From contig CM049321.1 in assembly GCA_026874595.1 (NCBI GenBank), positions 4,953,479 through 5,017,478 on the forward strand: a stretch of DNA of 64,000 bases, read 5' to 3'. How positions within the stretch are numbered: position 1 is the first letter of the stretch; every line of letters begins with the position of its first letter. Shown in pieces: positions 1 to 64,000 of this stretch. The stretch comes from Sipunculus nudus. Its lineage: Eukaryota; Annelida; Sipuncula; Golfingiida; Sipunculidae. Under the pieces are notes generated by a model that saw only the letters and a program-made list of their open reading frames with translations, searched no databases and had not been told where the DNA came from. The position numbers and the translations under genes were made by a program.

Positions 1-689
1 ATTTGTTACTGGTACAAGCTTCCATGCTGAAAATCAAAAGCTTAACAAACAGTCCATCCCTTAGGTATCATGCACAATACGTATTAACTTATGATCAGTT
101 TTATTTTAAGAATCTGGATTCATGCAATTTACAACAACAGAGTATAAACATGCAAACTATGATCTGTTTCACCCCTGTGTGCCCCATGCATTTTGATAAG
201 ATTTCTCTAGACAGTTAAATTTTTATACAAATTTTTGAGCAGACAATCAGATCATGGGACAGAATGCCACTTCTGACATCATTTAATGCAAGACAGGATG
301 AGACAGTCTAGGATGGATTTAATACTACTTTGGTCACATTCAAACCAACACCTCGCAGTGAACCAGCTCAACAGTTGGCTAAATCAATACAGATGAAAAT
401 ACTACTAAAGCAAATGCCGCCAGTACCCATTCACATACATCCACTTTCATTAATGCAATTGATAGGCATTCACAACACATTCTTCAAATCCAATGTGTTT
501 TGTTAAAAAATGTTATTGAATATAACTTATTGAATATAATTAATGAACTGGACATTTCTTGGCACCGCAGGTGCCAGAGTATCCCCAGACATAGTACGCC
601 CCCCCCCCCTTAAGAATAGACCCCCATTTTTAGCAGCATATACTGACACTTGGCAAGCAATTATTGTTTCTTCCATCTATCAATCCACA

Positions 690-2110
690 ATCTTTTGAAG
701 ATGTTGGTCCTGTGACCTTGACCTATTGGCACATCACAAGGCTATCCAAGAAATTGACTTCTTCCTCTATTGGCAGGGGAACTGTATGTGCAAGATGAAA
801 TGTCTGAGATGAAATGTTTGGCTGAAAATGCATCCACATCTGTTTAAAGATGTGTCCTGTGACCTTGACCTTTGAGCTCATGACCCAAAAATCCATTCCG
901 GTCTTGCTTTTCCAATGGGACATATACAAGTCAAGTTTGAAATCTATACATCAATAAAGACGGAATTATCATCCAGAAACTAACTTTTGGACAGATGGCT
1001 CCTGTGACCTTCACCTTTGACCTTGTGACCTCAAAATTGATAGGGGTCTTCCTCTATTGGCAGATGAACTATATGTGCAAGATGAAAGGTCTGAGATGAA
1101 ATGTTTGGCTGAAAATGCATCCACAATATTTTTAAAGATGTCCTCTGACCTTGACCTTTGACCTCATGACCCCAAAATCAATTGGAGTCTTGCTTTTTCA
1201 ATGGGACATATATAAGTCAAGTTTGAAATCTATACATCAATTAAAGTATGAATTATCATCCAGAAACTATTTTTTGACAGATAGCTCCTGTGACCTTCAC
1301 CTTTGATCTTGTGACCTCAAAATTGATGGGGGTTCTTCCTCTATTGGCAGGGGAACTGTATGTGCAAGATGAAAGATCTGAGATGAAATGTTTGGTTGAA
1401 AACGCATCCACATCTTTTTAAAGATGTGTCTTCTGACCTTGACCTTTGACCTCATAACCCCAAAATCAATTGGAGTCTTGCTTTTTCAATGGGACATATA
1501 TAAGTCAAGTATGAAATCCATGCATCAATAAAAGCAGGAATTATCATCCAGAAACTAAATTTTGGACAGATGGCTCCTGTGACCTTCACCTTTGACCTTG
1601 TAGCTTAAAAACTGATAGTGGTCTTCCTCTATTGGCAGATGAACTATATGTGCAAGATGGAAGACCTGTGATGAAATGTTTGGCTGAAAATGCATCCATA
1701 ATCTTTTTAAAGATGTGTCCTCCGACCTTGACCTTTGACCTCATGACCCCAAAATCAATTGGAGTCTTGCTTTTTCAATGGGACGTATATAAGTCAAGTT
1801 TGAAATCAATACATCAATAAAAGCATGAATTATCATCCAGAAAATAATTTTGACAGATAGCTCCTCTGGCCTTGACCTTAGACCTTGTGACCCCAAAATT
1901 GATATGGATCATCCACTATTGGCAAGTGAGCTATATGTGCAAGATGAAAGATCTGAGATGAAATGTTTGGTTGAAAATGCATCCACATCTTTTTAAAGAT
2001 GTATCCTCTGACCTTGACCTTTGACCTCATGACCCCAAAATCAATTGGAGTCTTGCTTTAGTAGGGGGCCATACATAAGTCACGTTTGAAATCCATATGG
2101 CTATCAACAC
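690..2110. repeat. Tandem array, about 5 x 287 bp, CTTGACCTTTGACC-rich
   Basis: Equivalent positions (AAAGATGTGTCC then TGACCTTGACCTTTGACC) recur near 847, 1133, 1421, 1710 and 1997, giving a period of 286-289 bp. The apparent short ORFs here are repeat translations, not genes. Confidence 0.92.
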
Positions 2111-2239
2111 TGGAGATATCATAAGAGGTGTGTGATTTTCATCAAATATGGACACATTAAAGGTCATACGCTCCCGAGGCAGCGGAAATCTTGCGCTTCT
2201 TAAGAAGCAACCGATTTTCACGCTGCCAGCTTTGACCGT

Positions 2240-2850
2240 TTATGATATATTTAGACACCAGATGGCGGTTCGTTTTCCACTGAAATAAACGTGCGTTTGA
2301 TGTGACAAGCAGCCAATCAGATGCCAATAAACAAACACTCGACAGGCATCCTGGCTCCGCCCATTGCGCTAGCGCCGCTTATTGAGTTTCCGGTCGAATT
2401 TAAATTGCTCCCACTGCATTCTTGCATCATCGACCGATTCGATTATGACATTATGACTGTGTTAGCATAGCCATGTATCTGTTGTCTGCAGGACTGAAAC
2501 CAGCAAGCGAGGTGTGCATGCAGCCTTTGTTGTTTCGTTTTGTTTGAATTACAGCTCTTCGGCCGAGCATCCTATGTGCCCAAGGCCCTAAGCAAACCAC
2601 GTCAGGGGCAATTCTCTCTGAGCCTGTGGCCTGTTCAGAAGGTTACGCTGGGGGATGAGCTGTCACTCAAAAAGAAATTAATATGACTGGCTCTGTGTAT
2701 TCCTCGCTTGGCTTTGTCTTCCAGCACAAGGTCTCATCTGATTGGACAAAAATACAGTGCTCCCCTCTGGCGTTGCAATTCAGGATACGAGGTCATAACA
2801 AACAGCGCATTACGATATAGGTAGTAGCCCTATAGGTAAAGCGCTGGGTA
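2240..2850 (-). repeat. Interspersed repeat, copy 1 (partner 34195-34575)
   Basis: Its reverse complement matches 34195-34575: both contain AGGGGAGCAC, CCAATCAGATGAGACC, TGAGTGACAGCTCATC and GAACAGGCCACAGGCTCAGA. The copy here sits inside element A. No coding capacity. Confidence 0.85.
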
Positions 2851-3590
2851 AAGAGCGTATAAAGGTCAAGGCCACTCTAATGGTAAAGGTCATGACCCAA
2901 ATATAAATAGACTTCATACCATAACCCATCTCGCTACATGTGCATAATATGAAAGAAATCTGTCCATTAGTTTTTGACTTATAATGCTTACGGTACTGTC
3001 AAGTGGCAATTATGAGGGTATTAAAAGGCGTAAAAACAAGAAAAGCATAATATGTGGCGCCACCAGTTTCAGGTATATCACAAGGCTACCCAAGATCTTC
3101 AGTCACCTTGATTTTTGGACCAGTCCATGCAAGCTTACTTGAGATATTTAAACATTTGTGTTATTTTCAGCAAAAATGGACCTATTTAAGGTCAAGGTCA
3201 CTCTCCTAGCATAGTTCATGACCCCATTTTAAATAGGCTTCATCCCCTTACCTATATCTATACAAATGTAAAGTTTGAAAAAGATCAGCGATATATTTTT
3301 TGAGTTATCCCGCTCACAAGGTTTTTCTGCGGCGGCGGCGGTTGCAGGGGCGGCGGTGGGACCATCGTGAAACCATAGTATCCCGACTTTGTCTTGGGAT
3401 ACAATTATCTGCACACTTTATTAAACAACTAATTAATGAAAATTTGCCAAGTTCTGAGAGCAAACAGCTGGTGAAACAGACCATCATCAAATAACCTCTC
3501 TGTCCAAGTGATGAGAATGCAGTTTAATCTATATACTCATCAACCCAGGTTTACAAAACGAAAAACATCTATGTAAATAAAGACCTTGAC

Positions 3591-3746
3591 CCTGCGTGAA
3601 CTAATGACAGCCGCAGCGTCTCCTGAGTCCAGGTTCTTCATTGCCAGTTTGTAATATTCAACGATCTGCGCTGCTACTTTAGCTGTGATGGTACTCTTAC
3701 GATTATCTGTCATGGACTTCTCAAGGATGCATTCTTGGGCCTGAGC
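3591..3746 (-). CDS. PTPN23: PTPN23 exon 6 (last one seen in this window)
   Basis: The acceptor TTTCAG opens a frame encoding AQAQECILEKSMTDNRKS and then a helix with AAQIVEYYKLAMKNL. This is the BRO1 segment directly after exon 5 (VNLML|AQAQEC). The 3' boundary is the least certain: AGG|GTCAAG at 3591/3590 is the site that ends near where the HD-PTP homology fades, but it is a weak donor. The next BRO1 exon was not found in 1-3590 and is presumably off the left edge. Confidence 0.82.
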
Positions 3747-6700
3747 CTGAAATGTGATATTACCTTAAAGTTAAACATCACAGACAATAAAAATATATAT
3801 AATTTTCAATTTTTAATAATGGTAAAAATATGTATTTTCTTGGAATTTTCTAAGACTGTAATAATTCACTCTTGCACGAATACATCAAGATACGTTGTAA
3901 ATTTTGTTATGGTATCATATATGTCCAGCCTTTAACTAAGGACCTCTGACATTTAATATTAGTCAGTCATCTAACCCACTGTGTAGACTTAGACTCACAA
4001 GAGTACGACTCTGCTGGTTAGGGATATTTGGGGCCAAAAGCTGAACCCTACAATGCACCAGGGATTCTAAACACACCAGCCATGTAGGTATACATGTAGT
4101 GAAGAGAACAAAGTAGTCTGTTCAAGTGTGTGGGATAAGAACTGTTTCAAGGCAAATTACATAAACATGGGTGTATATGTGGTAAGATCTTTACGGAATA
4201 AGTAATTTTTTGTAAGCATGCACATGTGAAATGTAAACAAAAAGTGTTTCCTTGAAATGTTACAAATTTTGATTTTGAAGTTTGACCGATGAGACAAATA
4301 GTCTTGGCCAGCCCACAGTGCCCAAGAAGAAGAGATTTGTTTTGAGTAGAAACAACCTCTGACGGAAGGTTGTTTGTGAGTGGTCTAGTCTGTGAAAGGT
4401 GGCACACAACTGGCCAGAAGTCAGTCAGATGGCATCTAATTTGGAAACCCCCTTCAGATCAAACCAGTTGAAGGGGATTATTCATCATTTCCGAAGTTCT
4501 GAAGCAAAAGCATGAACTTAGCATTGCTGGCCAGATCCCCTTGAACATGAGTACATATTATGAGTGGACATATGCATTTAATTTTTATTCATAATATTTA
4601 CTAATATATAAGTTAAGTCAAGGCTTTCATGACATACTTATTTATATCAATGTTCTCACAGAAGCAAGTAAATCAGATTTTTAATATATCTGGTCACTGT
4701 TTAATATATTTAATAACTGTTTGTTTACCAGCTTCATTCATCAAACACACAGAAACTGACTTACCAGCATCAAATTGACCTTGAAGGTCAGCAGGTCAGA
4801 GGTCATGTCAGGGCTGAAGTTGTTTCTATAGGAATCTCGTAGATTCTGGTAAGCCCAGGCGGCACATTGAAAGTGTGTGCAGGACACCTTCATCCCCTAT
4901 TAAAGAAGACACTTTAATTAAATAAGGTTTCTCAAGCAAAGCTTCCCCCCCCCCCTACAAGAAACAATATCTATTTTCTGTATGTGTATACCATATTTGA
5001 CACAATGAGCTCCCCTTAATGGTAAATACGTATTGGTTATAGCCCAATGAAATGCTATGCAAGCCGTGAGGTTTGCGAGGCTTGTGTCACATGGCTTGTC
5101 CCACATGCTCCACTTCCTTGGTTAAAGGTCACGGATGTCATTTTTTGGCTTCGCACCAGTTCTTTGTCATATTTGGAAAGTCGGCATGCAACTTCACTTG
5201 CATGGTCACTTTTCATGCCCCTGTGATGCAAGCAGATTTGAACATACAGTTAGAACAAAGGAAAATACGCTGCATGTGGGACAAGGTATGGATGACTATA
5301 TCAGATCGATGTGGTGCTGTTCTAGGCTAAGGTATGACCATTTTTGAGGATTCTGGGAAACTTTTAGGTGCTATTTCCAGGCTCTGGCCAATACTTATGG
5401 GCTTAGGAAACCCTGACACAGTTTCATGCCATAAAATTTATCAAGCTAGGTGGGAAAATAATAGTGACTCTGAAACGATCATTCTAGAAATCTTTCCTTT
5501 TCTGATAGATGCCTCTTTTCCATGTGCAAAAGTTGTTTGTAACATACTGATTTATTGTCCCTATCTCAAGCGTTAAATATATTTAGTATGCGTAATCTGG
5601 CAACATATTCACCTCTGCAATTAATTCTTTTTATTCTAGTCTTCATAAAAGCAGCTATGTCGTGATTTATTTTGCTACCTGCAACTGATTATTCAACCCT
5701 TAGGCCAGAGACAGAGTCGGGGTGTCACCTTTAAGGGGGGGTTTTGAGTATTTGGACCTTAGTGGGAGCTCCTTTAAGAGACCTTGCAAACTCAGGGTGG
5801 GGCCGTAAAAACAGGATTTACCATACACAGAAAAAATGGGGGAGGTGAATTTTATCTATCAGCTGCCCGATTGGCAGGTAAGATATTAAGTCAGTGTCTA
5901 ACCCTGTAGTCTGTGATCATCTAAGGCTGGTACTCTAGCTCATGTACATTCCGATACATGACATATTATTCTACATAATTTGTTCTACAACACTTGCCTC
6001 TGGAGTTCCACGTTTGTCCATCGCTCCAAGGTAGGAATGAAGAGCGCCAATATTGTACAAGACGGCCGCCTGTTCGAAACTGATGTCCACGTGGGTGATG
6101 GCTTTACCAGTATACACATCATCCCTATATGAAAATGAAGATGACCAATTAATTACATATGACATGCAGTGTTCACAGGTGTAGAGACGCTATCCCTCAT
6201 ATCAAGCTTTGAAATCCATGGTTATACATTTAATCTGGGTGATACAAAATCTCCTTTAGAGATATGCCTGAAACATGATAGAAGAATTCATGGTAAGTAC
6301 CCCAGGTGGTAAAAGTAATATATTTACAGGTTTCTCCCTGACACAGTTTGCCTCGTTCTAGATTAAAGATGTTTGCTGGCTTTGTTTGAGTTTGACTTTT
6401 TTAAATATTTTTGTTATTGGAGGTAACCACCTCCCTTTATCTTTCAAATGCTAGCTTAACTAAGTATATGCACATCTGCAGAATTCCCCCATCCTGGTTT
6501 CAGACTCCGTGGTAGAGCAGTATCTCATGCTTCCTCTCATTTTACATCCTGGTGTTAACCAGGCCCGGTGACTATTGCACCTGCCTGACCTGGGTGTGTA
6601 ATCACTGGGCATGGCCTTGGAGAACTTCATATCAAACTCATAGCAATGCCAGGAATTCAAAGCCACTCCTTATATATATTCTGGTTCTGTTTTATTGAAG

Positions 6701-8193
6701 ACAGGACTCACCATGTGAAAGGTATGGCCACGGCCCCTCCGTCATCCATCGGAAACCGACTCTGTAGAAAGTGAAGCTGGGCATAGTAACGCTTCAATAA
6801 GCTGCAGCCCATGAAATCACGGGAGACGTTTACTGCCGCCTGCAAACAAACATGATCATGATTGGACGATAAATGTATCACCATTGTTATACTATATTGA
6901 GTAGAAAAAGCTTATGAATATTATGGTCATGTTGGGCTTTTATAAAGGAATATAATGTAATATGTGAGTAAATGATATATGAAATAATCTGACCGATGGA
7001 TTAATATGGAGTAAAATATAGTGGTTTATTTTTTATTTATTTGGGAGGGGTCGAAAAAAAAACAATTTATTTAAGCAAATATGAATGCAATGACAGTATA
7101 CTAAGCAGTGGTATAATGATGATAAGGCTATTTGTTGAAGGATCTATAGTGTATGGAAAACTGCAAGATTTCAATTTGACAGATACAAGGTTATGATTAA
7201 CTATGCTGATGAGGGGATTTATGAATTTGTGACATGATATCTTGACAAGATCTGTCTTGACAAGGTACATTATTTTGATGACCCTCACGTATACATATTA
7301 CACAATATTGACATAATTTCTGGCATGTACATAGGTACCTTTGGACAAATGGTCAACAGTACTGAACCACCTAGAAGGTTAAAATATTAAAAATATGATG
7401 AAATGTAGATAAAGTTTGAGAGGAAGAGGTAATTTGGGCCATGGTTGGTTTATGTGATTGAAGAAAATGTTGCAAATAATATTTGAGATCTGACCATGCC
7501 TTTCCATTGGTTACATTTTTGATAAGCTGTTGACAGTTCAACAGTTTACACATTTGTCTGATGAGATCCAATTTATTTGGTATACCTTCTTTATCAATTT
7601 TATGATATGTATACAATTGCCATAACGTCCCCACTCCACAGGTGCAATGACTTGATGGGGGGGGGGGGGGGGGGGGGGGGTTGTGTTATGATCAGAGTTA
7701 CAACACCTCTGTCTCTCTGTAGATATTTTCTTTAATTATTAAATTTTATGCTATAGCCATAGAACTATTGTTCACAGTGCCAAGGAGCAAAGCCTCAGTG
7801 GGATGAAGAAGGGGATGGTGAGAGTTACAACACCCTTGCATATACATACAGGATATGAAATTTAATTCAACAGTGCTTATAAAAAAAAAAGTTTATTCAT
7901 GAACATTAAATATTTAAAACAGGCTGAAAGATGGAGAAACAAAGCAAACCATTTTTTTCCCCATTCTACTGAGCCAATAAAAAATTAACAATATTTGCAT
8001 TTATTCCTTTTTTCATTACATAATTTTTATCCAGGTTTACAAATGTTACTATAAATTTACAGTATAACATACATGTGATTGTGAATATTTCAGTTGATTC
8101 ACATTTCTAAATTGCATCAACATTTATAGCTAATGTATCTAGTTTATAGTACCTGTCAACAGAATGGGATGGAGGGAGGAAGGGAGGCAATAA

Positions 8194-8236
<43 letters not shown>

Positions 8237-8306
8237 AGATGGAAAGAGAAAGAGAAAAAGCAGAGGAGAGAGAGAAAGAGAGAGAGAAAGAAAGAGCTGG
8301 ACTGCC

Positions 8307-8343
<37 letters not shown>

Positions 8344-11300
8344 GAGGCTCTCTGGTAATTACTGCCTAACCCAGCCTGACCCACACACTCACAGTGGCAG
8401 TAGGTCAGACCTGAAGGTGTTATGTAACTGCCCAGTACACTGCATTTATACTGACCTGATGTAAACAATGAAGACTTGGTACCTGGAAACTTGAATAAAA
8501 TCTACAGTTTTTTATCAATTAGTTTCAAATTTCAGATAAATTTTGATTATTTAGCCAGTATCATGTAACAACTGATACAACCATGAGTTATAAGTCAAAC
8601 AAATTAAAATCTTTAATGAGCACTCTGATTAACATCCACACTTTCATTGCAATACATCACTTTGTGGACACAATTAAAAGTGCACTTTTATCATTGTAAC
8701 CCTGGTGGTACAATACAAATTCTAATATATAGCATAGCCAAAAATAAAATAAAATACAGAAAATTATAACATTCATCTGGTTTATGCACCAGCTTGGGGG
8801 GGGGGGGGGGGGGAGTGCAGGGCAGAGGGGAAGCCTGCTAGTAGTGGCCAGGCTAAGCCAAGGCAAGCTGCCTGGGGTGGGTTACATAATGCAAGTGAAG
8901 ACTGTATTACTAGGTGGGCCAGATGTAAACAACACTTGACATGGTGTAAGAAAACTTGAATAAAAAGCTACTCTTTTCAAACAATTCCTTTGAAATTTCA
9001 GGTTTTTAAAAGATTAAATCCTTATGTATATATGCTGTGAAAATTAAATCAACAGTGCTTACAGGGAAAAAACGTGCCATTGCCAAAGTTTGACAAAATT
9101 TAAGGTATTGATTTTTTATTTCTGCTAATAACTTGAAAAATTTGCAAAATTCAGATCTAATTTTGGGTAAACAATTGAATCTTGATTAAATAAAGTTATA
9201 TTTCTGAAAAAAGTCTCCAGCATCAGCAATTCTCATGTTAAGTGAGCAAATATATTTCCTGATTTTTAAGAAACTGCATTATATTTGGGCCCATAACTTC
9301 AAAATAATACCCAATACTAACCTAATTTTTGGTATGTGCACAGAAAATGTATGGAAAAATATGAATACTAAATATGATCAAAAACAGATCAGTGGTTTTG
9401 ATATTAGGCAGCTTTGAAGTGTAACAATGGCTTTTTTATGGAAAACAGAGGTTTTTCCTTAATATCTCAAAGGAACGAAGTCCTAATGACCCAATTTTCG
9501 GTATGGTAGGAGATTTTGGGGACATCTATTGGTATGCTGAATTTTGGATTCGTAGGTCCAACGGTTTTAAAACGTGCCCTGTTAATGGACGCACAGCCAG
9601 ACGGACGGACAAAGGACCACAACTATAGCTCAGATCACTTATAGTCAGCTGAGCTAAAAAACACAGCACATACTGTGGTAAGCATATATTTGTGAGGTCC
9701 AAATTTCACAATCTTCATTTTTTATTTTGTTTCACGAGGGGATTTATTTTTCGCTATCTCACCATACAATAATCTACAGAGAGCATACCCATTAACATAT
9801 GAATAAATTATATTATATAATATGTTGCCAATATCATAACAACTGGTTAGGGACCCAGATGATCATCAAATGAGTAGAAAGTATTGTTCATTACTGGCAA
9901 AAAATGAATGATTTCATATCATTTGTAACGGCAGTCTTTTTCCAGCTGACTTGGCTTTGACCACAGAGCCTCTGTCTCCCAAAGTTTTCTTTTTTTTCGT
10001 GATATTTTCTTTTTTGCAAAATTCACAAATTTGTAACCTTCACAAACAAAAAAGCAACCACAGTATTGGAAATAGTGGTTCTTGGTTCCCATCCTCCTGA
10101 TTTGTTATGGTTATTTTTAGGTAAGACAAACATCCCAGACAAAACTTGTACCAATTTGAAGGAAAATACATTATTTTTGTTATCATGAAAATTAAATCCA
10201 TAGCAAAAGTGCTAACAGGAAATATGTGCTATGGTCAATGTTTGGCAAAATTTAAGTTTATAATTTTACCTTTATGCTAATAAATTATATATTTATAAAA
10301 TTCTGATCTAATTTCTTGTATTTAATTGAATCTTGATTAAATAAAATTATATCCTTAAAAAGAGACTCTAGCTTCAACATTTACCATGCTACGTTAGAAA
10401 ATGTTTTTGATGCTGTATTGATAAAGCACCTGATATTCTGGTCTATAATATTTACAAATCATTATATTTACCGAATTTATGGCAGGTGCATATATATATA
10501 GAGAAGTATATAGAGGAATGGCCATGCAAAATCTGTGCTGGAGTGATCCCGTTTCCAGTATGATAGGAGATATCAGGGACATCCAACTGTATATGGAATT
10601 CAGGATTCATAGGTCTGTTTCAAAATGTGCCAGTTAAATGGACAGACAGACAAAGGTCCGTCACTATAGCTCAAATAACTTGAGGGTAGTTGTGTCAAAG
10701 ATAAAGGATTATCCTGGAATTTTTTTTACATGTTGAGTAAATTAAAACAAAGGTTGGCAAAGTAAACTGACCTGTCTGAGTTGTTCTATTTCTCCACATT
10801 CTTTGCTGTAAGAATCGGGTCTCTCATTGTAGTGATCAGCAATGTACTGAAATACATGGTAAATCATACAGAGTGAATACACGGTAAATAATATACACAT
10901 CGCAAAATAAAAGGTATCACAAGGTATCACACTGCGAGTGTCAATCACTGTACAGACCTAGCAGCAACTTGCCACCCAATACGCTCCTCAAGCAACGGTT
11001 ACACACTGCAGTCATCCCAGACATCCTTTCATGTAACCTCTGCTTTATATAGCAAGATTCTCTGGGTTTGAACACCAGGGTGCGCACAGAGCAAAGAATT
11101 GTAATCAGAGCATGGTAATCAGATTTTGCATCAAGCTCAAATTTTAAACAAGCAACAGCCACTCTTGTTGATGTAATAACACCAATTCTGGCATATAGCC
11201 AAGAATCAGGCCAATGAGGCCTTGTGTTCCGGTGTAATCATATCAATGAGAGTGGGTGTTGCATGATTAAAATTTGGGGTGGATGTACAACCTGGGTTCA

Positions 11301-14300
11301 AGACTGGCCTTGAGGTCTGGCACTGGTGTACCAGTTACTTTTTATTAAATTGATTTAAGCAGTACTTATTTCAGCTACATTACAAACAAGTATATCAATA
11401 AATCATTAATTAGCAGGTAGGATGGTTTGATAAATTATTTTAGCAATGTCTCACATGACAGATTCAGTCCTGCTAGACCCAGTTATGGCTCTGTTGTAAA
11501 TACAGTGCAACAGGTCCCTGCCTTCATTTATCTAGCGGACAGAAGCGCATACAGGTGACAGACGACATACCCACTTTGAGTACTTTTAGTGTATAGCCTG
11601 TGGCACTGCACATTATGTTACATCATCACTGCCAACTTACTTGCCAACCCAGCTGGAAATGCGATGCATGCCCCTGGACAGCAGAAACAATCCAGTGTAT
11701 AACCCTGGTTACAACTTGTAATGGTGTGTAGCCAGTGGTCCAGTTACAAGGACACCCACAGCAGTGATGATGTAACACATGCATGCACACTGCTGCTTGA
11801 AACAATGGCACAGGGGCACCCAACATCCCAACAAAAATTATGAAGGCTTAATTCTCTTTTTCACCATCCTGTCGTATCCATACTTCTAATGAGGATTGAC
11901 AAATGATGTGGCTTTGCACAAAAGGCCCTTCAGTATCATTAGATAACAATTAATGATAACAAGTGACCCATGGGTCATGACGCTCAGCTGCCAAGCATGA
12001 CCTGTGACATCATGGACTGAGATTCACAACTTCCAGTCAAATTTTGAAGAACCAATTTGCCAATTTGTTGAAAATTTTCTATGACAACAGAAATATATAT
12101 CACCTATGTCTGGTTAAAACACAGTGAATTGATGGTCTGAGGAAAATGCATGATTGTTAAGCTATCAGGAACTATTCCAACAGCTTGCTTGAAACCTGTC
12201 AGTCTCAAAGGAACACCACAAAGGGCAAATATAAGATCAAAATATATAGCAAAAATCAAGGAAATACATGCAAGAATTATTGAGAAACAGGTGCTTCTGT
12301 ATGAATTTTTATTCAATACAAGCCAACTGTACTGCACTTTTATAAATGATGGTAATATTTATTCAGAAATATTTGACCCAATCCTTTACAAGATTACATA
12401 AATATACATCCAACTGCATTCACTTTAACTGTTCTTGAGATAATATGATCAAAAGGAATTAAAAGATGGTTGCCTGGTGGCCATATTGGACTTCTGACAA
12501 GTCTGAAATCAGACAACAAAAATTCTCTAAATCGGACCAAACATTAAAGAAAAATTACTGAAACTGCACTGAAGAAAGAATTTCTAAGGTGGCTAACTGG
12601 CAGACATAATGGATTTCTGACAAGTTTGACATTTGATATCCCACATTTTCCAATAAGAGACCAAACTTGGGGCAAATTATCCAGTAATGAATGCCCAAAA
12701 TAATTCAAAAGGCATGTCCAGGCCCTCATATCAGATTTATAGATATGCAATTGTAAAAAGTGTAAGTCCAATATTTTTTATTATCACTCTGCTTTTCAAT
12801 GGGGTCAGCAGGGTAGGTAAACTGCCAAACCTGAAAGAAAAGAAATGCAGAAAGCATGACTAAGAGTCTTGAAATAAAACAAAAAGCCATCCTAAATCAA
12901 GGTACACATCCACATATTATGAGAACAAACACTTGCTTTTATATGTGGTGATTTATATTAAAATATTCAGATATCTAGGAAACTAAGTTTATTGCTAGGA
13001 TTCCATAAAATAAACTGCAAAAATGTTCCCATCATCTTATAAATCAGTAGCTAAACCTTAATACTATACTCTCATAGTCTTAATGCCTGGCTGAAGCATT
13101 CTGGCAACAGTGTTTTTGTTATGAAGTAAAGAGGTACTTATCACTGAGCCTTATCACTTAATAGGCTGATACAAAAGGGAGTCATATGTCACCAGTGTCA
13201 CTCACAATTACAGCCACACAGGGAGATGTACCAGCTGGAGTGGGATGGTTATATATACAAGAAAAATAGAGATGGTCTATAAAATAAGTAACTGTGAACA
13301 TCCCTGACCTATGACCTTGGCCTTTTGCCCATATATCAACTGGATTCTTTCTAAATGATGGGCAACTACTAACCACTTAAATCTGGTGTAATTACTTGGC
13401 AACCAATGGGTGAATAACTTTGACCTGCAACCTTTTACCTGCTGACCCCAAAATCAATAAGTTATTTATTCAAGCAAAAAGACCCATAAATATGAAGTTT
13501 GAGTCAAACTGAGTGATGCATAGATGTGGCATATGTGAAAAACTGAAGGTTTGGGTTGAACAGTTACACTTGAAATATGCTCACAAGCATTTAGAACAAT
13601 TAAATATTGTGACCCTGACCTTTGACTTTTTGACCTCAACATTAATAGGCTTCTTCCCTTATTGGTAGGTAAGCCATATATGACAGATGGAAGGTACAGA
13701 TTGAAAAGTTTGCCTGAAAATGACTCCACGCAAGAAGTGGGTGCTGTGAACTTGACCTTTGACCTCAAAATCAACAGGTTTTTTTCCCCTGTTGGCAGAG
13801 AAGCGATGTCAGTGCTGGAAGGTTTGGAATGAAAAGTCTAGCCTGAAATGTGTCCACAACCTTTTCAAAGAAGTGGATCCTGTGACCCTGACCCTTGACC
13901 TGGTGACCTCAAAATCTATAGGATTCTTCTCCAACTTAGTAGGTGAGCTATATGTGAAAGATCAAAGAATTGGGATGAAAGGGTTGGCTTAAAATGCATC
14001 CACAGGCTTTTCAAAGAAGAGGCTCCTGTGACCTTGACTTTTGACCTAAAAAAAATTATGGTTTTTCCCCTGTTGGTAGGTGAGCTGTATGTGAAAGATG
14101 GAAGGTTTGGGATGAAAATTTTGTCTCAAAGAGTTATTTCTGGGGGGTGCAAACACACCCCATAACTTCGAGAATATAGGTCGCAGTGACCTAATTTCAG
14201 GTTTGCAAGGAGATCTTTTCATAACCTCTAAGACTGCATAGGGTTCATGGCCCTAGCCCCTACAGTTACGATTTGTGCCCTGCTAACGGATGGACGGCCG

Positions 14301-17300
14301 GCCGGACAGCCGGACAGACAGACGGAAGGACGACGGACAAAGACCCATCGCTATAGCCCAGCATGACTGAAAGTCAGCTGAGCTAAAAATTGATCATGTA
14401 GATCAATAAAAAATCTGAATTAAAAGGGAGATTTCAAGTGTTTGATTTAGAAATGTTGTTGTACATCCCACAACCTGTAATGGAAATAGAAAACTGGATT
14501 CCAAGGAATACAAGCCTCTCGCATGTGTACATGTGTGTGTAGGGGGGGGGGGGGGTAGGGGGGTACTTACTTTGGGATGCTCCCACAACAGTGTTTGCAT
14601 TCACTTATTCTGCCCATATTCCAAGGTTCATTAACACATAAGTCAGACTGAACATTTGTGAATATTCCTTGATGATGTTGCTGAATATGGACCATTTGCT
14701 GGATCCACACCAACATCCATTTGATTGCTCCTTGGTCCATTCTCAAAATGCCTTGAAAATTAAATGGGCTTCAATTCATGACTGCACGTGTTGTGTTCAG
14801 GGTTGGCCGGTAAATGCCAGGGCGGTAAATGCCATTGGCAATTCTTGGGAAATGCTGGCATGGACAATACCCCTCCTGGCAAATAAGTGGCAATTAAATG
14901 GCAAATATAAAATAAATGCCTTATTTTCTGTGTTTTATTACTGTCACAAAGATCTACAAACTACAAAGACCCACAATATGATAACTGCTCAATACAGATA
15001 AAAGTGGGATTTATCTGCAACAGTAGACTTAGAGGACTAAGACAGTGCATTGCAAAATTATATTAATCCTGTATCATTGTGTGATAAAAATTTCGAAACA
15101 AGTTTAGCAGAAAGCACAAAATGAGCAACAATATATTTCCCTGGGCTTATATTAATTTAAATGAATATATAACTGTACCTGAAGTTATATAGTTTTATCT
15201 GTATCTACTGGTACTAGAAGGTTTCTCATTGCTTAGAAATAATCTTCATGGGTAGGCGGTGTGCATGAATTATTATTTTGGCTCTGTCATGATTGGCTGT
15301 TAGTGCTGCTTCATACTGTTCATGTGTTCAGCGATGACAATTTCTTTTGGTAGCTGGTTCCAGTCACTAGTTCATGGAATAGCAGAATGTTTAAAGGTTT
15401 CTATAATGGTACAGGTACTTTAATTATTGCCTTTGAGTATAGTCTTTGTTGGTATTTTAATGAAAGAATATAGATATTCACAGGATACTGCTGCTAGATC
15501 ATTTATAATTTTGATAAGAAGACCTCTAATCATAATTCTCTTCTCCTTTTGGTGAGATTTTTCACTCCTATTCTTGTCATCATTTAGTAACACAATGATG
15601 CATTTGCAATAGTAAATGCAAACAAATCATGACAAATATCATAATTATATTGGGTCTGATCATTGCTGTATCCCTAAACAGCAGCAGATCAAAGCTTGGA
15701 AGAGAGCTTCTGTTGATCTATGAGCATCATCAAAGACCAGATAGGTCTGTTTAGTCAGCTATCTGCTGGCTACAACTAGTACTGTCCAGTGAAGTACTCT
15801 TATGCAATTAGAACCACTGGTCATCACTTACATAAACAACAGCTGGCCCTCAAACACGTACACAAACTTTAATGAAGGCATGTATACTGGTATTTTCCTG
15901 GTGATGTTGTCGCCTGAAAAATAAATGGATGGGGATTTCTCATCCATGACATTCACCTCATAGCAGAATTTTTAGTCTCAGGGAGATTGATTGAGATGGA
16001 CCAGGTCTGATAATCCAGCACCATTCTCCTTTCTGTTTGGGCCTTCTGCCATTACACAGGAATGTGCATTCCATAGTGGTCAGCATATTCATGAATATAT
16101 GACAGACCTCTCTGATGTCATTATCTTACAAAAACTAGGGACCCATGGGTCTCGATGCTCAGCTGCTTTTGTGTATAACTTCAAAGGATAAATGTTTATG
16201 AGGTTTTCCAAAATATTGGCCCTGTGATCAGCTTGAAGCCAACCTGTCTACCCAAACTGGAGTTATCATCCACAAACTAATCTGTGAATGGATGGGCCCT
16301 GTGACCTTAACCTTATAGTTAGCAATATCTGGAAGAATGAAGGTTTGGGATGAAAAGTTTGGCTTTAAATGCATATGCATTCTTTTTAAAGAAATGAGTC
16401 CTGTGACCATTACCTTTGACCGTTGGACCCCAAAATACACACAGTTCTTACTTTAGTGATAAGTCATATATAAGTTAAGTTTGAAAACAATGTCAAACTA
16501 AACTGGAGTTATCATCTGAAAACTAATTTGTGAACAGATGCGATCTTGACCTTTGACCATGTGACATTCATTTATGCTCTCCCCATACTGGCAAGTCAGC
16601 TAAATGTGCAAAATGGAGAGTTTTGGATGAAAAGCTTGGCTTAAAATGCAGCCATGATCTTTTTTAAAAAAGTGAGTCCTGTGACCCTGACCTTTGACCT
16701 CAAGACCCCAAAAATCATATAGGTTCTTGCTTTAGCGGTAGGCCATAAATAAGTCAAGTTTGAAATCAATATGTGTCAATACAACCTAGAGTTATCATCT
16801 GGAAACAAATCTGTGTGGATGGACGGATGGACAGACAGACAGACTGGGTGATAAGTATATGGCATCCACTTGTGATCAATAAACACACCAGGTTTTGGGA
16901 CACTAGATGTAATTACAGCTTAGAGACTGACATGATTGTTGTCATTTTATAGAAAAAAAAAATTCTTTAAAATAACAAAAAAATACAGGTGGGGCCACCA
17001 CTTTTCGGGAACTGACAGAACAGGTCATGGTAATATTCAAGGCAAGATTCATGACAATCCATGCATTAATTATCAAGATATTCGTTCATGTGGATTAAAT
17101 ATATAATTTATAAGATTAAACCTCTTATAATTTATGGATAAAAACTTGAAATACATTTTGTGGAACACTTGCATTTAATGTTTATCAAAAAACAGTACTC
17201 TTAATAAGCAAGTGTATTTCAGTGTACCTTCTTGTACCAACTGGACAATTATAAAAGGAAAGAAATGGTATATCTCAGAACTCTTTTACTGCAATTGAGG

Positions 17301-18952
17301 GACACATAAGTGCTGGTCGAAAAAAGAGTGAAATTAGAAACAGTGTGCATCCCAATGGATACAGGCCTCCGCTACGGGAGCACAAGTTTAAGAAACGCTC
17401 TGCAAACACAGTGGGCAAGGTCATCCTGGCCGCGCGATGAAATCCATGAAATGAAATCACGCTTCTATTCTTTGTGTTCTGATTTAAAAAGGACCGGTTC
17501 TTGGCAAATATGCCGGGAAATAGGCATCATGTCGACCCTCTGATGTTACGCCCAGATTACTGGCGTACACATACACATTTACACATAAATGGCAAAACAA
17601 CTCCATGCTTGAGTACCAAATAATTTTTTTAAAAATATTTTGAAACAGTTTTATCATAAAAAAAAATGGTACAAGTCTAGAATTCAGGCTGCTGTTCTGG
17701 ACACGTGAAGACACCACGGATACATGTGAAACGTTGTAATAATATATCCAGTTTACTCCTTTGTAAGTTAATGGTATCCTATATCCTTCCAATGTACCTC
17801 TTACCCTGTAATAATATACAATTTATCCTTCCTTCACGCAATTTAACATACTCGTATCTGTCATGATTCCTGCCTCTTGCTTGTTAACACCACTTGGCTA
17901 TGTGCACAGGTCCTGCCTATGTCATTCACATCCGTTATCTTGCGCCCTCCAGGCATTTGTAGGCACACACATCATGGATATACTTGGAGTATTTCACAAA
18001 TAAAACAAGTGACTCCACCTTGTCCGCGCGAAGCGCGAGAAGGAGTATGGTTTAGTGGCAGGCAGTTAACAAACGGCTGAGGGTTAATTTTTTTTAAGCT
18101 TTTGCGACGTCCGGGTGCGAAGCGCCCGGACGACGCATAAGCTTGACAAAAATTAACCCTCATTTTAACAACTACGACCAATTCTGAAAAGTAGATTTAA
18201 ATATCCCCACTTGACCCTTCACACCCAACTCGTCTTGCATGGCGCAGTGGTAGAGCATAGGACTTGTTAATCCATGATTGCTGGTTCGAGACCCAGTGGA
18301 GAGCTTCACAATTGCATGTTATGTGTTCTAATAATTGCATTTCTCATTACAGGTTCGCCACTAGACGGAGACACATAAACATACGGCAGACATACGAACA
18401 AGAGACTAGAAACCATAAACATAGACACCGGAAGTTTTATTCATTGACTCAAACTCAATGGCTCAAACAGCAGCCTGAATTCTAGATGTAGACATGGATG
18501 TTAGGAAAACAAGTTAAACAAGTCTTCAGACAGTTGATGAAAATGGAATGTGTTCCATTAATGACATTATTCCATGATTTCAGTTTGATTAATATCAGTA
18601 CTCCCTGTTTAGAATACAGGCCGAATTTTTTTTCGAGCCCAGAAGATTTAACATCTTGACTTTCTTGTCCTTAAATAACAAAGTGACTCACTCAACTCGT
18701 GATCATGTCAACAAAGCTATCATGTTTATAGCGTCATACATCAGACGACGGACCGACACCAAAACATCACAAAAACTGACATCATTCCTGGACTTTTAAA
18801 AGAAACAATCTACCTTTTCACGTAAAATGGGCTTGAAATACATTTTGGCACAAAATTTGACTTACAGCAAGCAAACTGTTGGAGAATTCCGTCTGATCTG
18901 GGCTCGTTTTTAGCTCGAAAGCTATCATCGGCATACGAGGCACTGCCTCCAT
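3591..18952 (-). CDS. PTPN23: PTPN23 / HD-PTP (BRO1-domain tyrosine-phosphatase-like protein), N-terminal part, six exons
   Basis: Six exons on the minus strand (18952-18866, 10846-10772, 6839-6712, 6124-5998, 4896-4765, 3746-3591) join in phase into about 235 residues. The protein opens MEAVPRMPMI, the typical HD-PTP start, and contains the BRO1 stretches LLKRYYAQLHFLQSRFPM, VLYNIGALHSYLGAMDKR and GMKVSCTHFQCAA. The HD-PTP BRO1 domain is known to bind ESCRT-III (CHMP4) and to act in endosomal sorting of receptors; the coiled-coil, proline-rich and phosphatase regions would lie off the left edge. The sister protein Alix shares the BRO1 fold, but the start and the LGAMDKR block fit HD-PTP better. 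Introns are long (up to 8 kb) and filled with repeats. The promoter side is occupied by 6.4 kb of foldback elements beginning 27 bp before the ATG. The intron after exon 4 uses a GC donor. Identity rests on recalled family sequence, not a search. Confidence 0.9.
4765..4896 (-). CDS. PTPN23: PTPN23 exon 5
   Basis: A 132-nt, phase 0-0 exon encoding GMKVSCTHFQCAAWAYQNLR and ending in the helix FKVNLML. The acceptor is AATAG and the donor CTG|GTAAGT. This is a core BRO1 helix pair of HD-PTP; the GMKVSCTHFQCAA block is near-identical to the vertebrate protein. Confidence 0.92.
5998..6124 (-). CDS. PTPN23: PTPN23 exon 4, with a GC splice donor
   Basis: One base completes the Trp codon, followed by 42 codons encoding DDVYTGKAITHVDISFEQ, AAVLYNIGALHSYLGAMDKR and GTPE. 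The acceptor is ATATAG. The 3' boundary that keeps frame with exon 5 is GAG|GCAAGT, the consensus of a GC-AG intron (donor GC at 5997-5996). Using the nearby GT instead would add four bases and shift the frame. Confidence 0.92.
6430..6640 (+). repeat. Dispersed repeat, copy 1 (partner 46045-46260)
   Basis: Shares GCAGAA, GGTTTCAGACT, CTTCCTCTCATTTTA, ATCCTGGTGT and ACCAGGCC in order with 46045-46260. Lies in the PTPN23 intron between exons 3 and 4. Confidence 0.75.
6712..6839 (-). CDS. PTPN23: PTPN23 exon 3
   Basis: A 128-nt exon with acceptor TTTGCAG and donor ATG|GTGAGT. It encodes AAVNVSRDFMGCSLLKRYY and then AQLHFLQSRFPM, a highly conserved BRO1 stretch. It ends in phase 2; the split codon is the Trp of the FTW motif, completed by exon 4. 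Confidence 0.92.
7657..7680 (+). repeat. Poly-G tract
   Basis: 24 consecutive G. Other long G tracts are at 8796-8813, 14542-14555, 39566-39592 and 42350-42364; lengths are probably unstable and error-prone in assembly. Confidence 0.95.
8197..8347 (+). repeat. (GA)n microsatellite, interrupted
   Basis: About 150 bp of GA repeats with AAAG interruptions, in the PTPN23 intron 2. The long open frames on both strands are repeat artefacts (RERERE / SLSLSL). Confidence 0.95.
9037..9660 (+). repeat. Dispersed repeat with TCAGCTGAGCTAAAAA end, copy 1
   Basis: Direct partner of 10180-10690. Starts GTGAAAATTAAATC and ends in a GGACGGACAAAGG tract followed by ACTATAGCTCA and CAGCTGAGCTAAAAA. The same terminal block closes the repeat at 13290-14390, suggesting a common 3' end. 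Confidence 0.82.
10180..10690 (+). repeat. Dispersed repeat, copy 2 (partner 9037-9660)
   Basis: Matches copy 1 in order, with more deletions; lies just upstream of the PTPN23 exon 2 acceptor side on the opposite strand. Confidence 0.8.
10772..10846 (-). CDS. PTPN23: PTPN23 exon 2
   Basis: This is a 75-nt, phase 0-0 exon encoding YIADHYNERPDSYSKE and then a short helix ending QLRQ. The acceptor is TTTCAG and the donor CAG|GTCAGT. It matches the BRO1 segment of HD-PTP that follows the N-terminal strand (the vertebrate counterpart has NYGENPEAY here). Confidence 0.88.
10975..11165 (+). repeat. Dispersed repeat, copy 1 (partner 59443-59625)
   Basis: Shared blocks are ACACTGCAG, CAGAGCAAAGAATTGTAATCAG and a 3' TTTTAAAC-like end, same orientation as 59443-59625. 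Confidence 0.75.
11170..13285. other. PTPN23 intron 1 sequence, no gene seen
   Basis: AT-rich non-coding DNA. Contains a GACCCATGGGTC-type motif at about 11965 (also found at the end of 16134-16900) and two diverged units ending TTCTGACAAG (about 12480-12630) that look like a short tandem repeat. Confidence 0.6.
13290..14390 (+). repeat. CTTGACC-type tandem repeat with GGACGGAC tail
   Basis: About four units of 136-147 bp (TGACCTTGACCTTTGACCTC at 13612, 13748, 13883 and 14030), then a (GGAC)n-like stretch and CAGCTGAGCTAAAAA ending near 14390. Related to, but with half the period of, the 690-2110 array. Confidence 0.85.
14395..16130. other. PTPN23 intron 1 sequence, no gene seen
   Basis: Includes a poly-G tract at 14542 and a short patch (14815-14895) of repeated GGTAAATGCCA / GGCAAATAAG variants; otherwise unremarkable AT-rich DNA. 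Confidence 0.55.
16134..16900 (+). repeat. CTTGACC-type repeat beginning with a GACCCATGGGTC palindrome
   Basis: Starts ACTAGGGACCCATGGGTCTC and continues through three diverged CTTGACCTTTGACC units to a GGACAGACAGACAG stretch. An inverted copy ends at about 34009 with the same palindromic terminus. Confidence 0.82.
17092..17562 (+). repeat. Left copy of a ~480-bp inverted repeat pair (partner 27164-27650)
   Basis: Begins GTGGATTAAATATATAATTT and ends near CCCAGATTACTGGC; it matches the reverse complement of 27164-27650 over its whole length with scattered differences. It includes a GC-richer core with GGATACAGGCCTCCGCTACG. Open frames in it are conserved in both copies but resemble no known protein. 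It could be two dispersed copies or the arms of a larger foldback structure. Confidence 0.88.
18238..18310 (+). repeat. tRNA-like sequence (tRNA pseudogene or SINE head)
   Basis: A-box TGGCGCAGTGG (18240-18250) and a perfect B-box GGTTCGAGACC (18285-18295) are spaced as in a tRNA. The T-arm stem and acceptor stem do not pair properly, so a functional tRNA is unlikely. Confidence 0.6.
18866..18952 (-). CDS. PTPN23: PTPN23 exon 1 (start codon exon)
   Basis: The ATG is at 18952-18950, with A at -3 and G at +4 (strong context). It encodes 29 residues beginning MEAVPRMPMIAFELKTSP and ends in phase 0 at a perfect GTAAGT donor (18865-18860). Exon 2 continues the BRO1 alignment without a gap. Only 17 bp separate the ATG from the TTCTTCTCG target duplication (18970-18978) of a large foldback insertion, so little native 5' UTR remains next to the start. 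Confidence 0.88.
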
Positions 18953-18991
18953 CTTGCAAGGTTTGACAGTTCTTCTCGGGAGGGTATAATT

Positions 18992-21203
18992 CGGCAATAA
19001 ATAAAACTCGGAAGTCGGAAGTCGGAAGCCTTCGGAAGTCGGAAGCCGTTTTAATTTGTACTATAATGTTTAAAATAACGATCATACCAACACTTTTTCG
19101 TGTTAAAATGTAAGATATAGACCCCCTTTGCAAAACCAGGAAGTTGCACAAACGTATATTCCCATATATGAAAATTAAAGCATTTTTAATGCGTCGGAAG
19201 CCTCTCGGAAGTCATCCTGAGGTGTCAGATGATGCTCAAAATGCATAAAACTCGGAAGTCAAGACCATAGCACCAACCGACAATGACGCAGAAAAAGTCT
19301 TGCACAATTCCAGATTTTGATTAAAGTGATATTTATGTATTTGAATAAAATCATAATGTTTATAATTAAACATAATGATATATAAAATATATAAAAAAAT
19401 AAATGTTGAAATATACATTCAAATGTAATACATTATATATCATATCGTGACGTAATATTTTAATATGGAATGTTATTTTTTATAAATAAAAATGTAAAAG
19501 CATTTTAAATTTCGTAATTTTATCAAAATGGTGTAATAATGCTTTTAGAATAGAATATTATATCATATAAAAAAATTAAGTATAACTTAAACAACATTTA
19601 TTTGTATTATAATTATTTTACATATATAAGACTATTCAAATATTTGATAAAATACATAAATTTTTATATTAATGTAAAATAGTATCAAACTGTCGCATCC
19701 TTGCAGGAACTGGTAAAACCGTAAGAAAAGTCCATTCAGTTTTGTAATAATAAAACTAATTTATTTTATCCATTAGGGTGCTATATACAATATAAATGAA
19801 ACTAAATTTTATCCATGCATTAGGATGCTTTATATGGAACGCATATAACTCTCCAAGGCTTGCTGAATACTGATCACCCAACGTATCAGGAAACATTTTT
19901 AGAACATTGCACAGACAATTTGCATAAAACATTATAAAAACACTTCCAAAATATTTCGAAAATTAAAAAATATGTAAAACTACATATAACTGTGAAAGAT
20001 TAAAAAAAAGGCATGTGATGTTGCAAAAACATTGATATATCTTGATATAGTATCTTTATATTTTAATTTTAGCTTAATCAAAATAATTTATGTAGGAAGG
20101 ATATAACATTATTATATGATTCCATAGAACATTTTTTTAATTTTACACTTTAAAGCCACATTCTGTTTTGGAAACATTTTAAGAACAGCTTCATAAAATG
20201 TTTATGCTAACTAAAGATCAGGCAATAAGAACAAGGAAACGCGTGTGCCTTTAAGGTAACGTAATGAAATATTACATAGATTGTAATCAATTACAAACTA
20301 ATAGGAGGAATCGCCACCTAAAATCTTTTCTGCCATCTGTTATCCATTTTATTTGTTAGAATAACTCGCTAGGTGGAGGTGATAAATTATCACATAAATG
20401 AATGGATATATAAATACTCATATTATATACAATTTAATAATTTCATATATTAATTTATATTGACTTATATAACTTTGTCTTTCTTAATTTAGGAATATTG
20501 ATTATATTGTACTTTTATAATATATGATATTTTATCATATAATATAATTTAATATCAAATTATATCGCTGTTGAATGAATATATAATTATATCTGTTATT
20601 TATCAATTATATATATTTGTTATTTAACACATTGTGTATACATTTTAGTATACTTGTTATTATGTAATTATATTTTGCATCATGTATGTATTTGTTCAAT
20701 GAAAAAAATAGAGAATACCAAAACAAATCTGTTTTGTATTATACTGGGTTTTTTTTATTTATTATTATAGTATTTTATATTCATGTTTTACATTTCAATA
20801 TCAATTTATATATTATTTTGTTATTTATATACATTTTGATTTTATTCAAATAAATATATAAATATTACCTAAATTAATATTTGGGTTGATGCAAGACCCT
20901 TTTTGTGTCGTTGTCGGTTGGTATACTGTGGGTTGACTTCCGAGTTTTATGCATTTTGAGCATCATCTGTCACTTCAGGATGACTTCCGAGAGGCTTCCG
21001 ACGCATTAATTATGCTTTAATTTTCATATATGTTAATATATATCTTTGAAACTTTCTGGTATAAAAAAGGGTGTCTATATCTTCCGTTTTAATACAAAAA
21101 CTTGTCGATTTGTTCGTTATTTTTAAAATTATACTAAAAAATAAAACGGCTTCCGACTTCCGAAGGCTTCCGACTTCCGACTTCCGAGTTTTATTTATTG
21201 CCG
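18992..21203. mobile_element. Foldback element FB-1 (CGGAAGT-type TIRs), nested in FB-2
   Basis: Inverted arms of about 310 bp (18992-19304 and 20890-21203) start CGGCAATAAATAAAACTCGG and contain short subterminal CGGAAGT repeats. The 1.6-kb interior is very AT-rich and has no coding potential. It is flanked by TATAATT at 18985-18991 and 21204-21210, a 7-bp duplication of FB-2 sequence, and it splits the left FB-2 arm, so it is the younger insertion. Confidence 0.88.
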
Positions 21204-22251
21204 TATAATTCGCTGATCAGCGGTCTGCAGTATAAAACGCTGATCAGCGCGCTGATCAGCCACCTTTAAATGACGGCATTGATTTCAGGCAAATTATCTC
21301 CCATATAGCAACCTCCGCCTATTTTGTGATTGAATATGGCAAAAAGACACCTTTCCTATCAGTATTACGTATTTACAAACATATGCATTTATTTTTATTG
21401 AGTTCATAATTATACATGAAACGCAAGTTACCTGCCAGTGATTATTTCGCTGATCAGCGGCGCTGATCAGGAACCTTTCAATTCAAGTATTTATATTAGA
21501 CAAATTAGCCCCATATAACAACCTCCGACTATTATATGATTAAATGTGATTAAAATATACATATTCTATAAGTGTTTTATATTTACAAACAAACGAAAAC
21601 ACTTTTAATGTGTTACAAGTTTATTATACATGAAACCTTTCTACCACCTACTATTTCGCTGATCAGCAAACTGCGCAATCGCTGATCGGCAATGATTTAC
21701 GTACTTCTTGACTAAGATTCCTGTCACGAGTGATTCTCTATAATGGTTATATTGAAGGTTCTCAGTTGTTTTACTTATATCCTGTGAAACCGAGTGATTG
21801 CCAATACATCGCCCATACCAGGCTACTTCATACAACTTTCAGATCAGTGCCCCACCGACCACTCGGGGATATTAGCTAACAGTAAGGGGCGCTGCAGTAA
21901 TTTGTCAGGTGTTCACGGGCCAGATGAGATAAATAGCTGAGATATGCACCTAGTATGTATGTATAGAAAATTTGAATTTATCAAAAATGAATATGTTAAA
22001 TGTATATAACCATAATAAAAGACTGATTATCCTCTTATTTCTTATTAAGAACTGTACGTATAGCCTATAAGGATTCTTTCACTCTTCATTTATAATATAA
22101 TCGTTCCTTGAAAACTGTCACAAGTTTCTTTACATCCCTCTTATATTTCCTTTTTTTGCATTTAAAAAGTGGGTCGCCAGAATCTTTTTCAACACTGTAG
22201 TATCTAAATAATTTAATCGATTTAAACACGATGTTGATAGATTTAATCCCA

Positions 22252-22252
<1 letters not shown>

Positions 22253-22319
<67 letters not shown>
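22253..22319 (+). repeat. (TA)n(TG)n microsatellite inside FB-2
   Basis: About 34 bp of TA followed by about 32 bp of TG in the core of the foldback element. Confidence 0.95.
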
Positions 22320-22321
<2 letters not shown>

Positions 22322-23974
22322 GTAACGTCAAAGAATAACTCCACAAAAACATCATTATCGGTATTTATTTTTATATTTTTTTTTCATTTTACAACAGGTC
22401 ATTTCCATAATTGTGTAAAAAAATCCGCATATCTATTGCTTTAACATCGTTACTTCTATATTTCTCAAAAATGAAAGGAATAGGAATGCTTTCATAGTTT
22501 TGGAAAACAGCATACACTAGCAGCATAAATATAATCAGTACTAGAAAGGTTGAAGGAGTAATTACTTTTAATTACAACACTATAATAAATCATCACCGTA
22601 TTTTTTTAACTTTTAACGGTAGTGAATGTCGATGAACGGTGTTGAAACAATCAGGTAAAGATGGATGTAACATCTAAATTCTACAATGGCATTTTTATTC
22701 AGAACTTTAGCGTTATTATAGGGATCAATGTGTTAGGTATTATAAAATATTAAACTCTTAAAATTTTATTATAAAAGAAGTCTGCATGCTTCAAGTACTG
22801 ATTTTGCCAATGATTTCATTTATTTTAATTCAACACAGTTCTCCTTCTTCAGCACAGTTATATGTTTAAATAGACATCATTTCAAGAAATAAATAAAATG
22901 ACTTAGACATATATTAGAAAATGAATTTATTGCCCACATTTTTATTTACCGAGGAAGATTGCTATAAATTTCCCTTCTATTTATTGCATTATACCTTCTG
23001 TGGGTTGCAGTTTTATTTTTTTTTTTCAGGATATAAACGGAACACATTAAAATTAAAAATACGCAATTTACAAGGTTAGAATATATTTTTATAATACAAT
23101 ACATCGTACAAGTGAACCTTCCATATTTTTTTCTAAATAAATTATGCGGGACCGCGCAAGTCTGTAACAGTGTTGAAATTGATGATACACTTAGGGCATT
23201 AGTTTTAATCTCAGCTATTTCCATCACCTGGCCGGTGAAAATCTACCAACAAATTACTCAGCGCCCCTTACTGTCAGCTAATATCTCCTGTGGGGAACGG
23301 ATTTTTGTAAATTGTATGTGGTATGATGTTTTGGCAGTCATTCGGTTTTCACAGGAAATAATTAAGTAAACAACTGAGAGGTTTCTATGTTACCATTATA
23401 GAGAATCACAGATGACAGGTATCATAGTCATGAAATACGTAAGTCCTTGCCGATGAGCACTTTATCAGCGTCAAGCGATTGCGCAGTTTGCCGATCAGCG
23501 AAATAGGTGGTAGAAAGGTTTCATGTATAATAAGTAACACATTAAAAGAGTTCGTTGTTTTGAATATGAAACATTGATAGAATATATATCTTTAAATCAT
23601 ATTTAATCACACAATAGTCGGAGATTGTTATATGGGGGCTCATTTGTCTAAAATAAATGCTTGGATTGAAAGGTTCCTAATCGGCGCCGCTGATCAGCGA
23701 AATAGTCACTGGCATGTAACTTGAGTTTCATGTATAATTATGAACACAATAAAAATAAATGCATATATTTGTAAATACGTAATACTGATAGAAAAGGTGT
23801 CTTTTAATCATATTTAAACACAAAATAGGCGGAGGTTGCTGTATGGGAGATAATTTGCCTTAAATTAATGCTTTAATTGAAAGGTGGCTGAGCAGCGCGC
23901 TGATCAGCGTTTTATACTGCAGACCGCTGATCAGCGCGCTGATCAGCGAATTATACCCTCCCTTTCTTCTCGCT

Positions 23975-24594
23975 GGGTCTATCTAAAACGCGGAGAATCC
24001 GCGGAGAGATGGAGAATTCGCGGAGAATTCGTGGAGAATTTGCGGAGAGTTTTTATATGCAATGTTATTTTTAAATACACTTTAAAATCACTTAAATCTT
24101 CAACTATATTACTCCTAACATATTTGCGCACTGTTAAATGACCGAAATAATTAAAACATGTGTACATAATTAAGCATGTTATGCTTAACAATGTAAACTC
24201 ACCGCCGAGTGAATGTGTTACGCAAAATGTAACAAACGTCTGAGTCACCAGCTGACACTGACAGATCTAGAGACGAAACCGCAACACTCTTATATTAATG
24301 TTTCAACAGTTTATTGTGCAAACCATAACAAGACCATGCAGGTGTTTATAGGTGGTGAACGAAATATATAATATAATAAATAAATCATACGTTCACCTAC
24401 ATTTATTGATAGAAAAAAAACCACTATCACCATTAATAGTGTATAGGCTTAGACCAAATTTACCCGACATGCACAAATAAAAGTTGAACACAGACGTCGA
24501 CTTTATACACAAACAAAGATTGCACCTTTAAGCTAATGAATCAACTTGGCAGTAGGATTATATAAAAGAAAATTTAAATATATATATTTAATAG

Positions 24595-24654
<60 letters not shown>

Positions 24655-25424
24655 TTTTGATCACAGTTAAAGAGATATATTTTATTAGTCTGTACAAAAT
24701 ACACCACACTTCTTTCTGACCATAACAATACAGAGTACAATAATAATAAAAGAAATGAAAAATATAGCACAATGTACACATACGTACAGCCAAAGTACAA
24801 GAACTTATTTGAACAATATTCACAAAACCATTTCATTGATCAAGTTGTTTTAGTTATTTTAAAGACAAATGCACATATTAAATGAAACCACTTATTACCA
24901 CTTATATTATATATTTTAAAAAAATTTTATCATACTCAATCATATATTATATTTAGGCGTTGGTAGGCCCTATTCTACTAGTAGGAGAAAGTTTTGTTTT
25001 AGGAAGTGGTGAAAAAACTTAATGTCTGGACTGAAACAAGAAACTAATTGTTTTTGCAATTATCCCTGTTAAAAATTTTTAATTTGTTTAATTTCTTGAA
25101 TGAAACAAAAATCAAGTGCATTTGCAATTGCAAATAGTCCACAGTCTCCTGGTGCTATTCGTTGTCTCTGGTATGGCAGAAATGAAATCTTATCGGAGAA
25201 GAACTTGCTTGTCCAAACAACTGAGAGCTGAATTTTACGTGAATGTACAGATTTTTTATTATTTCGGTCATTTAACAGTGAACAAATATGTTACGAGTAA
25301 TATAGTTGGAGATTTTAAGTGATTTTAATTCGTATTTAAAAGTATCATTGCATTTAATAAGTCTCCGCAAATTCTCCGCGAATTCTCCATCTCTCCGCGG
25401 ATTCTCCGCGTTTTAGACAGACCC
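23975..25424. mobile_element. Foldback element FB-3 (GCGGAGAATT-type TIRs)
   Basis: 1450 bp with inverted arms of about 190 bp (23975-24168 and 25243-25424), ends GGGTCTRTCTAAAACGCGG, subterminal GCGGAGAATTC repeats, and an AT-rich core with a long (TA)n. A perfect 9-bp duplication CTTCTCGCT lies at 23966-23974 and 25425-25433. Arms differ by roughly a tenth, including one extra subrepeat in the left arm. No transposase; probably a non-autonomous Mutator/foldback-type element. Confidence 0.9.
24596..24652 (+). repeat. (TA)n microsatellite inside FB-3
   Basis: Uninterrupted TA repeat of about 56 bp in the FB-3 core. Confidence 0.95.
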
Positions 25425-25433
25425 CTTCTCGCT

Positions 25434-25584
25434 TACCCATTCAATGCGTTCGGGTTCACTTTGCCCACATCACATAGGGGTACTGATAGATAGATAAATG
25501 CATGAACAAGAAAAATCAAATGCATGAATGAATGATAATATGTAAAGGAAAAGAAAAGATGAATACGTCACATACTTAATAATG

Positions 25585-25628
<44 letters not shown>

Positions 25629-27160
25629 CAATAATGATAATAATCTTACATTCAATTTTAATTAGAACACTTAAAATAATTTAAAAAATATAATGATAAT
25701 TATAATATTTATTAAATATTTAAAGGGAGAGAAACATGGTTGACGTCTTGCTCGTTTTCTGAGGTTTTTCACATTTCTGGTCAAACTTCACTTACGTTGT
25801 TAAATCTTTGTTTTCTCCGAGTAGCTGAAACTTATATGACATGATGTCTGGGTGGAGATAGAGTTACGTGTTTAAGTTGTGAGGTATCACTGTAGTCTAT
25901 CCGGACATTGTAAATTCTAAAGTGTATCAAAATTAAGCGATTTGTCGCGTACAGGGCGTTTTTGTTCAAAGGTGTATTCATGATGGAAAAACCGAGAAAC
26001 ACTACTTTCATTATATGAGCGGAGATTGTAATATTAGACTGGTTCCAGGAACCATTTAATTAGTATCTTTCATGGTCACAAGATGTCACAACCGGACAAT
26101 AATAGTTTCAGAAAACTTGTCATTGTACTTTCTGCTGTTAAAAACAATATGGAGCCGCTTGATTAATGTATATTCTACAACTCTTACACCTGAGGCTAAA
26201 ACATTTCTCCCTTACAACCGCCAATACCCTCAAATAGTAACCCCCAGTGTACGCATTGTGTGTTATTAGTAATGCCATTATATATTTCCCGATAGCCTAA
26301 TGACAATCTGACTCAGTAGGCAATGATAATTGAGCTCGAAAGCCTACTAGAGTCGTTATACAAGCAAAATCGAGTAAGTCATCGCAATGGTGTCCATCAT
26401 GTTTCATTCATATCGTGGAAAAACCACCCATAATCCTAACATTATGCTGATTATTTAACACAAGAGCATGTGAACTCGCAACCTAAAATGACACCCCGTC
26501 TCTATGGTAACGAGTCATTTCCCGTTGTAGGATTTTCCCACAGATAATAGAAAACAACACAGAATTTAAGGTTTATCGTAAATTCTGTCCTTAACATTAT
26601 ACTGCCAGCCTGTTAGTTAATTGTGATAAACAGGAAGCTAGAGGGGTCGCGGCAGGCTACTGAACTTCGCCTTATGTCGATTATCCTTTAGCCCCTTAAC
26701 GAGTCTACATGACTAAACCTAGTGCTGACCAGACGTGGGCCACTCCTGCATCATTCCAGGGCACGCAGAAGAGTGGGCTAGCCTGAATATACTTTACAAA
26801 TAGGAATGGGTCAGTCCAAATACTGATAGCTGAAGGGGTAGTAGGCCTGATGTCTAACACTGTTTCGCCTCCAAGTTGCCCGAGTCCTGTAACCCGTGCG
26901 AGCCATGATTGTGTTCATGCAGTCATCAATTAAACAAAGATGTACAGGGGTTTACAAATATGCTGAGTTTATAAAGAGAAGTTTTCTCGCTAATGGTTTG
27001 TGTTATTAGAAAGTACACTAAAATGCTACCGATTGGTCTGGTTTATGTTAATTGACAGTGTACCTGTAGGCCATGGGGCGTTGTCAAAAATGATGAAAAT
27101 ATTTGCATCCTCATAGGGCCTTACAATTCGTTCCTCAGACCTTGATGAAAAGACACTCTG
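25434..27160. other. Unique sequence, probable original 5' flank of PTPN23
   Basis: If FB-2 and FB-3 are removed, this sequence joins directly to 18978 and would be the native promoter/5' UTR of PTPN23. No gene, TATA box or clear CpG island is recognised in it. Confidence 0.5.
25579..25625 (+). repeat. (AAT)n microsatellite
   Basis: About 14 units of TAA/AAT just outside FB-3. Confidence 0.95.
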
Positions 27161-27163
27161 GCA

Positions 27164-27650
27164 GGCCAGTAATCTGGGCGTAACGTCAGAGGGTACCGTC
27201 GACATGACGCCTATTTCCCGGCAAACTTGCCAAGAACCGGTCGATCCTTTTTAAATCAGAACACGAAGAATAGAAGCGTGATTTCATTTCATGGATTTCA
27301 TCGCGCGGCCCGGATGACCTTCCCCACTGTGTTCGCAGAGCGTTTCTTAAACTTGTGCTCCCGTAGCGGAGGCCTGTATCCATTGGGATGCATGCACACT
27401 GTTTCTAATTTCACTCTTTTTTCGACCAGCACTTATGTTTTTCTCAATTGCAGTAAAAGAGTTCTGAGATATACCGTTTCTTTCGTTTTATAATTGTCCA
27501 GTTGGTACAAGATGGTACACTGAAATACACTTGCTTATTAAGACTACTGTTTTTTATAAACATTAAATGCAAGTGTTCCACAAAATGTATTTCAAGTTTT
27601 TATCCGTAAATGATAAGAGGTTTAATCTTATAAATTATATATTTAATCCA
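27164..27650 (-). repeat. Right copy of the ~480-bp inverted repeat pair
   Basis: Inverted partner of 17092-17562, 9.6 kb away, lying on the far side of the FB pile-up and PTPN23 exon 1. No clear target duplication was found at the outer borders. Confidence 0.88.
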
Positions 27651-27654
27651 CGGA

Positions 27655-29040
27655 AACAGATATGTTTAGTCTTTATTTAGATTTATCATTTTTTGTCTCA
27701 TGAGTTTTCAGCTAGGTTGCTTATTTCTAAATTCCTGAAATAAAATATTGTTGAGATAAAACAGGCAAATTGGTGCATACTGTTAAACTTTTCATTCATA
27801 TTCCTTAAAGCTGGCTAGGCCTTGCTGTGAACAACACTGGTATCCTCAGTCAAGAATACTGGGAAACTTTCATAGAATTTCTATGCAATGAAAAAACTTT
27901 CATATAATTTAATTTTAAACATCTGACCCTATGTTTAAATTTTCTCGAGAAATATTAATAAATTTTACATATTATTTGTGAATCTAATGTATCCTTTCAT
28001 ATATTTAGTAGAACCATGTTATTCCTTATTTCATAATTAACAGGTTAATTTGGGACCACCACTTACAAGACAATATACAATGTACACCTAATTGGCATGC
28101 TTATCAATTTTTATAAATTATTATTTGAAAATGGATTTTTAAAAATGTTTACAGCCATTTATTTCAGTTTATAAATTAAACATGTATTATATACACTTCA
28201 GTTCCACTCCTTCCGTATTTTATAATTTGCAGAATGTCAAACGTCCCCAGTGGGTCTTTTTACATGCATATTAAAGACACATAGTTGATACACTGATAAA
28301 TTTACTAATATGTGATAAAAAGAGGCTCCCAGCTGTCTCTTTCACGTAGTCCATAAAAGTGTTTAGTCAACGACAACTATATGTAAGTTTTCAGAAATTT
28401 CAAAGAGATGATATACATAAACATTAACTGTTGCCTCGTTCATGAATATTATTAATTCCATTTATTGAGATTTTAAGCAAATATCACAATCAAGTTAGGT
28501 TGACCACCGTGACCGACAGTAGATGTGTTATATAAACCACATTAGTTGTAGTTCTTCAGGTAAAACAAATATATAGAGTATCACTGATTATTTTCCTCAA
28601 CTAAAACTGTCTGGGAAATCTTTGCTGACAGTTATATCAGCTTATGTTGTGTTCAGTCTTTTGAATCCAGCCATTTCGTGTAATAACTGGTTATAAATTT
28701 AATTGATTTCATGAAAATGACTACTAAATAACTGGTGGCCACGGGCATTACGTGAAATTACTGTAATGTGTAAGCATTTCATGTAATGACTGATTTCACT
28801 GATTTATTATAAGTTTTATGCTAAGTTTACGTTTGCAATTAACATGTGAAAATATAAGCAGAAGGGTTTTTTTTTAAGGTATAATATCTCCCTTTTATAT
28901 CTAACTCTAATAATTAAAATGCAGATATAATGAGAAAAGAACGTGCTTTATTTTTTAAAAATGAGAATATGTCTTGAACATATCTTGAGAATTCTTCTGC
29001 AGACAGCGTTTGCAATTATGAATATTTATTCAAAAACATG
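27655..29040. other. Intergenic, no feature seen
   Basis: AT-rich DNA without coding signal or recognised repeat between the inverted repeat copy and the GC-richer 5' region of the aminotransferase gene. Confidence 0.5.
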
Positions 29041-29049
29041 GGCGTACTT

Positions 29050-29609
29050 TGAAATGGCCGAAACCGCAAGTACAAGGGCTATGGGTCTCGAAGCAGTGTC
29101 GTTCACAGGATCGAGTTCGGCTCTCGAATGGTAAGGCTGGGTCTCCGCTGCTGGGACCGGTGGAGGGAATGTGGGTTGCTTCTGGCTTTGTGGCTGTAGC
29201 TTTCTAAAAGGTCACCGGCTCGGGATGGACGGTGGCGGCCTCTACGGCTGATTGGCTTGGCGTGGCTCTGCGACTGTTGGCTCGGAGAACATGCTTAAGG
29301 AGCACACAGGGCTGAGGTCTTGACCGCAGTAACCTGTAGCTGCTCGATGAGCGTATACCTCTTTTGGTTGGTTGGTTGGTTGATTCTGCAACTGCGAGCG
29401 CCACCATGTGTCTGTGATGGACAGCCTGAATCCTGTCGGAACTTCTCGGCTATAGTCGGATGTCTTCGGTTCAGGAATTCCGTCCGGGGAGAAGGGGGCT
29501 TCCCCAGCGAGCGACACGCAAACATGTTGAACCAATGTCATTGACAACGCCTAAATATTCCACTTCCCCGCCGGTGGGGGACGACAAAGTCTGTGACAGA
29601 GGGTCCACA
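29050..29609 (+). promoter_or_regulatory. GC-richer 5' region of the aminotransferase-like gene
   Basis: This 550-bp stretch is clearly richer in G, C and CpG than its AT-rich surroundings and ends at the proposed start codon. It likely holds the promoter and 5' UTR. Several open frames on both strands reflect composition. Includes a (GGTT)4 run near 29362. No TATA box is obvious. Confidence 0.4.
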
Positions 29610-29670
29610 ATGGAGCCCCGGGTCCCCCAAACGGATTTCGGCATATTGCCCTACACTTGCGTCTACCTTG
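29610..29670 (+). CDS. Aminotransferase-like gene, exon 1 (start exon)
   Basis: ATG at 29610 has A at -3 and G at +4. Twenty codons read MEPRVPQTDFGILPYTCVYL, plus one base before a perfect GTAAGT donor (29671). The single leftover base is exactly what exon 2 (two leading bases) needs. The link to exon 2 over 5.5 kb is inferred from this phase match and from the lack of another candidate. In-frame upstream ATGs at 29460 and 29535 could add up to 50 residues but sit in weaker context. Confidence 0.6.
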
Positions 29671-32600
29671 GTAAGTTGAAATTGTAAACATAATTGAGAT
29701 AATCAACATGCTATGTACAGTACATACAGTGATACACTACTGTCACTACTGTCACTACCATTCACAATACATGAATTGTGACTGTCATTTGTATCACGCC
29801 CATCTTGTCAAATTTTCTCGAAATGATCAGTATTTAAATTCAAACTAACGAATCCATTAAGGTGTGGCTCTGAAAAGGGCCAATTTTATAAACTGTGCAG
29901 TTTTGTTGTTAATGGTCATATAAAATCACATATCAAATTTTTTTATCATTTTTTAAGTTTATTATAATAGTAATACTGTAGTATATGTAATTATACAAGT
30001 ATTTACTAGTAATAACCTGTTTACTAATTATTAATACTTATTATTTTAAAAATTATTTATTAAACTTTAAACAAGATCTCTTAATAGTCATATCAGGCTG
30101 TAAAGATGTAACAATAAGTCATTTTGCAAGGTGCAAGAAGGCCAACATAATCACATAAATTCTAGAGATACGGAAAATGAATAGCTTACTTTAACTTCAA
30201 ATTCAGTTCTGCCATATTCCCTTTTTTTCAATTCATTTTCAGTTAAATTCCCTTTTGATTCAATCCTGAATGGACCCTAGGTTTGATCCAGAAGCACTTA
30301 AATTATAATTGTATACTGATATATATACTGGTAATTGACTAATTGTTTGAGCGAGTGAAGCTTAGTGTTCTGACCTGACAATCCAGGTGGCTTCCAAAAC
30401 TGGTCATCCCATAAAGCATGTTGAATTAACATGAAAATAGCTACTTCCCTTTCAAATAAATCTTTACCTGGCAAAATATTGCCTTGAAACCATTAGCTTA
30501 CTCCTGTAAATGAACAGTGGACTGGGTGCGATCACTGTTTACAACATAAACATAGCACATAGGGCAGTGTGCATCACGGAGCCATAACACATGTTAATCA
30601 GGAGTTGCCCTGACTGACTTGGCTAAAAAAAAATAATACATGTTCCCTTCTGCCTTTAACACCACGTGTTGCGGCACACAGATCTTCAGTCACATGCCCT
30701 TGTTATGGTAAACAGACACACAAGGACAGCAGCCATTTCTGCTGTGGGTTCTGTCTGGCAACTGCTGTGCGGCAGCTATAAATACCTTTCTGCCCTTGTT
30801 TCTGCCATAAGGGGAGAAATACCCTGAAAACTGTGATAAAATGAATTTATATAAAAGCTAACCAATTTATACATGATACAGCAAATACAGCAGTAATATA
30901 ACAGTAATGAAAATGAATAAGGTGTAAACTGTGACAGAATATATTAATAATTATTGGAGGGTCCAGGTATTGCCTGAAGAAGGGCTGAGAAACCCAAACT
31001 ATATAGGAATTATTATTTTGAGTCAATTCTCAGTCAATAATAAGCTAAACTGAAGCAAGGTTCCTACGCCAAAAGTCAGAGGCTCTGGTAGCATCATCAT
31101 AGTCAGCATTATGTCATGCATGAATGAGCACTTGTAACCACTGGACTTAGGAGAGCGCTACCGGAGCTAGGTTCTGTCACATCATTTCCAATACCAGTGA
31201 AACATGAATGAAGTCTTGTGTACACAAGTTAATGCATATCAGGAAACCTTAAGGGCTGTGATAATGACATTACCTGAGCCTAGGTACCTAAATGCTACCT
31301 ATGTACCACTGTGTACTACCACATATACAAAAAAACTCCTGCTCAGGAACCCACGAGGCAGTACAGGCTCTAGAACTGAAACAGCATTCGTAATCCCAGT
31401 CAATTGGAAATCATTCATAACTGACAACTGAAAATTTTAGTCAAGATAGCCCTGTGACTACACCGCTTGAGTCACTACAGTCTTTATAAATCTCTTCACC
31501 ATAAATTGGGAAAATTTGGTTTTATGAAATGTGCTGTTTTCAGCTGGCAATTTAAACAAGTTTATAAAGGACCCACTGAAACCCAGGCCCAACTTGAGAC
31601 ACCCGGGCCTAATTAAACACTATAATAAAATTAACCTTACAAAAACAGAAATGATCCTGGAATTGCTTTAAACAGAAAGGCTGGGTCTGTCCCTTCAAAA
31701 TCAATTAAAAATTTTGATGAATATTCGTATATTTAGTGCTAAATTTCAACTCTTAATAAGGGTCAAATAACCTAAATTTTTGGCCGTCTGAAAACTTGAG
31801 CCCAGTAAAAACGGCCTTATCATACATGTTTTATGCGACTTTAACACTTTCTCCAATGTATTATATAGAATAGATAGTTCTCTATAACCATAGATACCAA
31901 AAAGGTTACTAAAATTTGGTAAATCACAGCAATTCTAAACTATAACATGTATATATATTTATATGTATATATGGTTCAACAGACGGTCATTTTTCACGCA
32001 ATACCTCCCCCCCCCCCCCCCCTGGCCCAAAGCAAAATGCATTTACACGTTATATCATATAATATTGTCACATTTTACAACTTGTTACGTTAGATTAGAC
32101 AGTTCTCTAGTGTACTCAAGTTTAAAATGTAATATATTCCAAATTACCGTACCAGCTTTTTTACAGTTTTCTGGATGGTCTCATAAAAGGCTAATTAACT
32201 CACAGCCTGACCGGGCCCAACTCATCACACGTTATAAATGGTAAAAGCTTGGACGGTGCAATAAATTTTCTTAATGAACAAGTTTCAGCTGATTATATTT
32301 TAATTGTCGAAGATATTATCAGTTTTTTTTCTTATAGTAACATATATAAACAAGGACAACTATGATTTTCAACGCATGTCTCAGTTGAGGATGGCACAGA
32401 CCAATACATAAACCCGTCCTGAAAATAAAGAGAGAATCTATAATAATGTATGAGAGAATATACAAATACATCATCTTTGGTAGTTTGCGTGCAATCAATT
32501 GCCAAGATGATATGGCACTCCCAACAAATCACTCAATCAATCAAGCCCAAGTTGCACTCTGTCAGCATACAGGCATGCATGGGTGCACACATTTATAGCC

Positions 32601-35600
32601 CTCATGTGACATTCATACCCTTCACTGTTGCACAGCACAAGTCTTTACATGGTCAAGCACAACTTACGGCAGAGTTAATATTTTTGTTCAGAAGAAAATA
32701 TCATATTCGATTTGAACATGTTATATAAAAAAGTAACAGTAAAGAAGCATGATTATACAAATATGATACTGGAAACCATATATGTATACATAACACATGA
32801 CATTTTATATTAAAGTTTGTCTGTTTAGAACAAATAAGACTCACTCTCATTTTCAGTTTATACTGAACACTGATGCAGGACCTGTAAAATTTCTGTTCAC
32901 ATTTTCTGTTCCATTAAACAATTCCTATAACACATCAGCCAAACCACAAGGGCAGGATATGGTTACTTTAACTGATAACGATTTTAACCTTAGGCATTGA
33001 ATTGTTATACTTTTGTTTCAGTTGTTTTCGGAATGCCGTAACTTCTCCCTTCTCATAACACTGTTTCAGCTTGTTTAATATTATAACAATGTCGTCCTCA
33101 TACCTAGCGTGAATAGGCACTTAAGCTGTTGCCCAATATATTGTGTTGGCTACAGCAAACAATGTAGCACTATCATAGAATCGTTTCTTGACTTAGGGAA
33201 AAAACAGGAAATAACTGGAGGAGGTAGATCAATTAATTAATTTCCCTGGGCACGACGCTTTATGAGATACTGCTCCCACTTATAGGGGCCCAATCATCTA
33301 TCTAACCTCTATAAACTAAAGGTATTCCCTTGGAGCTCTTATAAAAAATAGACCAGTAAAAGTGAATATCACCATACACAGGCTGCTTGTTTTTGTTCTG
33401 TCGATTTTTGGGTAATGAGGTCAAAGGTAAAGGTCACAGGACCCACATATAGAAGATTGTGGATGCATTTAAGCCAACACTTTTCATCCCAATTCTTCCA
33501 TCTTGCACATATAGCTGACCTGCAAATAGGGGAAGAACCTGATTGATTTTAGGGTCATAAGGTCAAGGTCACATGGGCCATCTGTCCACATATTTAATAT
33601 ACTGGTGATATCTCCAATTCGGATTGAATTATGGATTTCAAACTTGACTTATGACCTACCAATTATGTAAGAACCCTCTTGATTTTGGGGTCATGAGGTC
33701 AAAGGTCAAGATCACAGTATCCATTTCCTTAAAAAGATTGTGGATGCATTTTAAGCCAAACTTTTTTTCCCAAACTTTCCTTCTCTTCATGGCCCACCTG
33801 TCATTAGGGGACGGTTCCTTTTGTTTTTTTTTAAGTGACTAGGTCTAAGTCAAGGTCAATGGGCCCATCCATAAACAAGTTAGTTTATGGATGAAAACAC
33901 TAGTTTGGGTAGACAGGTTGGCTTCAAACTGATCATAGGACCCATATTTGAAAAAAACCTACCTTATAGACAAATTCAGTTGAGCGGGGAGACTCATGGG
34001 TCTCTAGTTATATTTTTACTTAAAAAAAAATTAAAAAAATGAAAATATATACATGTATATTCAAATTTTCAAGGGCGTTTCATGTCAAAGCCAATCAAAC
34101 ACACACTTCCCATAATTTTGGTCTGCTGAAAACATCAGAACTTCAGAAGCATTTACATTTTTCAGTTTCTATGTTAGAATGCAAAGTTTTGCAAATGGCT
34201 TTTTGTACCATCTTTACACAGCGCTTTACCTATAGGCCTACTACCTATATTATAAGCGCTGTTTGTTTTGATCTCGTATCCTGAATCTCTACACCAGAGG
34301 GGAGCACTTTATTTTAGTCCAATCAGATGAGACCCTGTGCTGGAAGACAAAACGGTTTACCAGCCAAGCGAGGAATATACAGAGCTAATGTAATGATTTT
34401 GAGTGACAGCTCATCGCCCCAGCAACCATTTGAACAGGCCACAGGCTCAGAGAGTATGGCCCCCATGTGGTTTCTGGGTGGAGCCTGATGCCTGTCGAGT
34501 GTTTGTTGACTTGCATTTGGTTGGCTGCTGGTCAAATCAGCAGTTTTTTCAGCAGACAGGCCAGCTGGTGTTTAAGTGCATCATAAACAGTCAAAGCAGA
34601 CAGCAGGAAAATCAGTAGCTTCTTTAGAAGCATGAGATGTCTGCTGCCCCGGGAGTGTAGGCTTTTTGCAGCTTGTGACCTTTCAAGTTCACACCTATTA
34701 AGTCAGCCACCTTTGGTTATATGTTTTTTTTTATCATAGGGACATGTACTGTAGTTGCTAACAGTATCTATATACAACCTTATACATCAGTACCAGAGGC
34801 ATTAGAAGTACTGTTTAGGAGGAATTACTGACAGTTCATTAATATTAACGTAAAGAAAACCAGAAATCACATTAATCCTACAGATAAGGCAGGTAAATAG
34901 CTGGTTTTGAATTTGCATTTTTGCTTTGACAGTTTCATGGCATCCACCAGGAGTGTATGCTTTCATTCCCTTTTTTGTGGAATATTCACAAATGTGCAGT
35001 CACCTAGCCCAATGCAACATTGGAATATGGTCTGAATAGGTGAATGCAAACATTGCATGGTTGTGTAGTACTCTCCCCCTCCCCCATTAAGGACCCCACA
35101 CATGGTGGAGGCCTGCATTCTTGACCATGAATACTTTTAGTTTTATTTACTTTCTGTTTTTCAGATGCAGATTTCAAACATCTGGTCCAGGGAGCAAAGT
35201 GGTGTGTCTCCGGGAATCTTGATCGAGCGAAACTATTAGACGGTCTGAGAGAACTGTTTACAACAAAAGAAAACCCAAATTGGGTCCTACCATGTTTGGC
35301 AGTCAGGACTGCTCTTGACCTTTTCCTCAGGATCAAGTGCTACCCACCGGGGTCAGAGGTCATCATGTCAGCGATAAACATTCCAGACATGGTACGGGTC
35401 ATTAAACATCATCAACTCAAGGTCGTACCTGTGGATGTAAACTTAGAAACCATGGCACCAAAGGTTGAAAGGCTTGACAGCCTTGTTAACAAGAAAACAG
35501 TAGCAATATTAGTTGCACATATTTTTGGAAAATGGTTTGATATGCAGCCTGTGATAGACTTTGCAAAACGACACAAGCTTGATGTGATTGAGGACTGTGC

Positions 35601-37737
35601 GGAAGGCTTTTGTGGGTATCAGAGACTTGGTCACCCAGAGACAGATCTTTCGCTGTTCAGTTTTGGAGCTATCAAATTTTTCACCGCCTTTGGAGGAGCC
35701 ATTGCCAAAGTCCGTGAAAAGTGCCTGTATGATAAAATGGTGGCTTTATACTCAACATACCCAATGCAATCTCATAAAGAATACCTGCAGAAAGTGCTCA
35801 AATATATGTTTGTGTTTGTATGGTTGAACTGTCCCCGAATGATTAAACCGGGCATGTACTTATCCAGAGTGCTGAATATTGACCATAAAAAGAAAGTTGT
35901 TGAACTGCTCCGTGGATTCCCTCATAATTTGATCGAAAAGTTACGTCACCAACCCAGCAATGCTCTGCTTCAAGTGATGTTCGAGCGCCTGAGCAATTTT
36001 GACCCCAGAGAGATTAACATAGGTCGGGTCAAGTGTGAATACGTAACAGAGCGACTTCCAGAAAAAGTCCGGTGGATTGGACAAAATGCCATGGTCAAGA
36101 ATAACTGGCTTTATCCCATAGTAGTGGTAAGTTTTTATAATAGTAAGATAATACAATATGTATAATTAATGTCTAAGTGAACTTTTGACAGTAATTGTCT
36201 CACTGCCCAGTCAGACAGAAAACATCTAGTTATTACTAGCCCCACATGAATTTTTACTTGTCCTGCTAAAGTCAGAGGTCACAAGCATGAAGTATGTAAT
36301 ACATGATTGTGTATGGTTGCATGTTTTATTTTAAATTTTTAAAACTGTGACAAAATATGTTAGACAGAAAAATGGTTCAACTGTTTGTTTGTAAATAATA
36401 TTTCTCTTTAATATTTGTTCAGAAAAAACATGCAGAAATGAAAGATACATGGTTATTATCGATATGATTTATTTTCTGTAATAAAGAAAGGCTGAGTGAA
36501 AATTGGTTAAAATTAGAGCCTTTGGAATAAAGGTTCATGTTGAAGCCATGTAGTTGCCGAATTGGGCAATCAGGGCCAATTTTGTGTTGGCCTTCTACCA
36601 TTTTTTAGAATTTTTACTTGTCCCAGAATAGCAGTTTAAGGGGCCTAATAACCTTTCTGACGGCATAAACAAAAGGTAATCCCTTGGAGCTTTTATAAAG
36701 GTAGGCAAGGAAACGTGGAAAATCACAGAGGCTGCTAATTTGTTTATATCAACATGTTTATAATATGTCAGGGCCCACAAAAAATATTCAAAAACGAATT
36801 CAACAAGGGCATCTGGCGGCAAGTCATATAAGCCAGAGGTTTGTAAATAGCGTTTTGCAGCATGTGGTTTCTACCTCTGCATATATGCAAGCAACCACCT
36901 TAGGTCATATTTTTTCCCCCATTTGTCTACATTGCTGTATTTACAAACATGTTGTTGATAAACAAGCTCATACAAGAAATTTGAGCACAGATATTTGCCC
37001 ACTAAAAAAAATTGATGGTTCATGATTTGAATTAGAAACCTCTGACATTTAAGTTAACGTACATATTGCAATATAAAAAAAAAACAATCTCTTTTTAGGC
37101 TAAACTTCATCTAATATCCAGTATTGATCATATCTATCCAGTATTGTTGTGTTCTCATTGGAATTGGGTGACAGTCTCTCAGTACAATTTTTATTGGATT
37201 TGATTCATGGTATTTAACCAAACTTAAAATATTATGTTACACGTTAATCAATAAGCAGTATGGTTATTTGGTTATTTCTGGTGATGTATTATAATTTAAT
37301 GCAAGGTTTGTGAACCGATTTGCGTATTGCCCTACAATATTGTGAATCAATTCATCTCCCATGAGTTGCCAGAGGAGACACATCCCTAACATCAGTATTA
37401 TTCTTTTATTTCCAAGGACAACCCTGATGAAGTTTTAAAGGTGCTGAATGCCTTGGGAGTTGATGCCTACAGAGGCGCCACCCAGCTAAATCTTGTGGAA
37501 CCAGAAAATGGCAACACACCCATGGCCTTCTTGAACAAGTTTCTCGACAACTACCCCCACGAGGCCAAATACCTGTTCGATCATGTTGTGTATCTACCTG
37601 TGAATAAAACTGTACCCTTCCATGCTCTGGATCAGATCTGTGCGGCTGTGGAGATCGCGCTTGCAAACAGTAGCTCATCAGTTGCGGAGGTTCAAGTTGG
37701 ACCACAACCCCGGTTGAAGTTACAATCAAAACTTTGA
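29610..37737 (+). CDS. DegT/DnrJ/EryC1-family (fold type I PLP) aminotransferase-like protein, three exons
   Basis: Exons 29610-29670, 35165-36126 and 37417-37737 give 447 residues. PLP-dependent sugar aminotransferase (AHBA synthase-like) features: a substrate-loop region around residues 60-80, VIEDCAEG (residues 161-168) whose Asp164 should bind the pyridine nitrogen, and LFSFGAIKFFTAFGGAI with Lys191 as the expected Schiff-base lysine. The DegT family usually makes amino sugars on nucleotide-sugar substrates and is mostly bacterial; a few animal and fungal members are uncharacterised. No signal peptide or membrane span is seen, so it is probably cytosolic. The C-terminal exon holds the small domain (VLKVLNALGVDAYRGATQL), ending at TGA 37735. 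Substrate is unknown. Phases at both junctions (1/2 and 0/0) agree. It lies divergently from PTPN23 with no visible functional link. Confidence 0.85.
29700..33300 (+). other. Intron 1 of the aminotransferase-like gene, no further feature
   Basis: Non-coding AT-rich sequence with a C tract at 32008-32022. No exon with homology was recognised. Confidence 0.5.
33310..33384 (+). repeat. Fragment of a dispersed repeat (partners 36655-36990 and 47405-47725)
   Basis: Carries AAAGGTATTCCCTTGGAGCT and CACACAGGCTGC-like blocks at the same spacing as the two longer copies. Confidence 0.6.
33385..34009 (-). repeat. Inverted copy of the 16134-16900 repeat
   Basis: Ends GACTCATGGGTCTCTAGTTA, the reverse of the 16134 start, and carries GGTCATGAGGTCAAAGGTCA units in reverse orientation. 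Confidence 0.82.
34195..34575 (+). repeat. Interspersed repeat, copy 2 (partner 2240-2850)
   Basis: Same blocks as 2240-2850 in the opposite orientation. It follows, without being part of, the CTTGACC-type repeat ending at about 34009. Confidence 0.85.
35165..36126 (+). CDS. Aminotransferase-like gene, exon 2 (PLP-binding domain)
   Basis: Acceptor TTTTTCAG at 35157-35164; donor GTG|GTAAGT at 36127. It is a 962-nt exon carrying the whole PLP-binding domain. Visible blocks are GAKWCVSGNLDRAKLL, PGSEVIMSAINIPDM, VAILVAHIFGKW, DVIEDCAEGFCGYQ and LFSFGAIKFFTAFGGA. These follow the order of DegT-type enzymes: cofactor Asp, then catalytic Lys about 27 residues later. Confidence 0.93.
36655..36990 (+). 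repeat. Dispersed repeat in aminotransferase intron 2 (partner 47405-47725)
   Basis: Shares AAAGGTAATCCCTT, AGGCTGC, AACATGTTT, CAACAAGGGCATCTGGCGGC, GCGTTTTGCA and ACAAAC-TGTTGTTGATA blocks in order with 47405-47725. Confidence 0.85.
37417..37737 (+). CDS. Aminotransferase-like gene, exon 3 (C-terminal domain)
   Basis: Acceptor TTTCCAAG at 37409-37416, phase 0. The frame runs 106 codons to TGA 37735-37737. It encodes DNPDEVLKVLNALGVDAYRG and later HVVYLPVNKTVPFHALDQIC, matching the small C-terminal domain, where family members carry a proline-rich strand followed by a helix. A low-complexity Ser tail ends the protein. No canonical AATAAA was found close downstream. Confidence 0.9.
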   Translation, partial: DNPDEVLKVLNALGVDAYRGATQLNLVEPENGNTPMAFLNKFLDNYPHEAKYLFDHVVYLPVNKTVPFHALDQICAAVEIALANSSSSVAEVQVGPQPRLKLQSKL

Positions 37738-37739
37738 TG

Positions 37740-39697
37740 CTTGGTATCCAGGCTGTCATTTAGGTAAAGGCTAAAAGGTAAATTAAAATATCATGTTTTT
37801 GTTCATCACTGGGTCTCAGCTTTTCTCATGCTCATTATGATCTGTGAATATATATGTACAAAGTACATACATACATGTCCAAAAGAGATTATTTCTCAAA
37901 CCTTCCCAGATTAGTGGTTTACTATTTAGTTTGATACAATTTTATGAGTCTTTCTTTATTTTGTTACTTTATGAATTATTACTAAGTTAAAAAAATGTTT
38001 TGTATGAATATTTGTATACAATTATTATAAAATGAAAAAAATATAGTGATCTTTGATCTATGGAACTGGCAGTGGTAGAAAATAGTTGTCTTTATAAACA
38101 GTATACACACAGACAATACATTGAGATCAGTTGGACCACACAGTTGAATTAAATGGGCAGGTTACTTAATATAGCCATATGCCAAAATCAGCTTTATCAA
38201 TTGATTCAGGTTTTGTTTTGTTAAATATGTAGGCCAAGAGGGATTTTTACAGTAAGTTTATCATTTTATCATTGATGTTTGATAATACCACAATAGATAT
38301 TTGCGTTGCATATGACCCTTTATCAGATGAAAGGAAAATGTCAACCATGCTATTTTTGTCTACTGCTGATTTAGCAAAAAAAAACACCCCAGGAATTTTA
38401 TACCAAAATTAGAATGTGAAGTCAGACCTTCCCACAAAAGGGCACTCATAGATTATATGGGCTTTATATATTCACAAAGAGAGTTTATTTTGAAAAGTTA
38501 CTTGTAATCAACCAGGTACTCCAGTAAATATTTACAAGGAAAGCATCTCTGTGCTGTGCAAGAATTTAAGTGAAACAATTAATTTAATATCTGAGAAAAC
38601 AGACTTTTTCCAGTCAAGACATATTGATTGCGGTGACAGGGTCAAGGACACTTCTTGACAGACGTTGATTGGATGATGGTAGTAAATATGATAAATTACA
38701 TTGGTTAGCTAAAATACCCAATTCTGCAAGGTCACTTCATGTTGGAATGTCCTGAAAGTTGCAAAGTATACATATAATAAGTTTGACTAAAATCTTTTTA
38801 TTCTCTATTGCTGGAATTCACATTATTTTCTGTCATTGTAACCTAATTTTGACAGAATTATCAGCATACATCCTAATTATTGCCAAAAACCAATGGACAT
38901 CTTTGGTGAGACAGACTATGGAAACACCTGCCAAAATAAGATACAGTGCCACACTTCAGTAACACAGGTATCTTAGTAAATGGCAGAGCAAGCAGTGTCC
39001 CTAATTCCTATCAATGGGCAGCTTGAACCAGGGACACAGAAATCACCCTGTGTTACAATGGAAAAGAAGGTTTTGAGTGAAAACAAAATATATATTGATG
39101 ATCCAGAATTACTCCAAAATTGAATGGATTGTTTCTTTGGTGTTGCCCTAACCCACCTGACAATTTCATCAAAATCTCTTCAAGACTTTTTACTTCAATT
39201 TCTAACTGACAAATAAACCAACAAACCAAGGGGATGACATAAATACTTTTTGCTCCTAGAGGAGGTAAAACAATTTTACTTGATCTGCCCTGTAATCTGG
39301 ATTCGCACCCAAAATTAATATTTACAGTAAAACACTAGTGTTCCAAAGCTTTAACAAGTTAGTTTCAAAATCTGTTGACAGATGGCAGCACTTGATAGTC
39401 TGCTCGAGTAATAATTACAAGGCAAAACAATCCAGGTGCTCTGCAACACTTAATGGGGTCCTCCCTTGCCATTGTTCCACACCCCACAATATCTAATGGA
39501 AATTGGTGCAATTTTTTTGTAAAACCTTTGGACAAACAGACAAACCAGCATACACATTGACAGCCGGGGGGGGGGGGGGGGGGGGGGGGGGGACATGATC
39601 TCGGTGGAGGTATAAGGTGACAAAGTGTAAATTCCTGTCTCATTAATAAGGTCCACACTAATTGCTGCCCTGGAACCACAGGGTGTCTGTGTGTGTG

Positions 39698-39728
<31 letters not shown>

Positions 39729-40120
39729 TGATAATGTTTTCTCATCTTGTCATTGTTACATGAATGAAAAATACAAAGCTAAAAAAAATGCGGCAGCATA
39801 TCACATCATGCCATTTCTTGTGATCACTGACATAAGAGAAAGGTCATTTATGTTTACAAAAGTATTTTAGATATATATGTGCAAACAATTTAACTTAAAA
39901 CCAATTTAAACATTAAAATAATTATTGGCAGATCTCTGTTTTCAACTGAATTTGTGAAAGGAATTTTTATGTAGATCCTAAATATATATGTTCTCCAGTG
40001 ATTAGCCCTGTATTAAACAAGACAGGCATGAATGCTTTTGACCAATGTTTTTCCAATATATTATAGAACTGCAAGCTTATTTATTTGAGATGACTATATA
40101 TTGTTCAGTATTGCACAATT
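37740..40120. other. Downstream of the aminotransferase gene, no gene seen
   Basis: Probable 3' UTR then intergenic AT-rich DNA, with a long G tract (39566-39592) and a TG/TA microsatellite (39690-39726). Confidence 0.5.
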
Positions 40121-40125
40121 TTATT

Positions 40126-42382
40126 GTATCGCCAGACATAGTCTGGAGATACTATGGTTTAGGCACGGTCGCACCGCCGCCGCCGCCGCCGCCGCAGAGA
40201 TTTCTTTTGGACACAATAACTCAAAAAATATTTCACGGATCTTTACCAAACTTGGTATATGTATAGATATGGGTGAGAGGACGACGCCTATTTAAAATGA
40301 GGTCATGACCTCAACTAGGAGAGTGACCTTGACCTTGAATAGGTTCAATTTTGGGGAAAATCACACAAATTCTTAAATATCTCAAGAAAACTTGCATGGA
40401 TTGATCCCAAAATCAAGTTGATCGAAGATCATGGATAGGGTTGTCATGTTCCAGAAACTGGTGGCGCCACCTATTATTCTTTACTTGTTTTCATGCCGTT
40501 TAATATCCTCAAAATTGCTACTTGACAGTACTGTGAGCATTATAAGTCAAACACTAATGGACAGATTTCTTTCATATTATGCAAATACATAGATATGGGT
40601 TATGGGATGATGTTTATTTAAATTGGGGTCATGACCTTTCCTATGAGAGTGGCCTTGACCTTGAATATTGCCATATATGGTGAAAATCACACAAAATCAT
40701 TAATTTCTCAATAAGGGATGCATGCATTGGTCCAAAAATCAACTTGACAGAAGATCTTGGATAGTAATGTCATGTACCGGAAACAGGTGGCGCCACCTGT
40801 TATTCTTTTACTTGTTTTCGTGCCGTTTAATACCCCATCATTGCCACTTAACAGTACATTTATAACCTTTTAGCATTATAAGTCAAAAACTAATGGACAG
40901 ATTTCTTTCATATTATGCATATACATAGACATGGGTTATGGGATGATGTATATATTAATTGGGGTCATGACCTTTCCTATTAGAGTGGCCTTGACCTTGA
41001 ATATTGCCATATATGGTGAAAATTACACAAAATCATTAATATCTCAATAAGGGATGCATGCATTAGTCCAAAAATCAACATGTTCGAAGATCTTGGAAAG
41101 TATTGTCATGTACCGGAAACAGGTGGCGCCACCTGTTATTCTTTTACTTGTTTTGTGCCGTTTAATACCCCATCATTGCCATTTATCAGTACTGTGAGCA
41201 TTATAAGTCAAAAACTAATGGACAAATTTCTTTCATATTATGCATATACATGGATATGGGTAATAGGATAATGTTTATTTGAATAGGGGTCATGACCTTT
41301 CCAATGAGTGGCCTTGACCTTAAATATTGCCATATATGGTGAAAATCACACAAAATCATTAATTTCTCAATAAGGGATGCATGCATTGGTCCAAAAATCA
41401 ACTTGACCCAAGATCTTGGATAGTAATGTCATGTACCGGAAACAGGTGGCGCCACCTGTTATTCTTTTACTTGTTTTCATGCCGTTTAATACCCCATCAT
41501 TGCCACTTAACAGTACATTTATAACCTGTGAGCATTATAAGTCAAAAACTAATGGACAGATTTCTTTCATATTATGCATATACATAGACATGGGTTATGG
41601 GATAATGTATATATAAATTGGGGTCATGACCTTTCCTATTAGAGTGGCCTTGACCTTGAATATTGCCATATATGGTGAAAATTACACAAAATCATTAATA
41701 TCTCAATAAGGGATGCATGCATTGGTCCAAAAATTAACATGTTTGAAGATCTTGGAAAGTATTGTCATGTACCGGAAACAGGTGGCGCCACCTGTTATTC
41801 TTTTACTTGTTTTGTGGCGTTTAATACCCCATCTTTGCCATTTATCAGTACTGTGAGCATTATAAGTCAAAAACTAATGGACAAATTTCTTTCATATTAT
41901 GCATATACATGGATATGGGTTATAGGATAATGTTTATTTGAATAGGGGTCATGACCTTTCCAATGAGTGGCCTTGACCTTGAATATTGCCATATATGGTG
42001 AAAATCACACAAAATCATTAATTTCTCAATAAGGGATGCATTGATTGGTCCAAAAATCAACTTGAACGAAGATCTTGGATAGTGTTGTCATGTACGGGAA
42101 ACAGGTGGTGCGACCTGTTATTCTTTTACTTGTTTTCGTGCCGTTTAATACCCCATCATTGCCACTTAACAGTACTGTGAACATTATAAGTCAAAAACTA
42201 ATGAACAGATTTCTTGCATATACATAGACATGGGTTAGGGGATGATGTATATTGAAATTTGGATCATGACCTTTTCTATGAGAATGACCTTTTCTATGAG
42301 TGTGGTCTGATATTAATTGTTGCTGAAGATGGGGGGCCTATTCTTAAAGGGGGGGGGGGGGGGATTAATTGTCTGGCGATAC
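40126..42382 (+). mobile_element. Hairpin-ended repeat element B with higher-order tandem array
   Basis: 13-bp TIRs GTATCGCCAGACA at 40126-40138 and 42370-42382. The left end folds into a hairpin (40126-40152) followed by (GCC)n at 40174-40195; the right end has a G tract next to TATTCTTAAAGG. The interior is a tandem array whose units alternate 336 and 323 bp, each holding a GGTGGCGCCACC palindrome. Same architecture as element A, opposite orientation. No protein encoded. Confidence 0.82.
40460..42115 (+). repeat. Tandem array with alternating 336/323-bp units (659-bp higher-order period)
   Basis: The GGTGGCGCCACC landmark recurs at 40460, 40786, 41122, 41445 and 41781, and degraded at 42104: spacings 326, 336, 323, 336, 323. 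Segments 659 bp apart (for example 41080 and 41739) are nearly identical, more so than neighbouring units. Confidence 0.92.
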
Positions 42383-42384
42383 GT

Positions 42385-45055
42385 GCCAAGAAATATCTAG
42401 TTTTGTTCACACTATTGCAAATGAAAGAGAACACTTTAATTAAAGTGTGTATTTAGTTGATTTTTTTATAGATCTAAAGTGGTGACTTACAAATTTAAAT
42501 TAATTTCAGTTCCATCCTCTAGTCTTCACACATACACTACTTAAAACCTCGGTATAAATTTAAAATCTGATCTGTAAAATCTTTTTCACTGATCATATAA
42601 ATAATAAAAAAAAATAAAAGAATATATAGGGAACACCAGTTCTCCTTTACCTAAAATTGTTCTAGTATTTTTTTTTTTACACAAAAAGGGACTTGGACTA
42701 ATATTTAACTTAGTCCTATATACAAGTTTTTACTGCAGTCTTAGTTAATATGGATTAACCTTTTCTGTGTTGTATTACCAATTTTCTATGTTCTGTCCGC
42801 AGAATGCAGATTATTTGGTAATGGTAATCCTTTTTGCAATTTAATAGGTCAGCCTACTATGGCATACCAGTTAATTTTACAAATAAGCAAAAAATATGCT
42901 TTACTTATCTGTATTTTTCATAGCATTATACGGAGAAAATACTGTATTTGTGTAAATTTAACTTACTCAGTATGTGAATAGGTCCCTTTAAACCAGAAAA
43001 GTTTTTATGATATTAAACAAAAGATTCCATTTTGTCAAATGTACGGCTAGTCCAGTGTAATATTTTCATTTAATGAGATTCAGTTGAAATTTTTTCAGTA
43101 AATATTATTCATCTAATATTTTACATCACTTAATTATACATTTGTCTATGAATATTATTTTTGAAGTAGGTGCATGGAATAGATGAGCCACTGATCTGTT
43201 AGAACTGATTTTAATTGTTTTTAATTTGAAAAAGAAGATCACCTGTGAAAAGGTGTTGTGGATACAGCCATTTTATATAACAATGTTAATTTTATTTATT
43301 CCAGTTTTGTGCTAGTGTGACATTTTTATTTACTGTTTGTTAATTGAATGTCAAACATTTGAAAACTGCTGTATGTGTTGTTTTAACCAATAGTTAGAAC
43401 AATAGACCCAATTACACGGGTACTTCAGTGTGCTCTTACCGCAGTCTGGTGCTCACTAGAATCTTGACCCACCTTAAAAGGCTGGTCTAGTCTAGACCAC
43501 ACCATACCAAAATCTAGCATATTTGGCCTAGATCTAGCATGTTGTAAGGGGTCGGGAGCAGTCTAGATCTTGTGTGTCAATAGGGCTAATATTCATTTTT
43601 CACAATAAGTGTCACAGGTATACAACTTATTACGTAAGTATTGCCTGCATTATCATTTTATCTTTACCTGTAGATAAGTTTTTGTGACTGATATTACTGA
43701 ACAACATGCACCATAAATGATATTGTGTAAAGCTTGCAGGGCTTAACATTAATTTTTTTCCAAGTACTTGCCGACTAAGGCATGTAACATTGTGTCATTA
43801 CTTGGCTTACAAAAAACTGTGATTGCAGCTATGAACCATGTCACCCCAATGTTGTGTTGCTTGCTTTATTGTATGTTAAGCCTGCCGTACACTATGTGAC
43901 TTGTCACGCTACTGTGATCATGTGACTTTCCCTGTTTTCCTCCGTATCTGAGGAGGGTGCCATATGACTCGAGTGGTCAACAGGAAATGTAGGAGAAGTA
44001 GAGCTATTTCGCGATATTCATAAATATTTTTTCTAAAGATCTATAATATTAAAGAGAAACAAGAGAGTTATTGTCATATGCAGAAAAAAATATTCTAAAA
44101 ATAAATATACATAAATATATAAAGTTAACATGGTATATTGCAGGCATTAGACAATGAACATTTTCAAATGTTTGTTAAATATATTTGTCTGTATTATTTG
44201 TACAGATATATGTACAGATAATTTAAAAGAAAAAGGCATAGTCAATATGATTTTATTTAAGAAAGAAAATGGCTCTCCAAAGATAAGTCAAGATTCAAAA
44301 CCTTTTGGTAATGGTTTATGGTCAATTCACTTGTCTAGTTGTACAATTAGAAGCCAAATTTTGGTTGCCCTACAATCCTTTCCTACAACTCTTAATTGCC
44401 CTAGGCAAGTGGTTAACTGTTAATGTTAAGCCCTGCCTGACTATCCAGATATAGAATAGATCAGTAGTGCCACCTGTTGGCAGTATGATGTACTATTATA
44501 GAACATGCCAAAGGCAGCATTTACCTAAACATGTAGAGGGGTCATCCCTGCCAGTTGTACTTTTTATAACAGGTTTTAATCTCGTTTTTGTGGATTTTAT
44601 GTGTGCATGTTTTATTATTCAGCCACAGATTTTTTCTGAAATATCTGAGTCTTTAAAACATTCCATGCTTTACTTATGTGATCCAAGCACATTTAATCAG
44701 TTTTTGTCTTTTGAGGTTATATATAAGTTCTGCATATATGATCAGAACTGTAATGCTAAGATATAGCCAAGAGACAGTTAATTTAGCCAGAGAGCATTAT
44801 TCCTCAGAAGAAACATAATCAATAATATATACCAATGTTGACATTACATGTAACTATGTTCCCTTGAATACAGAATATCCAAATATACATATGCAGTTAA
44901 ACCTGTGTTAAAAGACCATTTTATTGGAATGGCCAATAATGGTTTTAATTTAAAGGTGATCTTATTAGACAGGTTAACAATAACCAGTGTGAATCAGTAT
45001 GGTATATTCTAGGGTGGTCTTTAAAGACAGGTGGTCTTACTAGATAGGTAGTCTC
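42385..45055. other. Intergenic, no gene seen
   Basis: AT-rich DNA with no coding signal; the short open frames (for example 44154-44423) resemble nothing known. A patch with repeated CTAGA/TCTAGAC motifs is at 43480-43570. Confidence 0.5.
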
Positions 45056-45060
45056 TCTCA

Positions 45061-45074
45061 GACAGATTCTGCTG

Positions 45075-45114
<40 letters not shown>

Positions 45115-45117
45115 TCT

Positions 45118-45207
<90 letters not shown>

Positions 45208-45208
45208 T
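45061..45208 (+). repeat. (CT)n(TA)n microsatellite
   Basis: About 120 bp of CT with TTTC interruptions followed by (TA)n, abutting the SINE at 45211. Confidence 0.95.
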
Positions 45209-45210
45209 AG

Positions 45211-45445
45211 GTCTGGACAGTCAAAGGGTAAAACACTCAGCTCTCTCTGCTTGCGACCCGGGTTCAATCCCTGGCGTGGCCATGAGAGTGGGTTGTTGTG
45301 GCCCATCCACAGTTGGTGGTTTTCTCCGGGTTCTCAGGTTTCCTCCACCTCCAGACACTACCGAGAACCTCCACCTGAGCCACGGAGAGTGCCACAATTA
45401 GTTATAACAACCATTTGTATAATCCATGGTAAATAAATATAATTA
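45211..45445 (+). repeat. tRNA-derived SINE, copy 1
   Basis: A tRNA-like head with B-box GGTTCAATCC (45261-45270), then a core with GGTTTTCTCCGGGTTCTC and TTTCCTCCACC, and a tail TAAATAAATATAATTATAA. Two other copies share this order (50564-50790, 63672-63893), as expected for a mollusc SINE family. Confidence 0.82.
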
Positions 45446-45465
45446 TAATTATAATTATAAATATA

Positions 45466-46040
45466 CAGGGCCGTAAGGTAAGCCAGACTAAAATGGCAAA
45501 GGGGGGGGGGGGGGATTAAGTGAATGCAAGGGGACAAAGCCCCCCAAAGTGGTAGGGTGTGTGGGAGGAGGAAAATTTATGAGACACTGTATGTATATTA
45601 CTGCATTCTGGTGCACATTTGCTGTCATTTATTGGTCAATTCTTTCTCAGAAAAAAAAAATAAAAAAAAAAAGGAATATATCAACTTAGCAATAATTTTT
45701 GCACCTCAAATCTAGGGAGTACTGGGGGGCACCTAGGGGAATCTGGTGAGCACCACTATGTATAAAAAATTATTCATCTTATATTCATGGAATGTGGGTT
45801 TGTGGGAAGGAAGGGGATTGGGAGCAAAAATATTTGTATGTTTGTCTCTGAAACTGACTTCACCAAACAAGCACAAATTTAATGTTTACATTTTGGTATG
45901 TGGTGGCCTCTTGTATTTTTTGGTGTTTTGCACTGTTTATATATTTTATGCTTTCAGTGTCCAAATGTGTTTAATGCTGTTAAGCTAAGTCAGTGCTATT
46001 ACTCAGACAGCCATGGTCAGTTTTTTTCTTTTTATTTCCT
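45466..46040. other. Intergenic, G tract, no gene seen
   Basis: Poly-G at 45500-45514 and an A-rich patch near 45650. The 80-codon open frame at 45746 shows no recognisable domain. Confidence 0.45.
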
Positions 46041-46044
46041 AAAT

Positions 46045-46260
46045 ATTTGGGGGGGAGGTAAGTGCCTCCATATTTAAATTCTTAATATATGTACTTCTGC
46101 AGAAATCCATTGTGGTTTCAGACTATGTGACATTGCAGAATCACATACTTCCTCTCATTTTATATCCTGGTGTGTACCAGGCCAAGTGAGTACTGCACCT
46201 GAGGGCCCTGGGTATGTAATCATCCCAATGCGGAACATACCACCCAGGAACCCCCGAAAG
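46045..46260 (+). repeat. Dispersed repeat, copy 2 (partner 6430-6640)
   Basis: Same ordered blocks as copy 1, with perhaps a third of positions changed. Confidence 0.75.
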
Positions 46261-46522
46261 ATGCACTTTTTGTGAGCGAAACATGTACTCTATTGCCCTC
46301 CCATGTGCTGTATGCCTGCCTCACAAATGCAACCATACTGATTCAAAGTAGCAGTTGTGCACCACCTGGTTATTATTTCCTGTTTATGAAATCTAGGTAG
46401 CAGGAATTATACTATGTCATTCCTGTAGCCAAACTTTTTTGGAATGATTTTATTTTGTCATCGTCATCAGAGTATCTTTGTGTCTGGCATTTAATGAATT
46501 TATGTATACGAGAGACGAGTTT

Positions 46523-46526
<4 letters not shown>

Positions 46527-46569
<43 letters not shown>

Positions 46570-46600
46570 ATAAGTATACAATTATATATTTATATATATA
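46527..46600 (+). repeat. (TA)n microsatellite
   Basis: TA repeat of about 34 bp followed by further TATA-rich sequence. Confidence 0.9.
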
Positions 46601-47404
46601 AAATCAGGCTACTAATCATGACTCTGGTGCTCAGTGTCCGTAAAATAGAGGTTACACGGTATGTGTATTTATAATATAATGTTCGTCATTGTTATCATGA
46701 ACAGTTTGGAATATTACTTATAATGAAGATTTGCTACCATGTATTTAACATTGCAAGGGAAACTGCTGACTTGACAGTTTTATGTGCAATGAAAATATCG
46801 CTTTTACACACGTGTAATGTAGACGTAGTTACAGATTTATTGAAGACAAAATCTTCCGTTTATAAAATTGATTTTAATAACCATGATAAATATGAATGAA
46901 GCTCAGATTTGTTGTTTTAATAGAAATGGTTCCTTTAGCATATTTATAGTTTATTGATGACTGTAAATGAAAATTTCACTGAAAATTGTATATATTGTTT
47001 GGGACGAAAATTGGCCAAATAATTGATTCGTATACTACGCAATGATGTTGAACTATTTATTGTTCATATTATATCTGAGGGCGGGTTATCAGATTTATGT
47101 GATCATTGGAATTTCTGTTATGTGCATTTTTTTCATGTTTCGAAATAAACTCTTTTCAAACAAACATATATGTTTGGTGTGTTTTTAACTAAGTTTAACT
47201 TTTATCTGACCTCTTTAGTGAACAATCTAAGTCCACTTTTAGCATGTCCTAATTTTGAATTTACTTGCAGAACGAGCCACAGGTATTACGAAAGCAATCA
47301 ACTCACAAATATATACGTCTGCCAGCTCACGCGTATACGCACACATGGAACGCATCTGGTGTTTCCACATATACATACATACGTATGCACGCCCAATAGC
47401 TTAT

Positions 47405-47725
47405 ATGACCTTTATAAAACAAAGGTAATCCCTTTATATATTAAAGATAGACCAGAGAACATTGAGATCACCGCACACAGGCTGCGTGTTTTGTTTATTT
47501 TAACATGTTTGATATATGTGGGGGTCCTCAAAAATTAAACAAATTCAACAAAGGCATCTGGCGGCTAGTCAGATAAGTAAGAGCTTTGCAAATGGCGTTT
47601 TGCAACAAGTGACCTTTCTACCTCCGCATATATGTAGCCTACCACCTTAAATTACATGTTTTCCATTTTGTCAGCATTGCAGTGTTTACAAACGTTGTTG
47701 ATAACAAATGCATACATACTTCACG
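47405..47725 (+). repeat. Dispersed repeat (partner 36655-36990)
   Basis: Direct-orientation copy with the same ordered blocks. It explains the second half of the 122-codon open frame at 47170-47538, which is therefore not a gene. Confidence 0.85.
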
Positions 47726-47864
47726 ATGGCCTTTTTATAACAAAAGTGCCCTTAGATCATTAATATATTCACAGTGAAAACCAAAAATCGCATAAATTCT
47801 TTTTCCAAAGATAGTTGAATGGGTACCTTTAATCTGACATTCCATATTTGCGTATGCAGTTTAC

Positions 47865-48065
47865 AGAAGCGGATCCGGGGGGGGGGGGGGTCCAGGGGGT
47901 CCGGACCCCCCCCCCCTTTTTTCATCAGAAACAACTTTTTTTTAAGGGCTTCAGACAAAATTTTGCCGCCTGGACCCCCCTTTTTAGACCTGAGGACCTT
48001 TTTTCAGTGTTTTCATTTGTCCTCTTGGGTTGGACCCCCTTTTCTAACGCATGGTAGTCCAAGAG
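47865..48065 (+). repeat. Dispersed repeat with G/C homopolymers, copy 1 (partner 53255-53410)
   Basis: Both copies run GAAGCGGA, G tract, GGGTC, C tract, CTTTT, TTTTTAAGGG, TTCAGAC, then GGACCCCC, and end in TTGGACCC-like sequence. Confidence 0.8.
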
Positions 48066-48269
48066 TATGGGGTTTAACCTGGAAATGGCTGGTAACAACA
48101 TGATTTTTTTTCAGGATAGGTCCATTAATATGTGTAGAATCATATACTAAAAATCCAAGATGGTGACCAAAATGACGTGGAAATTTCACACTTTGAAGTC
48201 AGTGGTAGGGTATTTCTCCGACAGATCACCTCTTACTCATGCAAATATAATCTATCGGCCCGATTTTGC

Positions 48270-48385
48270 TGTATACGTACCGCATACGCGTACGTATTAA
48301 TGGAATCACAGGCGTCCGTTTTCTAGCTGCATTACGCATACGTACCGCATTACGCATACGTACCGCATACGCGTATATGGAATGC
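48270..48385. repeat. Cluster of short CGCATACGTACC palindromic repeats
   Basis: CGTACCGCATACGCGTA and CATTACGCATACGTACC variants recur about five times in 110 bp, giving a CpG-rich, self-complementary patch in AT-rich DNA. Confidence 0.75.
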
Positions 48386-48389
48386 TAGC

Positions 48390-49250
48390 TTTATCTTGAT
48401 CCGACTGCATCATTAAATCATAAGGCATAGGGATCACTGTTCTCCGGGTAGAGATATATACACTCAAGCCAAAAAATAATCCATAATTGCAACAGCCAAT
48501 GACGATTTTAATCCAAACTGATTAAAAGTCATTTCAGCTATGCTAATGTTTTTTAATCATCTGTCAGTAATATCTGCATGTTCACAATATTTTAAAGAAT
48601 GTGCCTTAGGCGAAATACCTTTTTTTTCGCCTCATGCACACCATTTAGACTATCTATATGTCTCGTATGGAGAGAATCGATCCACTATTCTACAGTTTAG
48701 GGGACGATTATATGCAGTAGTGAACTATACACTTTTTTTGAATATATAAACACTGGTAGGTCCACTTCTAAATACTAGTATATCGTGCATGACTACAACA
48801 ACATTGACATTAAAATATAAAAGTCACGATATTTGCATGTGACCTGCGGGCGGTGCTACCTGAATAGACCTTTTTCTCTGCATGGTATAAATGTCATATT
48901 AGAATTTTTCCAGGTCTATGAAAATATTAAAGCACTTCAGTTGTCATAGAGGAATGGTAGAAATAGAGTGGAGCGTCATTTATCCGAAAAGAAACTTTGG
49001 AAACCTTGGCCTCCCTCCCCTTCAGAGGAAAAAAAAAACGCTCTCCCGGTAAATATGAAGTGAGTTCAATTAAATTCAGATTGTTGTCTTCCTAGAACGT
49101 CAGATTTCGCTGATAACAATCATAACACATTTTGACAAGGTCAAGTGTTTGCATGCTGAAGTTATGTCTCTTGTTCAATAACTTTGCTACATACTAATGA
49201 AAGGTAGGTTATTCCTGTGTAGGAATTTAGAGTTGACATAACGCCTCTCT
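48390..49250. other. Intergenic, no gene seen
   Basis: No coding signal or recognised repeat. Confidence 0.45.
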
Positions 49251-49270
49251 TATGGATGTACGAGCTTGTT

Positions 49271-50009
49271 GTATCCGCCAAAACAAAGTTTTGCGTATAC
49301 TATGTTTTTGACCGGGTTCCGCCGCCGCCGCCGCCGCCGCGTTCGTTTCCGGAGAACTTCTCTGAGACTACTGGACGGATTTTTCCGATACGTACAGCAA
49401 TTATCGGGTCACATGTGAACTGGTGCCTAACCAATTGGCGTTGACCTCTGACCTTTCCTCTCTGCCCAGCGTCCATTTGTGCGTCTGTTTCCACACATAA
49501 ACCCACATATCTTGGGAACCGTTTGACCGATCAAGAAAAAAAAATAAATGTACAAATGTAGCCCTTGGATAGGTTTATAACATACACAAAAAATGGTGGC
49601 GCCACCTGCAACCATGTTTGCACAGTGTCCATCTGTTCGTCTGCCTTGGGTTAAAATCACTCATATCTCCGCAAGGGTTTGACTTATTCACCTGAAATTT
49701 GGCATATCTCTTTACCAAACGCAAAACTGGTGGCGCCACCTGCAACCAATTTTTTCACAGCAACCGTCTGTTTGTCTGCCGTGGGATAAAATCACTCATA
49801 TCTCGGCAGTGGTTTCACATATCTGCCTAAAATTTTGCGTGTTTATACATCTTTGTTAGCTTTCTCGATTTTTTTGGCAGGTGGCGCCACCTACATACAC
49901 ATTTCTGCTGCAGACATCCATGCTAATATGCAACACACCTCACTCTATTTCCCCTTGCCACTCAATCCATGCCTCACTTCACCCGTTTCACTCTGATTTT
50001 GGGGGATAC
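49271..50009 (+). mobile_element. Hairpin-ended repeat element C
   Basis: Starts GTATCCGCCAAAACA, folding with GTTTTGCGTATAC into a hairpin (49271-49300), followed by (GCC)n at 49319-49340. The right end, GATTTTGGGGGATAC (to 50009), is the inverted form of the left. Three tandem units of 134-151 bp, each with GGTGGCGCCACC (49595, 49729, 49880), fill the middle. Same plan as elements A and B, with different internal units. Confidence 0.72.
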
Positions 50010-50563
50010 ACGTAGTCGCTTGTCGACTACCCGTATTCTAGTTTATATACAAAATATTAGAAAACAAAGTACAACCGCCAATGATGTCAAACAGAAAAAA
50101 AACATGTAACCTAAAGCGGCTGGTTGCAGATGTGCGGAAGCTGAAAGGTCGGCGAGCCAAAATGCAAAAATGGTACATTCTACATTTCCCAAAAAATAAA
50201 AAAAAATAGAAACAGTTTAATTTTTTATATTATGGCTTATTATTCTTCGAGTAAAGAGAAATGAGTACGAATTGAAAGAGATAATTTGATAATAATATCC
50301 ATACAGCCCTATATATATTTAAGTGAGTTCGGGTCTGAATGTCTTTTACCAAATTTAACAGTATGTAGACTGCAGTTATGAACACTGGAATTTACAGGAA
50401 TATTGTAAATATAACATGCATGGAGCTTTTTCCAAAATTATAATTTTAATTTCATTAAATTACTTCATTATTACTCCCCACCATGCAGGTCTGTTAACAA
50501 AATGAACGTAGAACTCTGCAGATACTTTCGGATTGTTAAACGACTGCAAGTATTAATCCTTGG

Positions 50564-50790
50564 GCCTGGGCAGTCGAGGGTCGAAACGAACGGCTCTCTC
50601 CGCTCGCGACCCGGGTTTGATCCCAGGTTTGGTCATGAGAGTTGGTTGAAGTTTCTCGTCCAAGGTCGGTGGTTTTCTCCGGGTTCTCCGGTTTCCTCCA
50701 CCCCTACAGACTACCGAACGCCATCACCTGAACCATATAGAGTGCCGCGATTAGTTTAAAAACTATTTGTAAAATCCATGTAAAATAATT
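50564..50790 (+). repeat. tRNA-derived SINE, copy 2
   Basis: Head GGCCTGGGCAGTCGAGGGTC, B-box-like GGTTTGATCC, core GGTTTTCTCCGGGTTCTCCG and TTTCCTCCACC, tail CATGTAAAATAATTATG. Confidence 0.82.
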
Positions 50791-50814
50791 ATGTTTATAT
50801 TAATAAAAAATAAA

Positions 50815-51900
50815 GAGTTTGAAATAAAGGTGGCGCCACCAGATTTTGTGTGTTATCATGAGCAATGGCATAATCCTGGGCAATCCGTTCAGCTATTAAT
50901 AATCCATTTGCTTTGATGAAAAGATGGACCATGGATAATGACAATTCACAAATGCTGGTAGTAATTTTGGAGAAAAAAAGCGCTTCTGTCTGGCTCAGTT
51001 TATTCAATGATTTCAATATAACTGGGATACGTTTTTTTGTCCATTGCAAAATCAGTGGCATTTCTACTGTTTCCAAATTTACCATTAGACATGCAATGAA
51101 TTAGAAAAAAATATCAATGGCGCCAACGATACGGGAAACTGCATTGCAAAAGGTATACATCTTATTGCATTCACATCGCTGTAAACATCCTGTCATCTTA
51201 CCACAACAGGCTATTAGTGTTGAATTGGTACAAAAGGAAAATATTTGGACTTACAAACTAAAAGGTAAATTCCATTTCTATGGTATCAAGACATTTCCTG
51301 TGCCGGGTAAAAGTTGGTAGGTAGGTAGGGAAGCTTTATCAGTTTGAAATAAAGGTGGCGGCACTAGTGTTTATATGCATGGGATCATGGGATCATGATC
51401 ATGTGTTTAGTCCTGAGAACTGGTAAAATCCAGAGAAATCCATGCAGCCATTAATGGCAAATCCATTTGTTTTGATGAAAAAATCGACCAAGAATAGTGA
51501 TTTTATACTAACGTTGGTGAAAAGTTTGTAACACCGTGCTACTTTTTTGCTCAATTTTGTCCAAAGATTTCGAGAAAATAAGCGAATGTTTCTTATTCCA
51601 GTACAAAATTTGAGACATAACCCCTGTTTCTAAAGTTATAGGTGGCACCGCCGATCTCATGCAACTGATAAAGCTATCCTAGCGCTGACTTCATATAAGA
51701 CTTATTTATATTGAACTAATAAGCCTACCTTGGTCATGACGGTAGAGCATTGGTGGCGCCACCAATACGGGATACTGTACTGCAACTGCAATCCATCTTA
51801 TTGCGGCGATATCGCTGTAACATTCTGTGATCTTACCATTGGGCCACAAATACAACAAAATGCATGTGAACTTGCAAAGCGACGTGTAAATCCCATCTCT
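50815..51900 (+). repeat. Diverged tandem dimer (units of about 520-660 bp) with GGTGGCGCCACC
   Basis: GTTTGAAATAAAGGTGGCG occurs at about 50817 and 51341; later blocks GATACGGGAAACTGCATTGC (51129) and AATACGGGATACTGTACTGC (51764) also correspond. Exact palindromes are at 50829 and 51752. Confidence 0.75.
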
Positions 51901-52329
51901 GTGTTAACCAGACATTTCTTGTCCTGGAATCAAATTGTCTATCGGCAACGGAACCCGTGCGAGATATACTTGTATTTACCAATATGCTGAGTTAAAACGG
52001 AATCTAACAATTGGATTTGATGATTTTAAATGACAACCTTTATATATATACCTGTGAGCCATGTGGTGTTTTCAGAAATAACGAAAATATGTCCATTCCA
52101 AATGTGGACACTCTCATGGGCATGCGGGCGCGGTTATGATAAAGTAGAATCTATTTTAGTTCTTCTATTTGTAATTAGAAAAACGTCCATTTCTTTCAAA
52201 TTAACTTACTCCACCAATATGAAGATAATAAACCCGTGGATGTATCGCGAAATGCTAATGTCGTAAAGTAGCTTTTGGCCTAATGGATTATTATAACCCC
52301 GACCAGCAAACATGCAGTCAGGCCTACCG

Positions 52330-52715
52330 TACGTGGGTCGATCAGGGCATTGTGTGATCTGTCAATTATGTATCGAAAGCTGGTTACAATGTTCAGCTAA
52401 CTGATATAAATCGCTGTGGTCGTGTTCACGCTGAGAGGCAGCTGAGTGACAATGGTGGCGCAAGCCCGCATTTTATTTTCTGGACAGCGGAGTCCATCTG
52501 TGGCTGACCACAGCATCAGTAACTCGGCCAAACCAGCTCAGGTTCAACGTGGGCTGTGTGGATCTCAGGCACTTCACATTGGAGAGACAAGACCTGTATA
52601 TAATTATTTGATTCGAACGGTCTTGTGTGCTGTCCGATAATGATGTACTTCATGCATTGGAAGAGACTCTATTGGATAATATCTGGGCCATTGGTGTTCC
52701 TCACTGGTTGGTAGT
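52330..52715 (+). pseudogene. Possible degraded coding segment, unidentified
   Basis: Two adjoining frames look protein-like: a 64-codon frame from ATG 52452 region (52446-52640) and, shifted, SDNDVLHALEETLLDNIWAI followed by GVPHW (about 52627-52705). No domain is recognised, and the frame break suggests a decayed gene or transposon fragment rather than a gene. Confidence 0.2.
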
Positions 52716-53114
52716 ATATTATTATTTTGTTTTACTACAAATTGACTAAGTGTATTATGTTAATTATGTAGTAAACATTCGTTCTGTCTATGTGTTTTGT
52801 TTTGTCCAAACGTTATTTCGATCTTGTATATTTGTATTATAGGGAACAACATTCTTATATACTAGCATGTCTTACAGTAAGGAAAGTGCATCCTTCTTTG
52901 TATTATTTTTCATCTTGTCATTAGAAAGTTATTACAAGTTCCGTCTAAATTCTAGTTTTGTTATTTTAACTTCTGTAATAATTAATGATTTAATTTCAAT
53001 TATTGCTATGATTTGACACAGCTCTCAATGTACTTCCTATCATCTGGGAAAGCAACATGGACGTAAATTTTACACGAACTCTTACATCAATACCTGAACG
53101 TCTCTCAAAGGTGA

Positions 53115-53148
53115 GTTCTGCTCCATTACTCTAATGCTGTATACCCTT

Positions 53149-53187
<39 letters not shown>

Positions 53188-53214
53188 TGCTCCATTACTC
53201 TAATGCTGTATACC

Positions 53215-53254
<40 letters not shown>
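53115..53254 (+). repeat. Duplicated segment with (TA)n
   Basis: TCTGCTCCATTACTCTAATG and its continuation to CCCTTTA occur twice (53116 and 53186), each followed by a (TA)n tract: a 70-bp tandem duplication. Confidence 0.9.
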
Positions 53255-53257
<3 letters not shown>

Positions 53258-53410
53258 GCGGACTCAGGGGGAGGGTCAAGGGTTCTCCCCCCCCCCCCTT
53301 TTCCAGCTGCGACACCTTTTTTAAGGGTTTCAGACCAATTGTGCGGCCAGGACCCCCTTAGGGTTTTTCATAAGTACTCAAGGCTTGGACCCAACCTATT
53401 CCGCCCCTGT
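53255..53410 (+). repeat. Dispersed repeat with G/C homopolymers, copy 2 (partner 47865-48065)
   Basis: Same ordered blocks, shorter, directly left of the LTR retrotransposon. Confidence 0.8.
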
Positions 53411-53424
53411 ATATATATACATAT

Positions 53425-53599
53425 TGTTGTGATCTGTATGAACTCATTTCTATGCAGTCATTGTAGCTTTTTGTTTCTTATGCATGTGTAGTAGTTGTAG
53501 TTCTTTGTAGGTCATATGTTCAGTTTTCTGATTATTAAAGCCTACACTAGGGTTCAAGAGTGAATTTGAGTTATCCTTGCTATCTTCTCAATCACCACA
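53425..53599 (+). repeat. 5' LTR of the Gypsy element
   Basis: About 175 bp, TGTTGTG...CACCACA. It differs from the 3' LTR by two substitutions and one short indel in a GTAG/TTTC-rich patch (about 53488-53505). Confidence 0.9.
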
Positions 53600-53614
53600 A
53601 TTTAATCATCAGAA

Positions 53615-54480
53615 ATGGAACGCCTGCTACGTCCGCAAGTGTTTGAAATCGACCCGTCTTACCCAGAAGCAGCTTAACGATTGACCCACTTTTACAGAAC
53701 TTTTGAAAACTTTATTAGGGTCATTAAACCCGAAAAGTGGACTGACTTCGACATTATGAAACTCAAAACTCTCGTAAACTATATATCTGCTGACGTGTTC
53801 GACTTTATTGCTGAGGCTGAAACATATACTGCTGCAATAAAAATGCTCAACACCCTATACGTGAAACCTAAAAATGAGGTATTTGCACGACATGTTCTTG
53901 CCACTAGACGCCAGGAGGCTACTGAAAGCCTAGACTCATATATGCAAGTTCTGAAGTCACTGAGTAAAGAATGTAACTTTCAGGCCATTGATGCAGATCA
54001 AAACCAGAATGACTACATTCGTGATACCTTCATTAATTGACTACAGTCTAATTCCATACGCCAAAGGCTTCTAGAGAACACAACTCTTACACTGCAGACT
54101 GCTTTTGATCAAGCCAGATCACTTGAGAGTGCTCGAAAACAAAGTGCAACTTATTACTCATCCTCTCACATGCTGAATGCCGCCACAAACAAACCGCTTA
54201 GCACAGGCAAGGAAAATTCTTTGTTTCCAGATGAATGTGATTCCCGTCCTAGTGACAATCTAATGGCAGCGGCCACTAACCAAACTAGCTGTTTTTTTGG
54301 TGGAAACCCTCGGCATCCTCGGAGCAGGTGCCCTGCTCGAGATGAGATATGCCATCGATGTCAAAAGAAGGGGCATTTCTCAAAAGTTTGCAGGTCTACA
54401 CCCAGTAAGAATGCGTCAGCTATTGTCCCTTCTACACTTGCGACAGTCACTGCTACAACTGGAACAAGTAATTTACAGAG
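53615..54480 (+). pseudogene. Retrotransposon gag (capsid-like region and zinc knuckle), broken
   Basis: The frame starts at ATG 53615 and is interrupted by TAA at 53675 and TGA at 54038, with the same frame continuing on both sides. The capsid-like helical part includes KMLNTLYVKPKNEVFARH. A CX2CX4HX4C knuckle, CHRCQKKGHFSKVC, lies at about 54350-54391, preceded by a second, degenerate Cys motif. Gag packages the element RNA in cytoplasmic particles. The lesions are point changes, so the copy is not functional by itself. Confidence 0.85.
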
Positions 54481-56900
54481 AACACTGGTTAAGTGCAAAC
54501 TAAACGGTCAGTATAAAACTGTTGTTTTGCTAGATACAGGAAGCTCTGACAGCTATATAGACACTGAGCTGGTGAAACAACTGAACATTGAGAAAATACC
54601 TTGCCTCAGCAAAGTGAAAATGGCTGACTCCTCACTCAATGTAGATATTGAAGGATACTGCTATGTTACCGTTAGTTTGTTAGGGCAGGAGTATACTGAA
54701 GTAAAGCTCCTAGTTCTTAAATCTGTCTGTGCTCCAGTGCTGCTAGGCCATGACTTTCTTGGACAACACTCCTCCTTAGAAGTTGCATTCGGAGGATCAA
54801 GGCCCCCACTTAGGTTGAACTCTGTCACCCCTGCTTCTGTGAGTGCACCGCCACTTTTTAAACACCTCACAGCTGACTGCCACCCAATAGCTGTTAAGTC
54901 TAGACGCTTCTCAGAGGAGGACCGCAACTTCATCCGTCGGAAAGTAAACAGGTTGCTAGAACACAAAATCATTGAACACAGTGAGTCACCCTGGAGAGCC
55001 AAAGTTTTGGTTACCAAAGATGAGAGACACAAAAAAAGAATGGTGGTTAATTATTCCCAGACTATCAATCGTTTCACTCAACTTGACGCATACCCCCTTC
55101 CGAGAATCGATGAAATGATTGAAAATATCGCTCACTTCCGCAACTTCTCTACCCTGGACTTGAAGAGCGCCTACCATCAAGTACCTATCCTTGAACAAGA
55201 GAAACATTTCACTGGTTTTGAAGCCGACGGGAAACTCTATTAGTTCACTCGCATCCCATCTGGTGTGACAAACAATGTGGCTGCGTTTCAGCGGACAGTA
55301 GATAATATAATCACAGAAAACAAGCTATGAGGGACCTACGCTTATGTTGACAATGTAACTGTTTGTGGCATGAATCAGCAAGAACATGACTTTCCAGAAA
55401 TTCTTGCAAGTAGCAAATCAAAAGAAGCTAGACTTCAATGAAACAAAGACTGTATATTCTACAGAAACACTGAACATCCTAGGCTACACAGTCTCGCATG
55501 GCAGTTACAGACCTGACCCAGAACGTTTAAGACCATTGCTTGAGCTTCCTCTCCCCAAACAAAAAAGGAAATTGAGGTATTGGGTATGTTCTCTTACTAT
55601 GCTCAGTGGATCCACAACTTCTCCACTAAAGTGCATCCACTGGTCCAATCTCAGTCATTCCCTCTAGCCAAGGAAGTTGTTGAAGCACTCAGAACACTGA
55701 AACAGGACATTAGCTCAGCAGTAGTAGTAACAGTTGATAGGGATGTTCCCTTAGTCGTAGAGACAGATGCCTTTGAGTTTGCGATTGCTGCTTCTCTCAA
55801 TCAAAATGGTAGACCTGGTGCCTTTTTCTCACGAACACTGAATGCCTCTGAACGCCGCCATCCAGCTGTGGCGCATTGAACTTGCAAGCTACAGTTATGA
55901 CATTGTGTATAGATCAGGAAAGAAGAATGTAGCACCTGATACATTCTCTCGCATTCAGTGCTCCATGGTAACAAGTGATGAGAAAACAATGAAACATCTG
56001 CATGAATCTCTGTGTCATCCAGGAGTGACTAGAATGATTCATTTTGTGAAATGCCGTAGCCTCCCCTACTCAGTTGATGATATTCGCAAGTTGTGTAGTT
56101 CATGCCTTGTTTGTGCTGAGCTTAAACCTCGATATCAGAAGTTTAAAGGCAAAATGGTAAAGGCCACCCAACCACTGGAACGACTCAACATAGACTTCAA
56201 GGGCCCTTTGCCCTCCAGCACCAAAAACCGCTAACTGTTAGTAGTCATTGACGAGTACTCACGTTTTCCTTGGGCCTATCCATGTCCTAATGTTGATGCT
56301 TACTCTGTTATTAAGTGTCTTTCATCTCTCTTTTCCACTTTTGGATTGCCAGCATATATTCACTCTGACAGAGGAACTGCATTCATGTCCTCAGAACGTA
56401 CAAACTTCCTGCACAGTCGAGGTGTGGCCACTAGCCGTACAACTGCTTACGATCCGCAAGGAAATGGGCAGACTGAAAGGTACAATGGTGTTATCTGGAA
56501 AGCTGTCAATCCTGCTCTCAGGTCCCATGACCTTTCTGTTACAGCTTGGGAACAAACGCTTCCAGATGTCCTACATTCCCTGAGATCCCTGCTGTGTACC
56601 GCAACCAATGCAACTCCGCATGAGAGAATGTTCGGCCATCAACGTCGTTCAGTAAGTGGTTCTTCTGTTCCGACCTTGCTGACCAAACCTGGGAAGGTGC
56701 TACTACGTCGTCATGTTCGGGCTAGCAAATATGAACCTCTAGTAGAAGAGGTTGACCTACTGCAGGCTGCTAATCCAGCTTACGCCCATGTTCGTTTACC
56801 TGATGGGCGTGAAACTACCGTTTCTGTGAGACACCTGGCACCTAGTGGCGGCCCGAGTCCATCCACTGTTGGAAATGAATATCTGCTCTTCCTGATGTAA
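54480..56900 (+). pseudogene. Retrotransposon pol (protease, RT, RNase H, integrase), broken
   Basis: Protease motif LLDTGSSDSYID has its catalytic DTG at 54533. RT follows: KKRMVVNYSQTINRFTQLDA, FSTLDLKSAYHQVPI, then after stops at 55241 and 55328 the catalytic-loop region AYVDNVTVCG. Frame changes occur near 55383 and 55575. RNase H begins VVETDAFEFAIAASLNQNG but is cut short near 55860, where a deletion joins it to the end of the connection region. Integrase shows an HHCC zinc finger (about 55995-56120), a stop at 56232 and the core triad in NIDFKGP, HSDRGTAF and GQTERYN. The integrase end is at TAA 56898. Confidence 0.88.
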
Positions 56901-57215
56901 CAGACAGGGACCATGAAACTGCAAACAAAAATGCTGTCACACCAAGTGCCCCGGTTACAGCTCAGCCAGAGATACTCACTCCTTTTCTACAGACCGAGCG
57001 ATCTGTAAACTTCCCTGTGGACTCTGTCCCTGCCAGATGCACTCGCTCTGGACGAGAATACTAAATTTTACCCTACCGGTTCATTGCTCCTGCCCAGAAT
57101 CTTAAAGATTAATTTTTAAGAATGTCCCTTACAGAACAGATGTTCATTTAAAACTAACAAGAAGTTAGTTTTAAATAGCACAATCTGTGACCTTTTTCCA
57201 ACCAGAGGGGGAAAA

Positions 57216-57397
57216 TGTTGTGATCTGTATGAACTCATTTCTATGCAGTCATTGTAGCTTTTTGTTTCTTATGCATGTGTAGAAGTAGTAGTTTTTGTTT
57301 CTTTCTTTGTAGGTCATATGTTCAGTTTTCTGATGATTAAAGCCTACGCTAGGGTTCAAGAGTGAATTTGAGTTATCCTTGCTATCTTCTCAATCAC

Positions 57398-57401
<4 letters not shown>
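57216..57401 (+). repeat. 3' LTR of the Gypsy element
   Basis: About 186 bp, starting TGTTGTGATCTG right after the polypurine tract and running into a (CA)n(TA)n tract at 57401-57430. The exact 3' end is uncertain by a few bases because of that repeat. Confidence 0.9.
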
Positions 57402-57434
<33 letters not shown>

Positions 57435-58125
57435 GTATATATTATATATATTTAATTACAAACCCTCCAAAATGATGATTATCTAGCAGCCCAGTAATAC
57501 TCCCCTTTTGTTTGAATTCCACTAATGAATCCAAATGGAAATATAACAAAAGGTTATAGGGTATTGCGATTTTCATGAATAAATTAGAGGTAATGATCTT
57601 AAAGAGGCCCAGTTAGATACTGTGAATGCATAAAATTTCATGGGTCTGAAATTTCATGGTTTTGACATGAAGCTCTGTTGGTGGGGTCCAGACATTCAAG
57701 TATTAATCGTTCCTGAATAGTTCCTGAGAGCAAATCTCAGTGTTACAGTGTATTAGTGCTAAAATTCCTTAATATAGTCCAGCACTGCTGAAATAGTTTT
57801 ACTCAATCCCAGATAGAACCGAACACAATAGGTCATTGCTAAGATGGATGGTAACGTAGGCCTAGAAGACGTTAGAGAACTTCTGTGATAAACTAAAAGA
57901 TCTCGGGGATTTAAATAAAAGAAATACCCACGAATTCCACGAAATTAAAGCCCTCTCGAACTATTCAGAATCCACAATATCTGACGTGTATTAAACAACG
58001 ATAATCGGTTGAACTTCGTATAAAAATAAGCAATAAGACACGCTGCACATTCATGTGTGTGTGGGGGGCGGGGGGCAGCGCTAAATATCCACTTTTTGTT
58101 ATCCAAATAGTCAGGAAGATACCAC
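57435..58125. other. Intergenic, no feature seen
   Basis: No coding signal; the unidentified 5' exon of the sulfotransferase could lie here or further upstream. Confidence 0.45.
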
Positions 58126-58127
58126 TC

Positions 58128-58545
58128 ACAGGTGTGACATTTGGTATGATTACAATTTTAATGCATAATATGATAACGGGTGGTCATGAATCAAGGTGAT
58201 GCCACCTTGAGACTCTTGGGAATTCTTTCTTTTCGCTAAAATCCAAAATGGCGTCTGTAAATAAAAAAAAAATCATAGAATGGTTGAAAATTAAGTTTAT
58301 ACACATGGTGATTACAATTTTATTTCATAAAATGGTAAAGGGGGCCCATAGACCAGGAATTACGCGAGAGCTAAGGCTTCTTGTAGGAGGAATTTTTGTT
58401 TTGGCGCCAATTTCCAAGATGGCATCTGTAAATTATCTGAAAAAAAATCAAAGATTGGATGAAAATAATGTTTTTATCCGGTGTGATTACAAATTTATTA
58501 CATAAAATGGTAAACGATGGCCCATATACCTTGAATGAGATCTTA
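58128..58545 (+). repeat. Three diverged tandem units of 162-175 bp
   Basis: GATTACAATTTTA-type blocks at 58148, 58310 and 58485, each followed by ATAA-ATGGTAA and later AAATGGCGTCTGTAAAT / AGATGGCATCTGTAAAT. The 85-codon open frame at 58248 lies within it and is not a gene. Confidence 0.85.
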
Positions 58546-58549
58546 TATT

Positions 58550-59440
58550 ACGAGATTTATGCAGTGATACTTTACATGTGTTAGTTAATAAATACTGCAT
58601 ATATAAATATCGTAATTTATATAAAAAGTTTACAATAGCAGGCAAGGTCTGTCGCAGTATTTCTTGCAAATAAAACATGAAATCCCACTCTATACAAACT
58701 GCTGGCATAATTCCAATACGGCAACAGGCCAGTTAATTTGTCCTATTCCCATATTTTATTCCAAAGATCATTCTTGATACAAAAGCAGGTTATTTGCATT
58801 TTTATATAATAATATATTTCTTTAGGTACATATATATTTATATGTATACGTTTTCATAGTAATACATCTTCAGTTGAATTAAGACAATGTATGAAAATAT
58901 CAAACGCAGGCCCATGCATGTGCAATAAAACACATTTAACAACCACGCCAGGTCAATTAAAACCATGATGCTTTGACATGATTTACATAATTTACTTTCT
59001 TTTTAATTTAATGCTATCATTGAAGTATAACATTTGCTTAAGAAAACGGATTAAATGCGCATGAATATACATCACGTCAATATATGTTATTAATTTATGA
59101 TTGTTAAAGTAAAATGTCATCACTAATTCATTTTTGAACGTGTGATGTGTACCAATATTTTTGTCGAATAAGATGTTATGTTCATCAGAAATCATGTGTG
59201 CTTTAGGCACCGTAACTTATTATATTTTATGTAGATCTTTAAAGGAAACAGAAAATAGTTTAAGAACATCAGACATTTTTGCCAAATATTTTTATGCATT
59301 GTTGAGGTATTTTGTTTTATTTTCATTGAATTTGCCAAATATTTCCTGAACAAAATGATGCAACCAACCTGGGATATTTTAAGTTTGGAAGCGATTTTTT
59401 TATCAATGCAATGTTGAAAAAGAAATATAACCTCTTGCTT
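58550..59440. other. Intergenic, no feature seen
   Basis: AT-rich, no coding signal. Confidence 0.45.
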
Positions 59441-59442
59441 AT

Positions 59443-59625
59443 TAGGCTCCTCGCGCAGCGGTTATACACTGCAGCAGTCCAAGATCTCCTCTTGTTTTAA
59501 TCGCTGCTTTGTTTAGCACGGTTCTTTGCATGCGCTACACCACAGTGGGCGCAGAGCAAAGAATTGTAATCAGACCAATAAGAGAATGGTATCGCATTGT
59601 GCATCCAGCCCCAATTTTTTACGAT
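59443..59625 (+). repeat. Dispersed repeat, copy 2 (partner 10975-11165)
   Basis: Same ordered blocks (TACACTGCAG, GCAGAGCAAAGAATTG) as copy 1. Lies upstream of the sulfotransferase exons. Confidence 0.75.
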
Positions 59626-59629
59626 CAAA

Positions 59630-60705
59630 TGAAACATTAAAAAATTAAGTTAAAAGCGCAATTCCGTGTAGTAGACTATGTAAATGATTTTTTCCTACCA
59701 AACAATTTGAACTTGATACATTGCATCTATCTAAAATGGCAAAATATTTTTATTATAATAATTCAGGTTCTAAAATCCTACATTTACCAGCAATTAGAAA
59801 TGCACTTTAGTGACCAGTTTGAGTGAGATTCGCATGCCAAATTATATGCATAACCCTATCCGTTTAATGGAATATGCAAAGGATTTGAAAAATTCACATT
59901 TTGGATTTAAAAAATAAATTTTAATTTTACTGTTGAACACATAGAATACAGCTGAGTAAACGTTTCCGCTATTTTCCACAAACCTAAATTATACCAATTA
60001 GACATTCTTATTTTAAAATAAATACAAATACTGTTGTGCTTAGGTCTTAAAGGTTCTAGTGCAGTCGCGAAAATGAAACCCTCTCGAAACGTTCAAAATT
60101 AAGAAATTTCAGACCCGCGAATATAAAGCCAACCATAGTTTACCCATTATGGCGGATACGTCATTAGGATATAGACACAACCGAAATACCATTATGTAGA
60201 ATCCATATCCGACATGCTGATATAAGGAACCATTGTATGTACACATTTATTACCAGTGATAGAAATTATTACAATGTATCACGATATATAGCCATCAACA
60301 CGAATTGAGGTTATGAATTATCAGCAGATAACTGAACAATTAGTGCAAGGTAATGGTCAATTTCAATATGATATTTGAGGAAATTTGCGAGACTGACCTT
60401 TTTTAATAACTCAGAAATATTTAATTTCTGCATTCATGGCTGGTTTATACAATATGAAATAATGGATCAAGTCATATTAATTGTTTCATATTCACAAGAC
60501 ACGGCCTGCGCAAATGAGGCTTGCATTTTTTTCCCTACTCTTACGTTGCAATGTTACTCGCATTAGAGCATACATTTTAAAACACTGACGTAACTGCCAA
60601 ACTTAAATGAACAACCTACGTGAAAAGAATATAGAAAAAAGGGATCTCTCTTCATAATCATAAACGTATAAATTCGTCTTTTATGAAATAAAAATGTTTG
60701 CATTT
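59630..60705. other. Intron or upstream region of the sulfotransferase, no exon recognised
   Basis: No exon encoding a membrane anchor and ending in phase 0 could be recognised. Sequence is AT-rich. Confidence 0.45.
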
Positions 60706-60711
60706 TTCCAG

Positions 60712-60926
60712 GATAGCAGCGGCTGTGTTTTCAGGGACAACAAGTCACGTGTTCTGCTCCTGACCTATATGCGCGGAGGTTCTTCCTTCTTGGGAGAAGT
60801 TTTCAACCAAAATCCTTCCGCGATGTATTGGTACGAGCCGCTTGATGCGGTTTACAAGTATCTTTATGGCATGCCCTACGGGATTTTGCCTTTAGATACG
60901 TTGTATACTTCATCGGGTAGAGAAAG
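60712..60926 (+). CDS. Sulfotransferase exon with the 5'-PAPS loop
   Basis: Acceptor TTTTTCCAG at 60703-60711; donor AG|GTAAAG at 60927. The exon is entered in phase 0 and left with two bases of an Arg codon. It encodes the sulfotransferase 5'-PSB loop (MRGGSSFLGE; the more common form is RSGSSF) and the YEPL motif that always follows it in the CHST family. Confidence 0.92.
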
Positions 60927-63168
60927 GTAAAGCAGTATAAGAAACATTGCAATAATTGATTATAATAAAGATGTAAGGAATATGTTAATTGTCATCATGA
61001 TGATAATCATTATCATGTTCTAAAGACAGATAGGAGAAAATCAGTTAATAATCAATGGATTAGCAGGTATAATTATGTGGTCACTGTGTAAGGGTGAAAT
61101 AACTGTTTTAAAATGTGAACGCGATTTCGGTGATATTTATTTAAGGTGATACCCCAATTGCTCATCAGCGCCATCTTGAGGGATTACTCTATACTAAGGG
61201 GGGATCGTGCGATCGCTCGGCGATAGCACACATCTAGTTGCAATATATATTTTAAGTGTAACTAAATTGAATAAGGTATCTAATTTTTATAAGGTCATTT
61301 GGAGTTGCACTTGATGAACGGTAGATGGTTTGGTCAACACCTAAAATGTTAAGCAATGTAATGTGGCTCTAAACAGGTATCTAAAATAAAACTTAAAACA
61401 ATTTGCCTGTCCATTTTATTAACTCCGTGTATACAGCAATGATGCCACTTTTGTCCATATCAACGTCTTGTTTGAAACATGTAAAGTATCAAAACAGTTA
61501 AGTAGGGAAAGAGGTGATGAAAATCAAAAGCATTTGATTGAAAACAGTGTATATTTGATTTATCGTAACTTGACGGATAATTTTTACTCTTTACAGAGGG
61601 AAACCTGGGTATGAGAGAAGAGCTATTACCAAGGTGATACAAAATATCTTCCAGTGTAATATGGAACGCCTACCTATGGAAGTATTAAACCGCTATTCAC
61701 TGTTTGTGTTCAATCCACCACGGTTCAAGGATTATATATCTTGTGCGAACAAGGCAATGAGTCACTTCAAGAAATATTCGAAACCAAGGTGGCCCGTAGG
61801 AAGATGGTTGAAGTATATAAGTAAAGGAAATTCAATCGAGAGTTGTGCCTTATTCACGAAAAATCTGTGCTGGAAACATTTTCTCAATGAAACACTGGGG
61901 AGGCTGTGTTATCAATCCAAAATGGAGTGTTATAAAATGTCTTCCCCTGGAACAAAGTGCCTTCCACATATGCACGACGCTTTTTACAATTATACACACT
62001 GTATTGTTCTACATAAACAAATAAAAAAGCCATGCTTGCCTCCGTTGGTGAAGAGTTGTATGACCAGTAACACAATAGCAATAAAAACAATTCGTTTGAC
62101 TATGCGTGAGTTGGAACACATACTGAAAATAGATAACAGTATTAAAGTCATACACCATTTTCGTGACCCGCGCGCCATTATATTATCGCGTCGAAACACA
62201 CATACATTATCCATTTCTATGAACCGATCTTTGGTATCGGAGGCGAAACATCTATGCCTCCGGATGTCACGTGACCTCCAAGCCCGGCAGCGATTGGAGA
62301 TGATATACCCACATACATTTTTTCAAACTAAATATGAAGATTTAGCAGAATTCCCGAGAAATTCAGCAAGAAGCATTTACAGTTTTCTCGGCGGGGACGT
62401 TCCGGATATGGTGCTGGATTCGCTTGATGCTCTGACGCATAATCCAGGAGAGGAAACAAGCTTCCGAACTAACCGCAAAAACGGTGCCGAAACTGCTTCC
62501 AAGTGGAGAAAGACTATTAGTAAAAAAGACATGCGTACCCTAACCCGTATTTGTAAAGAAATCCTAGAAGAGCTTGATTATCCCATGTAAGTCAAGCCAA
62601 CCAGTTTCCGTTATTTTATTATAACTTATAACACATTTTGGTTATTCAAGATTATCAATTTAGATATAACATAAAACGAGCAATGGCAGAATAATAGCGG
62701 TACAGCAATTTCGACATGCGACCTGTGACATCCAAGTTTTAGTGTGTACGCATAATGGCAGCCACCGTGAGCGGTTACGAGACACTGGAAGAAATGAACC
62801 TGAACAGTGTTCAGACGAGGGGCTATCTGCGCTGATAGTTTGGTGTCAAAGGGACGCGCATCTGCAATGCATAGAGGAAAAAACTTTTTTTACTCTTTCT
62901 CGCCCAAGACCGCAAAGTATTTGAGAATTTATTTATTTGTGAATTAATAATAGTGCATGTAATTTCTTAGGTTGCTGTTTCTTATTAATCTTCCGTTCGT
63001 ACTTTTAGACTCTACGGCCAGGCTATCCTCAACATTATTACGCGACCAGAAATTCTAGACTTCATTGAGAGTCAATCGATCACTCGACTCAGTACTTCTG
63101 TGAGAGAGAACAGTTGGGTAAACAATACCTGTATCTTCCTTAACATAGTACTTGTTGACGGTTTGTGA
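60712..63168 (+). CDS. Carbohydrate (Gal/GalNAc/GlcNAc 6-O-type) sulfotransferase, 5' exon not found
   Basis: Exons 60712-60926, 61597-62586 and, less surely, 63009-63168. The PAPS 5'-phosphosulfate loop is LLLTYMRGGSSFLGEVF, followed by NQNPSAMYWYEPLDAV; the 3'-phosphate site is VIHHFRDPRAIILSR. Later blocks TKYEDLAEFP and TASKWRKTIS are typical of CHST1/3/7-type Golgi enzymes, which transfer sulfate from PAPS to sugar 6-hydroxyls in glycans. Such enzymes are type II membrane proteins; the cytoplasmic tail and membrane anchor must be on an upstream exon ending in phase 0, not recognised between 57.4 and 60.7 kb. The segment between the two PAPS sites is long and Cys-rich (about 10 Cys), pointing to a lineage-specific disulfide-bonded insert. 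The exact sugar acceptor cannot be told from sequence. Confidence 0.85.
61597..62586 (+). CDS. Sulfotransferase main exon (3'-PAPS site to end of domain)
   Basis: Acceptor CTTTACAG at 61589-61596; the first base completes the split Arg. It encodes 330 residues with the 3'-PB motif FRDPRAIILSR, the KYEDL motif and the terminal helix RICKEILEELDYP. If the donor at 62587 is not used, the frame ends immediately at TAA 62588-62590 (DYPM*), which is where CHST-family domains normally stop. Confidence 0.93.
63009..63168 (+). CDS. Possible alternative terminal exon of the sulfotransferase
   Basis: A pyrimidine-rich acceptor ends TTTTAG at 63008. Joined to the donor GTAAGT at 62587, the phase fits (two bases plus one) and the frame stays open for 53 codons, from LYGQAILNIITRPEI to TGA 63166. 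No known domain is recognised in this tail. Because the unspliced form already ends at a natural position, this exon may be an alternative C-terminus or a chance match. Confidence 0.4.
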
Positions 63169-63671
63169 CGGTTTTTTTCACAATTGTAATCATACTATTA
63201 GGGCCCCTTTTTTCCTTTTTTTTTCTTACGCTCATTTTCGAAATGTATTCGACTTTTCAAATGTAATTACTTTAAACATTTTTACCGGTTACGAATAAAT
63301 ACGTTTCAAGACCTATATTATGAACCTATACGCTTGGAACAATCGTCTATCATACTATGCAGCAAGCGGAAACTTATGACAAAAATAAAAATGATAAGCA
63401 CCACATTCTGTAATTTGACTCGAAGATTTCGGAAATTGGAACCATCCATTTAATTGTCAAAGTTTAAATATAAATAGATATATTTTAATGGGAATATTCA
63501 TAAGACAAGGTAGATCAATCAATCGCGTGGTTTGCTCTGATTGGATGTGGGTATGAAACAAAAAGTAAAAGCTCCATTGTCTGTTTTTTTATAAATGTGG
63601 CTGATATAAGTTATGGTGTACTGCTGTTTTTTTGGACAGATTCTGAGAGGTCACTTCAGACAGAGTCACTA

Positions 63672-63893
63672 TATTTAGGCCTCTCGGCTTTACCAGCTGG
63701 CAACCCGGATTCAATCCCCGGCATGGCCATGAGGTTGGGTTGCAGTAGCCCGTCCAGGGCCGGTCGGTTTCTCCGGGTCCTCCGGTTTACTTTACCTCAT
63801 CATACCACTGAACGCCAACATCGGCGCCATTGAAAGTACCTTCATTAGTTATTATAACAATTTGTAAAGTTCATGTAAAATAAATATAGTTGT
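63672..63893 (+). repeat. tRNA-derived SINE, copy 3
   Basis: Head GGCCTCTCGGCTTTACCAGC, B-box-like GGATTCAATCC (63707-63717), core GGTTTCTCCGGGTCCTCCGG, tail CATGTAAAATAAATATAG. Confidence 0.82.
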
Positions 63894-63899
63894 TCAGTT

Positions 63900-64000
63900 A
63901 TGCTGGACTCGAATTCGGACTCTTACTACAGCCCGGACTCTGACTACAGTCCAGACTCTTACTACAGCCCGGACTCTGATTACAGTCCAGACACTAACTA
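63900..64000 (+). repeat. Minisatellite, 36-bp units, open to the window edge
   Basis: Alternating TACTACAGCCCGGACTCT and GACTACAGTCCAGACTCT units. From ATG 63900 the frame is open through the edge and reads as SPDS / YYSPDSDY repeats. Whether it is translated cannot be judged from this window. Confidence 0.8.

Follow-up and report, generated by a model that had tools for sequence, protein, structure and literature searches.

The PTPN23 Locus

The window analyzed here, 64,000 nucleotides of Sipunculus nudus DNA, contains the beginning of a PTPN23 gene on its minus strand. Beyond the first coding exon, another five exons correspond collinearly to successive portions of the BRO1 profile, with E values from 0.007 to 2e-12; as fragments, two of the five reach the Pfam cut-off. 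When joined by hand, the exons match PTPN23 with an E value of 5.6e-78 and ALIX/PDCD6IP with about 1e-18, and the gene at 18952 on the minus strand is a real PTPN23. Upstream of its ATG, two elements with long terminal inverted repeats (TIRs), FB-2 and FB-3, occupy nearly one target, and a third, FB-1, is nested within FB-2. The features are as follows, with the strand where one applies:

18866..18952, minus strand: first coding exon of PTPN23 (MEAVPRMPMIAFELK...), ATG at 18952, donor end inferred from sequence
18969..18977: left 9-bp target duplication of FB-2, GTTCTTCTC
18978..23962: FB-2, long-TIR element interrupted by FB-1, arms of about 750 bp with CGCTGATCAGCG motifs
18984..18992: left 9-bp target duplication of FB-1, GTATAATTC, inside the FB-2 TIR
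18993..21202: FB-1, long-TIR element nested in FB-2, whose arms of about 410 bp are 83% alike
21203..21211: right 9-bp target duplication of FB-1, GTATAATTC, 9/9 match to the left copy
23963..23971: right 9-bp target duplication of FB-2, TTTCTTCTC, differing at one base from the left copy
23966..23974: left 9-bp target duplication of FB-3, CTTCTCGCT, sharing 6 bp with the FB-2 duplication
23975..25424: FB-3, long-TIR element, arms of about 190 bp, 86% alike, with 11-bp GGAGAATTCGC subrepeats
25425..25433: right 9-bp target duplication of FB-3, CTTCTCGCT, 9/9 match to the left copy

Edges and Duplications

All three elements have the long, internally repetitive inverted arms that the structural term Foldback requires (the FB-2 motifs were judged by eye), and the FB-2 arms are about 82% alike overall and up to 92% in stretches. 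Most genomic copies of FB-2 stop at the equivalent of window position 23962 and start with GGGAGGG, which places the element at 18978-23962 and its edge 26 bp before the PTPN23 ATG, rather than the 27 bp given by an earlier, sequence-only reading. The arrangement which that reading described holds: two families of long-TIR elements, unrelated to each other, share nearly the same target, and a third is nested. The sequence strings it named are present at their positions. The FB-2 duplication it recognized exists, but the exact TTCTTCTCG pair it gave is the true duplication shifted by one base; the actual pair, GTTCTTCTC/TTTCTTCTC, is identical at 8/9 positions. The FB-3 duplications were placed correctly and are identical at 9/9. 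With the edges of FB-2 reset, the FB-2 and FB-3 duplications overlap at 23966-23971, by 6 bp instead of 7, and the joint target, GTTCTTCTCGCT, measures 12 bp instead of 11, starting 17 bases upstream of the ATG. For FB-1, a 7-bp duplication is ruled out by 13 genomic copies. An inverted pair at 17090-17564 and 27165-27651, considered as the TIRs of a giant element around exon 1, has, by eye, no matching duplication outside its ends and was rejected. Scanning the window with ARAGORN and Rfam (gathering scores) gave no matches. In total, 6.4 kb of inserted DNA lies before the PTPN23 ATG, and the gene is presumably still transcribed despite it, perhaps from a start within an element, with a long 5' UTR or by way of a leader exon.

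Palindromic repeats are hard to assemble, and the arrangement was judged on the assembly alone; an assembly artefact is nonetheless extremely improbable, as each junction of the pile consists of a family terminus and a 9-bp duplication, a combination that a misjoin would not produce.

The Families Across the Genome

Among copies with both ends in hand, those in the window included, 9-bp duplications with at most one mismatch flank 14/14 copies of FB-1, 18/20 of FB-2 and 26/28 of FB-3 (58/62 in total), indicating that the duplications at the pile are not due to chance. Where two FB-3 copies hit repeats, the unoccupied relatives of these repeats have the 9-mer once (copy L015 versus L038; copy L017 versus window position 50664). 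Of 192 places with FB-2 ends, the first 100 contain at least 33 inverted end pairs, with spans of up to 12 kb; long pairs include C3:20882389-20891913, C8:61492467-61501786 and C6:54626603-54638633. No transposase was seen in the elements, and a central 1-kb piece of one 6.36-kb copy, taken as a candidate autonomous FB-2, contains no ORF longer than 59 amino acids. Viral contigs scanned for FB-2 and FB-1 ends gave no matches.

The overlap of the two duplications by 6 bp could suggest a single event, in which FB-2 and FB-3 moved in jointly or one of them settled in the duplication that the other had just made during the same transposition. Each element has, however, a separate 9-bp duplication in its own register. 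In addition, FB-2 adjoins FB-3 with exact ends only once in 1.43 Gb, at the PTPN23 pile, so that no donor pair is seen and the two families are not habitual stackers. A single event is thus very unlikely. Another FB-3 end lies within 600 bp in 2/29 FB-3 copies, and some clustering of these copies may occur.

Target Sites

The 58 pooled target sites lack a strong motif but are enriched for G or C at position -2 (61%, p 2e-7) and at duplication positions 1/9 (59%, p 3e-6), with G1/C9 found in 48/116 (p 1e-8). G or C is likewise frequent at position -4 (52%, p 0.001), and positions +2/+8 lean towards G/C (47%, p 0.035). For FB-2 alone, there is no excess of G1/C9 (10/36, p 0.19). According to PMC2774946, the Mu elements of maize make 9-bp duplications at the target consensus SW::SWNNNNNWS::WS. 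The enriched positions, -2 and the duplication edge, are the S positions of this consensus, whereas its W positions are not enriched in the 58 sites. Out of eight consensus positions, the FB-2 site fits 7, the FB-1 site 6 and the FB-3 site 4, compared to a random mean of 4.0, and the 58 sites together fit better than random ones (p 0.0013). The families have a weak common preference for G/C two bases outside of the duplication and at its edge; the FB-2 site at PTPN23 fits this preference, and the FB-3 site does not, scoring like a random 9-mer (percentile 0.52).

Gene Starts and CpG Content

Several copies lie close to the start of a gene that reads away from the element. Counted from the element end, FB-3 copies are followed by the ATGs of TMA7 at base 60 (E 2e-7), WDR92 at base 131 (E 7e-24), a THAP protein at base 269 (E 2e-12) and CTH at base 388 (E 2e-16), and one FB-2 copy is followed at base 135 by the start of a gene that we take to be ATPSCKMT. 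TMA7 was spotted incidentally by reading a flank, outside of the ORF list and without a matched control. No gene starts were found beside FB-1 copies. Assuming 25,000-40,000 genes, the ORF lists of FB-2 and FB-3 yield 3 host starts versus 0.54-0.87 expected (P 0.02-0.06; these are small numbers, judged by eye). Taking all three families gives P 0.03-0.09, and FB-3 alone without the THAP protein gives P 0.04-0.09, with FB-3 ORF lists of unequal thresholds (at least 44 amino acids for the inward control and at least 36 for the outward list). The families thus perhaps have a mild gene-start bias, at borderline significance.

The sequence-only reading had proposed an insertion hot spot, which the data support in part. 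A mild preference of the families for gene starts is plausible, if statistically borderline, but neither a strong target sequence nor habitual FB-2/FB-3 stacking accompanies it. In its strict form, the proposal requires open, unmethylated promoter-proximal DNA of PTPN23 to attract independent families to the same dozen bases. Three insertions at one spot are consistent with this notion, as is the position of the site within a stretch, about 17.0-27.5 kb of the window, in which CpG is not depleted (bins of 0.6-1.6, one at 0.32) and which adjoins depleted bins. Under uniform insertion, facing FB-2 and FB-3 ends at most 30 bp apart are expected 0.002-0.004 times genome-wide, a figure based on counted FB-2 ends and on 952 unscored first-look candidates for FB-3. 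This pair was, however, chosen post hoc among many possible family pairs; FB-1 sits in FB-2 and not in the gene; and the FB-3 site fits the target preference no more closely than a random 9-mer does. CpG-rich bins are also present elsewhere in the window (14/53 one-kb bins at 0.74 or above), and the flanks of 64 copies do not differ in CpG richness from 20 random stretches (p 0.18), leaving CpG-rich DNA unsupported as a general target. A true local hot spot is, therefore, unlikely.

Relation to Known Transposons

Two of the features by which Mutator-like elements (MULEs) are recognized are present in these families: target duplications within the range of 8-11 bp (9 bp in 58/62 copies) and long TIRs (arms of about 190, 410 and 750 bp). 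MULEs are further characterized by a MULE DDE transposase, encoded in the element or in an autonomous partner with identical ends, and by a tendency to insert in or near genes. As described for Mutator/Mu of maize and MULEs (PMC2774946; PMC6446971), the families combine long TIRs and 9-bp duplications with G or C at target positions -2 and +1; Mu elements insert near the 5' ends of genes, a bias that is suggestive in the FB families. The differences are that the W positions of Mu are not enriched in FB targets and that no transposase was seen in the FB elements. The Tm1 Mutator/Foldback elements of root-knot nematodes similarly have TIRs that resemble foldback arms and consist of short repeated motifs, duplications that range from 8 to 10 bp and mostly measure 9 bp, and nested insertions, but differ in their asymmetric terminal motifs and transposase-coding members; their authors report no clear target consensus (PMC3169594). 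Rehavkus elements, described from insects and annelids (PMC6446971), share 9-bp duplications, TIRs of 26-400 bp and a minisatellite near one TIR, but encode a PHD-finger transposase, whereas the FB families are seen without one. Galileo and Foldback of Drosophila also have long, internally repetitive TIRs, the trait compared here; Galileo is classed with the P-element superfamily (PMC3573991).

The boundaries, 9-bp duplications, multicopy families, nesting and absence of a strong target motif are established, and FB-1, FB-2 and FB-3 look like ordinary cut-and-paste transposons rather than the sign of a special hot spot. The history that we consider probable is that non-autonomous foldback DNA transposons inserted by cut and paste on three separate occasions, all of them being of the Mutator type or mobilized by Mutator-like transposases; membership in this superfamily is unproven, since no transposase was found. 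FB-2 and FB-3 would each have entered the 12-bp joint target that lies shortly before the PTPN23 ATG, in either order, the later arrival using one copy of the duplication made by the earlier one, and FB-1 would have inserted afterwards into the outer end of FB-2. Their meeting at PTPN23 would then be mostly a rare coincidence within a possible mild gene-start bias.

By itself, the PTPN23 pile reveals no new mechanism. A broader and doubtful proposal is that these foldback families of an animal aim for gene starts in the manner of maize Mu, often between promoter and ATG, and that the genes they hit stay functional by removing the insert from the 5' leader through splicing or by starting transcription within it, such that PTPN23, TMA7, WDR92 and others carry palindromes of 0.9 to 6.4 kb before their ATGs. 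If the gene-start bias is true, these loci would provide a natural animal test of gene function with long palindromes between promoter and ATG, and the pile would be a layered record of how insertions built up at a single promoter.

A pile of three foldback elements at PTPN23

Three elements with long terminal inverted repeats (TIRs) fill 18978-25424, before the start codon of PTPN23, in a genome whose genes mark it as animal, searched as 1.4265 Gb in 153 contigs (window at C16:4953479-5017478).

18952, minus strand: ATG, PTPN23 start codon
18978-23962: FB-2; arms ~750 bp, 82% alike overall and up to 92% in stretches; CGCTGATCAGCG palindromes, by reading the sequence
18993-21202: FB-1, 15 bp inward from the left end of FB-2; arms ~410 bp, 83% alike; 17-bp GGAAGTC-type internal repeat unit
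23975-25424: FB-3; arms ~190 bp, 86% alike; 11-bp GGAGAATTCGC internal repeat unit

Element ends were defined from copies elsewhere in the genome, most matches placing the FB-2 end at 23962, the FB-3 start at 23975, and the FB-1 start at 18992 or 18993, the latter yielding 9-bp duplications. Such duplications, with at most one mismatch, flank 14/14 FB-1, 18/20 FB-2 and 26/28 FB-3 copies, window copies counted and far ends fetched for only 13 FB-1 and 20 FB-2 copies; left out are FB-3 copies L022 and L029 (one end missing) and FB-2 copy L042 (far end missing). The misfits are an 8-bp match with a one-base displacement (L046) and a doubtful far end (L049) for FB-2, and two mismatches (L034) and a one-base displacement (L038) for FB-3. 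Unoccupied relatives of dispersed repeats hit by two FB-3 copies contain the 9-mer once (L015 versus L038; L017 versus window 50664), in comparisons of repeat relatives rather than of the same locus. In the pile, FB-2's duplication has 6 bp in common with FB-3's within the joint target GTTCTTCTCGCT; the sequence-only reading of a near-identical target stands, and its 7-bp overlap shrinks to 6 bp with ends set from genomic copies. Because FB-1 is nested in FB-2, it is the younger of the two; the closest FB-1 copies show 100% identity across 509 bp, and the best FB-2 and FB-3 copies reach 96% and 97%, respectively. Insertion of FB-2 first or of FB-3 first gives the same resulting sequence.

Five further PTPN23 exons, at descending coordinates, align with successive segments of the BRO1 profile (E = 0.007, 4.5e-8, 2.7e-10, 1.9e-8 and 2.2e-12; two of the five above the Pfam cut-off as fragments), and the 29-aa first exon alone has no match. 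Joined by hand, the exons match PTPN23 with E 5.6e-78, versus ~1e-18 for PDCD6IP, and the BRO1 exons appear intact in sequence. As a remark rather than evidence, a splice-donor-like GGGTAAGC lies on the PTPN23 strand directly upstream of, and partly inside, the FB-3 duplication.

Other repeats in the window were observed as follows.

760-2097: tandem array of 287-bp units
17090-17564 (+) and 27165-27651 (-): ~480-bp inverted copies, 94% alike, enclosing exon 1 and the entire pile; no Rfam match, and no matching duplication seen outside the ends
18078-18162: 85-bp MITE-like palindrome, arms 88% complementary
18238-18320, intron 1: tRNA-like SINE head, its boxes A and B picked out by eye; no tRNA called by ARAGORN
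40289-42291: tandem array of 336-bp units
53678-56900: ORFs resembling Ty3/gypsy gag-pol (by eye), flanked by ~186-bp direct repeats, 92% alike (53425-53599, 57216-57401)

Stacking and CpG context

The exact 16-bp FB-2 terminus occurs 192 times in the genome (95+97; reversed control, 1+1). In a search by exact ends, which copies with altered ends would escape, the pile is the single place in the genome where an FB-2 end and an FB-3 end face each other 30 bp or less apart. Under uniform insertion, 0.002-0.004 pairs of this kind would be expected in the whole genome, a figure that takes 952 unscored candidates as the FB-3 number and concerns a pair picked after being seen, from many possible family pairs. 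A second FB-3 end lies near 2/29 FB-3 copies (L027 at 130 bp, L028 at 584 bp), which counts against an absence of clustering; the one at L027 (1300-1520) faces the FB-3 copy. The left flanks of two FB-3 copies ~68 kb apart on contig C17 (L034, L037) are 96% alike across 859 bp; a segmental duplication is the probable origin.

CpG observed/expected, taken as a chromatin proxy and measured in 500-bp bins over 16-40 kb, is 0.6-1.6 over 17.0-27.5 kb (one bin 0.32) and mostly 0.1-0.6 on both sides, except at 28.5-30.0 and 32.0-32.5 kb. The pile, itself CpG-rich, lies within this stretch, whose lack of CpG depletion around the PTPN23 start is what an unmethylated promoter region would be expected to show. 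The stretch is not unique, since 14/53 one-kilobase window bins outside it reach at least 0.74. The median is 0.67 around 64 copies and 0.49 in 20 kilobases drawn at random (p 0.18, or p 0.06 when FB-3 is taken by itself), and CpG-rich surroundings are therefore no demonstrated rule.

Target-site preference and classification

Pooling 58 sites on both strands against a background of 37% G+C, G/C is found two bases outside the duplication (-2) in 61% (p 2e-7) and at the duplication edge in 59% (p 3e-6), with weaker excesses at -4 (52%, p 0.001) and +2 (47%, p 0.035) and an A/T-rich centre (24% G+C, p 0.04). The -2 excess is present in every family (79, 58 and 54%); G1/C9 is significant for FB-1 and FB-3 and not for FB-2 (10/36, p 0.19). 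Maize Mu elements likewise make 9-bp duplications, and their preferred target is SW::SWNNNNNWS::WS, according to the accessible text of PMC2774946. The S positions of this consensus agree with the FB sites, whereas its W positions show no enrichment there. Among the window sites, FB-2 fits 7 of the 8 letters, FB-1 6 and FB-3 4; mean fits are 5.1 (FB-1), 4.3 (FB-2) and 4.5 (FB-3), versus 4.0 for random 13-mers. A target matrix built without the window's FB-1, FB-2 and FB-3 puts the FB-2 site at percentile 96 among random 9-mers, compared with percentile 77 for the median real site and percentile 52 for the FB-3 site.

Duplication length, TIR length and G/C target positions, read against PMC6446971 and PMC2774946, point to the Mutator type for the FB families. 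No transposase was found for FB-1, FB-2 or FB-3, and they are therefore filed as probable, Mutator-foldback-like, rather than proven members. The closest structural kin found is Tm1 of root-knot nematodes (PMC3169594); in the chiefly non-subscription literature, checked by text rather than sequence, no description of the FB families was found.

Gene starts beside element copies

ORFs reading outward were judged by eye within 700 bp of the element, in 56 FB-3 (29 copies), 48 FB-2 (29 copies) and 20 FB-1 flanks (13 copies), window copies omitted. FB-3 flanks contain three starts, with ATG positions counted from the element. WDR92, its ATG at base 131, matches a PDB entry at E 7e-24 and nothing in Pfam or NCBIfam. 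Cystathionine gamma-lyase, at base 388, has a PDB match of E 2e-16, while its hits in Pfam and NCBIfam stay under the cut-offs. The third, at base 269, is a THAP protein by Pfam (E 2e-12) and may itself be transposon-derived. Outside this listing, in a flank read for another reason, TMA7 has its ATG at base 60 from the FB-3 copy at L028 2357-3203, which ends 59 bp before it (Pfam E 2e-7; no PDB match). The 48 FB-2 flanks hold one start, at base 135, which is probably ATPSCKMT (nothing in Pfam; NCBIfam only E 0.075), and the FB-1 flanks none. Controls gave no gene starts in the 56 FB-3 flanks read inward, with a longer ORF limit, nor in 20 random kilobases on both strands, where L122 has a lectin-like exon with a weak match in Pfam (E 0.02, under cut-off) and L119 a long repetitive ORF.

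Assuming 25,000-40,000 genes, the ORF-listed host starts compare with expectation as follows.

Observed and expected gene starts
FB-2 and FB-3: 3 versus 0.54-0.87, P 0.02-0.06
All three families: 3 versus 0.66-1.06, P 0.03-0.09
FB-3 alone: 2 versus 0.31-0.50, P 0.04-0.09; 3 with THAP, P 0.004-0.015
FB-2 and FB-3, within 150 bp: 2 versus 0.13-0.21, P 0.008-0.02; 3 with TMA7, found another way, P 0.0004-0.0014

A bias of the FB families towards gene starts, while not proven, is plausible.
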